Below are positions 1 to 51,506 of a DNA stretch of 51,506 nt, piece by piece; position 1 is the stretch's first letter, and the number at the start of each line of letters is the position of its first letter. The stretch lies in IMG/VR virus record IMGVR_UViG_3300045049_000394, positions 1 to 51,506 of that record; one strand, given 5' to 3'. Made by a program: the position numbers and the translations under genes. This stretch comes from a virus. Below the pieces are notes generated by a model. It worked only from the letters and a program-made list of their open reading frames with translations. It did not search any database and was not told the DNA's origin.

Positions 1-127
1 TCTTCTTGACGGTGCCGCACGTGCAGTGAAACCACGCCCATGTGCCCGGTCGATCGCGCGCGAATTTGGGATTCATCGCCGGGCCAAGGTACGTCAGCTG
101 GCCGCGGCGGTCGCCGCGCTGGAGGCG
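1..127. repeat. Left copy of the 127-bp terminal direct repeat
   Basis: Bases 1-127 are identical to bases 51380-51506. An exact end overlap of this size in an assembled contig is the usual sign of a circular or circularly permuted molecule. 127 is also a common largest assembler k-mer, so the repeat is more likely an assembly overlap than a true terminal repeat. Removing one copy gives a 51,379-bp circle. Confidence 0.95.
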
Positions 128-145
128 ATTGGGATTGACCTTCAT
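1..145 (-). CDS. Phage zinc-ribbon protein, N-terminal part (gene crosses the contig junction)
   Basis: This is the 5' end of a gene completed at 51249-51379 once the circle is closed; the whole product is 91 aa. The start is the ATG at 145, preceded by a good Shine-Dalgarno (AAGGTAAGGA), 5 bp after the stop of the gene at 151. The N-terminus (RGDRRGQLTYLGPA) matches the G-x-R-x-G-x-L-x-x-L opening seen before a CxCG...SCGC zinc ribbon in many small phage proteins and in AP2/HNH homing proteins. Here the ribbon is CTCG followed by SCGC. No AP2 or HNH domain follows, so it is probably a stand-alone nucleic-acid-binding ribbon. Part of the leftward early operon. Confidence 0.8.
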   Translation of the reverse strand, partial: MKVNPNRLQRGDRRGQLTYLGPAMNPKFARDRPGTWAWFHCTCGTVKK

Positions 146-150
146 GTTCC

Positions 151-381
151 TTACCTTTCCGTGCACCAGTGCGGGCGCGCGATTCGTTCGACTTCCTTGC
201 ACTGCCAGCGCTCTCCGCAGCTGCAGCGCCAGGTGTGGTACTCGCCGATCGTGGCGTCGAACCACGGCCCGGCGCGCCCGTGGTCGCGATGCTTCGCCAT
301 CCAGGCGTGCAGCGGCTCGGACTCGGTTTTCGGGATCGGGCGCGCGGGCGCGTCCTCGACTGCGACGATGATTTTCGACAT
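151..381 (-). CDS. Small cysteine-rich phage protein (76 aa)
   Basis: Unrecognised protein in the leftward early operon. It has a compact cysteine set (RCSCGERWQC, then HWC near the C-terminus) that could bind one zinc ion, and a W/H-rich core. I chose the ATG at 381 because it overlaps the upstream stop as TGATG, the coupling used throughout this operon; an in-frame GTG at 384 is the alternative. Function unknown; one of many small putative zinc-binding proteins here. Confidence 0.7.
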   Translation of the reverse strand: MSKIIVAVEDAPARPIPKTESEPLHAWMAKHRDHGRAGPWFDATIGEYHTWRCSCGERWQCKEVERIARPHWCTER

Positions 382-584
382 CACTTTCCGCCCCCGCGCC
401 GCGCGTCGACCCTTCTCGGCGCCTTTGTCGATGTTTCGATGAACCCAAAATCGTCGACCTTCTGGATTACTGCGCTCGCTGTTTCAAGGCATGCCGCGCA
501 CACATCCGCCAAAGAGACATGCCAGCACAGTTTGTGCTCTTCGCAGACGTCGCACTCGGTGGCCCTGATCGACATCTCCTTCAT
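381..584 (-). CDS. Small CxxC protein (67 aa)
   Basis: Unrecognised small early protein with paired cysteines (C-x2-C near residue 11, C-x2-C near residue 29, and an extra C-W-H) suggesting a zinc knuckle. Its start ATG at 584 overlaps the preceding stop as ATGA and its stop overlaps the next start. The last residues (RVDARRGGGK) resemble the C-terminus of the upstream gene (KVDARRGANGGSK). The DNA behind this includes an exact shared stretch (ccgcgccgcgcgtcgacc, near 395 and 603), so a small duplication at the gene ends is likely. Confidence 0.7.
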   Translation of the reverse strand: MKEMSIRATECDVCEEHKLCWHVSLADVCAACLETASAVIQKVDDFGFIETSTKAPRRVDARRGGGK

Positions 585-1201
585 TTCGAACCTCCATTGG
601 CACCGCGCCGCGCGTCGACCTTGGCGAGCACGGCAGCGAGTCGATCACCGGCTACTTCGTGGTCAGTCCGAAACGCCGCCAACTCCGTATTAGCGCCGAT
701 AGTTTCCCGACCACACAAAAGAGCATCGCGAGCGGCAATTGCAGCATCAATGAATTCGCGCCACGCCTCGCCAGCGGCGGCGCACGTCGGGTCGGCGAGG
801 ATGGCGCGCAGCGTGGCGCGGTCCTGCTCCATCCGGTGCGCCGTGACGTTGCAAACCGAGTCCAGGTATGGCAACGCGACTTGCAGCGCCGCGACCGCGC
901 GCCCGAGGGCGGCCTGTAATTGCTCAATACGGGCGAGCGCGTTCGATTCACGCAGGTTCGAATTCATTGCCGCCTGTCGCGTGCGGTCAAGTTCCTCCCG
1001 CGCTTGGCGCAGCTCGGCTGCGGCTTGGTCGATGGTCGCCGAATAGCCTAGGATCGTCGCCCGCGCCTGGCGCAGCTCGGCCTGCAGTTCATCAGCGCGC
1101 CGCTTCTCAGCCGCATACTCGGCTTCGTACGCCACGATCTGCCGCTCGTAGGCTTGCACCTTCATCAGCGCGGCCGACAGCGGATCCATTTCGGTCGTCA
1201 A
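581..1201 (-). CDS. Coiled-coil protein (206 aa), function unknown
   Basis: Residues about 15-110 are rich in A, E, Q, R and L with heptad spacing (for example ELRQARATILG, ELRQAREELDRTRQ) and should form a long coiled coil. A more globular C-terminal part contains a Cys pair. The start is uncertain: a TTG at 1201 overlaps the upstream TGA and lies just after GGAGGGG, while the ATG at 1189 is 12 bp downstream. The product may be a structural partner or adaptor of the small DNA-metabolism proteins of this operon. No family recognised. Confidence 0.7.
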   Translation of the reverse strand: MTTEMDPLSAALMKVQAYERQIVAYEAEYAAEKRRADELQAELRQARATILGYSATIDQAAAELRQAREELDRTRQAAMNSNLRESNALARIEQLQAALGRAVAALQVALPYLDSVCNVTAHRMEQDRATLRAILADPTCAAAGEAWREFIDAAIAARDALLCGRETIGANTELAAFRTDHEVAGDRLAAVLAKVDARRGANGGSK

Positions 1202-1362
1202 CGTCCCCTCCGTTTGTTCACGCGCTCCCAGATCTCCCGCCGGCGCAGCAGCGCGAATACGACGCGCTCAAGCTCCGACCGCGGGCACTGGTGCGGCCCA
1301 TCGACCACTCCGCCGCAGCTGGCGCAGCGGCACACCGTGGCCGGCGTCAATTTCGTTTCCAT
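1198..1362 (-). CDS. Small zinc-finger-like protein (54 aa)
   Basis: Short early protein with CRCASCGG at residues 11-18 and HQC at 25-26, a possible single zinc ribbon, followed by a basic helix ending in RRGR. The start ATG at 1362 has GGGGG just upstream and lies at the end of the CCA of a tRNA-like T-arm sequence (see 1373-1389). The stop overlaps the start of the coiled-coil gene. Function not recognised. Confidence 0.6.
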   Translation of the reverse strand: METKLTPATVCRCASCGGVVDGPHQCPRSELERVVFALLRRREIWERVNKRRGR

Positions 1363-1372
1363 GGCCCCCGCG

Positions 1373-1389
1373 ACGGGAGTCGAACCCGC
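1373..1389 (-). other. tRNA T-arm-like hairpin 1, followed by CCA
   Basis: The minus strand reads GCGGGTTCGACTCCCGT, a five-base-pair stem with a TTCGACT loop like the TpsiC arm of a tRNA. It is followed by seven bases, a G and CCA. A 5' acceptor match (CCCTGCG, minus strand 1450-1444) exists but the distance is too long and I could not fold D or anticodon arms. A tRNA relic or mimic; a working tRNA is not supported. Confidence 0.35.
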
Positions 1390-1451
1390 AATCACGCGCC
1401 GCCATTGCCCGCGGACTACCGACGCGCTACCGCACCTCATGGGCGCAGGGG

Positions 1452-1475
1452 AAAACCGCCCCGTATCGCCGGGGC
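1452..1475 (-). terminator. Possible intrinsic terminator after the SSB gene
   Basis: On the minus strand GCCCCG-GCGATA-CGGGGC forms a 6-bp GC-rich hairpin followed by GGTTTT. It lies about 100 bp after the SSB stop in the leftward operon and could attenuate transcription between the recombination genes and the small proteins downstream. Confidence 0.4.
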
Positions 1476-1508
1476 CACGCGGGCCATTTGCTTCACCGGG
1501 AGCACTTC

Positions 1509-1523
1509 GCGGAGTCGAACCGC
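1509..1523 (-). other. tRNA T-arm-like hairpin 2
   Basis: The minus strand reads GCGGTTCGACTCCGC, a four-base-pair stem with the same TTCGACT loop as the hairpins at 1373 and 1553. It lies only 45 bp from hairpin 3, so the two cannot belong to two full-length tRNAs. No acceptor partner or CCA was found. Confidence 0.3.
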
Positions 1524-1552
1524 CTCTCTTCTCACCCGACCTCGGCCAGCGA

Positions 1553-1569
1553 GCAGGAGTCGAACCTGC
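1553..1569 (-). other. tRNA T-arm-like hairpin 3
   Basis: The minus strand reads GCAGGTTCGACTCCTGC, a perfect five-base-pair stem with a TTCGACT loop, starting 6 bp after the SSB stop codon. A complete tRNA would have to overlap the SSB coding sequence and no matching acceptor strand is present. Confidence 0.3.
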
Positions 1570-1574
1570 CTTTT

Positions 1575-2150
1575 CTAGAACGGGATATCGTCGTCAGCCG
1601 CGGCCGGGAATTCCGACGTCGGCGCGGCATTGGGCGAAGGCTTCGCCTTCGGCGCCGGCTTCTGCTGCGCCGGCACGCCGGCCGTCTTGCGCGACATGAC
1701 CGCGTCGCCCTTGAGCTTGGCGGCGAACGCTTTGCGCTCGGCGTCGCTCATTGGGTTGCGCAGTGCCACGCCGCCACTGCCGGCGCGGTTGACCCAGGCC
1801 ACGCGCGCCGTGACCTTTCCGTCCCACTCGTTATGCTCGACAACGATGTCGACTTCGGTGTCGCCAAACCCTTCGATGTCGCCGATGTCGTCGTTCGACC
1901 AGCCGGCGATGCGCAGCGACTCGAGCGTGCGCTTCTTGGTCTTGTCGGTGAAGTAGCCGTACCAGGGCACCGACTTGCCGGCGTGCTCGCCCTCGGAGAT
2001 GATGAACGCCGCCGCCAACTGCGGAGCGCCGTCGTTCGTGTGCCCGAGCTGCGCGGAGCCGATCGCGCCGCGCGCGCGGTAGGTAGCCTCGGGAATGTCG
2101 GGGGTGTTGCGTGCGCCTTCATCCTGCCCGTAGCTGTCGCCGTATCCCAT
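1575..2150 (-). CDS. ssb: Single-stranded DNA-binding protein with SSB-type acidic tail
   Basis: 191-aa protein that should coat single-stranded DNA during phage replication and recombination. The body is a beta-rich domain resembling phage-type ssDNA-binding proteins (WYGYFTDKTKKRTLES, VEHNEWDGKVTARV). A Pro/Ala/Lys-rich linker follows, then the C-terminal DDDIPF. That acidic tail ending in a hydrophobic tip is the hallmark of SSB proteins and recruits partner proteins. The ATG at 2150 is chosen over a TTG at 2156. It follows the Sak4-like NTPase and the nuclease, a normal phage recombination trio. The assignment rests on the tail, size and context; the core fold was not verified. Confidence 0.8.
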   Translation of the reverse strand: MGYGDSYGQDEGARNTPDIPEATYRARGAIGSAQLGHTNDGAPQLAAAFIISEGEHAGKSVPWYGYFTDKTKKRTLESLRIAGWSNDDIGDIEGFGDTEVDIVVEHNEWDGKVTARVAWVNRAGSGGVALRNPMSDAERKAFAAKLKGDAVMSRKTAGVPAQQKPAPKAKPSPNAAPTSEFPAAADDDIPF

Positions 2151-2152
2151 GA

Positions 2153-2989
2153 TCAACCTTCCTTCGACGCCGCGGCGTCGGTCTGCTTGGTCTTGATGGC
2201 CTCGAGGAACGCCGCGTAGTCGAGCGGCAGCGTCTCGGGCAGGTCATAGCGATTCTTGGCATCGAAGGCGGCCGTGCGCTGCGTGTGCACGATGCGCTCG
2301 CCGGTCGACACGCCCTTGGCCTTCGACTTCTCGCTTTCCTTCGACGTCAACGTCTCGTAATTGGCGAACAGAACGGCGTCGCACCACTCCTTGAGCAGCC
2401 CCGCCGTCTTGTCGTGCAGCTTGAGCTGGTAGCGGTCGAAGTCGTCGCCCTCGGGATTCTTGAAGGGCTTGATCCAGCTGTGCGCGATGAGAATCACGCC
2501 CATCTTGCGCTCGCGCCGCAGCCGCTCGAGGCGCGCCAGGAACACGCGCCACTCGTCGAGCGCGACCACGTAGCCCTTGCCGTATCCGTAAGCCTCGATG
2601 TTGGCTTTGTCGTCGCGCTGGCAGATGTGCCGCCAGAGCATCGCTTCGGCCGCATCGAGTGTGTCGACCACGAGCGTCTTGTGATCGTGCGGGTCGAGCG
2701 TCAGCGAGTCGATGCCGTCGATGACATCGCCCCATGAAAGCGGCTTGGGCATCCGCTGCGTGTCGATGCGCGCCGTGCCGTCGGGCTCCGTCTCGATGAA
2801 GATCGGCCGCGGCGCCTTCGCCGCGAACGATGACTTGCCGATGCCCTCGACGCCGTACAGCAGAATGCGGTCTGGCACCTCGACAATGCCCTTGGTCGCG
2901 TTCGACACGCGCATGCGCGTCGGGCGCTCCATCGGCGAAGTCTGTGCGGCGGCGGCAGCCGCAGCGGTCGGCCTACGCGGCGTTGCCAT
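2153..2989 (-). CDS. Sak4-like RecA-fold ATPase (recombination)
   Basis: 278-aa P-loop NTPase. Walker A is GVEGIGKS (residues 46-53) and Walker B is TLVVDT with D109. Size, motifs and the H-S-W-I-K-P region after beta strand 4 fit the phage AAA_24/Sak4 family, single-domain RecA-like proteins that act with SSB in strand annealing. The N-terminus is an Ala-rich disordered stretch. It overlaps the upstream nuclease by 17 bp and touches the SSB gene downstream, so nuclease, annealing ATPase and SSB are probably made together and form the recombination module. Confidence 0.8.
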   Translation of the reverse strand: MATPRRPTAAAAAAAQTSPMERPTRMRVSNATKGIVEVPDRILLYGVEGIGKSSFAAKAPRPIFIETEPDGTARIDTQRMPKPLSWGDVIDGIDSLTLDPHDHKTLVVDTLDAAEAMLWRHICQRDDKANIEAYGYGKGYVVALDEWRVFLARLERLRRERKMGVILIAHSWIKPFKNPEGDDFDRYQLKLHDKTAGLLKEWCDAVLFANYETLTSKESEKSKAKGVSTGERIVHTQRTAAFDAKNRYDLPETLPLDYAAFLEAIKTKQTDAAASKEG

Positions 2990-4118
2990 GTTCGTTCTCC
3001 ATTTCGTCCTCCTCTTTCGGACTGGTCAGCTCTGGATGCGGCCAGGACAGCCGCGTGAACCTGGAATCGTCGGCGCTCGCCTCGCCGGCGCAGATGGCGA
3101 AGTAGGCGCACGTGTTGCCGTAGCGCTGGCAGGCGTCGGTATTGCGAGGCGCCAGGCCGAGCCGATGGCACTCGCGCAGCGTCTGCCCGAGCTGCCAGAG
3201 CTCGGCGTCGGCCTCGGCCATCTGCGATTCGAGCCGAACGACGAGGCCACGCTGGTAGTAGCGGTCAGGGTCGGCGGCGATGGCCGCGCGCACGCGGTCG
3301 CGGTATTCGTCGACCGTCTCGTCATGCTCGCGATGCGTCGCGTGCAGCTCGCCGCCCGGGTCGGTGCAGAGCACACGGCGCGGGTCCTCTTCCGTGCCCG
3401 GCTGGCACTCGATACCGTCGATGACGTGCGGCAGAGGCGCCGGGTTCTTCTTCTTGCACTCCGGGCAGAGCTTGTACTTGGGCTTGGTGTACGTGCGCTG
3501 CTCCATCGGCGTCGCCTTGTACGGGCGCAAGTCTGGCTTGCGCGCCACGTCGTAGACGACGCCATCGGGCTGGTAGCCCAGCGACTCGGCGCCGCGGATG
3601 TAGCCGGCGGCCTGACCGCCCATGCGCAGACGCGCCCAGAAGCTCGACCCCTGCCCGATGTCCTCGCCGCTCGACTTGTGCTCGATGATGAAGCAGCAGC
3701 CGGTGGCGTCGCTGACGATGACGTCGATCTTGCCGGCTCGGTCGAACGTGCGGCTGCGCGCGCCCGTCTCGGGGTTGATCAGCGGCGCGCGAAATTCGAC
3801 CTCGACGCCGAGCACTTCGAATTGCTCGCCCGACCAGCGCGCGTGGTAGCCCTCCATCATGGCCTCGGCACGCGCCAGCTCGTAGGCGTCGGTTTCTGGC
3901 GTGGCCATCTTCTCCATGCAGATGATCGCGGCGGCGAGTTTGTTGTTGACATCCTCGATGCCCCACCACATCTCCAGACCGTGGTGCCACAGCGTGCCGA
4001 ATCGCAGCTGATCGGCCGTGGCCGCCGGCACGATGCCGTCGACGTAGCGCAGCTTCTCCTCGCGCAGGCAGCGGCGAGCGACTTGTCCGCGCGATTCGGT
4101 CATCAGCTCGATCGGCAT
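2973..4118 (-). CDS. PD-(D/E)XK nuclease of the RecB/Cas4 type with probable Fe-S cluster
   Basis: 381-aa nuclease. Catalytic residues appear as GKIDVIV (D132) followed by IIEHKSS (E146-x-K148), the RecB-like PD-(D/E)XK signature, with WHHGLE near residue 44 as motif I. One cysteine before the domain (C17) and three after it (C330, C337, C343 in CQRYGNTCAYFAIC) match the four-cysteine iron-sulphur staple of AddB and Cas4 nucleases. A CPECKKK ribbon-like loop lies in the middle. It probably resects DNA ends to feed the Sak4-like ATPase and SSB encoded next. The start ATG at 4118 lies 3 bp after the small membrane-protein gene. Confidence 0.85.
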   Translation of the reverse strand: MPIELMTESRGQVARRCLREEKLRYVDGIVPAATADQLRFGTLWHHGLEMWWGIEDVNNKLAAAIICMEKMATPETDAYELARAEAMMEGYHARWSGEQFEVLGVEVEFRAPLINPETGARSRTFDRAGKIDVIVSDATGCCFIIEHKSSGEDIGQGSSFWARLRMGGQAAGYIRGAESLGYQPDGVVYDVARKPDLRPYKATPMEQRTYTKPKYKLCPECKKKNPAPLPHVIDGIECQPGTEEDPRRVLCTDPGGELHATHREHDETVDEYRDRVRAAIAADPDRYYQRGLVVRLESQMAEADAELWQLGQTLRECHRLGLAPRNTDACQRYGNTCAYFAICAGEASADDSRFTRLSWPHPELTSPKEEDEMENEHGNAA

Positions 4119-4121
4119 TGG

Positions 4122-4253
4122 TCACTTCCCTCCAAAAATCAGCGCGCCCAGCACATATGCCGCGACGCACAAGACGATGACGGCCACGATCCCGACGCGA
4201 CCAGCGGGGCGGCGCGCGGCGCCGGCAAACTCGACCGGGATGCGCGGCGTCAC
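4122..4253 (-). CDS. Small membrane protein (43 aa)
   Basis: Short ORF starting with GTG at 4253, overlapping the preceding stop as GTGA. It has a basic N-terminus (ARRPAGRVG) followed by one strong membrane segment (IVAVIVLCVAAYVLGALIF). Coupled to the gene before it, which also ends in a hydrophobic segment. Function unknown; early phage membrane peptides often modify host envelope functions or exclude superinfection, but nothing in the sequence shows which. Confidence 0.6.
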   Translation of the reverse strand: MTPRIPVEFAGAARRPAGRVGIVAVIVLCVAAYVLGALIFGGK

Positions 4254-4468
4254 CGATGCACCAGATGCAGCACCAGCGAGACGTAGCCGGCGCAGATGCC
4301 GCCGACGCTCAGCGCGTGCGCCACGCGCCGCGCCATCCACGCGCGCCGCTCGGCGCGGATGGCTGCGCGCATCTCGGCGAGCACGTTAGGCGCCGGCACC
4401 TCGTTGCACGTGGGCGTGTCGCTGCACACGATGGCGCGCTCGATCTCATCGTCCGTCCAGCGCGGCAT
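4250..4468 (-). CDS. Small protein with C-terminal membrane segment (72 aa)
   Basis: The first 50 residues are soluble and charged (MPRWTDDEIERAIV, then a basic AIRAERRAWMARR helix). Residues 52-70 are hydrophobic (LSVGGICAGYVSLVLHLV), so a C-terminal membrane anchor is likely. The start ATG at 4468 overlaps the preceding stop as TGATG. Not recognised. Confidence 0.65.
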   Translation of the reverse strand: MPRWTDDEIERAIVCSDTPTCNEVPAPNVLAEMRAAIRAERRAWMARRVAHALSVGGICAGYVSLVLHLVHR

Positions 4469-4776
4469 CAGCACTGCTCCTGCTCGCGCTTGCGCCGGTA
4501 GTCGTCCATCGTCGCCTCGCGCACGGGCCCCTGCACATGCACCTCGGTGCCGCCGATGTCGATGTGGATGGCCTCCGCTGCCTTGCCGGCGGCAACCTCG
4601 ACGCTTCGCCGCGCGCCCGCCGCCCACAGCTGAAGCTCGGCCCACTGGTCGGCGTCGTTGATGCCGAAGTAGAACGCTCGGCCGCGCGCGCCGAACGCCT
4701 CCAGCAGCTGCTGCACCACGACTTCGAGCCGGCGCTGCGTCGCAACCGACTCCGACGTATCCCGCATCACGCCCAT
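4468..4776 (-). CDS. Early protein of unknown function (102 aa)
   Basis: The start ATG at 4776 is chosen because AAGGAGGGG lies at ideal distance; an in-frame ATG at 4797 overlapping the upstream stop is the alternative. The product has a helical N-terminal half (RRLEVVVQQLLEAFGARG) and a beta-rich second half (IHIDIGGTEVHVQGPV), ending in a charged tail. No family recognised. Part of the leftward early operon. Confidence 0.65.
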   Translation of the reverse strand: MGVMRDTSESVATQRRLEVVVQQLLEAFGARGRAFYFGINDADQWAELQLWAAGARRSVEVAAGKAAEAIHIDIGGTEVHVQGPVREATMDDYRRKREQEQC

Positions 4777-4793
4777 GGTCCCCTCCTTGCCGC

Positions 4794-5159
4794 TCATCGG
4801 CGGCCCCGTCCGAACAGCACACGGCAGTCGCACAATCCGACCGGCCGCTGGCACTCGCACATCGGCGGCGCGTCCGGCACCTTCGCCGCGTCGGGCAGCT
4901 TGGGCGCGTCGACTGGGCGCGCGCGCACGTGCCGGATCAGCGTCGAGCTGCACCTGAGGCAGTTGCGCCAGTGGTCGAATCCGCCCAGGTCGGACTCGGT
5001 GTACGTCTCCTCGCTGGCCAGATGCGGGAGGCGCTGCGTTCCGGCCAGGAACGCCTCTTCGCTGGCCTTCAGCGCGGCGTGGTCGGCCTGCGTGCAGCCC
5101 TCGCGACGCGCCTTGCGATTGGCTTCCGCGATTGCGATCGCATTCGCGCGCAGCATCAT
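4794..5159 (-). CDS. Cysteine-containing early protein (121 aa)
   Basis: Begins at the ATG-ATG pair at 5159, which overlaps the upstream stop. An alanine/arginine-rich helical N-terminus is followed by CLRCSS and, near the end, CECQRPVGLCDC, which together could form a zinc-binding C-terminal ribbon. The last residues are basic (FGRGRR). Function unknown. Confidence 0.65.
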   Translation of the reverse strand: MMLRANAIAIAEANRKARREGCTQADHAALKASEEAFLAGTQRLPHLASEETYTESDLGGFDHWRNCLRCSSTLIRHVRARPVDAPKLPDAAKVPDAPPMCECQRPVGLCDCRVLFGRGRR

Positions 5160-5293
5160 TGGACACCGGGCGCGCCGTCGAGAACCCATGCGACAGCCAG
5201 CTCGTCATTGTCGATCGGGCCCTCGGGCACCAGCGGCGGCGGCACCCAATCAAGCGCCTTCGCCATCACCGTCACGTCGCCGTCGAAGTCCAT
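5156..5293 (-). CDS. Small acidic early protein (45 aa)
   Basis: Short ORF coupled at both ends: its ATG overlaps the preceding stop as TAATG and its stop overlaps the next ATG. It is acidic with a proline-rich middle (WVPPPLVPEGP). No domain recognised. Supported mainly by tight coupling and consistent GC-rich codon use. Confidence 0.5.
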   Translation of the reverse strand: MDFDGDVTVMAKALDWVPPPLVPEGPIDNDELAVAWVLDGAPGVQ

Positions 5294-5469
5294 TAGAACC
5301 TCCCCATGTTCTCGACGACCACCGGCAGCCCGACCACGGGCGCCATCACCTGCTCATGGCTCACCGCAATCGGCTCCTCGCTGAAGGGCGTCTCGGCGTA
5401 GTGCCGGTCGCACAGCAGGAAGCGCACCGCGGCGTCGCACTTGAGGCAGGTCCGAGTGGCGTTCGACAT
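5293..5469 (-). CDS. First gene of the leftward operon: small CxxC protein (58 aa), probably leaderless
   Basis: 58-aa product starting MSNATRTCLKCD with a second cysteine further on (LLCDRHYA), a possible zinc-binding motif. The ATG at 5469 lies six bases after the -10 box of the leftward promoter, where transcription should begin, so the mRNA is probably leaderless. As the first product made from the repressor-controlled leftward promoter it is a candidate early regulator. No family recognised. Confidence 0.65.
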   Translation of the reverse strand: MSNATRTCLKCDAAVRFLLCDRHYAETPFSEEPIAVSHEQVMAPVVGLPVVVENMGRF

Positions 5470-5475
5470 GAGTTG

Positions 5476-5504
5476 GTTATCGCATTAGGCAATATTCTGG
5501 TCAA
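5476..5504 (-). promoter_or_regulatory. Leftward early promoter (PL-like), leaderless
   Basis: Minus strand: -35 TTGACC (5504-5499), 17-base spacer, -10 GATAAC (5481-5476). The A of the first ATG is at 5469, where transcription should start. Operator O1 overlaps the spacer and -10, so a bound repressor would block RNA polymerase. Confidence 0.65.
5477..5496. promoter_or_regulatory. Immunity operator O1
   Basis: TTATCGCATTAGGCAATATT; the reverse strand contains ATTGCCTAATGCGATAA. It shares the core TATCGCATTA-S-GCAAT with O2 and lies over the -10 of the leftward promoter. Confidence 0.65.
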
Positions 5505-5510
5505 GAGAAA

Positions 5511-5529
5511 AATTGCGTAATGCGATATT
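5511..5529. promoter_or_regulatory. Immunity operator O2
   Basis: AATTGCGTAATGCGATATT, nearly identical to the reverse strand of O1 (one mismatch across the 16-base core). It lies just upstream of the -35 of the leftward promoter, so two repressor dimers could bind side by side. Confidence 0.65.
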
Positions 5530-5606
5530 CCGACGTGCGGCATTTTGTCGCATGGTGGGAACCGTGGGAAATAGGCTAGGAATTACAGGTGGAAGGGGGA
5601 TTTCGG

Positions 5607-6020
5607 ATGCCGGTGCTGGTGATCTCTCCGAACGAAGACGTGCGCCACGGCCTGCGCGAGCGGCTGGCTCCGCTCGGCGAGGCGATTCGCGCGCAGACCT
5701 ACCGTCAAGGTGCGGTGCTTGCGGAGCAGCACTGGCCGAGCGTGGCCGTGATTTGGTCGCCGCCAGGGGCGGATGCTGAGGTAGTGGAGCTGATTTTCCA
5801 GCTCCGGCGACTCAATAGAGACGTGCGGATCATCGTCGCTACGCCCTATTTCACGAATATGGGCACTGCAGCGCTGGTCGAGCACCTGCAGGTCGACGCC
5901 TACCTACTCGACACAGAGCTTGACGCGATTGCCGAGGAAGCGATGGGGGTGCCGGTAATCGTCGAGCGCGATCCGAAGCCGCCTACCCGCCACGGCGGGT
6001 CGTCGGCCGCTTGCCACTGA
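5607..6020 (+). CDS. Receiver-like (CheY-fold) protein lacking phosphorylation residues
   Basis: 137-aa protein following the receiver-domain pattern: beta1 VLVISPNED with acidic E10/D11, beta3 VAVIWSPP (46-53), beta4 RIIVATPY with T79, and beta5 VDAYLLD. The aspartate expected at the end of beta3 is replaced by W50/S51 and the lysine expected at the end of beta5 is missing, so it is an atypical, probably non-phosphorylated receiver. The start ATG at 5607 follows GGAAGGGGGA. It is transcribed away from the leftward operon, beginning next to operators O1/O2, and its 3' end overlaps the convergent repressor gene by 38 bp. That position suggests a role in the lysis-lysogeny switch, perhaps as an antirepressor (inference). 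Confidence 0.65.
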   Translation: MPVLVISPNEDVRHGLRERLAPLGEAIRAQTYRQGAVLAEQHWPSVAVIWSPPGADAEVVELIFQLRRLNRDVRIIVATPYFTNMGTAALVEHLQVDAYLLDTELDAIAEEAMGVPVIVERDPKPPTRHGGSSAACH

Positions 6021-6549
6021 CGCCAGTCGGAATCGGCGGGTCCTTTTTCCGATAGCCTTCTCGGGCGAGCGTATGCGTCGGCGGAGGCGGCGGCGCTACG
6101 GCCTCCGGCGGCGGCTCTCGCATGCCGTGCGTGGGAGCAGCCGGCTTCACGGTGGCCGCAACGCGATCGACATCGGCATTGCCCGGTACCACGACCCCCT
6201 CCAGGCCGGGGGCAATGACCATCTTCGCCAGCTCGAGGATCATCGCGCGCGCGTCCGTCTCGAACGCCGCCAGGATCGCATCGATGTGGTCAGCGGACAC
6301 GTTCTTCTTGCCGGACTCGAACGAGCTCAGGTCACCCTGGCTGATGCCGGTCTCGTCCTCCATCTTCTTCTGCGTCCAGCGCCGCGCCTTCCGTCCCCTT
6401 CGGATGAATTGTCCGACTAGGGCCCGATAGGTCACCTGAAAATCGGCTGTCTCCGTCGGTCCGGCCACCTTCCGGACCCTATCAACGATATCGCTATTTG
6501 CAATAAGCTCAGACGGATATTGTATTACGCTATTTTCCGATGTTGACAT
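5983..6549 (-). CDS. XRE-family phage repressor without peptidase domain
   Basis: 188-aa DNA-binding protein. Residues about 45-100 form an XRE/Cro-CI helix-turn-helix (ARRWTQKKMEDETG, then ISQGDLSSFESGKK). The C-terminal part is proline-rich and basic (EAVAPPPPPTH, KRPTTRRGG) with no S24/LexA-like Ser-Lys peptidase domain, so RecA-driven self-cleavage is unlikely. It is transcribed leftward, divergent from the Cro-like gene. Operators O3 and O4 lie inside its first 20 codons and O5 just before its start, which fits autoregulation. It is the likely lysogenic repressor by position and fold. Confidence 0.8.
   Translation of the reverse strand: MSTSENSVIQYPSELIANSDIVDRVRKVAGPTETADFQVTYRALVGQFIRRGRKARRWTQKKMEDETGISQGDLSSFESGKKNVSADHIDAILAAFETDARAMILELAKMVIAPGLEGVVVPGNADVDRVAATVKPAAPTHGMREPPPEAVAPPPPPTHTLAREGYRKKDPPIPTGVSGKRPTTRRGG
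6488..6504. promoter_or_regulatory. Immunity operator O3 (inside the repressor gene)
   Basis: ATATCGCTATTTGCAAT matches the reverse strand of O2 at 13 of 17 positions. Both outer half-sites (ATATCGC and GCAAT) are perfect. It covers about codons 15-20 of the repressor gene. Confidence 0.5.
6517..6535. promoter_or_regulatory. Weaker operator-like site O4
   Basis: ATATTGTATTACGCTATTT resembles O2 at about 11 of 17 positions. Within the repressor coding start and between O3 and O5; the spacing suggests a cooperative operator array. Confidence 0.35.
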
Positions 6550-6571
6550 TTATTGCCTAATGACATATCGC
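6543..6571 (+). promoter_or_regulatory. Rightward promoter (PR-like) of the Cro-like gene, leaderless
   Basis: A perfect -35 TTGACA (6543-6548), a 17-base spacer and a -10 beginning TAT (TATCGC, 6566-6571, a weak match). Six bases later is the ATG of the Cro-like gene at 6578, the same geometry as the leftward promoter. Operator O5 fills the spacer. The -35 overlaps the start codon of the divergent repressor gene. Confidence 0.55.
6552..6567. promoter_or_regulatory. Immunity operator O5
   Basis: ATTGCCTAATGACATA matches the reverse strand of O1 (ATTGCCTAATGCGATA) at 14 of 16 positions, in the same place relative to the -35 box as O1 in the leftward promoter. Confidence 0.6.
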
Positions 6572-6577
6572 TAAATC

Positions 6578-6841
6578 ATGCACCCACTGGCGGCGGCTAT
6601 CTCGGAGGCGGGTATTTCGCAGCAGGAGCTGTCCGAGATGGTGGCGGACCTTCGTCGGGTTCGGCCAAACGGCAGCCCTCTGCTGCTGGCGCAGTCGACC
6701 ATCAGCCAGATCTGCAGCTTCAGGCGACGCACCAGTCCCGAGGTGGCCGAAGCGATTGTCGCAGCGCTCAAGGGCCGGGTTCGGCTCACGGCCGCTGAGC
6801 TGGTGTTCGCCAAGAAGCCGTCGAAGAAGAGGGCCGCCTGA
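6578..6841 (+). CDS. Cro-like helix-turn-helix regulator
   Basis: 87-aa DNA-binding protein divergent from the repressor. The N-terminal 60 residues show an XRE/Cro pattern (AAAISEAGISQQELSEMV, then STISQICSFRRRTSPEVA) with a longer inter-helix loop than usual (LRRVRPNGSPLLL). The tail is basic (AKKPSKKRAA). The ATG at 6578 has no Shine-Dalgarno and lies where transcription from the rightward promoter should start, so the mRNA is probably leaderless. Likely represses the lysogenic repressor gene and opens the rightward operon. Confidence 0.75.
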   Translation: MHPLAAAISEAGISQQELSEMVADLRRVRPNGSPLLLAQSTISQICSFRRRTSPEVAEAIVAALKGRVRLTAAELVFAKKPSKKRAA

Positions 6842-6936
6842 TGCGCGCCCTCCGCTGCCTCTTCCCGGTGCTCGCGCTGCTGTGGTTCGCCGCGACGGTC
6901 GACGACCGCGACCTCGTTCGTTCGGGGGGCTGGTGA
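6841..6936 (+). CDS. Tiny membrane peptide (31 aa)
   Basis: Short ORF coupled by TGATG to the Cro-like gene and by TGATG to the next gene. It encodes MRALRC then a hydrophobic stretch (LFPVLALLWFAATV) and a charged end. Could be a single-pass peptide or simply a translational coupler. Supported only by overlaps and hydrophobicity. Confidence 0.4.
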   Translation: MRALRCLFPVLALLWFAATVDDRDLVRSGGW

Positions 6937-7436
6937 TGTCCACGAAAAAAAATTTGCCCCAAGGCCGACCCCCAACGCACCCCCAACCGAACGCGGGGGG
7001 CGATGGGGGGCCAGTTCAGCTCGAACTGCAAGTGTCCGCTTCTCCGACGGAAGCTGACGCCATTGCTGGCGTCTACCGGGCGCTGCAGGCTGCGGTCGAG
7101 AAGTTCGGTGGCGTGGTCGAGCTGGCCTGCGCGATGGGGAAAGGGAAGGACGAGGTCAGTCGCCGCGTGCGGCGCGCCGATGACACCAAGGGCGATACGC
7201 AGCGCGCGTTCCTCGACTTCCTCGGCTTTCTGAATTGGGAGGCGCGCGAGGTGTTCTTGGCCGAGCTGGCGCGCGAGTGGGGATATAAGCGGCCTGAGCC
7301 CCGCGCGCTGCCGACCGAGGCCGAGCAACTGCGCGCGCTCAAGGCCGAGCTGCTCGCCGCCGGCGGCGTCGGCGAGGACGTCATGAAGCGGGCGGCGCTG
7401 CGCGGCGGCTTCGAGCCGAACGCGTTTCGTAGGTAA
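6936..7436 (+). CDS. Probable phage regulatory protein (166 aa)
   Basis: The N-terminus is a Pro/Gly-rich disordered stretch. Residues about 40-115 are helical (AIAGVYRALQAAVEKFGG, then VELACAMGKGKDEVSRRVRR) with a helix-turn-helix-like core. Position (third gene of the rightward operon) and size resemble CII-like or replication-control proteins of other temperate phages. The family was not confirmed. A strong terminator follows directly, making it the last gene of the immediate-early rightward unit. Confidence 0.6.
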   Translation: MSTKKNLPQGRPPTHPQPNAGGDGGPVQLELQVSASPTEADAIAGVYRALQAAVEKFGGVVELACAMGKGKDEVSRRVRRADDTKGDTQRAFLDFLGFLNWEAREVFLAELAREWGYKRPEPRALPTEAEQLRALKAELLAAGGVGEDVMKRAALRGGFEPNAFRR

Positions 7437-7442
7437 TTCGAG

Positions 7443-7474
7443 GCCGCGCTCGCGAGGGCGCGGCTTTTGTTTTG
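7443..7474 (+). terminator. Intrinsic terminator after the first rightward operon
   Basis: GCCGCGC (7443-7449) pairs with GCGCGGC (7458-7464), followed directly by TTTTGTTTTG. A textbook GC stem plus T-tract, separating the immediate-early genes from the HNH/helicase operon. Confidence 0.8.
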
Positions 7475-7518
7475 TCCGACCGCGTTGTGCATCGGTATCG
7501 CGCGTGAAGGAGGTAGCC

Positions 7519-7950
7519 GTGCTGGCATTGGATCTGTGCCCGTTTCCGGGGAGTCGGTTCCGAAAGGGCGTCAGCGACAAGCTACGTTTTCTTTCTCGGG
7601 TTTCTCGTCGAGAAGGATGCTGGGAGTGGGAGGGGACAGCGCCCGACGGATATGGCCGCATTCGCATCGATGGCGTCTACCAGGCCGCGCATCGCGTCGC
7701 CTACGAGTGGGAAGTCGGCCCCGTGCCTCCTGGCATGGTGCTCGATCACCTGTGCCTGAACCGCGCATGCGTCCGTCCTGACCATCTTGAGGTCGTGACC
7801 CCGCGCGAGAACAGCCGGCGCGGCATGAAGAAGAAAGATACCTGCGTCGGTGGTCATGACCTGACTGTCGACGGCGCTCAATTCAAAAACAGGAGCTGCA
7901 AGCAGTGCGCTTCAGAGCGGCAGCGCTTGCGTTCCGGGAGGTCTCTATGA
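7519..7950 (+). CDS. HNH homing-type endonuclease
   Basis: 143-aa HNH nuclease. The motif begins with CWEWEGT, then GYGRIRIDG and AHRVAYEWEVGPVPPG; the catalytic part is LDHLCLNRACVRPDHLE with the HNH histidine near residue 76, followed by T-P-x-E-N. This layout is typical of free-standing phage HNH enzymes. The C-terminus has extra cysteines (DTCVGGHD, SCKQCASE) that may form a zinc ribbon. The GTG at 7519 is chosen because AAGGAGG precedes it by five bases. May be a homing element or a packaging-associated nuclease; it is far from the terminase, so homing is favoured. Confidence 0.85.
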   Translation: MLALDLCPFPGSRFRKGVSDKLRFLSRVSRREGCWEWEGTAPDGYGRIRIDGVYQAAHRVAYEWEVGPVPPGMVLDHLCLNRACVRPDHLEVVTPRENSRRGMKKKDTCVGGHDLTVDGAQFKNRSCKQCASERQRLRSGRSL

Positions 7951-8084
7951 GCCAGACAGAGCGCGTCGAGAAGCACTGCGCGTCGTGCCTGAAGGCGATC
8001 GCGCGCGGCATGTACTGCTCGGCCGAGTGCAAGCGGGCGGACGCGGCGGCGCTGCGGGTCCGCCTCACGCCGGTCAAGCCGTGA
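7947..8084 (+). CDS. Mini zinc-ribbon protein (45 aa)
   Basis: MSQTERVEKH followed by CASC, then YCSAEC, forming a C-x2-C...C-x3-C treble-clef-like ribbon, then a basic helix. This resembles very small CxxC/CSxxC proteins found in many phages and bacteria. Its ATG overlaps the HNH stop as ATGA, and its stop is overlapped by the next GTG. Function unknown. Confidence 0.6.
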   Translation: MSQTERVEKHCASCLKAIARGMYCSAECKRADAAALRVRLTPVKP

Positions 8085-8302
8085 GCAAGGCCGGCGGCCG
8101 CACCTGCGAGTGCTGTGGTAACGGCGGCGCGTCCGGCCGCGAGCACAGCATCGTGGCCTGCGACGCGTGCTGGTCGAGCCCATTCAAGCGCGGCCGCCTG
8201 GTCGAGCGCGCCACCGGCGTGCCGCAGGCCTGCGACTGCGGCGGCGACTGCGCGGCAAATCAGAGGGCGAAGCAGCTGAAGGAGGCGATCAATGAGCGCT
8301 GA
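8081..8302 (+). CDS. Cysteine-rich small protein (73 aa)
   Basis: Starts at the GTG at 8081 (GTGA overlap). It contains CECCGNGG, ACDACW and CDCGGDC, three cysteine clusters that could bind two zinc ions. The end is helical and charged. It overlaps the next gene by 11 bp. Not recognised; one of a row of small putative zinc-binding proteins. Confidence 0.6.
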   Translation: MSKAGGRTCECCGNGGASGREHSIVACDACWSSPFKRGRLVERATGVPQACDCGGDCAANQRAKQLKEAINER

Positions 8303-9119
8303 TCTCGATTCCCGCGCCAAGGAAGTCACCATAGCCGTCGGCGCCATGAAGCAGCCGGCGATGCCGGTCTCGCTGCGTGTATGGGCCATGCGCCGCAACT
8401 GGACGTTCGCCGACCTCGACGCCGCCATCGCCCGCGCCTGCGAGCTCGGCAAGCTGACGATGGCCCCCAAGGGACTCAGCATGCCGACGGTCGCCGCCGA
8501 GCCCGTGGCCGAGACCGAACCGGAACCGGAGCCAGCGCCGACGGTCGGGAGCTACCAGCACACCCAGGTCGAGCTGCCCGCCGGCGCCGGCACCGAGCCG
8601 TTCACGTTGCCGGCTACGCGGACGATGCTCGACTGCCTCTGCGCGCGCACCGCGTCGAAGGTCAACTACGGCTGCCCCGAGCACGGCGGCGCCCGCATCA
8701 CCACCAGCAAGGAGAACATCGAGATGGCGAAGGAATGGATCTCGTCGGCGGAAGCCGCGCAGCTGGCCGGCTGCAGCGTGTCGAACGTCCTGGAGCTGGC
8801 GAAGAAGGACAAGTTCGGCTCGCGCGCGCCGCTCGAGTTCCTGCGGAGCTCCGTCGTCGCCTATCGCGACGCCAAGCGCAAAGAGGCCTCGGCCCGCGAC
8901 CTGATGCCGGCGACGCCGACGAAGCGCAAGGCCTTGGTCCCGAAGAAGTCCAAGGCGCTCGTGCCAGCGGCCGCTGCGCCGACGGCGGTCGTCGAAGCGA
9001 CGCTCGTCGAGCCGCATCCCGCCGCGCTTGCCGATGTCCGCGCCCTTGTGCGCTTCGTGGACAAAGGGTGGTTCTCCAAGGACGACGCCTGGGCCAAGCT
9101 CCGCGAGCTTGTGGCATAG
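8292..9119 (+). CDS. DNA-binding protein with excisionase/MerR-like helix-turn-helix
   Basis: 275-aa protein. Residues about 149-198 read as a winged helix-turn-helix (WISSAEAAQLAGCSVSNV, then an FLRSSVVAYRDAKR helix), a pattern shared with excisionase and HTH_17 domains. Before it is an acidic Pro/Glu linker and a Cys/His group (DCLCARTASK, YGCPEHGG). A Lys-rich low-complexity stretch and a C-terminal helical segment follow. The ATG at 8292 has a strong GAAGGAGG. Possibly an initiator-associated or regulatory protein; it is not next to the integrase. Confidence 0.65.
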   Translation: MSADLDSRAKEVTIAVGAMKQPAMPVSLRVWAMRRNWTFADLDAAIARACELGKLTMAPKGLSMPTVAAEPVAETEPEPEPAPTVGSYQHTQVELPAGAGTEPFTLPATRTMLDCLCARTASKVNYGCPEHGGARITTSKENIEMAKEWISSAEAAQLAGCSVSNVLELAKKDKFGSRAPLEFLRSSVVAYRDAKRKEASARDLMPATPTKRKALVPKKSKALVPAAAAPTAVVEATLVEPHPAALADVRALVRFVDKGWFSKDDAWAKLRELVA

Positions 9120-9120
9120 C

Positions 9121-9336
9121 GTGGACGCCGCCATTCACGCAGCCCTGGCGCTCGCCGTGCGCCTGGCCGAGAAGGAGGACCAGGAGAAGCGCACGCCGCA
9201 GTCGGCCGAGCTGGTGCGGGACATGCGCATCGCCGCTGGTGCGGCCGAAGTGTACGACGCAGTGCCACGGTCGACGGCATGCCGACACACGTACGGTCCT
9301 AATGGCCACTGCATTCATTGCGAGGCGAAGCCGTGA
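9121..9336 (+). CDS. Small helical protein with HxC/CxxHC end (71 aa)
   Basis: GTG start at 9121, right after the preceding stop. Two amphipathic helices (AAIHAALALAVRLAEKED...) and a C-terminal CRHTYGPNGHCIHCEAKP, a compact zinc-knuckle-like motif also seen in other phage proteins. Its stop is overlapped by the helicase GTG. Function unknown. Confidence 0.6.
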   Translation: MDAAIHAALALAVRLAEKEDQEKRTPQSAELVRDMRIAAGAAEVYDAVPRSTACRHTYGPNGHCIHCEAKP

Positions 9337-10964
9337 ACGTCGGCCAGCTGCTCTCGCTTCGCCCGTACCAGATCGAGGCCATCGACGGCCTGCGCGTGCT
9401 GATCCGCTCCGGGCGCCGCCGCCTGGTGCTCGTAATGCCGACGGGCGGCGGCAAGACCGTTGTCGCGTCGGCGATGATTCAGTCGGCGATCGCGCGCGGC
9501 ACGCGCTGCCTGTTCCTGGCGCATCGCCGCGAGCTGATCGACCAGACCGTCGAGAAGCTGGCGCGTTTCGGCATCAAGGCCGGCGTCATCATGGCCAACG
9601 ACCCGCGGCGCGACGACTACTTGCCGGCGCAGGTGGCGAGCGTGCAGACGCTGGCGCGCCGTCTCGACCGCAAGCCGCCCGCGGGCCTCATCATCGTAGA
9701 CGAGTGCCACCACGCGGCGAGCGAGACCTATCGCAAGATCGTCGACGCCTATCCCGACGCGGTGGTCATCGGCCTGACGGCGACGCCGTGGCGCTCGGAC
9801 CGCATCGGCCTGGCAGACATCTACGAGACGTCGCTCTTGGCGACCACGCCAGCCGAGCTCATCCGCGGCGGTGCGCTCGTCGACTACGACGCCTTCGCCT
9901 ACGACGCGCCCGACCTGCACCAGGTCAAGGTCACCGCCGGCGACTTCAACCAGAAGGACCTGGCGCTGGCCTGCAATACCCAGGTTCTCGTCGGCTCGGT
10001 GGTGCGCGAGTACCTGACGCACGCGAATGGCCGGCGCGCCATCCTCTTCCCCGTCAACATCGAGCACAGCCAGGCGCTCGTCGCCGAGCTGCGCGCGGCC
10101 GGCGTTGTCGCCGAGCACATCGACTGCAACACGCCCAGCGAGCCGCGCAACGAGGCGATGCGGCGCTTCCGCAGCGGCGACCTAATGGTCCTGGCGTCCG
10201 TCGGCGTGCTCACCGAGGGCTTCGACGCGCCGGCGGCGGAGGTCTGCATCCTGGCGCGGCCGACGAAGTCGCTGTCGCTGCACCTGCAGATGATCGGGCG
10301 CGTATTGCGGCCGTCGCCCGAGACCGGCAAGCAGCGCGCCTTGATCCACGACCACGCCGGCAACCTGCTGCGCCACGGGCTACCCGATGATGTGCGCGAC
10401 TACTCGCTGACGGCGACGCCGGCGAAGGTCATCGCGGCGCGCACCTGCCCTGCGTGCTTCGCGGTGTTCAACCGCACCAAGAATGGCCTCTGCCCGAAGT
10501 GCGGCGAGCTCATCGCGCTGCCAGAGGAGCGCTCGGAGAGCGGAGGCCGCGCCGAGCTCGAGCGCGTCGAAGGGACGCGGCTGACGAAGGCGCAGATTCA
10601 GAAGCTGCGTGGTCACCGCGCCGAGATCGGGCTCACGCGCGAGCTGTCCGATCGCCAGATCGTCCGCGCCGCCGCCGCCACGCGCGAGGAGAAGGCGGCC
10701 GAGTTCCTCCGGCTACGCCAGGTCGCCGAGAAGAAGGGCTTCAAGCTCGGCTTCGCGTCTCACCAGTACCGCGAGACGTTCGGCGTGTGGCCGCGCTTCG
10801 CCGACGGCGAGCTGGACGGCATCGAGCCGGCGGCGCGGCCGTTCTTCCCGCTGCCGCCGCGCCAGCGCGAGGACGACCGGGAGGAGCCGACGTCCTGCAC
10901 CTGCTCGATCACGCCGCGTCCGCCGTGCAGCTTCTGCGAGCACGCCGGCAACGAGGCGGCATGA
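9333..10964 (+). CDS. SF2 DNA helicase (DEAD/ResIII type)
   Basis: 543-aa superfamily 2 helicase that should unwind DNA in phage replication or recombination. Motif Q-like RPYQ near residue 10; Walker A MPTGGGKT (35-42); motif II DECHH (123-127); motif III TATPWRSD (about 145); motif VI QMIGRVLRPS (about 313). After the second RecA-like domain comes a zinc ribbon (CPACFAVF...CPKC, about 370-392) and a long C-terminal extension ending in a second Cys group. The start is GTG at 9333, overlapping the preceding stop. It is followed by a VRR-NUC nuclease gene, a common helicase-nuclease pair in phages. Confidence 0.9.
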   Translation: MNVGQLLSLRPYQIEAIDGLRVLIRSGRRRLVLVMPTGGGKTVVASAMIQSAIARGTRCLFLAHRRELIDQTVEKLARFGIKAGVIMANDPRRDDYLPAQVASVQTLARRLDRKPPAGLIIVDECHHAASETYRKIVDAYPDAVVIGLTATPWRSDRIGLADIYETSLLATTPAELIRGGALVDYDAFAYDAPDLHQVKVTAGDFNQKDLALACNTQVLVGSVVREYLTHANGRRAILFPVNIEHSQALVAELRAAGVVAEHIDCNTPSEPRNEAMRRFRSGDLMVLASVGVLTEGFDAPAAEVCILARPTKSLSLHLQMIGRVLRPSPETGKQRALIHDHAGNLLRHGLPDDVRDYSLTATPAKVIAARTCPACFAVFNRTKNGLCPKCGELIALPEERSESGGRAELERVEGTRLTKAQIQKLRGHRAEIGLTRELSDRQIVRAAAATREEKAAEFLRLRQVAEKKGFKLGFASHQYRETFGVWPRFADGELDGIEPAARPFFPLPPRQREDDREEPTSCTCSITPRPPCSFCEHAGNEAA

Positions 10965-11365
10965 CCGGCCCGAACGAGACCCGCATCCAGACGTTCATCC
11001 TCGCGCAGCTGTCGCGCGAGCCGCGCTGCGCTGTGCTGATGCCCGATGGCAAGCTGCACGGCGATCCCGACTTCGTCGCCCTCTTCTGGCGGCAGAACAC
11101 CGGCGCAGCCACCGCCGGTGACCGCCTCATCCGGTTCGGCATCCCGGGCCAGTCCGACATCACCGGCGTCGTCCGCGGTCGGAGAGTCGACATCGAGGTC
11201 AAGAAGCCCGGAGGCTCGCAGACCACAGTGCAGGTCACCTACGAGCTGCGCGTCTCGCAGGCGGGCTGCCTCTACATCCTCGCGCGGTCGCTCGACGACG
11301 TGCTGCCGGCTATCCGGGGGATCCTCACTCAGGAAGGACAGCCTCGCCCGACGGGTGAAAAGTGA
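10961..11365 (+). CDS. VRR-NUC nuclease (Holliday-junction resolvase-like)
   Basis: 134-aa PD-(D/E)XK nuclease of the VRR-NUC group. Motif evidence: N-T-G (QNTGAATAG), PGQSDITGVVRG with the catalytic D, then VDIEVKKPGGSQT with the E-x-K. Length fits stand-alone phage VRR-NUC proteins thought to cut branched DNA. The ATG at 10961 overlaps the helicase stop. The 3' end overlaps the convergent ribbon-helix-helix gene by 41 bp. Confidence 0.85.
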   Translation: MTGPNETRIQTFILAQLSREPRCAVLMPDGKLHGDPDFVALFWRQNTGAATAGDRLIRFGIPGQSDITGVVRGRRVDIEVKKPGGSQTTVQVTYELRVSQAGCLYILARSLDDVLPAIRGILTQEGQPRPTGEK

Positions 11366-11537
11366 CACCTCGTTTTTCGAGCGCCTCCCGCAGCAGCAGA
11401 TGGACGACTGCGCTCCTGGGAAGCTCGACCCCAGGCAGCATTCGCTTGCCGTACGAATCCAGGGCGTCGGCCATCCACCTGTCCAGCATCACCGTCGGTT
11501 TGCGCGATGTCTCGTGCGCGTCCTTCTTGTTCGCCAT
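11325..11537 (-). CDS. Ribbon-helix-helix (Arc/MetJ/CopG-type) regulator
   Basis: 70-aa DNA-binding protein. RKPTVMLDRWMADALDSYGK forms the ribbon strand and first helix; ELPRSAVVHLLLREALEKRG is the second helix. Start ATG at 11537 has AAGCGAGA just upstream; longer reading to 11573 is less likely. The gene is the only leftward one in this part of the genome and is divergent from the primase gene. The gap between them carries 11-bp repeats, the usual operator layout of this family, so it probably represses itself and the primase gene. Confidence 0.75.
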   Translation of the reverse strand: MANKKDAHETSRKPTVMLDRWMADALDSYGKRMLPGVELPRSAVVHLLLREALEKRGVTFHPSGEAVLPE

Positions 11538-11579
11538 TCTCGCTTCCATACCGTTTGAATCGCGCTGTAGCAAGCATAA

Positions 11580-11646
11580 ACGAGATTCATACGAGATGCA
11601 TGCGCGACCATTACGAGATCAGTACGCGTCATATGCGCGGTGTTTG
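11580..11646. repeat. Array of about six 11-bp iterons between RHH regulator and primase genes
   Basis: ACGAGAT occurs at 11580, 11591 and 11613. Related heptamers fill the same 11-bp register: GCGCGAC at 11602, ACGCGTC at 11624 and TGCGCGG at 11635. Helical-turn spacing and divergent genes suggest an operator for the ribbon-helix-helix protein, or replication iterons. Confidence 0.6.
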
Positions 11647-11648
11647 CG

Positions 11649-13898
11649 ATGAGCGATCGGTACGCCATCACGATCGGCGCTGGCTTGACTCGCGCGCGCG
11701 GCCAGTATCAACGGCTATCGGACGCGACCCCAGAAGGATTGGCGCGCGTTCTTAGCGCGCTTCCGGCAGTGGAAGAGGGGTGGTGGAGTGGCCACCTCTG
11801 GAAGGACAACCGCCGGAGCAAGGAGCGCTGGCTGGCGACCAGCGTGATCGGCGTCGATATCGACTATGCGACGGATCAGGTGCCCTCTGATGAGCACCGC
11901 GATGCGCTCGTTGGTCTCGCCACCTCCGGCCGGCTTCACGGCAATCTATTCCACCTGACGCCACACGGCGCGCGTGTGGCTTTCATGCTCGACGCGCCTT
12001 GCAGCGACCGCGATCCGGTCCTCCGCGCATCGAGCGGCGCTGCGGCGCTCATCACCGAGGCCATCGCGGGCAGCGGCTACAAGCTCGACACGGCGCCCAT
12101 GCTCGACCTGGCGCGCCTCTTCTTCACGCCCAATGCGGTCGCCAAAGGCGTCGAGCGCCACGCCGACGTGCTGGTGATGCGCCGCGAGCTGTACACGGTG
12201 CCCGAGCTGCTCGCGGCATCGGTGCCCGCCCTGGACCCGCCACCGCCGGCGCCGGCCCCGGTGCGCACGCTCCGGCCCGAGCACGCGCAGGACTTCGACC
12301 AAGCGGCGAGCCGTTGGACGGCAGACCACCGACGCCAGTATCCGCGCCACTCCGGCGAATGCCCGGTGTGCCACGATAAGAAGTCCTTCGGTCACCTGCC
12401 CGAGGATCCCGAGCGCTGGCACTGCTTTTCGACCGACCACCCGGACGGCATCGGCATCCGCGGCGCGAACGGCTACCATGGCGATGCGCTAGACCTCGAG
12501 GCCTTCGACCGACGCTGCAAGCCCGTCGACGTCCTGCGCTCCGACGGCTACTTGGCGGCGCCGCAGCGGCCGCCGACGCCGACGCCCCCGCCGCGCGCGC
12601 CCGCGCCCAGCTCGAGCAACGCCGAGCCCGCGCCGCAGCCCGCCGCCCAGGGCGCTTTTCGCCCCTGGCGCTCGCGCTCATACCTGACGGCGGTCGACAT
12701 CATCAGCAAGAACGCGCGCGACGTGCTCGACGGGCGGGAGCTGGAACGGAACGAGATGTCCGACGACATCACCGTCGGTCGCCAGCTCATCCACAGCGCC
12801 GATATCTCGCGCATTCGCGCCAATATCGAGGCGCGCTTCGTCGGCGGCGTGGACAAGAACAACAACGAGATCGGGCTGCAGCTCTCGCTGAGCGACGTCG
12901 AGCGCGCCGTCGAGCAGGTCGCCCATGCGCACCCGTACCATCCGGTGCGCGAGTACCTCAGCGCCTTGAAGTGGGACGGCGTCGCCCGCCTGGCGCACGT
13001 CGCCGCGGACATCATCGGCGCAGCCGGCACGCAGATCGACAACGTCATCGTGCGCAAGTTCTTCGTCTCGGCCGTGGCGCGCGCGCTCGAGCCGGGCTGC
13101 AAGGTCGACACCGTCTTCGTCCTCGTCGGTCCACAGGGCGCGCTCAAGTCGAGCTTCTTCGAGGTGCTCGGCGGCGCCTGGTTCGTTGACACGCCCATCG
13201 ACATCAGCAGCGACTCGGTGCGCGCGTACATGACGATGCGGAAGGCCTGGATCCTAGAGTTCGCCGAGCTCGAGTCGCTGCTGCGCGCGCGCGACCAGAA
13301 CAGCGTCAAGGCGTTCCTCTCGTCGAAGTCGGACAACTACGTGCCGAAGTTCTCCCGCTTCCCCGTCGACGTGAAGCGCGGCGGCGTCATCGTCGGCACG
13401 TGGAACCCCGACGACCAGGGCGGCTTCCTCAACGACCCCACCGGCGAGCGCCGCTATTGGCCGCTCACCACCGGCCCCGAGATTGACCTGCGCACGCTGC
13501 GCGAGCAGCGCGACCAGCTCTGGGCTGAGTCCGTCGCCATCTTCCGCGGCTGGGTCGAGCGCGGCCGCGACATTGCCGAGTGCCCCTGGTGGTTGAGCGC
13601 CGAGGAGAAGGTCTTGCTGGCGCCCGTGCACGACGAGCACTCGACGCGCGACGTGTGGGCCATGCCGGTGCTCGATTGGCTCGATCGGCAAGGCCTCATC
13701 GAGGAGGTGACGGTGCAGGAGATCTTGGCCAACGCGCTCTCTGTGCCACGTCACCAATGGACCGACCGCGATAGCAAGCGCGTCGCACGCATTCTCCGTG
13801 CCAGTGGCGCGTGGAAATCGAATCCGAACAAGTCGCGAGGCAAACCCCGGACGTGGATTCGCACCGGGGCGTCAGACAGGGGAGAAAAACATGAATGA
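11649..13898 (+). CDS. VirE-type primase-helicase
   Basis: 749-aa replication protein. The N-terminal 220 residues resemble an archaeo-eukaryotic primase-like fold (GVDIDYATD as a possible metal site). Around residue 237 is a zinc finger (CPVCHDKK...WHCF). The C-terminal half is the virulence-associated E family helicase: Walker A VGPQGALKSS (about 492-501), Walker B WILEFAEL (about 532), then a conserved VGTWNPDD and RRYWPL. Such fusions prime and unwind phage DNA. The ATG at 11649 is preferred over the GTG at 11640. An 11-bp iteron array lies directly upstream and a palindromic low-complexity element downstream, both possible origin parts. Confidence 0.85.
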   Translation: MSDRYAITIGAGLTRARGQYQRLSDATPEGLARVLSALPAVEEGWWSGHLWKDNRRSKERWLATSVIGVDIDYATDQVPSDEHRDALVGLATSGRLHGNLFHLTPHGARVAFMLDAPCSDRDPVLRASSGAAALITEAIAGSGYKLDTAPMLDLARLFFTPNAVAKGVERHADVLVMRRELYTVPELLAASVPALDPPPPAPAPVRTLRPEHAQDFDQAASRWTADHRRQYPRHSGECPVCHDKKSFGHLPEDPERWHCFSTDHPDGIGIRGANGYHGDALDLEAFDRRCKPVDVLRSDGYLAAPQRPPTPTPPPRAPAPSSSNAEPAPQPAAQGAFRPWRSRSYLTAVDIISKNARDVLDGRELERNEMSDDITVGRQLIHSADISRIRANIEARFVGGVDKNNNEIGLQLSLSDVERAVEQVAHAHPYHPVREYLSALKWDGVARLAHVAADIIGAAGTQIDNVIVRKFFVSAVARALEPGCKVDTVFVLVGPQGALKSSFFEVLGGAWFVDTPIDISSDSVRAYMTMRKAWILEFAELESLLRARDQNSVKAFLSSKSDNYVPKFSRFPVDVKRGGVIVGTWNPDDQGGFLNDPTGERRYWPLTTGPEIDLRTLREQRDQLWAESVAIFRGWVERGRDIAECPWWLSAEEKVLLAPVHDEHSTRDVWAMPVLDWLDRQGLIEEVTVQEILANALSVPRHQWTDRDSKRVARILRASGAWKSNPNKSRGKPRTWIRTGASDRGEKHE

Positions 13899-14049
13899 GA
13901 ACCGGTACTGTCCCTGTACCCCTCTTCCCCCTCTCTCTCTTAAATTAAGAGAGAGAGAGAGGAGAGAGGAGAGTTATAGACTAATAGGAACAAGCGGGGT
14001 CAACCGGGTTTACTGGGTACCGGGACCCAATATGTGGGTGCGCTCGTGA
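13891..14049 (+). CDS. Small ORF containing a palindrome (52 aa), doubtful gene
   Basis: The ATG at 13891 overlaps the primase stop and the stop overlaps the next GTG as GTGA, the coupling pattern of neighbouring genes. The encoded peptide is low-complexity in the middle (PLPPLSLKLRERERREES) because it translates a pyrimidine/purine palindrome. It may be a real small protein, or just a coupler reading through a DNA element. Confidence 0.4.
   Translation: MNENRYCPCTPLPPLSLKLRERERREESYRLIGTSGVNRVYWVPGPNMWVRS
13931..13957. repeat. Perfect 13-bp palindrome with pyrimidine and purine arms (candidate origin element)
   Basis: CTCTCTCTCTTAA (13931-13943), one central A, TTAAGAGAGAGAG (13945-13957). 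The pyrimidine tract begins at 13918 and the purine tract reaches 13973. The AT-rich centre is striking in a GC-rich genome. It lies 33 bp after the primase-helicase gene, a common place for phage origins. Confidence 0.6.
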
Positions 14050-14402
14050 GCGCGTCCGACCCCAAGCGCCCCAAGCCCCAGGCAGAGCAATGCGTCTTCT
14101 GCCGCGTGGGCAGCTGCGGCATCCACCACGTCCTGCGCCTGGTGCCGTCCACTGCACCCGAGGGTGTGCCGGACGAGCAGATGCTCGAGATCGGCTGCTG
14201 CGATGAGCTCGAGCTCGCCCTGCGCGTTCGGTTCATCAGGCGCGACCCAGGCGCGCCTGGACGGCTGTGCATCCCCAGCCGCGGCATCGACTGGCCGGTG
14301 CGCGTCTGCCCGTTCTGCGGCGGCTCCAAGATGACCACGAACGACATCCTGCGCATGCAGGCCGACGAGCGCGCACAGCGGCGACTCAGGGGCAAGTCGT
14401 AA
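14046..14402 (+). CDS. Zinc-ribbon protein (118 aa)
   Basis: Starts at GTG 14046 (GTGA overlap). CVFCRVGSCG near the N-terminus, GCCDE in the middle and VCPFCGGSK towards the end make two probable zinc ribbons; the last resembles the Lar/Zn-ribbon CPFCGG motif of many phage proteins. Function unknown; coupled to the following small genes. Confidence 0.65.
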   Translation: MSASDPKRPKPQAEQCVFCRVGSCGIHHVLRLVPSTAPEGVPDEQMLEIGCCDELELALRVRFIRRDPGAPGRLCIPSRGIDWPVRVCPFCGGSKMTTNDILRMQADERAQRRLRGKS

Positions 14403-14611
14403 TGCGCTTTGCCCATACCCCCTCGCCGATGACTGCGCGCGAGCTGCTCGTGTCCACAGCCGGCGATGAGCACGCGGACCACACGGTGGTGCGCAAGGAG
14501 ACGGGTCACGGCCTCCTGCGCTTCTGCTGCTCCTGCGGCGATGACATTTTCGTCGAGGACATCGAGCTGCATCGGCTGGCCCTGCGTAACGTCGCGGATG
14601 TGGCGTCGTGA
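14402..14611 (+). CDS. Small protein with CCSCG motif (69 aa)
   Basis: ATG at 14402 overlaps the preceding stop as TAATG and the stop overlaps the next ATG as TGATG. Contains HTVVRKETGHGLLRFCCSCGDDIFV, a Trp-less relative of the HxxxxCxC zinc motif, and an acidic end. Not recognised. Confidence 0.6.
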   Translation: MRFAHTPSPMTARELLVSTAGDEHADHTVVRKETGHGLLRFCCSCGDDIFVEDIELHRLALRNVADVAS

Positions 14612-14766
14612 TGCGCACCCGCACCGTTCTGCGGTGGCATCACGACCCGCGCGACCTGGCCGAGCTCGCGCTGTTCATCGGCGCGTGCGCAGCCCTCACG
14701 CTGCTCGACTACGCCTGCGAGCGTTTGGAGAACTGGATCGACAACCGAGCGGAGGAACTTCCATGA
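14611..14766 (+). CDS. Small membrane-anchored protein (51 aa)
   Basis: Charged N-terminus (MRTRTVLRWHHDP), hydrophobic segment (LAELALFIGACAALTLLDYA) and an acidic C-terminus. Coupled by TGATG and ATGA overlaps on both sides. Function unknown. Confidence 0.5.
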   Translation: MRTRTVLRWHHDPRDLAELALFIGACAALTLLDYACERLENWIDNRAEELP

Positions 14767-15332
14767 GCGCACTCGACCGGGCCGAGCTCTACGCAACCGA
14801 CCACCGCGGCGAACGCATCCGCAAGTCGAAGCGCGAACACATGGACGTCTTGTGCTCGAGTTGCAGCACGAAGCGATCGGCGTGCATCGGCGAGTGCTGC
14901 GACGACTGCTGGCACCCCGAGGAAATTCCCGTGCGCGAGACGCCGCGGCACGCGCTCAGCAACGCCAACACTGAGGAGAACGAGATGCAGCAGGAGTACG
15001 AGGTCAAGGAGCGCGAGGCCCGGATGATGTTCGACGCGCTCGAGCCGATGGACCGCGAGCTCCTGCGCTTGTCGCTGACGAAGTTCCCGGGCCGTGAGCG
15101 CCAGCTCCCCTACCCCGCGTCGATGCGACGGCATTACGAGCAGGCAGGCTGGCTGTTCGTGCGCTACGAGAACCACGGCCGCATCGCGCGCATGGCCAAG
15201 TCGTTCCCTGGCCACCTGACGCACTCCGAGATCGGCGAGCGTCTCAACCTGTCGGTCTGGCAGGTGCGGCGCCGGCTCAACGCGATGAGCCCGAGCATGG
15301 TGAAATGCGCCGAGATGCGGGGCTGGCTGTAG
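14763..15332 (+). CDS. Regulator with sigma region-4-like helix-turn-helix (late gene control candidate)
   Basis: 189-aa protein. The N-terminal third has a cysteine cluster (LCSSCSTKR, then CIGECCDDCW). The C-terminal half ends in THSEIGERLNLSVWQVRRRL, a helix-turn-helix resembling sigma-70 region 4. An internal ATG (14983) with GAGGAGAACGAG upstream could give a shorter 116-aa form containing only the regulatory half. It is the last gene before the terminator that separates early and late genes, where late activators are usually encoded, so a role in late transcription is likely but unproven. Confidence 0.6.
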   Translation: MSALDRAELYATDHRGERIRKSKREHMDVLCSSCSTKRSACIGECCDDCWHPEEIPVRETPRHALSNANTEENEMQQEYEVKEREARMMFDALEPMDRELLRLSLTKFPGRERQLPYPASMRRHYEQAGWLFVRYENHGRIARMAKSFPGHLTHSEIGERLNLSVWQVRRRLNAMSPSMVKCAEMRGWL

Positions 15333-15402
15333 CTCACATTATGGGTCGCTTTTTTCTTGCGCGAGCTGCTCACTTCCCTGCATCTTTGACCTGCCACTAT
15401 TG

Positions 15403-15426
15403 CGCCCTGCGAAAGCGGGGCGTTTT
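15403..15426 (+). terminator. Intrinsic terminator between early and late genes
   Basis: CGCCCTGC pairs with GCGGGGCG around a GAAA tetraloop, followed by TTTT at 15423-15426. It closes the early/middle operon just before the terminase genes, so the late genes need their own start or antitermination. Confidence 0.8.
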
Positions 15427-15455
15427 CATTTCTGGCGCCAAGCAGGAAACCCCCT

Positions 15456-16040
15456 ATGGAGCATGAGCCCGCAGACAAGCGCTGCGGAGCCAAGCTCCGC
15501 GGCAAGGATCGCACCTGCCAGAAGGCGCCGATGAAGGGGCGCACGCGGTGCCGTCTTCACGGCGGCCGCTCGCCGCTCGGCAACCGCAACGCGGTCACGC
15601 ACGGCCTCTACGCTAAGGTGCTCGACCGCAGGCTCGTCGACGACTACGAGGAGAACCGGGCGGCGCTCTCGAAGAACACGCGCGAGGCGCTGCTCGACCA
15701 GGCGGCGCTCATCATGACGCAGGCGCAGCGCGTGGTGAAGGCGTCGACCGACGGCTTCCTGAAGCTTGAGTCGACGCGCAAGACGGTCAAGGGCGACGCC
15801 TGGGAGACCGACGACGGCAAGACCGTGCCTGCCGGCGAGGTCGAGACCGAGCGCACCGAGAAGCATGTCGAGATCACCGCGCCGCTGGCGGAGGCGCTGC
15901 TCAAGGCGGCGCGCATGGCGCAGATCGCCCACGATATCCCGATGACGGTGGCGAAGACGCGGCTGCTCGACCAGGGCCACGACCCCGACCAGCCGATCAC
16001 GGTGCTGATGCCGGACTTCACCGGCGGCAGTTCGAAGTGA
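15456..16040 (+). CDS. terS: Terminase small subunit
   Basis: 194-aa DNA-recognition subunit of the packaging motor. The N-terminus has the pattern RCGAKLRGKDRTCQKAPM, then RCRLHGGRS and G-N-R-N-A-V-T-H-G-L-Y, the zinc-binding head seen in many terminase small subunits. A helical oligomerisation region follows. Upstream of a dTMP-kinase-like gene, a small gene and the large terminase. Recognition of a cos or pac site cannot be read from the sequence. Confidence 0.85.
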   Translation: MEHEPADKRCGAKLRGKDRTCQKAPMKGRTRCRLHGGRSPLGNRNAVTHGLYAKVLDRRLVDDYEENRAALSKNTREALLDQAALIMTQAQRVVKASTDGFLKLESTRKTVKGDAWETDDGKTVPAGEVETERTEKHVEITAPLAEALLKAARMAQIAHDIPMTVAKTRLLDQGHDPDQPITVLMPDFTGGSSK

Positions 16041-16198
16041 GCGACTCGATGCGGTGCCCGGAATGCGGGACGTCGGGCCGCATCAAGGTCACGCGCCGCC
16101 ACTACTCCTTGCGACCCGGCAAGCGAGAGCCGAATCGCAATCTCATGGTCATGTGTGTCGCCTGCAAGAGCGAGCTTCAGTACGTGTGGCGCTCGTGA
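16037..16198 (+). CDS. Mini zinc-ribbon protein (53 aa)
   Basis: GTG at 16037 overlaps the terminase stop. Encodes CPECGTSGR...CVACKSELQYVW, a classical two-knuckle zinc ribbon with a basic middle. Lies between terminase genes; function unknown, perhaps an accessory DNA-binding factor. Confidence 0.6.
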   Translation: MSDSMRCPECGTSGRIKVTRRHYSLRPGKREPNRNLMVMCVACKSELQYVWRS

Positions 16199-16881
16199 TC
16201 GTCCTCAACACCTCGCGCAAGCCGGCGCGGTACAGCGGCAAGATCATCTGCGCCGAGGGCATCGACGGCAGCGGCAAGACGACGGCGCTGGCGAAGGTCT
16301 ACGAGCGGCTCAAGGCCGAGGGCCGCGACGTCCTCTGGACCGAGTGGAGCGACAGCAAGGTCGCCGGCAAGGCGCTCAAGAAGGCCAAGAAGAAGCACCG
16401 CCTGACGGCCCTGACGTTCACGCTCCTGCAGGCTTGCAACATCGCCGACCGCCTGCAGGCGACGATCCTGCCGTTCCTGCGCAAGGGCGGCATCGTCATC
16501 GCCGACCGCTGGAAGTACACCTGCTACGCGCGCGACGTCGTGCGCGGAGAGGACCCCGGCTACGTGCGCGACGTCTTCCGCTTCTGCCCCGACGCCGATC
16601 TGGCGATGTTCTTCGACCTCGAGCCGGCGGTGGCGCTCGAGCGGAAGAAGAACTTCGACGACGAGGGGATCTCGTACTACGAGGCTGGCCACGACCTCTA
16701 CCCGGACCTCAGCGACGAGGACGGCTTCTTGAAGTTCCAGGGCCAGGTGCTGCGCGAGTACAGGCGCTTCGCTGGTGACGAAGGCATGGTGCGCGTCGAC
16801 GCCGACCGGCCGATGGACGTCGTCGAGGCCGAGGCGCAGGCGCTGGTCGACCGCCTGCTCGGCGAGCGGAGGGCAGCGTGA
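16195..16881 (+). CDS. Thymidylate-kinase-like dNMP kinase
   Basis: 228-aa P-loop kinase. GIDGSGKTT at residues 22-30 is the dTMP kinase Walker A; the substrate-binding DR pair appears as IADRWKYT (about 102-109), followed by a LID-like region with charged residues. This fits the TMK family, which makes dTDP for DNA synthesis. The location between the small and large terminase subunits is unusual. GTG start at 16195 (GTGA overlap). Exact substrate cannot be told from sequence. Confidence 0.8.
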   Translation: MIVLNTSRKPARYSGKIICAEGIDGSGKTTALAKVYERLKAEGRDVLWTEWSDSKVAGKALKKAKKKHRLTALTFTLLQACNIADRLQATILPFLRKGGIVIADRWKYTCYARDVVRGEDPGYVRDVFRFCPDADLAMFFDLEPAVALERKKNFDDEGISYYEAGHDLYPDLSDEDGFLKFQGQVLREYRRFAGDEGMVRVDADRPMDVVEAEAQALVDRLLGERRAA

Positions 16882-17075
16882 GTCGCACGCCACAAGAGAA
16901 GCTGGCTTTCGAAGAGGGCGTTCAGGCTGGCCTACAGACGGCGCTCGAGCTGGCCGAGCAGTCGTTCGGCAGCATCGGCGGCTTGCGCGCTGCGCTGAAG
17001 CATCTGCTGATCGCCGGCGATAATCTGCTCGAACGGCTCCGTCGGGATGCAGGTCCAACTCTGCCCCGCCTATAA
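16878..17075 (+). CDS. Small helical protein (65 aa)
   Basis: Short helical protein (QEKLAFEEGVQAGLQTALEL, ALKHLLIAGDNLLERLRR). GTG at 16878 overlaps the kinase stop, and its end overlaps the terminase start by 29 bp. No family recognised; possibly a terminase accessory factor. Confidence 0.55.
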   Translation: MSRTPQEKLAFEEGVQAGLQTALELAEQSFGSIGGLRAALKHLLIAGDNLLERLRRDAGPTLPRL

Positions 17076-18444
17076 GCCGCACAAGTTCCAGCGGCGGGCG
17101 CACCAGTCTCGGGCACGCTTCAAATCGCTGTCGGCCGGCACGCGCGGCGGCAAGACGAACGGCGCCGCGGCCGACTTCGTCATGCAGGTCTACCGCGACC
17201 TAGCCGAAGGCAAGGGCCGCCAGGCGGTCGGCGTCGGCAACGACCGGCGCGCGGCGCTGCACTACTGGGTCGTCTCGCCGACGGTGCAGCTGCTCAAGGA
17301 GCCGAAGCGCTACCTGCGCGAGATGATCCCGGCCGAGCTGTTCGAGACGCCGGCGCGGCCGATCAACTCACAGGGCCAGATGTGGCTCAAGCCGAACATC
17401 CTCGTCGAGTTCCGTTCGGCCGACAACCCGTTCTCGCTGGTCTCCGTCGGCCTCAATGGCATGTGGCTCGACGAGGCGGCACGCATCAAGGCCGAGGCCT
17501 GGAAGGGCAACCTTCGCGGCCGCCTGACCGACAAGCGCGGCTGGGCGCTCTTCTCGTCGACTCCGCTCGGGCGCAACTGGTTCTACGAGGAGGTCGTGGC
17601 GCTCGGGCGCAGCGAGGACCCGCGCTACGCGGACTACGAGGACATCTGCTGGACGACGGCGGACAACGACTGCATCCCCGGGATCGCCGAGGAGGTCGAG
17701 CACGCGCGGCTGACGCTGCCGTGGCGCTACTTCCAGCGCGAGTACCTGGCCAGCTACGACGCGTTCCTCGGCAACATCTACGACGAATTCGATGAGGCGG
17801 TACACGTCGTGACGGAGGCGCAGCTCCGCGCCGACTACGGCTGGGCGTTTCATCGGCCTCTACGCGACCTGTTCAAGGCGACCGTCGCCGGCGTCGACTG
17901 GGGCTGGACGTCGCCGGGCTCGATCGTGGTCATCGGCGACACCGGGCGCGAGCTCGTGGCGGTCGACGAGGAGTACGCGCCATCGCGGCGGATCTTCGAC
18001 CCCCGAGTCGAGTCGGAGACGTGGGTCGGGCACGCCAAGCGGCTGCGCGACAACTGGCGCATCAAGTCGTTCCAGTGCGACCCGTCGAAGCCGGAGAACG
18101 TGGCAGAGTTCACGCGCGCCGGCCTGAACGCGCTCGGCGCCCACAACGAAGTTGCGTACGGCATCCGCAAGGTGGCCGAGCGCCTGCACCCCGTCGAGGA
18201 CGGCGTGACGGGTCGGCCGGTGCCGCGGATGCGCATCCTCGACAGCTGCAAAAACCTGGTGCGCGAGAAGCGCTCGTACGTTTGGGACACGGTGCGCGGC
18301 ACCGAGACGTTTCGCGACTTGCCGGCGCCGAACCAGAGCGACCACGCGCTCGATGCCGAGCGCTACGCGGTGGTCGAGCTGGTGCGCTACGAGCCGATGA
18401 GCGACGGCTGGCGCGGCGGCGGCGGCGCTAGACCGATTGGGTGA
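17047..18444 (+). CDS. terL: Terminase large subunit
   Basis: 465-aa packaging ATPase-nuclease. Walker A-like AGTRGGKTN (30-38), Walker B GMWLDEAA (about 137-144), then a C-terminal RNase H-like nuclease with AGVDWGW (about 281), QCDPSKPENV and SDHALDAERYAV (about 431). It cuts and pumps DNA into the prohead through the portal encoded next. Length and motif order match the large-terminase family. Confidence 0.92.
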   Translation: MQVQLCPAYKPHKFQRRAHQSRARFKSLSAGTRGGKTNGAAADFVMQVYRDLAEGKGRQAVGVGNDRRAALHYWVVSPTVQLLKEPKRYLREMIPAELFETPARPINSQGQMWLKPNILVEFRSADNPFSLVSVGLNGMWLDEAARIKAEAWKGNLRGRLTDKRGWALFSSTPLGRNWFYEEVVALGRSEDPRYADYEDICWTTADNDCIPGIAEEVEHARLTLPWRYFQREYLASYDAFLGNIYDEFDEAVHVVTEAQLRADYGWAFHRPLRDLFKATVAGVDWGWTSPGSIVVIGDTGRELVAVDEEYAPSRRIFDPRVESETWVGHAKRLRDNWRIKSFQCDPSKPENVAEFTRAGLNALGAHNEVAYGIRKVAERLHPVEDGVTGRPVPRMRILDSCKNLVREKRSYVWDTVRGTETFRDLPAPNQSDHALDAERYAVVELVRYEPMSDGWRGGGGARPIG

Positions 18445-18447
18445 CCG

Positions 18448-20259
18448 ATGGCCGAAGACGTTCTCGACGTTGCGGTTGTGCCCGTCGAGGCCAGGGCCCA
18501 GGTCCCGAGCACGCTCACGCCCGAGTTCCTGGCGACGCTGACGTACGAGACGCTCGACCGGAAGCACCCCGAGTACGACAAGTGGCGCTACCGCTGGGAC
18601 GACTACCGCCTGATGTACAAGGGCGGCGAGGAGTTCATGGTGGCCGCCGGTATGCCGGTGCGCATCGTGCGCGCCTCGTCGGTCGGCGGCGCCGCCGGCG
18701 TCACCGCGTCCGCGCAGCTCATCCCGGGCTCGCAGACGCGCATCCCGCGGCGGTTCCTGTGGCAGCTCGAGGGCGAGCCGAACGCGTCGTACCTGTCGCG
18801 GCTCGAGCGCGCGTTCTACGTCGGCTACACGGGCCCGGTCATCGACTACTTCGCGCACTACCTGTTCAGTCAGAAGCCGGTCATCCGGCCCGCGTCGGCG
18901 AAGGACGGCGGCGAGACGCCGGATGCGCCCGACTGGTTCGCGCCGTTCGACCGCGACGCGACTGGCGGCGGGCTGTCGTTCTTCGACTTCCTGCGCGATC
19001 AGTTCAAGGAGCTGCTGATCACGCAGCGCTGCGGCTGGCTCATCGGCTCGCCGACGGACACGTCGCAGATGACGCAGGCCGAGGCCGAGGCACGTGGCGT
19101 CGACGGCATCGTGCTCGAGCCGTACAAGGCCGACGAGATCCTCGACTGGGAGAAGGACCAGGCCGGCGAGCTGCTCTGGGTCATCGTCCGCAAGATCGAG
19201 AACCGCCGCGAGTTCCCGCTCGACCGCGTGAAGTACGAGACGATCCGCTACATCGACCGCAACCTCGTCGCCACGTGGGAGGCACACGAGACGTCGGTGG
19301 CGGGCTCGACGACGGGCGGCCACGACGTCATCTGGAAGGGCGCCGTCGAGCACGGCGCCGGCGTCGTGCCGTTCGTGATGCCCGAGATTCCCGAGGGGCT
19401 CTGGGTCGCGAACAAGCTCGGCGGCTGGCAGCTCGAGCTGTTCAACCAGATGAACATTCTGAGCCGCGGCGAGCTGCTCAGCTGCTTCATCCAGCCGACG
19501 ATCACCACGAACGACGACACCGCGGAGTCGCGCATCTTCGGCGAAGGCAATCTGCTGCGCCTGCGCGCCGGCGATGGCAAGCAGCCGCCCGAGACATACG
19601 CCTGGTCATCGGCGAACATCGACCCGCTGCGCTTCCTCGGCGAGCGCCTCAAAGAGAAGCGCGACGAGGGCTACCGCATCGTGCACCAGATGTCGCTCGC
19701 CATCGACGGCGACTCGGCGACGGCGGTGGCGCGGTCGGGGCTGTCGAAGATCGAAGAGCGGCGCGCGACCGAGATCATCCTGACGGGGTTCGGCGGGTAC
19801 GCGCGCCACATGGCGACGCGGACGCTGAACATCATCAGCAAGCTGCTCGGCGACAACGTCCGCTGGGTGCTCGTTGGCTTCGACAACTTCCAGGTCTCGT
19901 CGCTCGAAGAGGAGCTTGAGACGGCGGCACTCGTGCAGACGCTTGGAATCAAGTCGCGCACGTTCAACGAGCGGATGCAGTCGAAAATGGTGCGCCGCAT
20001 CCTCGATCATGAGGACGAGGCGACGCTGGCGACGATCGACGATGAGATCTGCGACGAGTTCGACGAAGCCGAGCAAGCCGAGGACGATAAGCAGGACGCG
20101 CTGACGCAAATGGCCACCGGCGCGGTGCCAGGGACGCCGCCGGATGGCGGCGCGCAGCCCGCGAAGGTGTCCCCGGCACAGCCAGCCGCACCGGGGCAGC
20201 CACCGACGCCACCGAAGGCGACGCCGGGCAAGCCGCCGGCCATCAAGGGAGCTACGTAA
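18448..20259 (+). CDS. Portal protein
   Basis: 603-aa protein right after the large terminase, the standard portal position. The long alpha-beta body (WRYRWDDYRLMYKGGEEF, YLSRLERAFYVGYTGPVIDYFAHYLF, QMNILSRGELLSC) resembles the DUF4055 portal group. The C-terminal tail is acidic then Pro/Ala-rich (KPPAIKGAT). It would form the dodecameric ring at the packaging vertex. Assigned from position, length and sequence pattern. Confidence 0.8.
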   Translation: MAEDVLDVAVVPVEARAQVPSTLTPEFLATLTYETLDRKHPEYDKWRYRWDDYRLMYKGGEEFMVAAGMPVRIVRASSVGGAAGVTASAQLIPGSQTRIPRRFLWQLEGEPNASYLSRLERAFYVGYTGPVIDYFAHYLFSQKPVIRPASAKDGGETPDAPDWFAPFDRDATGGGLSFFDFLRDQFKELLITQRCGWLIGSPTDTSQMTQAEAEARGVDGIVLEPYKADEILDWEKDQAGELLWVIVRKIENRREFPLDRVKYETIRYIDRNLVATWEAHETSVAGSTTGGHDVIWKGAVEHGAGVVPFVMPEIPEGLWVANKLGGWQLELFNQMNILSRGELLSCFIQPTITTNDDTAESRIFGEGNLLRLRAGDGKQPPETYAWSSANIDPLRFLGERLKEKRDEGYRIVHQMSLAIDGDSATAVARSGLSKIEERRATEIILTGFGGYARHMATRTLNIISKLLGDNVRWVLVGFDNFQVSSLEEELETAALVQTLGIKSRTFNERMQSKMVRRILDHEDEATLATIDDEICDEFDEAEQAEDDKQDALTQMATGAVPGTPPDGGAQPAKVSPAQPAAPGQPPTPPKATPGKPPAIKGAT

Positions 20260-20634
20260 ATGCCGGGATTCATCGTCGACGACAACAACGCCAAGCTCGT
20301 CGACCCGGCGGGCATGCGCATCGGCAACGGCGCGGCGAACATCGTGCAGGGCACGACCGGCGCCGCCACCGCCGAGATCAGCCTGAGCACGCTCACGTTC
20401 CCCACCTACCAAAACGGCACGCGCAAGCTGGTGCGGCTCGCGACCGGCACCAACGACGTGCTGTTCGCGTTCGGCCCTGCCAGCCAGGCGGGCAGCTTCA
20501 CGGGCCCCGCGAACATGACGTACATGCCGCAGCGCTGGGTCGAGTACACGACCATCGACCCGGCCGTCGACAAAAGCCTCTACATCTTGCAGGTGACGGC
20601 CGCGGGGCAGTTCCATCTGTCGGTGCTGGGGTGA
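20260..20634 (+). CDS. Hypothetical virion protein (124 aa)
   Basis: Beta-rich protein (AEISLSTLTFPTYQNG, KLVRLATGTNDVLFAFG) with little charge, typical of small head proteins. It follows the portal directly and is coupled to the next gene through GTGA at 20631. No family recognised; may be a connector or decoration component. Confidence 0.6.
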   Translation: MPGFIVDDNNAKLVDPAGMRIGNGAANIVQGTTGAATAEISLSTLTFPTYQNGTRKLVRLATGTNDVLFAFGPASQAGSFTGPANMTYMPQRWVEYTTIDPAVDKSLYILQVTAAGQFHLSVLG

Positions 20635-20852
20635 AGGCCGACGGCTACGATCGTGCCGTCGTGCGCTCACGCCTGCGCGGTCTCCGCGAGCGACAGGACA
20701 AGGCCCCCTCGCTCTGGCCGGTGCTGGACGCCGAACGCCGCGAGTTCATGGTCGACTGCGAGTTCTGCCCGTCGCGCATGCCGCTCAGCGCGATGACGTT
20801 CCACATCCGCCGGCACGCGCGGCGGGGCGACGCCAAGCTGCCCGCGGTCTGA
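20631..20852 (+). CDS. Small C2H2-like protein (73 aa)
   Basis: GTG start at 20631. Contains CEFCPSRM followed by FHIRRH, a C-x2-C...H-x3-H arrangement like a classical zinc finger, in a basic protein. It lies between head genes; possibly a DNA-binding accessory protein. Function not recognised. Confidence 0.6.
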   Translation: MKADGYDRAVVRSRLRGLRERQDKAPSLWPVLDAERREFMVDCEFCPSRMPLSAMTFHIRRHARRGDAKLPAV

Positions 20853-20855
20853 CCG

Positions 20856-21734
20856 GTGCCGCGCGACTTCGCCTCGGTTCTCAAGCGCAACGCCGGCGAG
20901 ATGCGCCAGCTCGAACAGGGCAGCGCCGACGAGTTCCTGAAGCTGCTGTACAAGCTGCGCGACGACGTGCGCGGACGGCTGGCTGCGCTGCAGCCGGCAG
21001 ACGCGCCGCTCAGCGCGTTCCGGCTCAACGCGGTGCTGGGCGAGGCCGAGGCCGGCATCATGCAGCTCGAGGCGCAGTCGCACCAGCTGTACGGCCGGCA
21101 GTCGCAGCACGCGGTCGATATGGCGGTCGAGCACGTCGGCGAGGAGCTCGACCAGCTGGCGAGGGCGTTCGATGAGAAGCCGCTCGAGGTCACGCTGGAC
21201 GCGGCGCGCGCTCTGGCCGACCCGGCGCAACAGCTGCTAGCGAATCACTTCGACACCTCGGTGAAGCGCTACGGGCTGGACCTGCTCAACGGTGTGCGGC
21301 AACGGCTGTTCATCGGCATGCGGGTCGGCGACCCGTACGGCCAGGTCGTCAACGATATCGCCGGCGAGCGCGGCCCGCTTGGCGCCGTGGGGCGCAGCAA
21401 CGCCGAGCGCCTGGTGCGCACCGAGACCAGCCAGGCCTACGGCTCGGCGCAGCACAGCGGCATCGCGCAGGCGGCGCGCCAAGCGAAGGGCCTCAAGAAG
21501 ACGTGGTTCCACGTCGGCTCGTACCCGTGCGACGTGTGCATGCCGCTGCACGGCACCGAGCGCCCACTCGACGGGACCTGGACGATTCGCATCGGCAAGA
21601 AGACGCGCAAGGTCGCTCACGCACCGGCGCATCCGAATTGCACCTGCCGCGTCGTCGCCATGAAGCCGTCGTGGCGCGCGGGGCTGCAGAAGCTTGGTTA
21701 CCTAGAGCGTCCCGGCGAGCAGCCGGCGCTCTGA
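20856..21734 (+). CDS. Mu gpF-like minor head protein
   Basis: 292-aa protein with a helical N-terminal half and a C-terminal MuF-type domain: NAERLVRTETSQAYGSAQ, then YPCDVCMPLHGTERP (about 223) and AHPNCTCRVV (about 258), the Cys/His signature of the family. MuF proteins are minor capsid proteins following the portal; some are injected. GTG start at 20856, three bases after the preceding stop. Confidence 0.85.
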   Translation: MPRDFASVLKRNAGEMRQLEQGSADEFLKLLYKLRDDVRGRLAALQPADAPLSAFRLNAVLGEAEAGIMQLEAQSHQLYGRQSQHAVDMAVEHVGEELDQLARAFDEKPLEVTLDAARALADPAQQLLANHFDTSVKRYGLDLLNGVRQRLFIGMRVGDPYGQVVNDIAGERGPLGAVGRSNAERLVRTETSQAYGSAQHSGIAQAARQAKGLKKTWFHVGSYPCDVCMPLHGTERPLDGTWTIRIGKKTRKVAHAPAHPNCTCRVVAMKPSWRAGLQKLGYLERPGEQPAL

Positions 21735-21772
21735 TGCGTCTGGCGGCGCGGTAGTCCGCCAAAGGAGCCACG

Positions 21773-22564
21773 ATGTTCGAGCGGTATCGGGTCGCCTTCG
21801 CGGCGCCCCAAGATGCGCCTGGTGGCGGCGGTACGCCACCGAACGCGGGTGTCGGCGCCGGTACGGTCGACGTCAACGAGCTGGTCAACCAGGTCGTCGG
21901 CAAGCGCGTGAAGAAGGAATTCTCTCGCATGATGGAGTCCCTGCCCACGCTCATCCAGGGCGCGATCAAGGAAGCCATCGGGCAGAAGCCCGCCGACGGT
22001 GCGAACGGCCAGCAGCCTGCTCCCGCCAATTCCGGCGAAGGGCAGGACCGACTGTCCCTGAAGGGACTACACGAGCAGATCGCCAACCTGCAGAAGGGGA
22101 TCGAGTCCGAGCGCCAGGCCCGCCAGAAGGCGGAGGACGGCAATCGGCTCCTGCGCATCCGCTCCGAGGTCGAGAGCCACGTGCTCCGCCACCTCGGCGC
22201 GGACTCGCCGAACGCGCCTTTGGTCCTCAGCCACTTCCTGCCGTCGTTCTCGGAGGAGAACGGCGCGGTCGGGCGCAAGACCAGGGACGAATACGGGACC
22301 GAGCAGTTCGTCGGGGTGAAGGACGCCGTGGACGAGATGTTCAAGCAGGAGCTAAAACACCTCCTGCCGGCTCGCAACGGTACGCTCCCGCCGGCACGCG
22401 TCCAGCCGACCGTCGGCTCGACGTTCCGGCCGCCCGGCCCCGCCTCGCCCGTGCAGATGAACCCGCTCGCCGCGGAGTTCATCGAGGGGCTCGCCGCCAG
22501 CGGCCGCCCGGAGATGGCCAACGCGGTCATGGCCTCGCTGCAGAACGGCACTGCTCCGAAGTAG
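21773..22564 (+). CDS. Capsid scaffold/assembly protein
   Basis: 263-aa protein directly before the major capsid gene, the usual scaffold position. Predicted content fits: helical stretches (VNQVVGKRVKKEFSRMM, HEQIANLQKGIESERQARQKAED), Gln/Pro-rich linkers, and a helical C-terminus. Scaffold proteins shape the prohead and leave or are cut afterwards. No protease gene or protease motif was found nearby. AAAGGAGCC precedes the ATG. Confidence 0.7.
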   Translation: MFERYRVAFAAPQDAPGGGGTPPNAGVGAGTVDVNELVNQVVGKRVKKEFSRMMESLPTLIQGAIKEAIGQKPADGANGQQPAPANSGEGQDRLSLKGLHEQIANLQKGIESERQARQKAEDGNRLLRIRSEVESHVLRHLGADSPNAPLVLSHFLPSFSEENGAVGRKTRDEYGTEQFVGVKDAVDEMFKQELKHLLPARNGTLPPARVQPTVGSTFRPPGPASPVQMNPLAAEFIEGLAASGRPEMANAVMASLQNGTAPK

Positions 22565-22589
22565 TCGCTTCGCAACCTAAGAGGATCAC

Positions 22590-23714
22590 ATGGCTGTTTA
22601 CTCGATCAGCGACATGGGCGCGTCGTTCTCGACCGTCTATCGCAAGAAGGTCTCGCAGACGCAGCGCAAGACGCCGACCCTGCGCGTCCTCGCCGCGCTC
22701 GGCTCGTTCAAGCAGGGCAACACCGGCCAGACGATCAACTGGACCCCGAAGTTCCAGGGCCAGGTCGCCGGCAACGCCAACCTCGACGGCGGCGCGTTCC
22801 TGACGCCGGCGTCGGACCAGCCGGCGCCCGCGCAGACCGTCTACGGCACGCAGGAGGCGCCCGCGCGCGTCACCGACGACATGCTGTGGAAGGGCGGCGT
22901 CTCGGCGGGCATCCCGGCCGAGTTCAACACCTTCGCCGACCCGTACATGGAGGCGCGCGCCGACGCGCTCGAGGCGCTGCTGAAGCTCACCAACCAGCAG
23001 GTCTACACGGGCACGGGCTCGAACAACCAGATGGTCGGACTGTCGTCGGGCGTCGCCGCCACCGGCACCTACGCCAACGTGAACCAGGCGACGTTCTCGC
23101 AGTGGGCGTCGACGGTGCTGCTGAACGGCGGCACGCTGCGCTCGACCACGATCGGCCTCCTCAAGGCCTTCCTGCGCACCGTCGCGGCGGCGTCGAAGGC
23201 GGGCCGGCCGAACCTCGGCTTCTGCACCGGCGCCATGATGGACGTGATCGAGGCCCTCTTCGACCCGTTCCTCATGCTCCCGCAGCCGACGATGCCGACC
23301 GGCGCGCCGTCGCGCGAGGTCGCGATCCGCAATCCGGGCAGCATCCGCACCATCGGCGGCGACATCAACATGGACGGCTTCCGCGTCCTGTATTGGCAGA
23401 CGGGCGGCGTTTACTTCGTCGAAGACCCGGACGTGCAGAACACCGCCGTCGCCAACCCGACGAACGGCATCTTCTTCCTCAACTCGAACGAGATCGACCT
23501 CTGGTTCCTCCCGCCGCCGGGCCCGCGCTATGCCGCGCAGGACGTGCAGGCGGTGCAGGCGGTCGAGCAGGACCTGGGTCCCATCGCCAACTGGCAGCTC
23601 GAGTCGATCCCCCGCGGTCGCATCGACCACGCGATGCAGTGGGACCTCACCGGCAAGCTCGGCCTCAAGCTGACGTCGCGCAACGCGCACGGCTGGCTCG
23701 GCGACATCCAGTAA
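22590..23714 (+). CDS. Major capsid protein
   Basis: 374-aa protein after the scaffold, consistent with an HK97-fold major capsid protein. Beta-rich with conserved-looking segments (WTPKFQGQVAGNANLDGG, EFNTFADPYMEARADALEA) and a C-terminal domain ending LKLTSRNAHGWLGDIQ. Strong Shine-Dalgarno AAGAGGATC before the ATG fits high expression. The subfamily was not determined. Confidence 0.8.
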   Translation: MAVYSISDMGASFSTVYRKKVSQTQRKTPTLRVLAALGSFKQGNTGQTINWTPKFQGQVAGNANLDGGAFLTPASDQPAPAQTVYGTQEAPARVTDDMLWKGGVSAGIPAEFNTFADPYMEARADALEALLKLTNQQVYTGTGSNNQMVGLSSGVAATGTYANVNQATFSQWASTVLLNGGTLRSTTIGLLKAFLRTVAAASKAGRPNLGFCTGAMMDVIEALFDPFLMLPQPTMPTGAPSREVAIRNPGSIRTIGGDINMDGFRVLYWQTGGVYFVEDPDVQNTAVANPTNGIFFLNSNEIDLWFLPPPGPRYAAQDVQAVQAVEQDLGPIANWQLESIPRGRIDHAMQWDLTGKLGLKLTSRNAHGWLGDIQ

Positions 23715-23724
23715 CGGAGACGAC

Positions 23725-24138
23725 ATGGCGCGCTACTTCCTCGGCCACACGCACCACCTCGAGATCAGCGAAGACCGAAAGCAGGCCCTCGAGCGCAAGT
23801 ACGGGGGCACCGTCATGGGCGGCATGCAGGCAGGGCAAGACCCAGAGCGCGCCGACATGGTGGAGATCCCGCTGATGTTCGGCGGCGGCAAGGCCGCGGA
23901 CGGGAAGATGAAGGCGGTCCCGCTCAAGAAGAACGGGATCGCCTTCGGCTTTCTCGGCCACGGCTTCTGGCACATCGGGCCGGGGGAGTACGTCGACCTG
24001 TCGGACGACATCCCGATCGCGACCGTGCGCGCCGCGGCGCCCCAGTTGCTCACCAAGGCCGAGGCGCTCGCCGCCGGCCTCTGCAACGAGGACGGCTCCG
24101 TGAAGGCGCCGAAGGCCGAGGCGCGCACCAAGCAGTAA
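23725..24138 (+). CDS. Hypothetical head protein (137 aa)
   Basis: Follows the major capsid gene. N-terminal TKxH-like region (YFLGHTHHLEISEDRKQALE), then a beta-rich part (IAFGFLGHGFWHIGPGEYVDLS) and an Ala/Lys-rich tail. Perhaps a capsid-binding or vertex protein. No family recognised. Confidence 0.6.
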   Translation: MARYFLGHTHHLEISEDRKQALERKYGGTVMGGMQAGQDPERADMVEIPLMFGGGKAADGKMKAVPLKKNGIAFGFLGHGFWHIGPGEYVDLSDDIPIATVRAAAPQLLTKAEALAAGLCNEDGSVKAPKAEARTKQ

Positions 24139-24183
24139 CCCAATCACAGACGGGCGCGGCGACGTTGCCCGTAGGAGCATCCC

Positions 24184-24591
24184 ATGCCTCTTCCGAATCC
24201 CTCCACGCAGTTCGACGCCGTGCTGGTCGGGCACAACTCGACCGGCCTCAATCGCGACCAGACGCAGACGCCGGCGTTCGCGGCGACGCTCGCGCTCGAC
24301 GCCTCGCTCGGCACCATGATCGTCGTGTCGCTGACGGGCAACGTGACGTCGTGGTCGATCGCCAACGCGCAGCCCGGTGAGTTCGTCACCGTCGTCTTCG
24401 TCCAGGACGCGACGGGGTCGCGCACGCTGGCGTCGAACGCCTCGAACATCAAGTTCCTCAACACCACCTACCTCGGCTCGACGGCGGGCACCGCCCCGAC
24501 GCTGACCACGACCGCGAGCAAGCGCGACTCGTTCACGTTCCGTTTCGACGGGACGAACTACGTCGAGCAGTCGCGCGTCATGAACATGTAA
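24184..24591 (+). CDS. Decoration-like beta protein, paralogue 1
   Basis: 135-aa beta-rich protein. VVSLTGNVTSWSIANA, FVQDATGSRTLAS and FRFDGTNYVEQSRVMNM define a domain seen twice more here: the next gene and the C-terminus of the fibre at 41254. The domain type is common in phage fibre and surface proteins. Two adjacent copies next to the capsid gene suggest capsid decoration (inference). Confidence 0.65.
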   Translation: MPLPNPSTQFDAVLVGHNSTGLNRDQTQTPAFAATLALDASLGTMIVVSLTGNVTSWSIANAQPGEFVTVVFVQDATGSRTLASNASNIKFLNTTYLGSTAGTAPTLTTTASKRDSFTFRFDGTNYVEQSRVMNM

Positions 24592-24601
24592 GGGGCGCCC
24601 C

Positions 24602-25066
24602 ATGGCTGGAAACCAGAAGATCCAAGTCAACGGCGTGACGGCGCAGCCGTTTCGCCCGGCGCTGAACTTCGTGCCGCTCTCGGGCTCGACGATCCCGCTG
24701 GCCGACGACACCGTCAACGGCGCGACCGTCGTGACGCTGCCCGGTCAGCCGCTCACGGCGACGGTGGCCTTCTCGGCCACCCCGACGTTCAACGTCGCGA
24801 CGGCGGCCGTGCAGCGCATCGTGCTCACCGGCAACATCACCGGCTGGACGACCCCGGCGGGCGCCTACGAGGGCCAGAGCCTGACGATCAAGTTCATCCA
24901 GGACGGCACCGGCTCGCGCACGCTCGCCGGCACCCCCGCGAACCTGCGCTTGGCAGGCGGCGCGCTCACGTTGTCCACGGGCGCGAACAAGTGCGACACG
25001 CTCAACTTCCTTTGGGACGCGACGCTGACCCAGTGGATCGAGGAGTGCCGCGCGCTGAACGCGTGA
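24602..25066 (+). CDS. Decoration-like beta protein, paralogue 2
   Basis: 154-aa paralogue of the preceding gene: LTGNITGWTTPAGAYEG, FIQDGTGSRTLAG and FLWDATLTQWIEECRALN align with its motifs. An extra N-terminal 45 residues replace the shorter arm. Tandem paralogues after the capsid gene imply a gene duplication and a surface role. Confidence 0.65.
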   Translation: MAGNQKIQVNGVTAQPFRPALNFVPLSGSTIPLADDTVNGATVVTLPGQPLTATVAFSATPTFNVATAAVQRIVLTGNITGWTTPAGAYEGQSLTIKFIQDGTGSRTLAGTPANLRLAGGALTLSTGANKCDTLNFLWDATLTQWIEECRALNA

Positions 25067-25073
25067 ACCAATC

Positions 25074-25517
25074 ATGCCGAACAACACGCTGTTCTCGCTC
25101 TTCAAGGTGTCGGTGGACGTCGCCGACGACTCGTCGCTCGCCGAGCCTCTGGCGCACGGCGCTGCGACGGTCACGCAGAACCGCGACAACAAGTCCTTTG
25201 TCAACAAGTACCAGGTGCTCCCGGGTCAGTCGGAGCAGCTGATCGACTTCTCGACGACGCTGACGCTCGGCTACCGCTGGGCGATCTTCAGCGACTACCC
25301 GATCCTCATTCGGGCGAACGGTCCGTCAGCGACGCAGCTCACGTTGGCCAGCGGCAACGTCGCCGCGACCAACGTGGGCGCGCCGCTGCCGTACCAGTGC
25401 GTGCACGTCTCGACGTCGCAAATCACCTCGCTGCGGCTCGCCCCGATCGTCGGCGCGTCGCAGCTGGCGAACGTCAAGGTCATCATCATCGGCGACCCGA
25501 CGAACGCGTACACCTGA
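25074..25517 (+). CDS. Hypothetical virion protein (147 aa)
   Basis: Beta-strand-rich, low-charge protein (ATVTQNRDNKSFVNKYQVLPG, LTLGYRWAIFSDYPILIRA). It lies between the decoration paralogues and the connector genes, so a structural head role is likely. No family recognised. Confidence 0.6.
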   Translation: MPNNTLFSLFKVSVDVADDSSLAEPLAHGAATVTQNRDNKSFVNKYQVLPGQSEQLIDFSTTLTLGYRWAIFSDYPILIRANGPSATQLTLASGNVAATNVGAPLPYQCVHVSTSQITSLRLAPIVGASQLANVKVIIIGDPTNAYT

Positions 25518-25518
25518 G

Positions 25519-25968
25519 ATGGCGACGAACCTACTTTTCGCCGACCAGTCGGACATGCTCCGGTTCTACCGGAACCTCGACAAGCTGTTCCCGCGCGTCG
25601 ATGCCGGCGGCAACATCAAGTACGACTGGAATGTCGAGCTCCGCAAGGCGATGGACGAGCTCGAGCGTCGGATGAACGCGCGCAAGGACGTGCCCGAGCG
25701 CTTCGAACTCGGGCGCATCGGCATTCGCGACCAGCAGCGCCTGCGCGACCCGGTGGCCTGCCTGGCGATCTACTTCCTGTTCATCGGCGACGACTCGCAC
25801 GGCGACATGGACGACTTCTATCGCGTCAAAGCCGACCAGTTCGAGCGGCTGGCTCAGGGGATGATCGAAGCCGTGGCGCTGCAGATGGACTACGACTCGG
25901 ACAACTCCGGCGTCATCGAGGACATCGAGAAGGACCAGCCCTTCCCGACCCGCTTCATTCGGGGGTGA
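25519..25968 (+). CDS. Head-tail connector candidate (149 aa)
   Basis: Mostly helical protein (SDMLRFYRNLDKLFPR, ELRKAMDELERRMNARKDV, DQFERLAQGMIEAVALQMD). Position after head and before tail-completion genes fits a head-tail adaptor of the gp6/gp15 type. Assigned from order and helical content only. Confidence 0.55.
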   Translation: MATNLLFADQSDMLRFYRNLDKLFPRVDAGGNIKYDWNVELRKAMDELERRMNARKDVPERFELGRIGIRDQQRLRDPVACLAIYFLFIGDDSHGDMDDFYRVKADQFERLAQGMIEAVALQMDYDSDNSGVIEDIEKDQPFPTRFIRG

Positions 25969-25971
25969 CCC

Positions 25972-26475
25972 ATGGTCGCGCTGCTGGCGCCTGATCGCGC
26001 CTACGAAGAGCTCGAGGAGGCGGTGGCCGGAGCGTTCAGCCCGGATGAGCTCATGGAGCTCGGGCAGCTCGCGGTAACGATCGTGGTCGCGCGCACCAAG
26101 CGCGGCATTGACGCCGACGGGAAGACGTTCAAGGCGTACTCGCCGGCGTACCTACTCGAGCGCCAGCGGGCGTCGCTGCGCACGACGCCGGTAGACCTGG
26201 CCGTCAAGGGCCACATGCTCGGAGGGATGGTGCCGAGCGTGACCGGAACGAACGAGGTCACCGTCGGGTTCGTCAGCGCCACCGAGGCGATCAAGGCCGC
26301 GGCGCACACCGATGGCGTCGACCGCAGCGTCAGCACGCGCGGGCGCAAGGGCGGCGCGCACCAGCGGCGCATGCACCTGCCAAAGCGCGACTTCCTCGAC
26401 GTGCGCCTGCCGGCCGAGATCGACCTCGTGGCAGAGGCGGCCTCGGAGATGATGGCCGAGAAGGCGGGGGGATGA
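25972..26475 (+). CDS. Virion morphogenesis / tail completion protein (Mu gpG-like)
   Basis: 167-aa protein with the pattern RTKRGIDADGKTFKAYSPAYLLER, a LxxxGHMLGGM motif, a conserved FVSATEAIKAAAHxxG and a C-terminal KRDFLDV. This matches the phage virion morphogenesis / tail-completion family found between connectors and tail genes. Its TGA is overlapped by the next ATG. Confidence 0.75.
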   Translation: MVALLAPDRAYEELEEAVAGAFSPDELMELGQLAVTIVVARTKRGIDADGKTFKAYSPAYLLERQRASLRTTPVDLAVKGHMLGGMVPSVTGTNEVTVGFVSATEAIKAAAHTDGVDRSVSTRGRKGGAHQRRMHLPKRDFLDVRLPAEIDLVAEAASEMMAEKAGG

Positions 26476-27461
26476 GCGCGCCCAAGCCGACGATCGAGAA
26501 CGTACACTCGACGCTGCTCACCGCCTTCAACGGCTTCCCGCTCCGCGATGGCTCGTACATGAGCGCGGGCGACGACTACGACGACGTCGAGCACGTGCCG
26601 ACGGGGCAACTGCCATATCTGCTGTTCGACGTCGGCAACATCGTCCTGCGCCCCTGGCAGAACTTCCAACAGTGGATCGCATGGGACGTGCCAGCGACGC
26701 TTAAGGTCATCGGCGAGGCCGGGCCGGCGATGAAGCGGCGCCTCCTCGCCACGTACCACGACCTGGTGGCGCGCACGAAGCAAGTGGTCGGCCTCCCCGT
26801 GGACGACAGCGGCACCCTGGTGCCATTCAGCGACAAGACGATGGCGCTCTACGACCGCGACCAGCTGACGTTCATGGCTGACCGCGGGGCGCCGTACATC
26901 ACCAACTTCGTGCCGGATCGAGTGAGCGGCGCCTTCGGCTACGCGCGGGTGATGTTCCATCTCGAGACGGTCATCGACTACGACCCGCGCCAGCTGTCGA
27001 CCGTCGAGTACTTCCAGATGGGCATCAACCCGCAGCTGCCTGGCCAGCTGTTCGACGATCCGACACTGCTCGGCCGCATCGGCATCGCGGTTACGCCGCC
27101 GGAGAACGTGCTGGCCTTCGGACCCTATACGACGAGCGACCCGCGCGTGAATCCGCTCGGCGGTAGGTTCACGCCCCCCGTTCCCGGGACGGACCCGCGC
27201 GACACCCTCATCTCCGTCAACGCGACGCCGTATGCGGTGGCGCTGTCGGCAGGCTCGCCGAGCGCGCAGCTCTCCGCAATCGCGACTTGGGGCAACTACC
27301 GTAGCGCCTACGTGCAGGGCCAGGCGCAATGGACGTCGAGCAACCCCAGCGTCGCGACCGTGAGCGGCGGCCTGGTCACACGCGTCGCGGCTGGCACGAC
27401 TGGCATCACGGCCACGTTCAACGGCATGGCCTCGAACACCATCACCGTCACCTGCACGTAG
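26472..27461 (+). CDS. Tail terminator-like protein with C-terminal Big_2 (Ig-like) domain
   Basis: 329-aa protein. The N-terminal 240 residues (PTIENVHSTLLTAFNG, LPYLLFDVGNIVLRPWQ) sit where a tail terminator or neck protein is expected. Residues about 245-329 form a bacterial Ig-like Big_2 domain: ALSAGSPSAQLSAIATW, WTSSNPSVATVSGGLVTRVAAGTTGITATF. Ig-like domains on phage virions often bind cell-surface sugars, so the virion neck may carry an adhesive decoration. The fusion is unusual. Confidence 0.65.
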   Translation: MSAPKPTIENVHSTLLTAFNGFPLRDGSYMSAGDDYDDVEHVPTGQLPYLLFDVGNIVLRPWQNFQQWIAWDVPATLKVIGEAGPAMKRRLLATYHDLVARTKQVVGLPVDDSGTLVPFSDKTMALYDRDQLTFMADRGAPYITNFVPDRVSGAFGYARVMFHLETVIDYDPRQLSTVEYFQMGINPQLPGQLFDDPTLLGRIGIAVTPPENVLAFGPYTTSDPRVNPLGGRFTPPVPGTDPRDTLISVNATPYAVALSAGSPSAQLSAIATWGNYRSAYVQGQAQWTSSNPSVATVSGGLVTRVAAGTTGITATFNGMASNTITVTCT

Positions 27462-27495
27462 CTCGAAGCCGGCGCCGCGCGCGCCAGGAGTCCGC

Positions 27496-29289
27496 ATGGC
27501 ACAGATTGGCGTCGTCACCTCCATCTCGTCGGTGGGCCCACAGGGCACGCCCGACATCAGTGAGGGCAACTTCTTCATGGCCGGCCAGACGCCGTGGGGC
27601 ATCGACGGCGCCTACCAGCCGTGCCCCTCGTTCCCGGCGTTCGTCCGGCTCTATGGCGGCCTCAACAAGCTGGTCGCCGTCGGCTCGCCCGACATCTGGA
27701 CCTACGAGACCACCGACGCGGTGGTGCAGGCCTACTACAACGCGAAGACCTACTTCGCCGAGAAGGGCCAGGGCTCGCCGGGCGTGCTGATGTTTTCGCG
27801 CGTGGTCGCTTCCTCGAGCGGCCCGACGGCCGCGACCGGCACGTTCAACGACGTCACCGGCGCCAACCCGAGCACATTCACCAGCAAGTTCAAGTCGAGC
27901 GTCGGCAACACGAAGACGGTGCAGATCCAGAACCCGTCGCCGCGCGCGGTGTACAACGCCGGCGCCGGCACCGTCGCCGTCACGAGCAGCAATGCCACGG
28001 TGACCGGCACCGGCACTGCCTTCGCCGCGACCGACGTCGGCAAGGGCATCCTCATCGGTGGCGTCGGCTACACCATCGCCACCTTCACGTCGGCCACGTC
28101 GATCACCATCTCGCCGGCCTATGCCGGCACCACGGCGTCGGGTTTGTCGTACTCGACCGCGCTGCCGAGCTGCCTCATCACGGTCAAGTTCCCCCAGGCG
28201 AACATCACCGAGGTCCGCAACATCACCAGCGCCGCCGATGCCGCAGACTACTCGGCGCGCTCCGAGCTCGTCACCCTCACCCTGCCGGGTGGCGGTTCGC
28301 TGCCCGCGGCCGCCGCGGCAACGAAGCTGACCGGCGGCTCGCAGGGCACGGTGGCCTACTCGGCGAGCGACGCCGACTATGTGGGCACCGTGACCGCGGC
28401 GAACGCCAAGTCGGGGCTGCAGTGCTTCAACGACCAGCGCCTGGGGCTCGGCTACGTCGCCGTGCCGGGCAAGTACTCGGCGGCGGTGCGCACCGGCATC
28501 TCGACGGCGAGCGCCTCGTTCTACCGGCTCGGCCTCATGTCCTCGCCGAGCGGCATCACGCTGGCGTCGGCGCCGGGTGACCTCAACGCCCAGGCCGGCA
28601 ATACGCTGTATTACCTGACGCCCCAGGTGAAGGTCACCGACGAGAACAGTGACTCGGGCGGCGGCCTCCTCATCGCCAACGAGGGATTCGTGGCGGGCAT
28701 GGCGGCCAAGATGATCCGCGACTACGGCGGCCCACACAAGTCGCCCGCCGGCAAGCAGCATCCGGCGACGTCGCTGCAGGACATCGAGCGGCAGTCGAGC
28801 AACCAGGAGCTCTACGACGACACCGCGTCCAACGTGCTCGCCGATTCGAACATCAACACGATTCGCAACAAGGGCGGCTTCTGCATCTGGGGCAACCGCA
28901 CCCTGGCGACCGACAAGCGCTGGGGGCAGTTCAACACCGCGCAGACGAATTGCAAGATCATCGTCGTCGGGCAGCTCATCCTCGAGAAGTACGTCCACGA
29001 GCCGATCGACCCCCAGGGCAAGCTGTTCGCGCAGGTGAGGGGCGACTTCACCGGCTTCCTGCTCGATCTGTTCAAGCGCGGCGCGCTTTTCGGCACCGAG
29101 CCAAACAGCGATCCGGCGAAGACGGACGCGTTCTCGGTCGTCTGCGACCGCACGAACAACCCCGACGCGGTGCTGGTCAACAACGAATTCCGTGTCGACG
29201 TCTCGTACGCGCCGACGCCGAACGCCGAGAAGATCACCTTCACCGTCTCGCCGGCGGCGCCGGGCTACGCCGGTCGCACCGCGCAGTAA
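27496..29289 (+). CDS. Tail sheath protein with inserted beta domain
   Basis: 597-aa contractile sheath subunit. The C-terminal part carries the sheath core (WGNRTLATDKRWGQFNTAQT, ILEKYVHEPIDPQGKLFAQV). Residues about 153-221 hold an inserted module (VTSSNATVTGTGTAF, ILIGGVGYTIATFTSATSIT, SPAYAGTTASG) repeated in the baseplate protein at 35606. The sheath plus tube gene downstream show a myovirus-type tail. AGGAGTCCGC precedes the ATG. Confidence 0.9.
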   Translation: MAQIGVVTSISSVGPQGTPDISEGNFFMAGQTPWGIDGAYQPCPSFPAFVRLYGGLNKLVAVGSPDIWTYETTDAVVQAYYNAKTYFAEKGQGSPGVLMFSRVVASSSGPTAATGTFNDVTGANPSTFTSKFKSSVGNTKTVQIQNPSPRAVYNAGAGTVAVTSSNATVTGTGTAFAATDVGKGILIGGVGYTIATFTSATSITISPAYAGTTASGLSYSTALPSCLITVKFPQANITEVRNITSAADAADYSARSELVTLTLPGGGSLPAAAAATKLTGGSQGTVAYSASDADYVGTVTAANAKSGLQCFNDQRLGLGYVAVPGKYSAAVRTGISTASASFYRLGLMSSPSGITLASAPGDLNAQAGNTLYYLTPQVKVTDENSDSGGGLLIANEGFVAGMAAKMIRDYGGPHKSPAGKQHPATSLQDIERQSSNQELYDDTASNVLADSNINTIRNKGGFCIWGNRTLATDKRWGQFNTAQTNCKIIVVGQLILEKYVHEPIDPQGKLFAQVRGDFTGFLLDLFKRGALFGTEPNSDPAKTDAFSVVCDRTNNPDAVLVNNEFRVDVSYAPTPNAEKITFTVSPAAPGYAGRTAQ

Positions 29290-29301
29290 CGAGGAGCCAG
29301 C

Positions 29302-29706
29302 ATGTCGATCGTCAAGAATTATCAAATCTACGCCCAGCTGGCCGAGTTCGGCCTGTTCGAGGGCGTGGCGCAGCCGGAGTTCGACATCACCACCGACGAC
29401 TATTACCCGGCGTCGGCGACGACTCCGCTCAAGCTGCCGTCGACGGGCAAGTTCAGCGACATCAACTGGACGCGCGCCTATGACCCCTCGAAGGACTCGC
29501 GGGTCTGCGACTGGGTGAACAAGTACCAGGCCGGCCTCGAGGGGCCGCGCCAGGCGACGGTGTTCATCAACAACGACCAGAACATCGTGCAGGCATCGCG
29601 CACGTACCTCGTCAAGCCGATCGGCTTCAAGGAGCCGGACGGCAAGAGCGGCGACGGCGCGATTTCGGAGTTCACCCTCAAGCTCGCCGTGGAGACCCGC
29701 AAGTGA
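29302..29706 (+). CDS. Tail tube protein
   Basis: 134-aa protein directly after the sheath. Pattern fits tube proteins: YQIYAQLAEFGLFEGVAQPEF, a mid-region with LKLPSTGKFSDINW, and a C-terminal SEFTLKLAVETRK. Forms the inner tube around which the sheath contracts. GAGGAGCCAGC precedes the ATG; its TGA is overlapped by the next GTG. Confidence 0.8.
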   Translation: MSIVKNYQIYAQLAEFGLFEGVAQPEFDITTDDYYPASATTPLKLPSTGKFSDINWTRAYDPSKDSRVCDWVNKYQAGLEGPRQATVFINNDQNIVQASRTYLVKPIGFKEPDGKSGDGAISEFTLKLAVETRK

Positions 29707-30137
29707 CCTTCACCTGGAAGCTCCCCATCGGGGGCAAGTCGCTCACCTGGAAGCCGCTGACGATGGGCGACGTCATGGACCTCGACGCCAACTACAGCCG
29801 CTCGGACACCGTGCATCGCCGCAAGTACGCCGAGGCCGCGCTGCGCATCATCAGCTTCGAGGGCATGCAGGACGGCAAGACGTTCCAGATCGAGGACTTT
29901 CGATCGTGGGACGGACTCGACTACGACGCCTTCCTCGACGAGGTGGCGACGCAGGAGCTGCTGCGCGCGTCGAAGCTGTCGGGCGAGCGCCCCGGCAACC
30001 CAGTGCAGAAGCTCGAGCGCGCCATCGAGCGCGCGCAGGCGGCGGCCAACGAGCTCGGCAACTGCCTGCGCGAGGTGCTGCTGTCGGCGAAGGCGACCGA
30101 GAACTTGCTCGGCCCTTTGTCCCCAGCCAGCTCGTAA
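29703..30137 (+). CDS. Tail assembly chaperone, short form (gpG-like)
   Basis: 144-aa protein between tube and tape measure, the standard chaperone position. GTG start at 29703 overlaps the tube stop. Contains a folded N-terminal half (WKPLTMGDVMDLDANYSR) and helical repeats (KLERAIERAQAAANELGN). About 5% to 30% of ribosomes probably shift at 30113-30119 in related phages, giving the longer form. Ends in LLGPLSPASS. Confidence 0.75.
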   Translation: MTFTWKLPIGGKSLTWKPLTMGDVMDLDANYSRSDTVHRRKYAEAALRIISFEGMQDGKTFQIEDFRSWDGLDYDAFLDEVATQELLRASKLSGERPGNPVQKLERAIERAQAAANELGNCLREVLLSAKATENLLGPLSPASS

Positions 30138-30301
30138 AAGCGCTGGCTGACGTCGTCGTTCCGAGCTGGTCGGAGATCGAGGCCATGGACTGGCCGAAGG
30201 CATACGCGGTGATGCGGCGCCTGCCGCTCCGCAACGATGGCTCGGGCGAAATCATGAAGGCGCTCGCGACGATGATGGCGCGCTCGCTTGCGGGACGGTG
30301 A
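29703..30301 (+). CDS. Tail assembly chaperone, -1 frameshift long form (gpGT-like)
   Basis: Predicted fusion product of 199 aa. Ribosomes would slip back one base at C-CCT-TTG (30113-30119) and continue as VPSQLVKALADVVVPSW to a stop at 30299-30301, four bases before the tape measure ATG. Join is 29703..30119 with 30119..30301. The extension (SEIEAMDWPKAYAVMRRL) has no start codon of its own in a sensible position. Long-form chaperones bind the tape measure protein and direct tube assembly. Confidence 0.75.
30113..30149 (+). promoter_or_regulatory. -1 programmed ribosomal frameshift signal
   Basis: CCCTTTG in register X-XXY-YYZ with the chaperone frame (codons CCT and TTG). Four bases later CAGCCAGC (30124-30131) pairs perfectly with GCTGGCTG (30142-30149) around a 10-base loop, a stem that would stall the ribosome. 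Heptamer, phase and stem all agree. Confidence 0.8.
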
Positions 30302-30304
30302 CGC

Positions 30305-32179
30305 ATGCCCATCAAGGACGTTGGCTTTCGCATCCGCATCCCCGTCGCGCCCGAGACGCAGGCGACGCAGAAGGCGCTCGAAAAGCAGAAGAAGACCGTC
30401 GCCGAGAACGAGAAGCAGGTCACCAAACTGGGCAAGGCCTTCAAGACGGGTCTCAAGGACGCCAAGCGCGCGACCGAAGAGGCCGATGAATCGGCCAAGA
30501 AGCTCGGTCGCACATTCTCTTCGTCGCTGGGCGACGGCTTGCGCTCGGTCAATCGATTCAGCGAGGGCGTCGACAAGCTCAGGAGCAAGGTCCTCAACCT
30601 CAAGACGGCCATCGCGGGCACAACGGTCGGCATCGCCGCGATCTGGGCCGGCAAGAAGCTGTACGAGGCCGGCAAGGCAAACCTGGCCGTCGAGGGCCGC
30701 ATTCAGCGCGAGTTCGGCGGAGAGGCCGACATCCTCAAGCGCATCGCCGGTAACGCGGGCTTCCGCGCGGGCGTGAGCGAGGACGAAACGATCAAGGGGC
30801 TCATCCCGCTGCGGGAGCGCCTCGACGATATCGAGGCCGGTGCGCAGTTCCGCGGCATGCGCCGCAAGCTCACCGCGGCGCAGGCGCAGTCGCTGCGCGA
30901 GCGCAACCTGACGTTCGGCGCCAACCTGTTCGCGCGCGTCAACGCACTGGCGCCGGATCTCGACAAGGACCAGGTCGGCGCGGTCCTGGCGGACGCGTTG
31001 AGTGGCCCCGAGGGTATCAAGCGGCTGATCTCGGAGTTCAACCTCTCGAAGAAGTCCAAGACGATCGCGGCCGCCAACGACAAGGGCGACGTCTACAAGT
31101 TCCTCCGCGAGGAGGAGCGCAAGAAGTACAACGTCATGAAGAAGGGGCAGTTCCTCGAGCAGGGCGACCTGGTCGATATCCTGCTGTCGCGCTCGGGCAT
31201 CACCGAGGAGGCGGCCGACGCGAAGCGCCGCAAGCTCGGCTTCCAGCTGAAGCAGATCGGCGCCGAGTTCGAGAACACCTTCGCCGACATCGGAGCGCGC
31301 GCGCTCGACCGGTTCAACGGGGGCATGGGCAAGGGCACCTCGTTGGCCGAGAAGTTCCAGGCGGCCATCAAGTCGCGCGAGGGGCAGAAGGTCATCCAGG
31401 AGCTCTCGGACGGCGTGGTCGCTCTCGCCGACGGCGCTGTCACGGTGGCCAAAGAGCTGCCGAAGATCGCCGGCTTCCTGAACGAGCACAAGACGACGCT
31501 GATCACGCTGGCGGGCGCGTTCGGCGGCATCAAGATTATGTCGAAGCTCGGCGGCACTCTGAACGCCTTCAAGGGCGGCTCGGACTCGCCAGGCGGGCTG
31601 GGCGCGAGCCTCATCGGCAAGCTCGCTGGCGGCGCCTACAAGGGCGCGATGCCCGTCTACGTCGTGAACAACGACAAGGAATACTCGGCCCTCGCGGGGC
31701 AGGCGGGCAAGGGCATCGGCGGCAAGCTCGGCAAGCTTGCCGGTGTGGCCGGTGGCGCGGCGTCGGTGTTCTCGGCGCTCACCGGAGGTTACGCCGTTGG
31801 CACAGTGCTCGACGACACCTTCGGCATCTCGGACAAGATCGGCAACCTGGCCAACCGCGACAACGCGAAGGATGCAGCCGCCAAGAACGAGGCCAGCATC
31901 GCCAAGGTGCTGCTCGGCAAGGTGAACGCCGGCAAGGAGACGGGCGCGCAGGCGGCGGCCGAGCTCGAGCGCTTCGCGCGCTCGGCGGAGGGCAAGGACG
32001 CCGACCACCTGTCGCCCGAAGTCAAGGCACTGATCAACGCGCTCAAGAGCGTCCCGGCCCAGCCGACCATCGTGAACATGGACGGGCAGAAGGTGGCCGA
32101 GATCGTCGAGAAGCACATCGCGCGGGGCATGGCGAACAAGACGGCGCGCGGCGCCGCGCCGACCTACGCCGGGGAGTAG
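30305..32179 (+). CDS. Tape measure protein
   Basis: 624-aa protein in the tape-measure position. N-terminal coiled coil (KALEKQKKTVAENEKQVTKLG, LKDAKRATEEADESAKKLG), then a hydrophobic segment (AIAGTTVGIAAIWAG), later Gly/Ala-rich parts (LAGVAGGAASVFSALTGGYAVG). At about 1.5 angstrom per residue the tail would be near 95 nm, which is an estimate. Weak Shine-Dalgarno. Confidence 0.85.
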   Translation: MPIKDVGFRIRIPVAPETQATQKALEKQKKTVAENEKQVTKLGKAFKTGLKDAKRATEEADESAKKLGRTFSSSLGDGLRSVNRFSEGVDKLRSKVLNLKTAIAGTTVGIAAIWAGKKLYEAGKANLAVEGRIQREFGGEADILKRIAGNAGFRAGVSEDETIKGLIPLRERLDDIEAGAQFRGMRRKLTAAQAQSLRERNLTFGANLFARVNALAPDLDKDQVGAVLADALSGPEGIKRLISEFNLSKKSKTIAAANDKGDVYKFLREEERKKYNVMKKGQFLEQGDLVDILLSRSGITEEAADAKRRKLGFQLKQIGAEFENTFADIGARALDRFNGGMGKGTSLAEKFQAAIKSREGQKVIQELSDGVVALADGAVTVAKELPKIAGFLNEHKTTLITLAGAFGGIKIMSKLGGTLNAFKGGSDSPGGLGASLIGKLAGGAYKGAMPVYVVNNDKEYSALAGQAGKGIGGKLGKLAGVAGGAASVFSALTGGYAVGTVLDDTFGISDKIGNLANRDNAKDAAAKNEASIAKVLLGKVNAGKETGAQAAAELERFARSAEGKDADHLSPEVKALINALKSVPAQPTIVNMDGQKVAEIVEKHIARGMANKTARGAAPTYAGE

Positions 32180-32182
32180 CCC

Positions 32183-32671
32183 GTGGCCGATCAGGTGCTG
32201 GTGCCCTACACGCAAGAGGGGCGCATCGCGCCCCTCGACACGCGCTCGGGCCTAGAGACCCTCTACTTTCGCTTCTCGTTGCCGATCACGCCGAACGATG
32301 GCGCTGTGACGCTGGCGCCACACTCGTTCCGCCGGACATATGCGGCCAACTACGTCCCGGTGCAGGTGGCGCTATCGTCGCACCTACCAGAAGAGTGGCG
32401 CTCGAACGCTCCGGTCGTCATGCCGATCGAGTTCGAGGTCATCAGCCAGAAGAAGCAGACCATCGACGGCGAGCTCCGCAAGCTGCGCCGCATGATGAAG
32501 AAGGACGCGCGCACCGGTGAGCCGCCCGACCTCGTCTTCGTGATGGGCGTCAAGCAGTGGACGGTGCGCATCTTCACCATGGACGTCACGCCCACCGTGT
32601 GGAACCAGCAGCTCGACGAGGTCCGTGCGCGCGTGACGCTGACCTTCCACACGACCGTCGCCGAGGACTGA
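32183..32671 (+). CDS. Baseplate/tail protein (162 aa)
   Basis: GTG start at 32183, after the tape measure. Beta-rich body (LYFRFSLPITPNDGAVTL) with a helical stretch (ELRKLRRMMKKDARTGEPPD), then strands WTVRIFTMDVTPTVW. Position before the LysM gene fits the protein linking tape measure to baseplate hub in P2/Mu-like tails. Family not confirmed. Confidence 0.65.
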   Translation: MADQVLVPYTQEGRIAPLDTRSGLETLYFRFSLPITPNDGAVTLAPHSFRRTYAANYVPVQVALSSHLPEEWRSNAPVVMPIEFEVISQKKQTIDGELRKLRRMMKKDARTGEPPDLVFVMGVKQWTVRIFTMDVTPTVWNQQLDEVRARVTLTFHTTVAED

Positions 32672-32672
32672 C

Positions 32673-32924
32673 GTGCCGAGCAAGAAGCTGTCCGTCTACG
32701 AGCGCTTCGGCACGTCGGCGCTCCCAGGCTCGGACCAGACCGCGCGCAAGTACGTGGTCAAGGGCGGCGATACGCCATGGTCGATCGCGGCGTTCGTATT
32801 CGACACCGGCTATGACTCCGAGGCCTGGCGGCAGCTGCTCGAGGCGAACGGCATCACCGACATCGACGCGATCACGCCCGGCACGGTGCTCACCATCCCG
32901 ACGCTGAAGCCGACGGGGACGTAG
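32673..32924 (+). CDS. LysM-domain baseplate protein (gpX-like)
   Basis: 83-aa protein with one LysM repeat: YVVKGGDTPWSIAAFVF, then AWRQLLEANGITDIDAITPGTVLTIP. Short LysM proteins lie before the hub gene in P2-like phages and in contractile injection systems, where they join baseplate hub and tube. GTG start at 32673. Confidence 0.8.
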   Translation: MPSKKLSVYERFGTSALPGSDQTARKYVVKGGDTPWSIAAFVFDTGYDSEAWRQLLEANGITDIDAITPGTVLTIPTLKPTGT

Positions 32925-32925
32925 C

Positions 32926-34080
32926 GTGGCGCAGTATTACCGAGTCGAAATCGCGGCGCCGACCACGCAGACGAAGGCGGCCAAGACGTGGGTGTTCTCG
33001 CCGAACAGCGAGAACGTCATCGGCATCGACGTCGACCTTCGCAAGGAAGGCAAGCGCATCTCGACGATGACGATGCGGCTGCACGACCCGCGCTCAGGCG
33101 GCCGATGGCACCCGATCTTCACCGACTTGCCGGACCCTGCTTTCGCGGACGTGCCCGTCAAGGTCTACCTGCCGAAGCCTACGGAGAGCCAGGCGGCATC
33201 GAGGCTCGTGTTCGACGGCAAGATGACGTCGCTGCAGCCGTCGTATCCAGCACCGTCGGAGTTGACGGTGGTGGCGCACGACCGGTCAATCGATGCGCGC
33301 CTGAAGGCCAGCTACGACACGTTCAAGAACAAGAACAGCCAGGCCATCGCCAACATCATCGCGCAGCGCTACGGCTGGATGGTTGACGCGAGCGACCTGG
33401 TGGGCATCGTGCTCACGCAGCGACTCATCTCGATCGGCATGGGCGGCGTTGGGCGCGGCGCGCTGAGCGACTGGCACCACGTGTCGCGTGCGCTCGCGGC
33501 CGATGGCCTCGAGCTCTACGTGACCACGAACAAGACGCTCAAGATCCGCAAGTCATCGTCGACCGCGTATCCGCACACGTTCACGCCCGACGATGACCTG
33601 CTCGTGAGCTTCCAGCCGATGATCAACCACGTCGGCGGCCCTGGCCAGGGCGGTCAGTCGAAGATGCCGCTGCCCGCGGGCAACAAGGGCACTGCGCTGT
33701 CGACGGTTGGACCGAACAAGGGCGAGACCGACGCAGAGGGCGCGGATGCGACGAAGCACCGAGCTCATCCGCAGGGCCCGGCGTCGACGAGCCGTGGCGT
33801 GCACACCGAGAGCACAGGCAACGATAGCGGGCCGGCAGTGCAGCGGCGCAAGCGGAAGGACGAGGCCAGCATGACCACACGCGCGCTGCCTGACCTCGGG
33901 CTGCAGCACCTGCTCTCGTTCTCCGGCTGGGGCGGCAAGATCGACGGGACCTGGCACCTCGCCGGCGTCCGCCATACGATCCCTGGCACCGGCGACGCGC
34001 TGTCGCACCTGAGCCTCACGCGCGAGCCATCGGGCGCGTCCGACAAGCAGATCGGCGTTCTGCCAGCGGGTAACCGCTGA
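32926..34080 (+). CDS. Baseplate hub protein (gpD / gp27-like)
   Basis: 384-aa protein of the phage late control D / hub group. N-terminal beta barrel (VIGIDVDLRKEGKRISTMTM), middle with LVFDGKMTSLQPSYPAPSELTVVAHD, then a NHVGGPGQGGQSK stretch and a long low-complexity insertion (about 250-315) before the C-terminal HTIPGTGDALSHLSLTRE. It forms the hub to which the spike binds. GTG start. Confidence 0.8.
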   Translation: MAQYYRVEIAAPTTQTKAAKTWVFSPNSENVIGIDVDLRKEGKRISTMTMRLHDPRSGGRWHPIFTDLPDPAFADVPVKVYLPKPTESQAASRLVFDGKMTSLQPSYPAPSELTVVAHDRSIDARLKASYDTFKNKNSQAIANIIAQRYGWMVDASDLVGIVLTQRLISIGMGGVGRGALSDWHHVSRALAADGLELYVTTNKTLKIRKSSSTAYPHTFTPDDDLLVSFQPMINHVGGPGQGGQSKMPLPAGNKGTALSTVGPNKGETDAEGADATKHRAHPQGPASTSRGVHTESTGNDSGPAVQRRKRKDEASMTTRALPDLGLQHLLSFSGWGGKIDGTWHLAGVRHTIPGTGDALSHLSLTREPSGASDKQIGVLPAGNR

Positions 34081-34652
34081 TGGATTCACTGCTCGACGTC
34101 CTGCCGGTCGCGGTGATCACGCCCGACGAGGCGCAGGGACGCGTCTACGGCTGGCTACCCGGCATCGTTACAGACGTCGACACGAACCTGATGCAGGTCA
34201 AGGCGCGCATCGGCAAGCAGGGCGACAACGAGGCGACCGAGTGGATGCCCCAGGTGGGGATGGGCAGTGTCGAGTCGCTGCCCGAGGTCGGGGACCCGAT
34301 CGGCGTGGTCTTCAACGACGGCGACCCGCATCGCGGCGCGTGGTTCTACTTCCCGCAGTCGACAACGCGCGGCCGCCCGACCGAGCCCATCCCGCTCGGT
34401 GCAACGCTCGGCGGCATCCTCAACAACCTGGTCGACCAGGTGCAGCAGCTCAAGACGACGGTGAACAACCTGATCACGATCTTCAATGCGCACACGCACA
34501 CGTACGTCTACGGCACGACAGGAACGCCGCCGTCGCCGGCGACGTCCGACTCCGATCCGGCACCCGCCAAAGTGCTTGCGTCGGATGGTTCGGTGGTGTC
34601 GTCGGTGTCGTCGAGCAAGGTCGCGCTGTCCAAGCGCACGAGGGTGCGGTGA
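34080..34652 (+). CDS. Baseplate spike protein (gpV-like)
   Basis: 190-aa membrane-piercing spike. OB-fold N-terminus (YGWLPGIVTDVDTNLMQVKARIG, EATEWMPQV), a beta-helical linker, and an HTHTY tip (residues about 138-142) where paired histidines bind metal in P2 gpV. The tail is Ser/Val-rich. The ATG at 34080 overlaps the hub stop as TGATG. Confidence 0.88.
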   Translation: MDSLLDVLPVAVITPDEAQGRVYGWLPGIVTDVDTNLMQVKARIGKQGDNEATEWMPQVGMGSVESLPEVGDPIGVVFNDGDPHRGAWFYFPQSTTRGRPTEPIPLGATLGGILNNLVDQVQQLKTTVNNLITIFNAHTHTYVYGTTGTPPSPATSDSDPAPAKVLASDGSVVSSVSSSKVALSKRTRVR

Positions 34653-35191
34653 GCTATACGCCGATCAATAGCGACGCGCCGAATGTGGCTGCATATACAA
34701 TCGCTCGGCTGAATGCGACCTCGCCCAGCTCGGGCGCAACTACGAGCGATCAGGCGACGGCGATTGCTGATAGTTATCTTGGCAGCGTTGGCTTTCTCGG
34801 ACCGACGTTCATGAACGATGCATTTGCGACAGGAGCGTTGACGTACGCCACGAACGCGTTCAATGACGTTTCAGTATTTCCCGGCTGGACCACGCCGTCT
34901 ATTCCGGTCGCGAAGAACTACCTAATCTGGTGCCGCACCTGCTGCTTTGCGAACATCGCTGGCGGTGTTGATTTTAGAATTACCGTAGACGGCTCGGCTC
35001 CATCAGGGCAACCAGCATCGGCGCAGCACCTGTGGCTCGATAAGACTGGACAGCGATATGTGTGGCAGTTCGCGGTACCGGTTTTTCTCTCTGCGACGAC
35101 CCACACGATCAAGCTTCAATGGTCCGTTACCGTCGGGACCCAAACCGGACTTGACGGTAACGACGGCCGCACCTTCTGGATCACGGGGTAG
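34649..35191 (+). CDS. Inserted virion protein of unusual base composition (180 aa)
   Basis: GTG start at 34649 (GTGA overlap). Beta-rich protein (TIARLNATSPSSGATTSD, NYLIWCRTCCFANIAGGVDF, HTIKLQWSVTVGTQTG), probably a surface or fibre component. The DNA is visibly poorer in G+C than its neighbours (tatacaatcgct, gatagttatctt), and it separates spike and gp25, genes that are adjacent in most related phages. Likely a recent insertion. No family recognised. Confidence 0.6.
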   Translation: MSYTPINSDAPNVAAYTIARLNATSPSSGATTSDQATAIADSYLGSVGFLGPTFMNDAFATGALTYATNAFNDVSVFPGWTTPSIPVAKNYLIWCRTCCFANIAGGVDFRITVDGSAPSGQPASAQHLWLDKTGQRYVWQFAVPVFLSATTHTIKLQWSVTVGTQTGLDGNDGRTFWITG

Positions 35192-35194
35192 GCG

Positions 35195-35602
35195 ATGGCC
35201 GGGACGCCAGGAGCGATCAAGCAGCCGCCGGCCGCCGCTGGATTCCTCGGCCAGGGCGTGAGCTGGCCGCTACAGATCAACAAACAGGGCCGTCTGGCGA
35301 CGTCGTGGGGCGTCTCGCTCGTCGAGGAAGCACTGAAGCAGATCTTCTCGACCGCGCAGGGTGAGCGCCCGATGCTGCCGGATTACGGCTCCAACACCGG
35401 CGCGTTCGAGCCGCCAGACCTGGCGCGCACCATCGCCAAATTCAAGCTGGACGTCGCCAACTATGAGGCGCGCGTCGAATACGTCGTCGTGACGTCGCAG
35501 CTCGGGCCCGGCACAAACGAAGTGACCGTCGACTGCCAGTACAAGCTGCGCGACGAAGCCAACGAACGCACGCTGACGCTTGGCGTGTTCAACGGACCGT
35601 GA
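35195..35602 (+). CDS. gp25-like baseplate wedge protein (gpW)
   Basis: 135-aa protein with the gp25/gpW pattern: VSLVEEALKQIFSTAQGERPMLPDYG, the T-x-x-G-E-R-P/M-x-P-x-Y-G core, then ANYEARVEYVVVTSQLG. A wedge component next to the gpJ-like protein. In most relatives it lies directly after the spike; here one gene intervenes. Confidence 0.88.
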   Translation: MAGTPGAIKQPPAAAGFLGQGVSWPLQINKQGRLATSWGVSLVEEALKQIFSTAQGERPMLPDYGSNTGAFEPPDLARTIAKFKLDVANYEARVEYVVVTSQLGPGTNEVTVDCQYKLRDEANERTLTLGVFNGP

Positions 35603-35605
35603 CCG

Positions 35606-37210
35606 ATGGCCACACTCGTTCCCTCGCCGACGCTCGACACCCGCAACGGTGACCTGGTCGCCGCGCAGGCCATCACCTCGCTGCCGGCCGAGCTCTCCGA
35701 CCGCTCGGATAGCAACCCGGCCGTGGTCATCATCGAAGCGCAGGGCAGCGTCGCCGACAAGCACGGTTTCCAGATCAACAACTGGCCGTCGGCGGTCCTC
35801 CAGAAGTGCCTCGCGCTCGTCGGCGTCACCCTCAATCCGCAGCAGGCCTCGATCGCGCAGCTGACGTTCGTGCTGTCGGCGCCGCAGCCGGCAGACACGG
35901 TGATTCCGGCGGGCACGCAGGCGCAATCGAACGACGGCACGATCGTTGTCGCGACGCTCGCCGCGGCCACCGTTACCGCCTACACATCGCCCAGCGGCAC
36001 GCTGACGATGACCGCCGGCAGCTCGACGGTGACGGGTAGCGGGACGAGCTTCACGACCTCGGTGCAGGTCGGCTGGCAGATCAGCGTCGACAAGTCGACC
36101 TGGTACACCGTCCAGTCGATCACGAACAACACCACGCTCGTCCTGACGTCGTCCGCGGCCGCCAATGTCTCTGGCGCGTTCTACGCCGGCGCCGTTTCGG
36201 TAACGACGGCTGGCCAGGCGACCACGACCGGACTCGCCACGAACGCCGGCGCCGGCATCCTCACGACGCTCGGCACGTCGCCCGCGGCGGTCGCGTCGGT
36301 GAGCAACGCGTCAGCCGCCACCGGCGGAGCCGACCTCGAGACGGTGACCAGCGCGATCGCGCGTGCGCCGCTGGCGTTCGCGGCGCGCGACACCGCGATC
36401 ACGCCGACGGACTTCGTCACATTCTCTACGCGCATCCTCGGCAACAACAGCCGCGCCGCAGCGCTCGGAAACACGAACAACACGGTTCCCACCTCCGGCT
36501 ATGTCACCTACGCGCTCCTGTCGCCGGCGTGGACGACCTCCAGCCCGGTCAGCACGCAAGAGCGCGCGAACGTCAGCCGCGACTTCTTCGGGCGGACCGT
36601 AACCGGCGTGACGCTGGTTGACGTGCCGGCGAACATCCAGCAGTTCGTGGCGGCGGGTAGCGGCGCGTCGCAGGGGACGATGTTCGCCTGCGCGCTGGTT
36701 CGCAAAGGGAGCTACGACGTCGCCTCGACGCAGGTGGCCGCGGCGACGGCCATCAACAACTACCTCAGCCCCAACACGTATCCGTGGGGCAGGGCGATCG
36801 ACCCCGACGACCTGGCGGCGCAGCTCAACCCGCTGATCCAGGTCGACCATATCCTCACCATCAACGGCGTGCTCGCCGTTGGCATGAACTACACCGTCGT
36901 CGCCAACCCCGTCAGCTTCACAAACGGCGCGACGACGGCGACCGGGACGGCGAGCGACTTCGCGTCGATGACGCCGAACCAGACGTTCTTGCTCGACCAG
37001 GTCAACGGCGCCGCGTACCTCGTCACCGGCGTTTCGAGCGGCACGGTCACCTTCACGCCGGCCTATGCGGGACCGACGGCCTCGCTGACGCCTGCGTGGT
37101 TCACGTCGAAGATCACAACGCTCGTGAACTGGTACTCGCTCCCCTACAGCGCTCTCTCGGTGTCCTCGGCTGCTCCGCCGGCTTCGGTGGTGGTCGTCGG
37201 CGCCGTCTAG
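35606..37210 (+). CDS. Baseplate protein J-like with two inserted repeat modules
   Basis: 534-aa gpJ-like wedge protein (GFQINNWPSAVLQKC, TVIPAGTQAQSNDGTIV, GGADLETVTSAIARAPLAF, AITPTDFVTFSTRI). Two inserted beta modules break the usual sequence: residues about 128-195 (MTAGSSTVTGSGTSF, STWYTVQSITNNTTL) and about 435-498 (GATTATGTASDF, AYLVTGVSSGTVTF). Both resemble the sheath insertion. Otherwise length and order fit the family. Confidence 0.8.
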   Translation: MATLVPSPTLDTRNGDLVAAQAITSLPAELSDRSDSNPAVVIIEAQGSVADKHGFQINNWPSAVLQKCLALVGVTLNPQQASIAQLTFVLSAPQPADTVIPAGTQAQSNDGTIVVATLAAATVTAYTSPSGTLTMTAGSSTVTGSGTSFTTSVQVGWQISVDKSTWYTVQSITNNTTLVLTSSAAANVSGAFYAGAVSVTTAGQATTTGLATNAGAGILTTLGTSPAAVASVSNASAATGGADLETVTSAIARAPLAFAARDTAITPTDFVTFSTRILGNNSRAAALGNTNNTVPTSGYVTYALLSPAWTTSSPVSTQERANVSRDFFGRTVTGVTLVDVPANIQQFVAAGSGASQGTMFACALVRKGSYDVASTQVAAATAINNYLSPNTYPWGRAIDPDDLAAQLNPLIQVDHILTINGVLAVGMNYTVVANPVSFTNGATTATGTASDFASMTPNQTFLLDQVNGAAYLVTGVSSGTVTFTPAYAGPTASLTPAWFTSKITTLVNWYSLPYSALSVSSAAPPASVVVVGAV

Positions 37211-37217
37211 GAGTCCC

Positions 37218-37370
37218 ATGTCCATCACCGTCAACATCGGCATCCACGACAAGCGGCCGGCGGACGCCGTGCATCCCGATCGCGCCACCCAGCAGGAAAC
37301 CCACGACGCGCCGGCGCCGCCCGCCGCCGAGCAGGCAGAGGAGCTCGAGGAGCCCGCGAAGCGCGCATGA
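37218..37370 (+). CDS. Small acidic tail protein (50 aa)
   Basis: ATG at 37218 with AGGAGTCCC upstream. Encodes a low-complexity acidic peptide (RATQQETHDAPAPPAAEQAEE). The stop is overlapped by the next ATG. May be a linker or coupler; function not recognised. Confidence 0.55.
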   Translation: MSITVNIGIHDKRPADAVHPDRATQQETHDAPAPPAAEQAEELEEPAKRA

Positions 37371-37804
37371 TCCAGATGAACCTGAACGCCGGGAACATGA
37401 TGGCCGTGCCGGGCGGCTACCCGCTGCGCCTCCTGCCCGCGCTCGACTCGTTCCTGTCGGGCGTAATCCCGAAGGCCGCGACCGCCGTGACCGCGGTCGT
37501 GCAGCCCGAGCTCGGCGCCGCGAACGTGCACCTGGCGCTCTACGCCATGCCGACGACGAGCGGCGGGGTGGACAACGGCCAGGTTGCGCGCACGGACCTG
37601 GCGGGCGTGACATCGACATCGCCGACCGCGATCAGCGTGTCCGTGCCATCCGGCGTCGTGCCCGTGCCCTATGTCGTTCGCCTCTGGGTGGACGGCATCA
37701 CCGGCGCCAACCAGGACACCGTCAGCCGCGATGGTGTGACGGCAGCGTCGGTCGAGCCGAAGATCCCGACCGCGGTCAAGGTCCTTTCGGTGAGCGTGCA
37801 ATGA
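37367..37804 (+). CDS. Hypothetical tail protein (145 aa)
   Basis: Beta-rich, low-charge protein (NVHLALYAMPTTSGGVDNG, TAISVSVPSGVVPVPYVVRLWVDG). It lies between gpJ and the large fibre gene and ATGA-couples to it. Probably part of the fibre attachment. No family recognised. Confidence 0.6.
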   Translation: MIQMNLNAGNMMAVPGGYPLRLLPALDSFLSGVIPKAATAVTAVVQPELGAANVHLALYAMPTTSGGVDNGQVARTDLAGVTSTSPTAISVSVPSGVVPVPYVVRLWVDGITGANQDTVSRDGVTAASVEPKIPTAVKVLSVSVQ

Positions 37805-40308
37805 GCCAGGGCGGCGTGGGCGTCGGCGGCGCGTCGGGACCGGGCCCTTCTACGGCGTACGATGCGCTGCCGTACACCGGCTACAAGGACGCGGGCGCAT
37901 GGGTGGAGGAATTCGTAGACGCGCTCGGCCTCGAATTCGACATCCGCTATCAAAAGTTCATCTCGGCGCAGGCACGCGCGAACCTGCTCGACCCGACGTA
38001 CACGCCAACCGATGTGGCGACGCAGTTCCTTGCGACCGCGACGGCTGCGCCGCTGGGCGCCACGAGCAAGGACACGATGCTCGACGTGCTGCTGTTCGTG
38101 GCGCTCGGCATCTATCCCGCCGATTCAAACCTGACCGTGCAGCAGAAGCAGCAGTTGGTTCAGGTCGGATGGAACGCGCTCCGCCGCAAGGGCAACCGCA
38201 GCTATTTGCTCGCGCTCGCCGCGATCCTCGGCGACGGCATCGCGGTCGGCTGGACCGTGCCACCGTACAACTTCTCCGTCATCTTCCCGGACGGCGCGCC
38301 GGCGCCGGGCTGGGGGGCATGGGTGCAGCCCACGGGAGCGACCGCGGAGACGTCGCGGCCGTGGATCCTGAACGCGGCGCGCGGCGTGCTGTCGACGACG
38401 GCACCGACGGCGTTCGTGAACCTTGGCGTCGGCTACACGCAGGCTCGAGCCGGATATTCGTCGGCCGGCGAGACCGTGTTCCCCATCGGTTCTCGTCTCT
38501 GCATCCTGCAGAATGAGCACTTCTCGACCTGGTCGACCGGCGTGCCGACGGGGTGGACGAAGACCGGCGCCGCGACGCTGACGCAGTCGACGTCGACGAG
38601 CTTGCAGATCAACTGGGAGTACACCGGCTCGGCGGCACAACTCGATCTGACGGCCGCCACGATCGGACAAGCGGTTGGCCTGCGCCAGGCCGCCAGCAGC
38701 ATCAACAACCTGCTCACGCATCGCGTCCATCTCGACTATTCCTACACAAATACGCAGAGCGTCTCCGTCTTGACCATGCAGGTCACGGACGTCAATCGCG
38801 ACGGGAACACCTACTACTGGAACAACGCCACCGGCGCATGGCAGACGTCTGCATTCTCGATCGCGGTCCCGCCCTCGGCGACCCGGGCGCGTTTCGCCTT
38901 CGACATTGTGCCGCGGACGACGGGGGCTACCGGGACGGCCTTTGGCACGACCGGTCTGACCATTGCGGTCTCGGCGACCTACGACGGCACCGCGACGACA
39001 GCGGTGAAGTACACGCTCTACCGGGTAGGGCTATACGAGAAGTTCAGCCTGACGGTCGAGCAGGCGGCGTCCGGCGAGCGCACGCTGTGGCTCCCACTGG
39101 TCGACTCGCCGGGGTGGTCGACGGCGGCGCGCGCGAGCGGGACGGGCGTGCTGCTCGAGACGGCCGCGGTCGACCGTACGAGCTATCGACTCACGCCGAC
39201 GACAACGAGCGCGTCGTTTCCATCGCATCCGGCGCTCAATGGGCACGGCTTCCGCGCGCACGGCGCATGGACGAACCTGCTCAAGGGATCGAACGATTTT
39301 GGCGCTGACTGGTCGCTCGTCAACGCGAGCAAGGTCAGCAACGCCAACGTGTCACCGGCAATCGGAGACGGCGGCACCGCCCCGACGCTGACAGCCACGA
39401 GCATCAGCGTCGCACCCGTCCTGCAGCAGGGGATTGCCGTCGTCCCCAACAACAGGTCATACGTCGGCGGCGTCTGGGTCAAGAAGCTGTCGTCGGATAG
39501 CGCGTTCACCGATGTGACGCTCATCATCGGCGCCACCTCGACGTTCTCGCAGACGTTCGCGCTCAAGCAGTCGCAAGGGTGGCAGCTGTTGCCGCTGCAG
39601 TGCACGTTCGGCGGCAGCGAGGTCGGGACGCTCGTCTTCAAGGTCACCTGGGACGCAGGGCTTGCGACGAACGGGCAGATCGCGGTCGCCGACGCCTATC
39701 TCTACGAGGTCACCGGAAATCCGGCCGTGCTGTATCCGCCGGTGGTGCGCTCGTCCATCGGCTCGACCGGGACGCTCGGGGCGACCACCTGCCAGGCCGT
39801 GAGCGCGAGCCAGGGCGTCAACGTGCTGAGCCCGCTGCTGCAGCGGACGATGGCGTCGGTCGTGCGCGGCGGGCTGGCACTGGAGGTTGTGCCGACGTTT
39901 GACGCGAGCTCGCAGCCGAACGGCGTGATCTTTGACGTGGCGCAGGCGGCGGCGCAGAACCGAGTGGTTCTTCGCGTCGCAGGCGGTGCGCTCGAGCTCC
40001 GGCGGTGGGATGCCAGCGGCAACCAATGGGCGGCCACGCTGACGATGACGACGAACGCAACGCCGCCGGCCGGGTCGGTCTTCTGGAAGCGCGACACCGC
40101 CATCGTCGTGCGCTGCCTCTGGGACGCGCAGACGACGATGCTCGGCGCCGGGTCGGCTACGGCGTCAGGAGCGAAGCCGGGGTCCTGGGCGCCGGCGGAC
40201 GCATCGGTGGCGGCCGTGGGTGCCGGAAACGATTGGAACAACGCCAACCCGTTCGAAGGCTGGGTGACGCTCGTCGAGGCTTTGCAGCTCGGCGCGCCGA
40301 CGACATGA
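37801..40308 (+). CDS. Tail fibre / gpI-fused adhesin (835 aa)
   Basis: Long fibre protein. The N-terminal 140 residues (AWVEEFVDALGLEFDIRYQK, TMLDVLLFVALGIYPAD) resemble phage tail protein I, which links fibres to the baseplate. The rest is beta-rich, with carbohydrate-binding-like jelly rolls (WTKTGAATLTQSTSTSLQI, WSLVNASKVSNANVSPAIG) and a C-terminal LamG-like part (VIFDVAQAAAQNRVVLRVAG). Likely the main host-recognition protein. Start at 37801 (ATGA overlap). Confidence 0.75.
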   Translation: MSQGGVGVGGASGPGPSTAYDALPYTGYKDAGAWVEEFVDALGLEFDIRYQKFISAQARANLLDPTYTPTDVATQFLATATAAPLGATSKDTMLDVLLFVALGIYPADSNLTVQQKQQLVQVGWNALRRKGNRSYLLALAAILGDGIAVGWTVPPYNFSVIFPDGAPAPGWGAWVQPTGATAETSRPWILNAARGVLSTTAPTAFVNLGVGYTQARAGYSSAGETVFPIGSRLCILQNEHFSTWSTGVPTGWTKTGAATLTQSTSTSLQINWEYTGSAAQLDLTAATIGQAVGLRQAASSINNLLTHRVHLDYSYTNTQSVSVLTMQVTDVNRDGNTYYWNNATGAWQTSAFSIAVPPSATRARFAFDIVPRTTGATGTAFGTTGLTIAVSATYDGTATTAVKYTLYRVGLYEKFSLTVEQAASGERTLWLPLVDSPGWSTAARASGTGVLLETAAVDRTSYRLTPTTTSASFPSHPALNGHGFRAHGAWTNLLKGSNDFGADWSLVNASKVSNANVSPAIGDGGTAPTLTATSISVAPVLQQGIAVVPNNRSYVGGVWVKKLSSDSAFTDVTLIIGATSTFSQTFALKQSQGWQLLPLQCTFGGSEVGTLVFKVTWDAGLATNGQIAVADAYLYEVTGNPAVLYPPVVRSSIGSTGTLGATTCQAVSASQGVNVLSPLLQRTMASVVRGGLALEVVPTFDASSQPNGVIFDVAQAAAQNRVVLRVAGGALELRRWDASGNQWAATLTMTTNATPPAGSVFWKRDTAIVVRCLWDAQTTMLGAGSATASGAKPGSWAPADASVAAVGAGNDWNNANPFEGWVTLVEALQLGAPTT

Positions 40309-40315
40309 GGAAAGC

Positions 40316-40564
40316 ATGAGCGAAGAGCTACCGACCGCGCTGAGCGAAGAAGATGCGCTGGCGCTGGAGAACGTGTCTTTGAAGAAAGACCTCTATGAGG
40401 CGCAGGCGGCCAATCTACAGCTGCAAATCGAGAACCTTCGTCAGATGGCGCAGGGGAACGTCACGCGCGGCAACGAGCTGAGCGCGCGGCTGCGCGAGAA
40501 GTACAAGATCGGCGACGGCGATTCGGTCGACGTCGCGGCGCGCACCATCACGCGGAAGGCGTAG
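40316..40564 (+). CDS. Small coiled-coil tail protein (82 aa)
   Basis: Helical protein with heptads (LALENVSLKKDLYEAQAANLQ, LQIENLRQMAQGN). GAGGAAAGC precedes the ATG. Lies between fibre genes; possibly a fibre chaperone or tail accessory protein. Function not recognised. Confidence 0.6.
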   Translation: MSEELPTALSEEDALALENVSLKKDLYEAQAANLQLQIENLRQMAQGNVTRGNELSARLREKYKIGDGDSVDVAARTITRKA

Positions 40565-40567
40565 CCC

Positions 40568-41191
40568 ATGGCCGTCGGTCCTATCACGAATCCGGCGACG
40601 TGGCTGAACGGAACGGTAATTCAAGCGTCGTTCCTTCAGAACGTAATGGACAACATCAACAACCCCGGCAACGTGACGTTCTCCGGGCTCGTCGTCGACG
40701 GGGCTGGCGGCGTTCTTGCGAGCCCCACCGCCGGCGCGATCACCTATACCCAGACGGTGACGTGGCAGTACGTCATCTCAGGTCATGGTCTTGCCGTGAA
40801 CCTGGGTACGTTCACCGCTGCCTCATGGGGCTGGACAGCCAATGGCAGCGGGATCCTGATCTGCCCGATCGAAATTCCGTTCGCCGCCAACGCATCGACC
40901 ACGCTGACGACGATCGCGGTGCGCGTCACGCAGGGTGGCGCGACCAACATGACGGTCAATCTTCAGCGAACCACGAACATCAACAACACGAGCGCGACGT
41001 CGACATCTACGATCGCAACGGCGAACAGCGCCGGCTCGGGCGAGCAGATCATTACGCTCTCGTCTCTTGGATTGACGGGCTCCGCAGGCAACTCCTATGG
41101 CCTGCAGGTGCAGACGTTCAACTCGGGCGACAAGGTCTACGGCGTCACGCTGACCTTTTCTCGCACCGGGGCGATTGTTCCCGGGGCCTAG
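40568..41191 (+). CDS. Tail fibre-associated protein (207 aa)
   Basis: N-terminus ITNPATWLNGTVIQASFLQNVMDN is typical of phage fibre subunits anchoring to a baseplate; the rest is beta-rich with many Thr/Asn (VRVTQGGATNMTVNLQR, SSLGLTGSAGNSYGLQVQTF). Probably a secondary fibre. Followed by a 62-bp gap in which I see nothing notable. Confidence 0.65.
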   Translation: MAVGPITNPATWLNGTVIQASFLQNVMDNINNPGNVTFSGLVVDGAGGVLASPTAGAITYTQTVTWQYVISGHGLAVNLGTFTAASWGWTANGSGILICPIEIPFAANASTTLTTIAVRVTQGGATNMTVNLQRTTNINNTSATSTSTIATANSAGSGEQIITLSSLGLTGSAGNSYGLQVQTFNSGDKVYGVTLTFSRTGAIVPGA

Positions 41192-41253
41192 CCTTCTCAC
41201 TTTCCACAACGCACCTGCGGCGGCGCGTCGCAGTCCTCCAATAGGCGAAACCC

Positions 41254-42843
41254 ATGGCAGCTGACGGCCAGACGGCGCTCGACCCGCTATTCTGGGGCAC
41301 CAGCACGAGCGGTGCGGCGAGCTCGGGCGAGACCACCTCCACTCTCGGGGTCGACCGCGGAGACGTGCAGGTTCCACGCGACACGACGCGCCTGTGGAAC
41401 AAGCAGATCACGCAGGCAAAGAACCTGCTGATCGCCATCTCGTCGACGTTCAAGGGCGGCACGCGCCTTGGCGTGCTCACCCAGTCGTCATCGCCGTTCG
41501 GCTCGACGGAGCAGGGCCTCTGGTGCGACGTCGCCGGCAACCCGCGGTGGAGCTTCGGCGGCGTGGCGAACACATTGCTGGCGCCCGCATTCGCCAACCT
41601 GGGCGACCTCGTCACCTATACGGGTAGCGCCGTCACGGTGCTGAGCGGCAGCGGCGTTACGAACGGCTGGGTTCTGACGTTCGACAATACGCAGCCGGGC
41701 GGCATCAAGTGGGCGGCTGGCGGCGGAGCGTCGCTCGGCAACTACACGTTCACCGGCAACAATTTCGACCTCAATGCCTCGGGCACCGGCACCGTCTGGG
41801 GCACGAACACGACCGGCCTCACTATCGGCGGCGCGAACATGGGGTCGCTGTTCTTCAGCGGCACCCGCTTCCGCATCACTCAGAACGTGCAGACGGCGAC
41901 CGCGGCGGTATCGGCGATGTCGATCGTCGGCGGCGCGCACACGAATCTGACGGCGAGCACCGAGTACAACGACATCAACTTCGCGCTCAACCGGACGGTT
42001 CAGCTCGCCACCGGTGCCCTGACAACGGAGCGGTGGATCCGCATTCAGCCGCCGACCCTGGGCTTTGTCGGTGCCTCCACCGTCACGAACACGGCGCTGG
42101 TGTGGATCGACGGCGCGCCGAAGGCGGGCACGAACGCGACCCTTACGAATACCGCCGGCCTATGGGTGCAGACCGGCGCGGACGCGGCCATGGGCGTCGT
42201 CGTCCAGGCCAACTCCTCGACGCAGTCAGGTAGCTTATTCTCGTCGCTGGATTCGTCGGGAAACAAGCTGATCACCGTCGTCCCGACGAGCAGCGGGCAG
42301 TCGCACACGCTCGGCCTCACGACGCTCGTCAACGGTGGCGGCAGCGTCATGACGTGGGCCAACTCCACGCTCGGCACGACGACGACGTTCGCTCTCGGCA
42401 GCGGCAACCAGGTGTTGATGGGAGGCGACTCCTGGATCTTCCAGGACCATCTCGGCAACACAACGCAGTTGTCCATCAACCTGAACGGCATCTCGAGCAA
42501 CCGTATCGGTCCGATCTCGTCGCAGACCGTTGCCTTCTCGGCCACGCCCGCATTCGACCCGACCGCCGGCAACTTCATCGACTTCGGCCCCGTCACGGCG
42601 AACGTGACCGGCCCGACGATGGTTGCTGGGCGCGCAGGCGAGGTCTGCACGATCGTCATGCGCAAGGACGCGACCGCCAGCGCCTACACCGTGAGCACTT
42701 CGTGGGGCAGCAACGTCCGCATCGACTCGACCGCGTTGGCCTTCACCACCGGATCGGGCTCGCTCATCGTGCTGACGTTCAGGTGGGACGACCGCCTCTC
42801 GACGCCAGCTTGGGTCGAGCAGAGCCGCAAAGCCTTCAACTAA
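41254..42843 (+). CDS. Tail fibre with C-terminal decoration-type domain (529 aa)
   Basis: Beta-rich fibre. After an N-terminal anchor region (LDPLFWGTSTSGAAS) come repeats of aromatic/Gly strands, then a C-terminal domain (TVAFSATPAFDPTAGN, VMRKDATASAYTVS, FRWDDRLSTPAWVEQSRKAFN) homologous by eye to the two decoration-like proteins at 24184 and 24602. So a single adhesive module occurs on both head and tail. Host range protein by context. Confidence 0.7.
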   Translation: MAADGQTALDPLFWGTSTSGAASSGETTSTLGVDRGDVQVPRDTTRLWNKQITQAKNLLIAISSTFKGGTRLGVLTQSSSPFGSTEQGLWCDVAGNPRWSFGGVANTLLAPAFANLGDLVTYTGSAVTVLSGSGVTNGWVLTFDNTQPGGIKWAAGGGASLGNYTFTGNNFDLNASGTGTVWGTNTTGLTIGGANMGSLFFSGTRFRITQNVQTATAAVSAMSIVGGAHTNLTASTEYNDINFALNRTVQLATGALTTERWIRIQPPTLGFVGASTVTNTALVWIDGAPKAGTNATLTNTAGLWVQTGADAAMGVVVQANSSTQSGSLFSSLDSSGNKLITVVPTSSGQSHTLGLTTLVNGGGSVMTWANSTLGTTTTFALGSGNQVLMGGDSWIFQDHLGNTTQLSINLNGISSNRIGPISSQTVAFSATPAFDPTAGNFIDFGPVTANVTGPTMVAGRAGEVCTIVMRKDATASAYTVSTSWGSNVRIDSTALAFTTGSGSLIVLTFRWDDRLSTPAWVEQSRKAFN

Positions 42844-42861
42844 CCAATGGGAGTCCTGCCG

Positions 42862-43149
42862 ATGTCCGTCACCGTCAGTGCAAAGACGCTCACCGAGACC
42901 GTGGTCGGCTTGCAGATCATCAACGGAGCATCCTCCGTTCTCGAGGTCGCTTTCGTCGATGCGGGCGGCGTGGAGCGCCTACCGCGCAAGAGGCTCTCGC
43001 TCATCAACGGCCAACTGTTCGATCAGAACAACAACCTCGTCGACTCCTCGCCTCCTGCCGCCTATCTGAACGCGTACAGCGCCGCCATGCCGTCGGCCAT
43101 CACGACCTACGTCACCAACCTCGCCAACGCGGGCAAGTTCAACCAATGA
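42862..43149 (+). CDS. Small tail protein (95 aa)
   Basis: The start is ATG 42862 (GGGAGTC upstream); an in-frame ATG at 42847 is possible. Beta/alpha protein (TVSAKTLTETVVGLQIING, RKRLSLINGQLFDQNNN). It ends the tail region and is coupled to the first lysis gene. Unrecognised. Confidence 0.6.
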   Translation: MSVTVSAKTLTETVVGLQIINGASSVLEVAFVDAGGVERLPRKRLSLINGQLFDQNNNLVDSSPPAAYLNAYSAAMPSAITTYVTNLANAGKFNQ

Positions 43150-43448
43150 CCGACGGCCCCATCACAGAGGCCGCGAAGAAGGCGCACTGGTGGTTCACGG
43201 CGATGCTCGCCGGCGCCGTCGCCATCCTGCTCGCGGGCATGGGCGTGTCGGCCTACTTCGGCAAATTTGCGCGGGCCGAGGTGGTGGCGAAGCACAGCGA
43301 GGACATCGCCGCGATCAAAGCCGTGCTTCCGGGTATCGATCGCAAGCTCGACATCCTCGTCGAGACGGCAGCCCAGCGCGAATGGCGCGACCACCACGTC
43401 ATCATCCCGACACCCGCGTCGACGGTGGATGCCGGTGCGGCCCGATGA
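43146..43448 (+). CDS. Membrane protein, holin or spanin candidate (100 aa)
   Basis: N-terminal membrane segment (WWFTAMLAGAVAILLAGMGVSAYFG) then a charged, helical domain (AEVVAKHSEDIAAIKAVLPG, KLDILVETAAQREWRD). This single-anchor layout fits an i-spanin or a class III holin. First gene of the lysis block; ATGA-coupled on both ends. Confidence 0.55.
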   Translation: MTDGPITEAAKKAHWWFTAMLAGAVAILLAGMGVSAYFGKFARAEVVAKHSEDIAAIKAVLPGIDRKLDILVETAAQREWRDHHVIIPTPASTVDAGAAR

Positions 43449-43588
43449 AACTCCCACCTCTCCGCGTGTCCTCTACGACCCGTCGCGTGCGCATCCCGGT
43501 GCGCGGGAGCGAGCGAATCTCCAACTCCGAGAAGCTGCAGCACGGCAACGACCGGCTGCCGAAGAAGAACCGAAAGGAAAAGAAATGA
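43445..43588 (+). CDS. Small basic protein in the lysis block (47 aa)
   Basis: Strongly basic peptide (TTRRVRIPVRGSERI, KKNRKEKK). ATG 43445 overlaps the preceding stop as ATGA. May be a coupler, or a modulator of lysis; nothing recognisable. Confidence 0.5.
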   Translation: MKLPPLRVSSTTRRVRIPVRGSERISNSEKLQHGNDRLPKKNRKEKK

Positions 43589-44190
43589 AGGCACAGCTGA
43601 AGACGTTCCATTTCTGGTTCATGCTCGTGATGGCGCTGATCGATGGCGTCGTCGGCACGCAGGGACTGCTGAGCGCCAAGGCGCTGCACGCGCTCGTGGC
43701 CGTTCAGGGCTTGCTTCTGATCGTCAACCATCAGCTCGCGGCATTCTGGGCGCCGCCGGCCGATGCCAAGATGCCGCTGCCGCCCGGATCGAGCCTGCGC
43801 GCCATGCTCCCGCTAGCGTTTCTGGCGCTCACGCTGAGCGGCTGCGCGACCGCCGGCGGCAAGGCGCTCGGGGCATGCGAGCTCGGCCAGCTGCCGTCCG
43901 AAGGGCAGATCGGCTTCGCCACCGCCCAGCAGATCGCGAGCAACCCCAACAGCACGACCGCCGACCTCGAGTCCGCGGCGCTGCAGCTGCTGCCGGGCCA
44001 GCTCGAGTGCGGCGCCAAGGCTCTGCTCGCGTGGCTGGAAAGCCTGGGCCAGCCCGCCGCGCCGTCCACGAAGGGCAAGATGTCGCCGCGCGCGCTCCTG
44101 GTGGCGAGCAGCAACGATCACGCGATCCAGGTGCTGAAGCAGTACCTGGCGGCGCACCCGGCGGCGTGTGGAGTGCGGCAGGCGATGTGA
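43585..44190 (+). CDS. Membrane protein with internal lipobox (holin/lipoprotein fusion or nested genes)
   Basis: 202 aa. Two membrane segments (FWFMLVMALIDGVVG at about 10-25, ALHALVAVQGLLLIVNH at about 33-50), then a third hydrophobic stretch that is a perfect lipobox (LPLAFLALTLSGC, cysteine 87) right after an internal Met 74. The rest is soluble (QIASNPNSTTADLESAAL). Either one protein, or a holin-like gene plus a nested lipoprotein starting at ATG 43804. AAAGGAAAAG precedes the first ATG. Confidence 0.6.
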   Translation: MKAQLKTFHFWFMLVMALIDGVVGTQGLLSAKALHALVAVQGLLLIVNHQLAAFWAPPADAKMPLPPGSSLRAMLPLAFLALTLSGCATAGGKALGACELGQLPSEGQIGFATAQQIASNPNSTTADLESAALQLLPGQLECGAKALLAWLESLGQPAAPSTKGKMSPRALLVASSNDHAIQVLKQYLAAHPAACGVRQAM

Positions 44191-44321
44191 TGGACGACCA
44201 GGCCACCTCGACGCCCGTGCGCTGCCCGCTGTGCATGGCGCTCGTCGTGGCCCGTCGCCTTCCTGAACACCTCGAGGAGTGCCGCGCCAAGGATCACGAC
44301 ACCCGCGAACGCTTCGAGTAG
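44190..44321 (+). CDS. Mini zinc finger (43 aa)
   Basis: Encodes RCPLCMALVVARRLPEHLEEC, a C2HC-like finger with an acidic tail. The ATG at 44190 overlaps the preceding stop as TGATG. Sits inside the lysis block before the endolysin. Role unclear. Confidence 0.6.
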   Translation: MDDQATSTPVRCPLCMALVVARRLPEHLEECRAKDHDTRERFE

Positions 44322-44331
44322 GAGGACCGCC

Positions 44332-44835
44332 ATGGGCAACGCCGACGTCATCCCGCCGCGCCCACCGAACGGCCTGGCCGAGATCATCGCCACCTACGGC
44401 GACCCGCGCTACCGGCCGCCCGGCCAGGTCGACGCCGCCTGGGAGTCGGCCAGCATGGTCAAGGTCTACGACCTGCCGCTGGTCCGCCACGCTCTCTACG
44501 TCCACCGGCTCATCCTGACGCCACTCAGGCGCGCGTTGGCGCGGTGCTCGGTCATCGGCGGCTACGAGCTGACCACTATCGGCTGCTTCGCGCCCAGGGC
44601 CCAGCGCGGCTCGAACGGGCTGCTGTTGAGCACGCACACCTGGGGCATCGCGGTCGACATCAACCCCGAGACCAACAAGCTGGTGTCGCCCTGCTACGAG
44701 GACGACCCGCGGCGCAGCCAGTTCGACATCCCGCCCGCCTGGGTCGACGCGTTCAAGGCCGAGGGCTGGATGTGGGGCGGCGACTTCGGCCATCGCTTCG
44801 ACCCGATGCACTTCCAGCTCGCCACCGGCTACTAG
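44332..44835 (+). CDS. M15 peptidase endolysin (LD/DD-peptidase)
   Basis: 167-aa zinc peptidase that should cut the peptide part of peptidoglycan to release virions. Motifs: STHTWGIAVDIN gives H102 and D109, GWMWGGDFGHRFDPMHFQ gives H160; these are the M15 zinc ligands, with the D-x-H-F end typical of VanY/L-Ala-D-Glu peptidases. No signal peptide, so it needs the holin-like proteins upstream. GAGTAGGAGGACCGCC precedes the ATG. Confidence 0.88.
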   Translation: MGNADVIPPRPPNGLAEIIATYGDPRYRPPGQVDAAWESASMVKVYDLPLVRHALYVHRLILTPLRRALARCSVIGGYELTTIGCFAPRAQRGSNGLLLSTHTWGIAVDINPETNKLVSPCYEDDPRRSQFDIPPAWVDAFKAEGWMWGGDFGHRFDPMHFQLATGY

Positions 44836-44848
44836 GAGGAGGTTCCAT

Positions 44849-45175
44849 TTGCTCAAGGCATATCTCTGCGCGTTCCTCGCCTGCGTGCTGTTTACGCTGG
44901 CGCTCCTGTTCATCGGCTGCGGCGGCCCGACGGGATCGCCCGACGCCGGCATGTGCGGCAACGGCGGGACCGTCTGCGACCCCGGCCAGGTCTGCTGGCA
45001 TAACAACTGTCTCGACCCATGCCAGGTTCCCGACTCCGCCGACATGGCCTGCGACAATGCACCGCACCCATTCGCGCGATTGACGACCCCCGATTTCCGC
45101 ATGCCAAGCTCCTCCCGTGCGCCTTTTTTTCTCGTTGGTGGCCGTGATGCTCCTGGCGTCACCAGCGCGCGCTGA
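44849..45175 (+). CDS. Cysteine-rich lipoprotein, myxobacterial type (108 aa)
   Basis: TTG start at 44849 after GGAGGAGG. Signal peptide YLCAFLACVLFTLALLFIG with lipobox FIGC, then CGGPTGSPDAGMCGNGGTVC and HNNCLDPCQ. This Cys/Gly pattern with DAG is very common in Myxococcota lipoproteins. Its end overlaps the next gene by 59 bp. Cargo not needed for phage growth by appearance. Confidence 0.6.
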   Translation: MLKAYLCAFLACVLFTLALLFIGCGGPTGSPDAGMCGNGGTVCDPGQVCWHNNCLDPCQVPDSADMACDNAPHPFARLTTPDFRMPSSSRAPFFLVGGRDAPGVTSAR

Positions 45176-45794
45176 CGCCGACGACGCCCGCGAGCTGTAC
45201 GAGCGCGGCGCCTACGCCTACCGGCTGCAGCACTGGGAAGACGCGCTCGACCGCTTCCAGGCTGCCTATGGCGCCTCGCAGGCGCCCGAGATCCTCTTCA
45301 ACATCGGCCAGTGCCAGCGCCAGCTCGGGCAGTTCGCCGCCGCCGCGCACAGCTACCGCGCGTACCTGGCGCAGGTGCCCGAAGGCGGCGACCGAGCTGC
45401 GGCCGAGCGCCTGGCGGCGGAGATGGACGCGGAAGCGGCGGCGGAGCGCGCGGCCAAGCAGCCGGCCGCCTCGCCGCCGCGAGCCGAAGTCGCGCCGCGC
45501 GACGCGCCCGCGGCGCCGCCGTCGGCCGCGGTCGATGCTCCCGCCCCGCGCCGGCGCACGCGCGTGGCCGGCTGGGTGCTCGGCGGCGTCGGCCTGGCGG
45601 TGGCGGCCGCCGGCGGCATCGTGCTCGCCCTGGGCGCCCGTGACGACGGGGCGGCGCGCCGGGCGGCGACGCTGCCCGACCAGCGCCAGCTCTGGGACCG
45701 CGGCGGCGAGCTACATACGGCCGGCATCGTGGCGCTGGCGGTGGGCGGTGCCGAGCTGGTCGCGGCCGGCGTGCTGCTGGCGAGGCGCCGCTGA
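45117..45794 (+). CDS. Exported TPR protein with C-terminal membrane segments, myxobacterial type (225 aa)
   Basis: GTG start at 45117. Signal peptide (LFFSLVAVMLLASPARA), a tetratricopeptide segment (ELYERGAYAYRLQHWEDALD, EILFNIGQCQRQLGQFAAAA), a long Ala/Pro/Arg linker, then two hydrophobic helices (VLGGVGLAVAAAGGIVLALG and IVALAVGGAELVAAGVLLA). This exact arrangement (signal, TPR, linker, two TMs) is a standard Myxococcota envelope protein. No role in phage growth is apparent. Confidence 0.65.
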   Translation: MRLFFSLVAVMLLASPARADADDARELYERGAYAYRLQHWEDALDRFQAAYGASQAPEILFNIGQCQRQLGQFAAAAHSYRAYLAQVPEGGDRAAAERLAAEMDAEAAAERAAKQPAASPPRAEVAPRDAPAAPPSAAVDAPAPRRRTRVAGWVLGGVGLAVAAAGGIVLALGARDDGAARRAATLPDQRQLWDRGGELHTAGIVALAVGGAELVAAGVLLARRR

Positions 45795-46378
45795 TGCGCC
45801 AGGCCGCGCTCCTCGTTGTGGCCTTTCTGAGCTGCCGCGGCGAGCACCCGACGTTCACGTGCGCCACCAGCGCGCAGTGCGGCGCTGGCGGCGTCTGCAT
45901 TATGGCAGCGTGCGCGTTCGCCGATGCGGCGTGCCCGAGCGGCTACCGATGGGACGTCAGCGCTCCTGGACGCGCTCGCTCCTGCGTCGAAGTCACCGAC
46001 ATGGCCACTCCACCGATCGTGGTCGATGACATGGCGGCGGCGCTCGACCAAGCCGCCGCCATCGACCTGGCGACGCCAACCGATCTGACCGGCGGCGTTC
46101 ACTTCTACCCAGACATCGAGGACCGGATCGAGGGCGAGCATTGCCTGCTGTGCCACGAGAAGGGGGGATCGGTCTCGCTCGTGCCGCTTATGTCCCCCGG
46201 AGATACCGCTGATAAGATGATGAATTACAACGCCATGGTCTCCGAGGTGCAGACCGTCAACGTGCTCACCATACTGCGGGACATGACCCACTGCCCAACC
46301 TGGATGCACCTGCCCTGCTACGTGCCAGACGCCGACCTGGACGTCTGGAAGGAGTGGGTGGCCAATCCCGTGCCATAG
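45794..46378 (+). CDS. Lipoprotein with single CxxCH haem-binding motif
   Basis: 194 aa. Signal plus lipobox (LLVVAFLSC, cysteine 14), Cys-rich segment (CATSAQCGAGGVCIMAAC) typical of Myxococcota lipoproteins, a DMA/DLA-rich linker, then FYPDIEDRIEGEHCLLCHEK with CLLCH at 117-121, a c-type cytochrome haem-binding site. Later cysteines (C167, C175) follow. A phage-encoded c-type-cytochrome-like lipoprotein is very unusual. ATG overlaps the preceding stop as TGATG. Confidence 0.65.
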   Translation: MRQAALLVVAFLSCRGEHPTFTCATSAQCGAGGVCIMAACAFADAACPSGYRWDVSAPGRARSCVEVTDMATPPIVVDDMAAALDQAAAIDLATPTDLTGGVHFYPDIEDRIEGEHCLLCHEKGGSVSLVPLMSPGDTADKMMNYNAMVSEVQTVNVLTILRDMTHCPTWMHLPCYVPDADLDVWKEWVANPVP

Positions 46379-46463
46379 CGCACTACCGCGCGGCTGATTT
46401 TCGGGCTACTTTGGCTGGAATTAATATCTGTCCTTTCCCGTTTAAGCAGTCGTGGGGTGCAAC

Positions 46464-46952
46464 ATGAGAGCGGTGGCGAACATGGTCGCGGTCGGAGTCG
46501 TGGCGCTGGTGTCCGGGTGCAATTCTACGCCGCTCGAGATCCCCGGCGCCGCCGACAATCCCGAGTTTTCTTCGGCCAGGTCCATCAATTGCTCGCGGCA
46601 GGAGTCGGGGTGCTCGAGCTCCTACGACTTCGCGCAGGAGAGCCTGCAGACGTCGTTCGACGACGGGCAGCATGGCGTAATCGTCAATTCGATCGCCATG
46701 AACGAGAAGTCGACCCTCGACGGATCCAGCTCGCAAGCGTTCGTCTATGACGCGCACGAGACGTGCTGGCTGTCGGGTACAGTCGATTTCGAGTGGCCGA
46801 CGTTCGAGGCTGCCAAGCAACATCCGGAGAGCGGCGCCTACAACGCCTGGACGCTCTACGAGCACCTTCACTGCGACCGGCAGGACAGCAAGTTCTTCGG
46901 CTTCACCTCGCTCGCCATCGTGAGCGGGTCGAATTCACCTCACGGAAACTAA
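46464..46952 (+). CDS. Lipoprotein of unknown function (162 aa)
   Basis: ATG 46464 preferred; upstream ATG 46452 is possible. Signal with lipobox (VVALVSGC), followed by a soluble domain with several cysteines (SINCSRQESGCSSSYDF, ETCWLSGTVDFEWPTF). Last of the four exported cargo genes. Function not recognised. Confidence 0.65.
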   Translation: MRAVANMVAVGVVALVSGCNSTPLEIPGAADNPEFSSARSINCSRQESGCSSSYDFAQESLQTSFDDGQHGVIVNSIAMNEKSTLDGSSSQAFVYDAHETCWLSGTVDFEWPTFEAAKQHPESGAYNAWTLYEHLHCDRQDSKFFGFTSLAIVSGSNSPHGN

Positions 46953-47137
46953 GTCGCGCGGCGCCTCTCCGCGCGCTCGTGGTGCACCTGGGCGAGTAGC
47001 TCCTCAGCGCGCGTGCGCTCGCGGTCGTAGCTGGCGAGCAGGCGCACCAGCACATCGTCGGCGCGCCGAGTGGCGCAGCGGCGGCGCACCAGCTCGATCT
47101 CGTCGGGCGTCAGCCAGTCGATGCGGCGATCGGGCAT
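46949..47137 (-). CDS. Small helical protein (62 aa)
   Basis: Convergent with the lipoprotein gene (stops overlap). IDWLTPDEIELVRRRCA and helical LLASYDRERTRAEELLAQVHHE. AGGTTAGAGC precedes the ATG. Could be a small regulator. Not recognised. Confidence 0.5.
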   Translation of the reverse strand: MPDRRIDWLTPDEIELVRRRCATRRADDVLVRLLASYDRERTRAEELLAQVHHERAERRRAT

Positions 47138-47214
47138 GCTCTAACCTACGAGGCCGCCTGGCGTTCCTGCCCGAGGCCTTGACCTGAACGGGTGCGCAGT
47201 GCACCTTCCGGACC

Positions 47215-47592
47215 ATGGCTCCCGGCACCGGTGTCCCAGCCTGCCCGGCGTGCCGTCCGGGCGACGACTTCTGCCCGCGCTGCGGCGGCGCGAGGGGAGC
47301 CGCGATGTCGGGTGCGGCCTCGCTGCGCGGCGGCCTCTGGGCGACGCACGTCGTCGCGCAGCTGGTGCGGCGCTGGCCGGCGCGCTGGCCGCGGACTCCA
47401 CACGCGCTCGAGCTGGCGGCGAAGCAGGTGGACGACCTGGCGCGCGACAACGACGCGCTGCGCGCGTACCTGGTCGAGACCTGCCTGGCGGCGGCGGAGA
47501 AGCGGTACGACGAGTTGCTGGGCTTCCTGCGTGGGACGCGGCTCGAGCTGCCGTCAGGTCCGACGTGGAGCGAGGACGACCTGCCTGAGTGA
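47215..47592 (+). CDS. Zinc-ribbon protein (125 aa)
   Basis: N-terminus CPACRPGDDFCPRCGG is a zinc ribbon; the rest is helical (LELAAKQVDDLARDNDALRAY). Poor Shine-Dalgarno at ATG 47215. Isolated between minus-strand genes; function unknown. Confidence 0.55.
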   Translation: MAPGTGVPACPACRPGDDFCPRCGGARGAAMSGAASLRGGLWATHVVAQLVRRWPARWPRTPHALELAAKQVDDLARDNDALRAYLVETCLAAAEKRYDELLGFLRGTRLELPSGPTWSEDDLPE

Positions 47593-47638
47593 GGCGTCAG
47601 AGTGGTGGACTCCGCCGGGGCGGAGATTGGTCGGAGGG

Positions 47639-47935
47639 CTACGCCGGGACCTTGTTATTCGATCGAGATGGACGCTGTTCTTCGTCGACGAGCTTCTTGA
47701 CGGCGGCTTGCAGGGCCGATCTGGACGCGTCCTTCTTGGCCAATCGATAGGAAACCCTGCCAGCGAAAATGCCGACGAGCAAAGCTGCGGGAAACAGAAT
47801 TGCAGTGACGTATGCGTCCGTCCCGGTCAGGCTTAGTCGCGTGTACTGGCCTAGCAGTAGCCACGCTACCCCCATGCTTCCGAGCACAGTGCCGACGTTC
47901 ACAAGGATGGCGATGACAGACCACTTTTTCATCAT
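47639..47935 (-). CDS. Two-TM membrane protein (98 aa), second gene of the 48.5-kb operon
   Basis: Two hydrophobic helices (VIAILVNVGTVLGSMGVAWLLL, AILFPAALLVGIFAG) and a charged C-terminal tail (LAKKDASRSALQAAVKKLVDEE). ATG 47935 overlaps the stop of the gene before it. The pair is controlled by a promoter with an immunity-type operator, fitting a prophage exclusion system (inference). Confidence 0.65.
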   Translation of the reverse strand: MMKKWSVIAILVNVGTVLGSMGVAWLLLGQYTRLSLTGTDAYVTAILFPAALLVGIFAGRVSYRLAKKDASRSALQAAVKKLVDEEQRPSRSNNKVPA

Positions 47936-48474
47936 CCCCCTCCCTTCTTCTTGTTGCCTCTCAGCCGGGCTAGTTCCTTGATCATCGAGATCAGTTCCTT
48001 GCCGTCAAGAGGCTTCCCGACGTACATAGGACCGGCTGATCCTAAACATACACCACCGACGACGACCAAACCAGTAGCGAAAACAGCCGGGACTGACGCA
48101 AAAATTGCAAGTCCCAATGCCCCAATTACCGACACTGCGCCAGCCGCCCCGAATATAAGAGCCAGGCTCCGACGTGTCGTCGCGTCTTTGCGACGATCGA
48201 TTTCGTCCGGATCCCGGTTCTTGGCATCGATAATAGCGTCCGTGCGCTTCGTAAGGCTGGCGAGGTGTCTACGCTCATAATCCTCGCAGGCAGACGTCAA
48301 TTTATTAATTAGTTCAATGGCTTCCTCAGGCGTCTCGCACTGATCAAGAAACTTTTCGAGGACGCGCTTGCGTAGCTCCTCAGAACCCGACATAGCGAGT
48401 TCTCGGACAGCAGTGTCAATCGATAAAGGTGCAGATTTTACGAGGGCCTGACCGCTACCCTTCCCCAGTGCCAT
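47932..48474 (-). CDS. Membrane protein (180 aa), first gene of the 48.5-kb operon
   Basis: N-terminal soluble helical part (SIDTAVRELAMSGSEELRKRV, ETPEEAIELINKLTSA), two adjacent membrane helices (LALIFGAAGAVSVIGALGLAIF, AVFATGLVVVGGVCLGSAG) and a basic C-terminus (RLRGNKKKGGG). Strong GAGGGGG before ATG 48474. Directly under a promoter carrying operator O6. Superinfection-exclusion candidate; no family recognised. Confidence 0.65.
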   Translation of the reverse strand: MALGKGSGQALVKSAPLSIDTAVRELAMSGSEELRKRVLEKFLDQCETPEEAIELINKLTSACEDYERRHLASLTKRTDAIIDAKNRDPDEIDRRKDATTRRSLALIFGAAGAVSVIGALGLAIFASVPAVFATGLVVVGGVCLGSAGPMYVGKPLDGKELISMIKELARLRGNKKKGGG

Positions 48475-48525
48475 GTTGCCCCCTCATCGCCCCAATCAAG
48501 TTCATGCGTTATGTGGCGCGGGGGC

Positions 48526-48534
48526 ACTATAGCA
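48526..48534 (-). promoter_or_regulatory. Extended -10 promoter of the membrane-protein operon
   Basis: The minus strand reads TGCTATAGT, i.e. TGn plus TATAGT, an extended -10 box. No clear -35 box; operator-like O6 covers that place, so the repressor could either block or help RNA polymerase here. Confidence 0.5.
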
Positions 48535-48537
48535 CCT

Positions 48538-48554
48538 GCAATTACGCGATATTG
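48538..48554. promoter_or_regulatory. Immunity operator-like site O6
   Basis: GCAATTACGCGATATTG shares the half-site CGATATT with O2 (10 of 12 positions in the right part) and lies in the -35 region of the membrane-protein promoter. Confidence 0.45.
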
Positions 48555-48645
48555 TGAGAACCGTTACACGGAATAGACGTTTTACCGATTTTCCCGATCT
48601 AAGTAGTCGAAATGGCTAGACATCTCGTCGCGCGGGAAAGTCGAA

Positions 48646-48662
48646 TTATCGAATTACGTAAT
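48646..48662. promoter_or_regulatory. Immunity operator-like site O7 near attP
   Basis: TTATCGAATTACGTAAT matches the reverse strand of O2 (ATATCGCATTACGCAAT) at 14 of 17 positions. It lies 22 bp before the tRNA-Leu part and could link immunity to integration or excision. Confidence 0.5.
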
Positions 48663-48683
48663 CATTTCAATGCTGTCACGGAA

Positions 48684-48738
48684 TTCAGGTTCCTGTGGGA
48701 TAAAACCCGTGGGGGTTCGACCCCCCCCTTTCGCACCA
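48684..48738 (+). other. attP: Probable attP core: 3' half of tRNA-Leu(CAG)
   Basis: The sequence begins with anticodon loop TTCAGGT, continues TCCTG (anticodon stem), a long variable arm, GGGGG-TTCGACC-CCCCC (T arm), CTTTCGC and ACCA. This closely follows bacterial tRNA-Leu(CAG). There is no matching acceptor or D-arm upstream, so it is half a tRNA. It lies next to a tyrosine integrase gene, exactly what is expected for attP of a phage that integrates into a tRNA gene and restores its 3' end. Confidence 0.8.
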
Positions 48739-48776
48739 AAATCCAAGCACTTCCAGACTTACTGATTCAGCCTCGG

Positions 48777-48816
48777 GCCGTGGGAAAACAATCTGGCCGA
48801 TCCGTTTTCCCACGGC
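48777..48816 (-). terminator. 13-bp inverted repeat after integrase stop (terminator or integrase arm site)
   Basis: GCCGTGGGAAAAC (48777-48789) and GTTTTCCCACGGC (48804-48816) form a perfect stem with a 14-base loop, one base after the integrase stop. No T-tract follows on the minus strand, so termination would be factor-assisted; a recombination arm site is the alternative. Confidence 0.55.
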
Positions 48817-48817
48817 T

Positions 48818-49864
48818 CTACCTCTTCCCGCCCTGCACAATCGCCAACGCTGCCCGCTGCCGCGCCTGCTCGATGACGCCCGGCGCCAGGTAGTGCCGCT
48901 CGGTGACGCCGGTAGATGCGTGGCCGAGCGCCGCCGAAGCCTGCTTCACCGCCTCGACCACCGCCCTCGGCGTCGCCGCCGCGCTCACCGCCGTCGTCCC
49001 GTGCAGCCCCCGCATGGCGTGGGCGCACACCTTCGGCACCTTGGCGAGCTCGCAGATCCGCTGCACCCAGTAATAGACCCAGTAGCGGGTGCGCCCGGCA
49101 CCGAACAGCAGATCGTTCGCCCTCTTGCTGTCGGCGAGTCGTAGCAGCAGCGGGCGCATGTCGTCGGGCACCTCGAGCGTCCGCTTGCCGGCCTCGGTCT
49201 TCGAGTCGGGGATCCAGAGCAGCCACCCGCCGTTGTCGAGGTCGCGCACGACGACGTTGACGACCTCGGACGCGCGCAGACCGAACACGAAGGTGGCGAG
49301 CGCCGCGATCGCGCCCTCCTCCTCCGCCGCCAGCTGATGCGCGGCGTCGTACCACCGGCGCGTCTCGTCGAAGCGCAGCTGCGGCTTGCCCTTGCGCTTC
49401 TTGCCGACGCCCTTGACCAGTGCGAATGGGCTGCGCTTGATCCAGCCCTGGGCGACGCACCAGTTCATGAACGTCTTGGTCTCGGCGAGCATGTTGCGGT
49501 GCGAGTCGATCGACGTCCCGTCGGTGACGAAGCCGTCGTAAATCGTCTTCGCCTTCGCCGGCGTCAGCAGCGTCACCGGCTCCTTCGAGTACTTCGACAA
49601 GAACTTGTCGAGGCGCCGGCGCGTGGTTACGTACGAGCTCGGCTTCAGCCCGCGCGCCCTCTGCCACGTCTCGTACTTGTCGATCGCCAGCGTCACCGTC
49701 ACCCCGTCCTGCGCTGCGCGCTTGGTCTCCGTGGCTTCCTTCGCCCTGATGGCGTCTGCTTCTGAGTCATAAGAGACAGGAGTCGATTTGCCTCCTGCTC
49801 CGACCACGATGAGGCGCCACTTTCGTCGGTGCGGATATGGTCCGTAGATTCCTGGTTGTCGCAT
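48818..49864 (-). CDS. int: Tyrosine integrase
   Basis: 348-aa site-specific recombinase. Catalytic residues: R197 (FGLRASEVVNVV), K222 or K227 (SKTEAGKRTLEV), H282-x-x-R285 (HAMRG), H315 (LGHAST) and Y325 (ERHYLAPG). N-terminus YGPYPHRRKWRLIVV is an arm-binding domain. GAGGAGG precedes the ATG at 49864. Last gene of the leftward operon and next to attP, the ideal position for an integrase. Confidence 0.92.
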   Translation of the reverse strand: MRQPGIYGPYPHRRKWRLIVVGAGGKSTPVSYDSEADAIRAKEATETKRAAQDGVTVTLAIDKYETWQRARGLKPSSYVTTRRRLDKFLSKYSKEPVTLLTPAKAKTIYDGFVTDGTSIDSHRNMLAETKTFMNWCVAQGWIKRSPFALVKGVGKKRKGKPQLRFDETRRWYDAAHQLAAEEEGAIAALATFVFGLRASEVVNVVVRDLDNGGWLLWIPDSKTEAGKRTLEVPDDMRPLLLRLADSKRANDLLFGAGRTRYWVYYWVQRICELAKVPKVCAHAMRGLHGTTAVSAAATPRAVVEAVKQASAALGHASTGVTERHYLAPGVIEQARQRAALAIVQGGKR

Positions 49865-50007
49865 GTCGGGTCCTCCTCTGCCCCGCGCGACGAGATGCTA
49901 GCCGTCGCGGACGCTAGCGCGCGGGTCACCCCACGCTCAACTGCACGTTCGAGCAGTGCTTCGAGCTGACCGTCGGTAAGGATGATGCGGCGAGGCGGCG
50001 CGCTCAC
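49699..50007 (-). CDS. Small protein overlapping the integrase start (102 aa)
   Basis: GTG start at 50007 (GTGA overlap). Helical N-terminus (RIILTDGQLEALLERAVERG). The last 55 codons overlap the integrase gene in another frame by 166 bp. Possibly a small directionality factor or regulator of integrase translation; the C-terminal part may be non-functional. Confidence 0.5.
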   Translation of the reverse strand: MSAPPRRIILTDGQLEALLERAVERGVTRALASATASISSRGAEEDPTCDNQESTDHIRTDESGASSWSEQEANRLLSLMTQKQTPSGRRKPRRPSAQRRTG

Positions 50008-50207
50008 GATTCGCCGCGCTCCGACTGGGCCAGCATGACGTGCGGCCTGACGTGGGCCTGGAATTCCTCGTCGGTCATCTCGAAGACACGGTGCTCGACC
50101 GCGTACCGCATAATGTCTTTGAGGCTGGCGGAGGCCTCCGTTGATCCCCCGGTCAAGATGTAGACGATGCCGACGACCCGCATCGCCCGTTGCTTTTCGG
50201 TGAGCAT
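50004..50207 (-). CDS. Small early protein (67 aa)
   Basis: ATG 50207 overlaps the preceding stop as TGATG. Helical protein (LTEKQRAMRVVGIVYILTGG, SLKDIMRYAVEHRVFEMTDEE). Its stop overlaps the next GTG. Function not recognised. Confidence 0.6.
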   Translation of the reverse strand: MLTEKQRAMRVVGIVYILTGGSTEASASLKDIMRYAVEHRVFEMTDEEFQAHVRPHVMLAQSERGES

Positions 50208-50350
50208 CACTGGCCACCCCGCTGCGCCCGCACCAGCGCGAGCACCAGCAGCACGCCGCCCGGCGACGCGAGCAGCACGGCCAGCTGGATCGTGGCCCAC
50301 AGCGTGCGCGCGGCGCGGTGTAGGCGGTCGATGATGACGGCGCCGATCAT
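50207..50350 (-). CDS. Small membrane protein (47 aa)
   Basis: One hydrophobic segment (TIQLAVLLASPGGVLLVLALV) with basic flanks. ATG 50350 overlaps the preceding stop as ATGA; stop overlaps the next ATG. One of several small early membrane proteins. Confidence 0.55.
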   Translation of the reverse strand: MIGAVIIDRLHRAARTLWATIQLAVLLASPGGVLLVLALVRAQRGGQ

Positions 50351-50805
50351 GGCTGCACCGGCTCGATCTCGCCCTCGCGTAGCCACAGGTTGACCTCGCT
50401 ATGGCACGGGCGCGCCACCTCCTCGTCCTCTCGAAGCGACCCGCGCGCTGGATCCCAGTTGCTCATGTATGTCGGATTATGGAGGCTGACGAGCGCGCAG
50501 AAACGGAACTTGCCGTCGCCATACCGCTCGGCGTCGATCTCGAGGACGCGTCCGGTGTAGCCCGCGACGAGCATATGGCGATACACCCACCAGCCTGGTG
50601 ATTTCTCTTTGGAGATGTTCAGATCCCGCGTCAGCCTGACCGTCGACCCAACTTTGAACGGAGCGCGATCGAAAAGCATCTCGGCATAGATCTTCATCTT
50701 CTCGAAGTAGAACGACGCTGGCCCACCGCTGAGCATCCGTTCGGCCTCGCCAATCTTGCCGATGGCGCCCATGACGACATCCACGACGCGGCTGTAATCG
50801 CTCAT
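50347..50805 (-). CDS. Hypothetical early protein (152 aa)
   Basis: ATG 50805 with GGAGGCGC upstream. Helical N-terminus (RVVDVVMGAIGKIGEAERML) then a beta-rich C-terminal part (FKVGSTVRLTRDLNISKEKSP, GRVLEIDAERYGDGKFRFCALVS). The body resembles an SH3/Tudor-like small barrel. No family recognised. Confidence 0.6.
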   Translation of the reverse strand: MSDYSRVVDVVMGAIGKIGEAERMLSGGPASFYFEKMKIYAEMLFDRAPFKVGSTVRLTRDLNISKEKSPGWWVYRHMLVAGYTGRVLEIDAERYGDGKFRFCALVSLHNPTYMSNWDPARGSLREDEEVARPCHSEVNLWLREGEIEPVQP

Positions 50806-50824
50806 TGATGCGCCTCCATTTCGA

Positions 50825-51037
50825 TCACCACAGCCGCACCCCACCGCCCGGCGCCGGCGCGCATCCATGAACCGGCCGCCGCGGCTTGGCCACCGGTGGC
50901 GTCGAATGCAGCACGGGCGCCAGCAGCTTCTCGACGACATCGCTCATTGTCGTCTGCCGCTGCTCGGCGTGCTCGCGCAGGCGTGCGTAGGTGTCGGCGC
51001 ATAGCGAGACGGTGCGGCGGGTTTGCTTGCGGGCCAT
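50825..51037 (-). CDS. CopG-like ribbon-helix-helix protein (70 aa)
   Basis: TRRTVSLCADTYARLREHAEQ (ribbon plus first helix), TTMSDVVEKLLAPVL (second helix), then a Pro-rich tail. Typical CopG/Arc-type DNA-binding fold. ATG 51037 overlaps the preceding stop as TGATG. A second ribbon-helix-helix regulator, besides the one at 11325. Confidence 0.75.
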   Translation of the reverse strand: MARKQTRRTVSLCADTYARLREHAEQRQTTMSDVVEKLLAPVLHSTPPVAKPRRPVHGCAPAPGGGVRLW

Positions 51038-51249
51038 CAGGCTTCCCCCTCGATGACAACGCACTTATTGCAGCGCTTCCTGTCCGCGTTCGGCGAGCAG
51101 CTGCCGCGCACGTAGATGCGGTGTCCGCATTCGAGGGTGAACGACGTATCGTAGTAGTTGGTCATCGTGATCGTGTCGCCTCGCTTCGACAGCGACGCGC
51201 CCCTGTGCACCAGGTCGCGCTTGACTACCCTCCTCAGCGGCGCCGCCAT
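51037..51249 (-). CDS. Small zinc-ribbon protein (70 aa)
   Basis: ATG 51249 overlaps the preceding stop as TGATG. N-terminal basic region, then ECGHRIYVRGSC and RCNKCVV, giving a four-cysteine ribbon. Function unknown. Confidence 0.6.
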   Translation of the reverse strand: MAAPLRRVVKRDLVHRGASLSKRGDTITMTNYYDTSFTLECGHRIYVRGSCSPNADRKRCNKCVVIEGEA

Positions 51250-51506
51250 CACCGCACCCCAGCCGCGCGCTTCTTCGCCTCGGCCTCGCGAACGCTCGCC
51301 AGGTGCACAGCCCTGATGCCAGGGCCCTTCCTGCACCCGCACGACGTCGTGCGGCCCATCGACACGATGTAGCGCCGCATCTTCTTGACGGTGCCGCACG
51401 TGCAGTGAAACCACGCCCATGTGCCCGGTCGATCGCGCGCGAATTTGGGATTCATCGCCGGGCCAAGGTACGTCAGCTGGCCGCGGCGGTCGCCGCGCTG
51501 GAGGCG
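51249..51506 (-). CDS. Phage zinc-ribbon protein, remainder (5' end lies at 1-145)
   Basis: Same gene as at 1-145 after closing the circle; this copy lacks only the first six codons at the contig edge. Zinc ribbon FHCTCGTVKKMRRYI, then TTSCGCRKG. The complete product is 91 aa with an N-terminal GRLTVL-like segment. See the entry at 1-145. Confidence 0.8.
   Translation of the reverse strand, partial: RLQRGDRRGQLTYLGPAMNPKFARDRPGTWAWFHCTCGTVKKMRRYIVSMGRTTSCGCRKGPGIRAVHLASVREAEAKKRAAGVR
51380..51506. repeat. Right copy of the 127-bp terminal direct repeat
   Basis: Exact copy of bases 1-127; see that entry. The gene crossing the junction reads through correctly only when the two copies are merged, which supports circularity. 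Confidence 0.95.

Follow-up and report, generated by a model that had tools for sequence, protein, structure and literature searches.

A receiver-like gene lacking phosphotransfer residues in the predicted immunity region of a temperate myovirus

The locus and its genome

Here we describe a gene for a 137-aa pseudo-receiver at positions 5607–6020 (+ strand) of the window, by which we mean the whole analysed stretch of 51,506 bases that makes up IMG/VR virus record IMGVR_UViG_3300045049_000394. The gene runs from an ATG at 5607–5609 to a stop codon at 6018–6020 and is preceded by a ribosome-binding site, AAGGGGG (5593–5599, +), that lies 7 nt before the ATG. Divergent from it is the first gene of the leftward operon (5293–5469, − strand; 58 aa, no assigned function), and at its other end it meets, tail to tail, the gene for a CI-like HTH repressor (5983–6549, −), with which it shares 38 bp (5983–6020, that is 6020 − 5983 + 1). 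A first-pass annotation of this DNA had described the open reading frame as divergent from the leftward operon and convergent, over 38 bp, with the repressor gene, and the coordinates confirm both points. The rightward operon opens with the gene for an 87-aa Cro-like HTH protein (6578–6841, +). With divergent genes for the repressor and the Cro-like protein, shared operators and a second operator cluster at the leftward operon, the region has a lambda-type arrangement, the operators being identified by sequence. A 166-aa protein encoded at the CII position (6936–7436) has no family match, and searches found no relatives of it.

RNA from the best leftward promoter would start near 6512, so that the likely start codon of the repressor is GTG 6468, which has an AGGG Shine-Dalgarno sequence at 6480–6477, and not ATG 6549; this start leaves the 38-bp overlap with the pseudo-receiver gene unchanged. 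The repressor consists only of the HTH and a predicted disordered tail, and Pfam, PHROGs and NCBIfam gave no S24/LexA-type peptidase match in it, in keeping with the earlier proposal that it is non-cleavable. A repressor with no peptidase domain is not expected to cleave itself in the SOS response and would have to be inactivated in some other way.

By codon bias, the pseudo-receiver reading frame is weakly coding-like (0.10 bits/codon, against 0.41–0.68 in the training genes), and the repressor (0.03) and cro-like (0.14 bits/codon) genes are just as atypical. If there were no gene at 5607–6020, a 514-bp gap would interrupt an otherwise compact genome. No intrinsic terminator was found in 5200–7000, where shuffles lead one to expect 1.4, by a crude scan to which Rho termination is invisible.

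Bases 1–127 of the record are identical to bases 51380–51506, and because these 127-bp ends are identical the phage genome is most likely complete and circular, with a length of 51,379 bp; the leftward operon therefore runs across the record ends to the integrase gene. Terminase, portal, contractile tail sheath and tyrosine integrase genes are all encoded in the window, and the virus is a temperate myovirus with DNA of 67% GC. Beside the integrase gene, 48700–48740 resembles the 3′ end of a tRNA (GTGGGGGTTCGACCCCC...CACCA) and is a probable attP core. Elsewhere, a lipoprotein-like protein (45794–46378) carries Cys-rich and DMATPP-type low-complexity stretches reminiscent of Myxococcota proteins, a weak hint at the host.

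Receiver relationship and active-site residues

Neither Pfam nor PHROGs gave a family match for the pseudo-receiver protein, which is unmatched by PF00072 (Response_reg) even at E 10 and is also missed by a six-frame PF00072 search; NCBIfam yields a single weak match (E 0.037), which is in register with an ActR/PrrA response regulator. As the standard libraries miss the protein, we built a receiver profile of our own from 34 sequences, receivers from two bacterial plasmids, with the sequences that had led to the choice of seeds excluded. With this HMM the pseudo-receiver ranks first among the 482 ORFs of the window (18.4 bits, E 5.4e-5; runner-up E 0.36) and keeps that place when the ORFs of 82 fetched phage loci are added to those of the window; 20,000 composition shuffles all scored lower (best shuffle 15.6 bits against 18.7). 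Comparison with receivers by hhalign gave a probability of 93% (E 3.4e-7), against at most 0.6% for the controls (six further proteins of the window and the pseudo-receiver sequence reversed). The similarity is strongest at residues 3–84, and the C-terminal part was aligned by hand. An alignment-free AlphaFold model, of low confidence (mean pLDDT 51), has a receiver-like order of elements, with the fifth strand not modelled. When this low-confidence model was searched against the PDB with Foldseek, receiver domains made up most of the top 50 matches (best E 1.5e-4); among viral structures, response regulators of phages and giant viruses occur in the top named matches, interspersed with chance ones. 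The CheY-like identity given in the first-pass annotation is thus above chance by both profile and hhalign comparison. Judged by these comparisons, the pseudo-receiver is a stand-alone protein with a real but remote relationship to receivers, and the modelling suggests that it is likely to have the receiver fold, (beta-alpha)5.

In an alignment to CheY, D12 and D13 are replaced by S7 and P8, the D57 column has no counterpart, falling in a gap that separates I49 from W50, P53 stands where the usual Pro would be, and T87 is kept as T79. Because automatic alignment misplaces the C-terminal gaps, K109 and Y106 were placed by a manual register (LQVDAYLLD against QAGASGYVVK), in which K109 is replaced by D102 and Y106 corresponds to Y99. 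The active site (DD, D, T, K) has lost four of its five residues, T79 alone being kept, and the allosteric Thr/Tyr coupling pair (T79, Y99) is retained. The phospho-acceptor Asp and the Lys, which had earlier been said to be missing, are indeed absent, the former in the CheY alignment and the latter in the manual register, and on these residues the protein is predicted to be no longer phosphorylatable.

The product of 5607–6020 falls within the definition of a pseudo-receiver, a receiver by sequence in which key phosphotransfer residues are absent (PMC12632262). The general view is that such proteins work by interacting with other proteins or by their level of expression and not by Asp phosphorylation, and about half of the bacterial ones retain the Thr/Tyr pair (PMC12632262). 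With bacterial pseudo-receivers such as FrzS, RitR, ChxR and NblR it has the receiver signature and the predicted fold in common, and it has likewise lost the phospho-acceptor and metal-binding residues while keeping the Thr/Tyr pair, as that half does; it differs from them in that it is encoded by a phage, stands alone, has diverged too far to match PF00072 and lies under predicted phage operators (PMC12632262, PMC4395418).

No close relative of the pseudo-receiver was detectable in phages, plasmids, IMG/VR or GTDB genomes, and no relative was present in the fetched phage loci; by these searches it is a single-genome orphan. Searches with its neighbours (the repressor, Cro-like, CII-position, exonuclease-like, helicase, primase and integrase genes) reached distant phages only, those with the repressor giving HTH-level matches only, and none of the 50 phages searched encodes a PF00072 receiver. 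The DNA pattern of the operator module matched 15 IMG/VR stretches, none of them with related proteins, and no close relative of the whole phage was found in any collection searched. Two weak plasmid tblastn matches were rejected as relatives, one (Arthrobacter, E 5) being a real NarL-type receiver and the other an antisense chance match, as was the receiver match in the one named phage record that was checked, OQ658365.1, which adjoins host genes.

Operator-like sites and mirror-image control modules

An operator consensus, the 15-bp palindrome ATYGCRTWAYGCRAT, was drawn from repeats and taken from the left-hand sites. Its two best matches genome-wide are at 5512–5526 (ATTGCGTAATGCGAT, 15/15), over the presumed pseudo-receiver promoter, and at 5479–5493 (ATCGCATTAGGCAAT, 14/15), within the left lytic promoter, a rank that is partly built in because the consensus came from those left-hand sites. 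More independent of the consensus are the sites on the right: those at 6519–6533 (ATTGTATTACGCTAT, 13/15, at the −10 of the repressor promoter), 6552–6566 (ATTGCCTAATGACAT, 12/15, in the right lytic promoter) and 6490–6504 (ATCGCTATTTGCAAT, 12/15) are among the next matches, and all lie at the repressor's own control region. By these sites, the pseudo-receiver gene sits inside the immunity region, between two operator-like clusters. A further 13/15 site at 48648–48662, in an AT-rich stretch near the integrase gene, could be a chance match (about 0.35 expected) or a link between the repressor and integration.

The left control module (5467–5592, +) and the right (6465–6580, −, aligned as its reverse complement) align over their full length with a local score of 64, against 49 for the best of 2000 Markov shuffles, and on this alignment they are mirror-image homologues. 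Each has an outward lytic promoter that contains an operator and a second operator on its inner side. The outward promoters are the left lytic candidate at 5476–5504 (−; TTGACC-17-GATAAC), with an RNA start close to ATG 5469, and the right lytic candidate at 6543–6571 (+; TTGACA-17-TATCGC). On the inner side of the right module lies the repressor promoter candidate (6519–6546, −; TCAACA-16-TACAAT), and we infer its mirror counterpart, a weak match at 5501–5529 (+; TCAAGA-17-GATATT), to be the promoter of the pseudo-receiver gene, for which no strong canonical sigma-70 promoter was found. Both outward lytic RNAs would begin a few bases at most from the first ATG (5469 and 6578), and this near coincidence of predicted starts with first ATGs suggests that the lytic mRNAs are leaderless.

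By position, the pseudo-receiver gene stands to the left module and left lytic promoter as the repressor gene stands to the right module and right lytic promoter, and because of this placement it is probably under repressor control. As the best operator of the genome lies over the presumed promoter, such control would silence the pseudo-receiver in an established lysogen and allow its expression early or in the course of induction.

The immunity region of lambda has the order OL-rexBA-cI-OR-cro. Here, as there, the interval between two operator clusters holds an extra gene in addition to that of the repressor, and the lytic promoters diverge; unlike in lambda, the extra gene is directed towards the repressor gene and has its start at the left operator, the modules are mirror copies with the repressor-type promoter side included, and the repressor is HTH only, with no match to the S24 autocleavage domain of lambda-type repressors. 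New relative to the first-pass annotation is that the pseudo-receiver gene starts beside the two genome-best operator-like sites, in a left module that mirrors the right (6465–6580).

Possible roles of the pseudo-receiver

Repressor control of the gene, as suggested by the predicted operator anatomy, would suit an antirepressor, a host-takeover protein or transcription interference equally well. The explanation that we favour, though tentatively, is that the gene encodes an early, repressor-controlled pseudo-receiver that binds its partner independently of phosphorylation, most likely as a decoy or mimic in host two-component signalling, and that its transcript may also oppose the repressor gene. 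The phage repressor would occupy the left operators and so shut the pseudo-receiver promoter together with the leftward lytic one; the pseudo-receiver would be made early in infection or once the repressor falls, and, as a phosphorylation-independent binding module, would engage a host two-component protein, either a kinase or a response regulator. Since no terminator was found between the convergent genes, the rightward transcript could run antisense into the repressor gene and oppose its expression, in which case the repressor and this transcript would form a double-negative loop. We prefer a role in host signalling because known pseudo-receivers act through signalling partners, an argument from the family, and in our judgement a host two-component mimic is somewhat likelier than an antirepressor.

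As an antirepressor, the role that the first-pass annotation had put foremost, the pseudo-receiver would bind the HTH repressor, strip it from its operators and cause or favour lytic growth. This is possible but unlikely. The position of the gene inside the immunity region fits it, and the operator-like sites upstream would give positive feedback; beyond position, it is argued solely from the need of a repressor with no recognisable peptidase domain for some other inactivator. However, there is no sequence or structural sign of an interaction, no relative shows the pair co-occurring, and no known antirepressor family in Pfam, PHROGs or NCBIfam matches the protein. We know of no characterised antirepressor with a receiver fold, and none emerged from searches of the open literature. 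The further suggestion of the first-pass annotation, that the protein might read a host signalling partner, likewise has its support in position. Vibriophage VP882 offers a parallel to an antirepressor whose availability is set by a host two-component protein, a scheme considered below: its VqmA-Qtip switch couples the choice between lysis and lysogeny to signals of the host by means of an accessory protein that targets the repressor (PMC10426928). Qtip, which sequesters the repressor, is the nearest functional analogue, with proteins unrelated to the present ones; VqmA is an autoinducer receptor, Qtip a small antirepressor and the VP882 repressor is also cleaved with RecA, and none has a receiver fold (PMC10426928).

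It is improbable that the protein is secondary and that the main role falls to the convergent transcript, interfering with or antisense to the repressor gene. Such a role would accord with the 38-bp overlap, the lack of a detected terminator and the resemblance of the left module to the repressor's own promoter region, but the preserved receiver-like sequence and the good ribosome-binding site imply selection on the protein, and the presumed promoter is weak. We also give a low probability to a cargo gene that is on in the lysogen and alters host signalling or excludes other phages. The gene does lie between left and right operators beside the repressor gene, as rexAB does in lambda, and its presumed promoter resembles that of the repressor; however, the genome-best operator over this promoter suggests that the gene is off while repressor is abundant, its orientation is opposite to that of the repressor gene, unlike rexAB, and PADLOC gave no match for its product. 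Quite doubtful is a scheme in which the aspartate-less receiver inactivates the repressor, binding to a host two-component protein sets how much of it is available, and the state of the phosphorelay would thereby decide induction without DNA damage. That there is no gene or no receiver here, and that a chance ORF in 67% GC DNA accounts for the absence of Pfam and PHROGs families, the absence of relatives and the weak codon bias, is very improbable given its first place among the 482 ORFs, a profile score beyond 20,000 shuffles, the hhalign result, the ribosome-binding site and the 514-bp gap that would otherwise be left.

A receiver-related protein in a myovirus has a precedent in the CheY-like AMG of Alteromonas phage V22, a metabolic gene whose annotation reads histidine kinase/response regulator; V22 is strictly lytic, and the gene has no link to an immunity region (PMC7289586). 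Searches of the open literature, which take in only a minority of subscription papers, turned up no lysis-lysogeny switch with a receiver-fold protein, and the main texts of two reviews of pseudo-receivers nowhere mention phages. To our knowledge, receiver-fold proteins have not been recognised as part of phage immunity regions. Should the pseudo-receiver bind the repressor, it would represent a new antirepressor class, one linked to the signalling of the host; should its partner be a host kinase or regulator, it would be a two-component mimic of phage origin.
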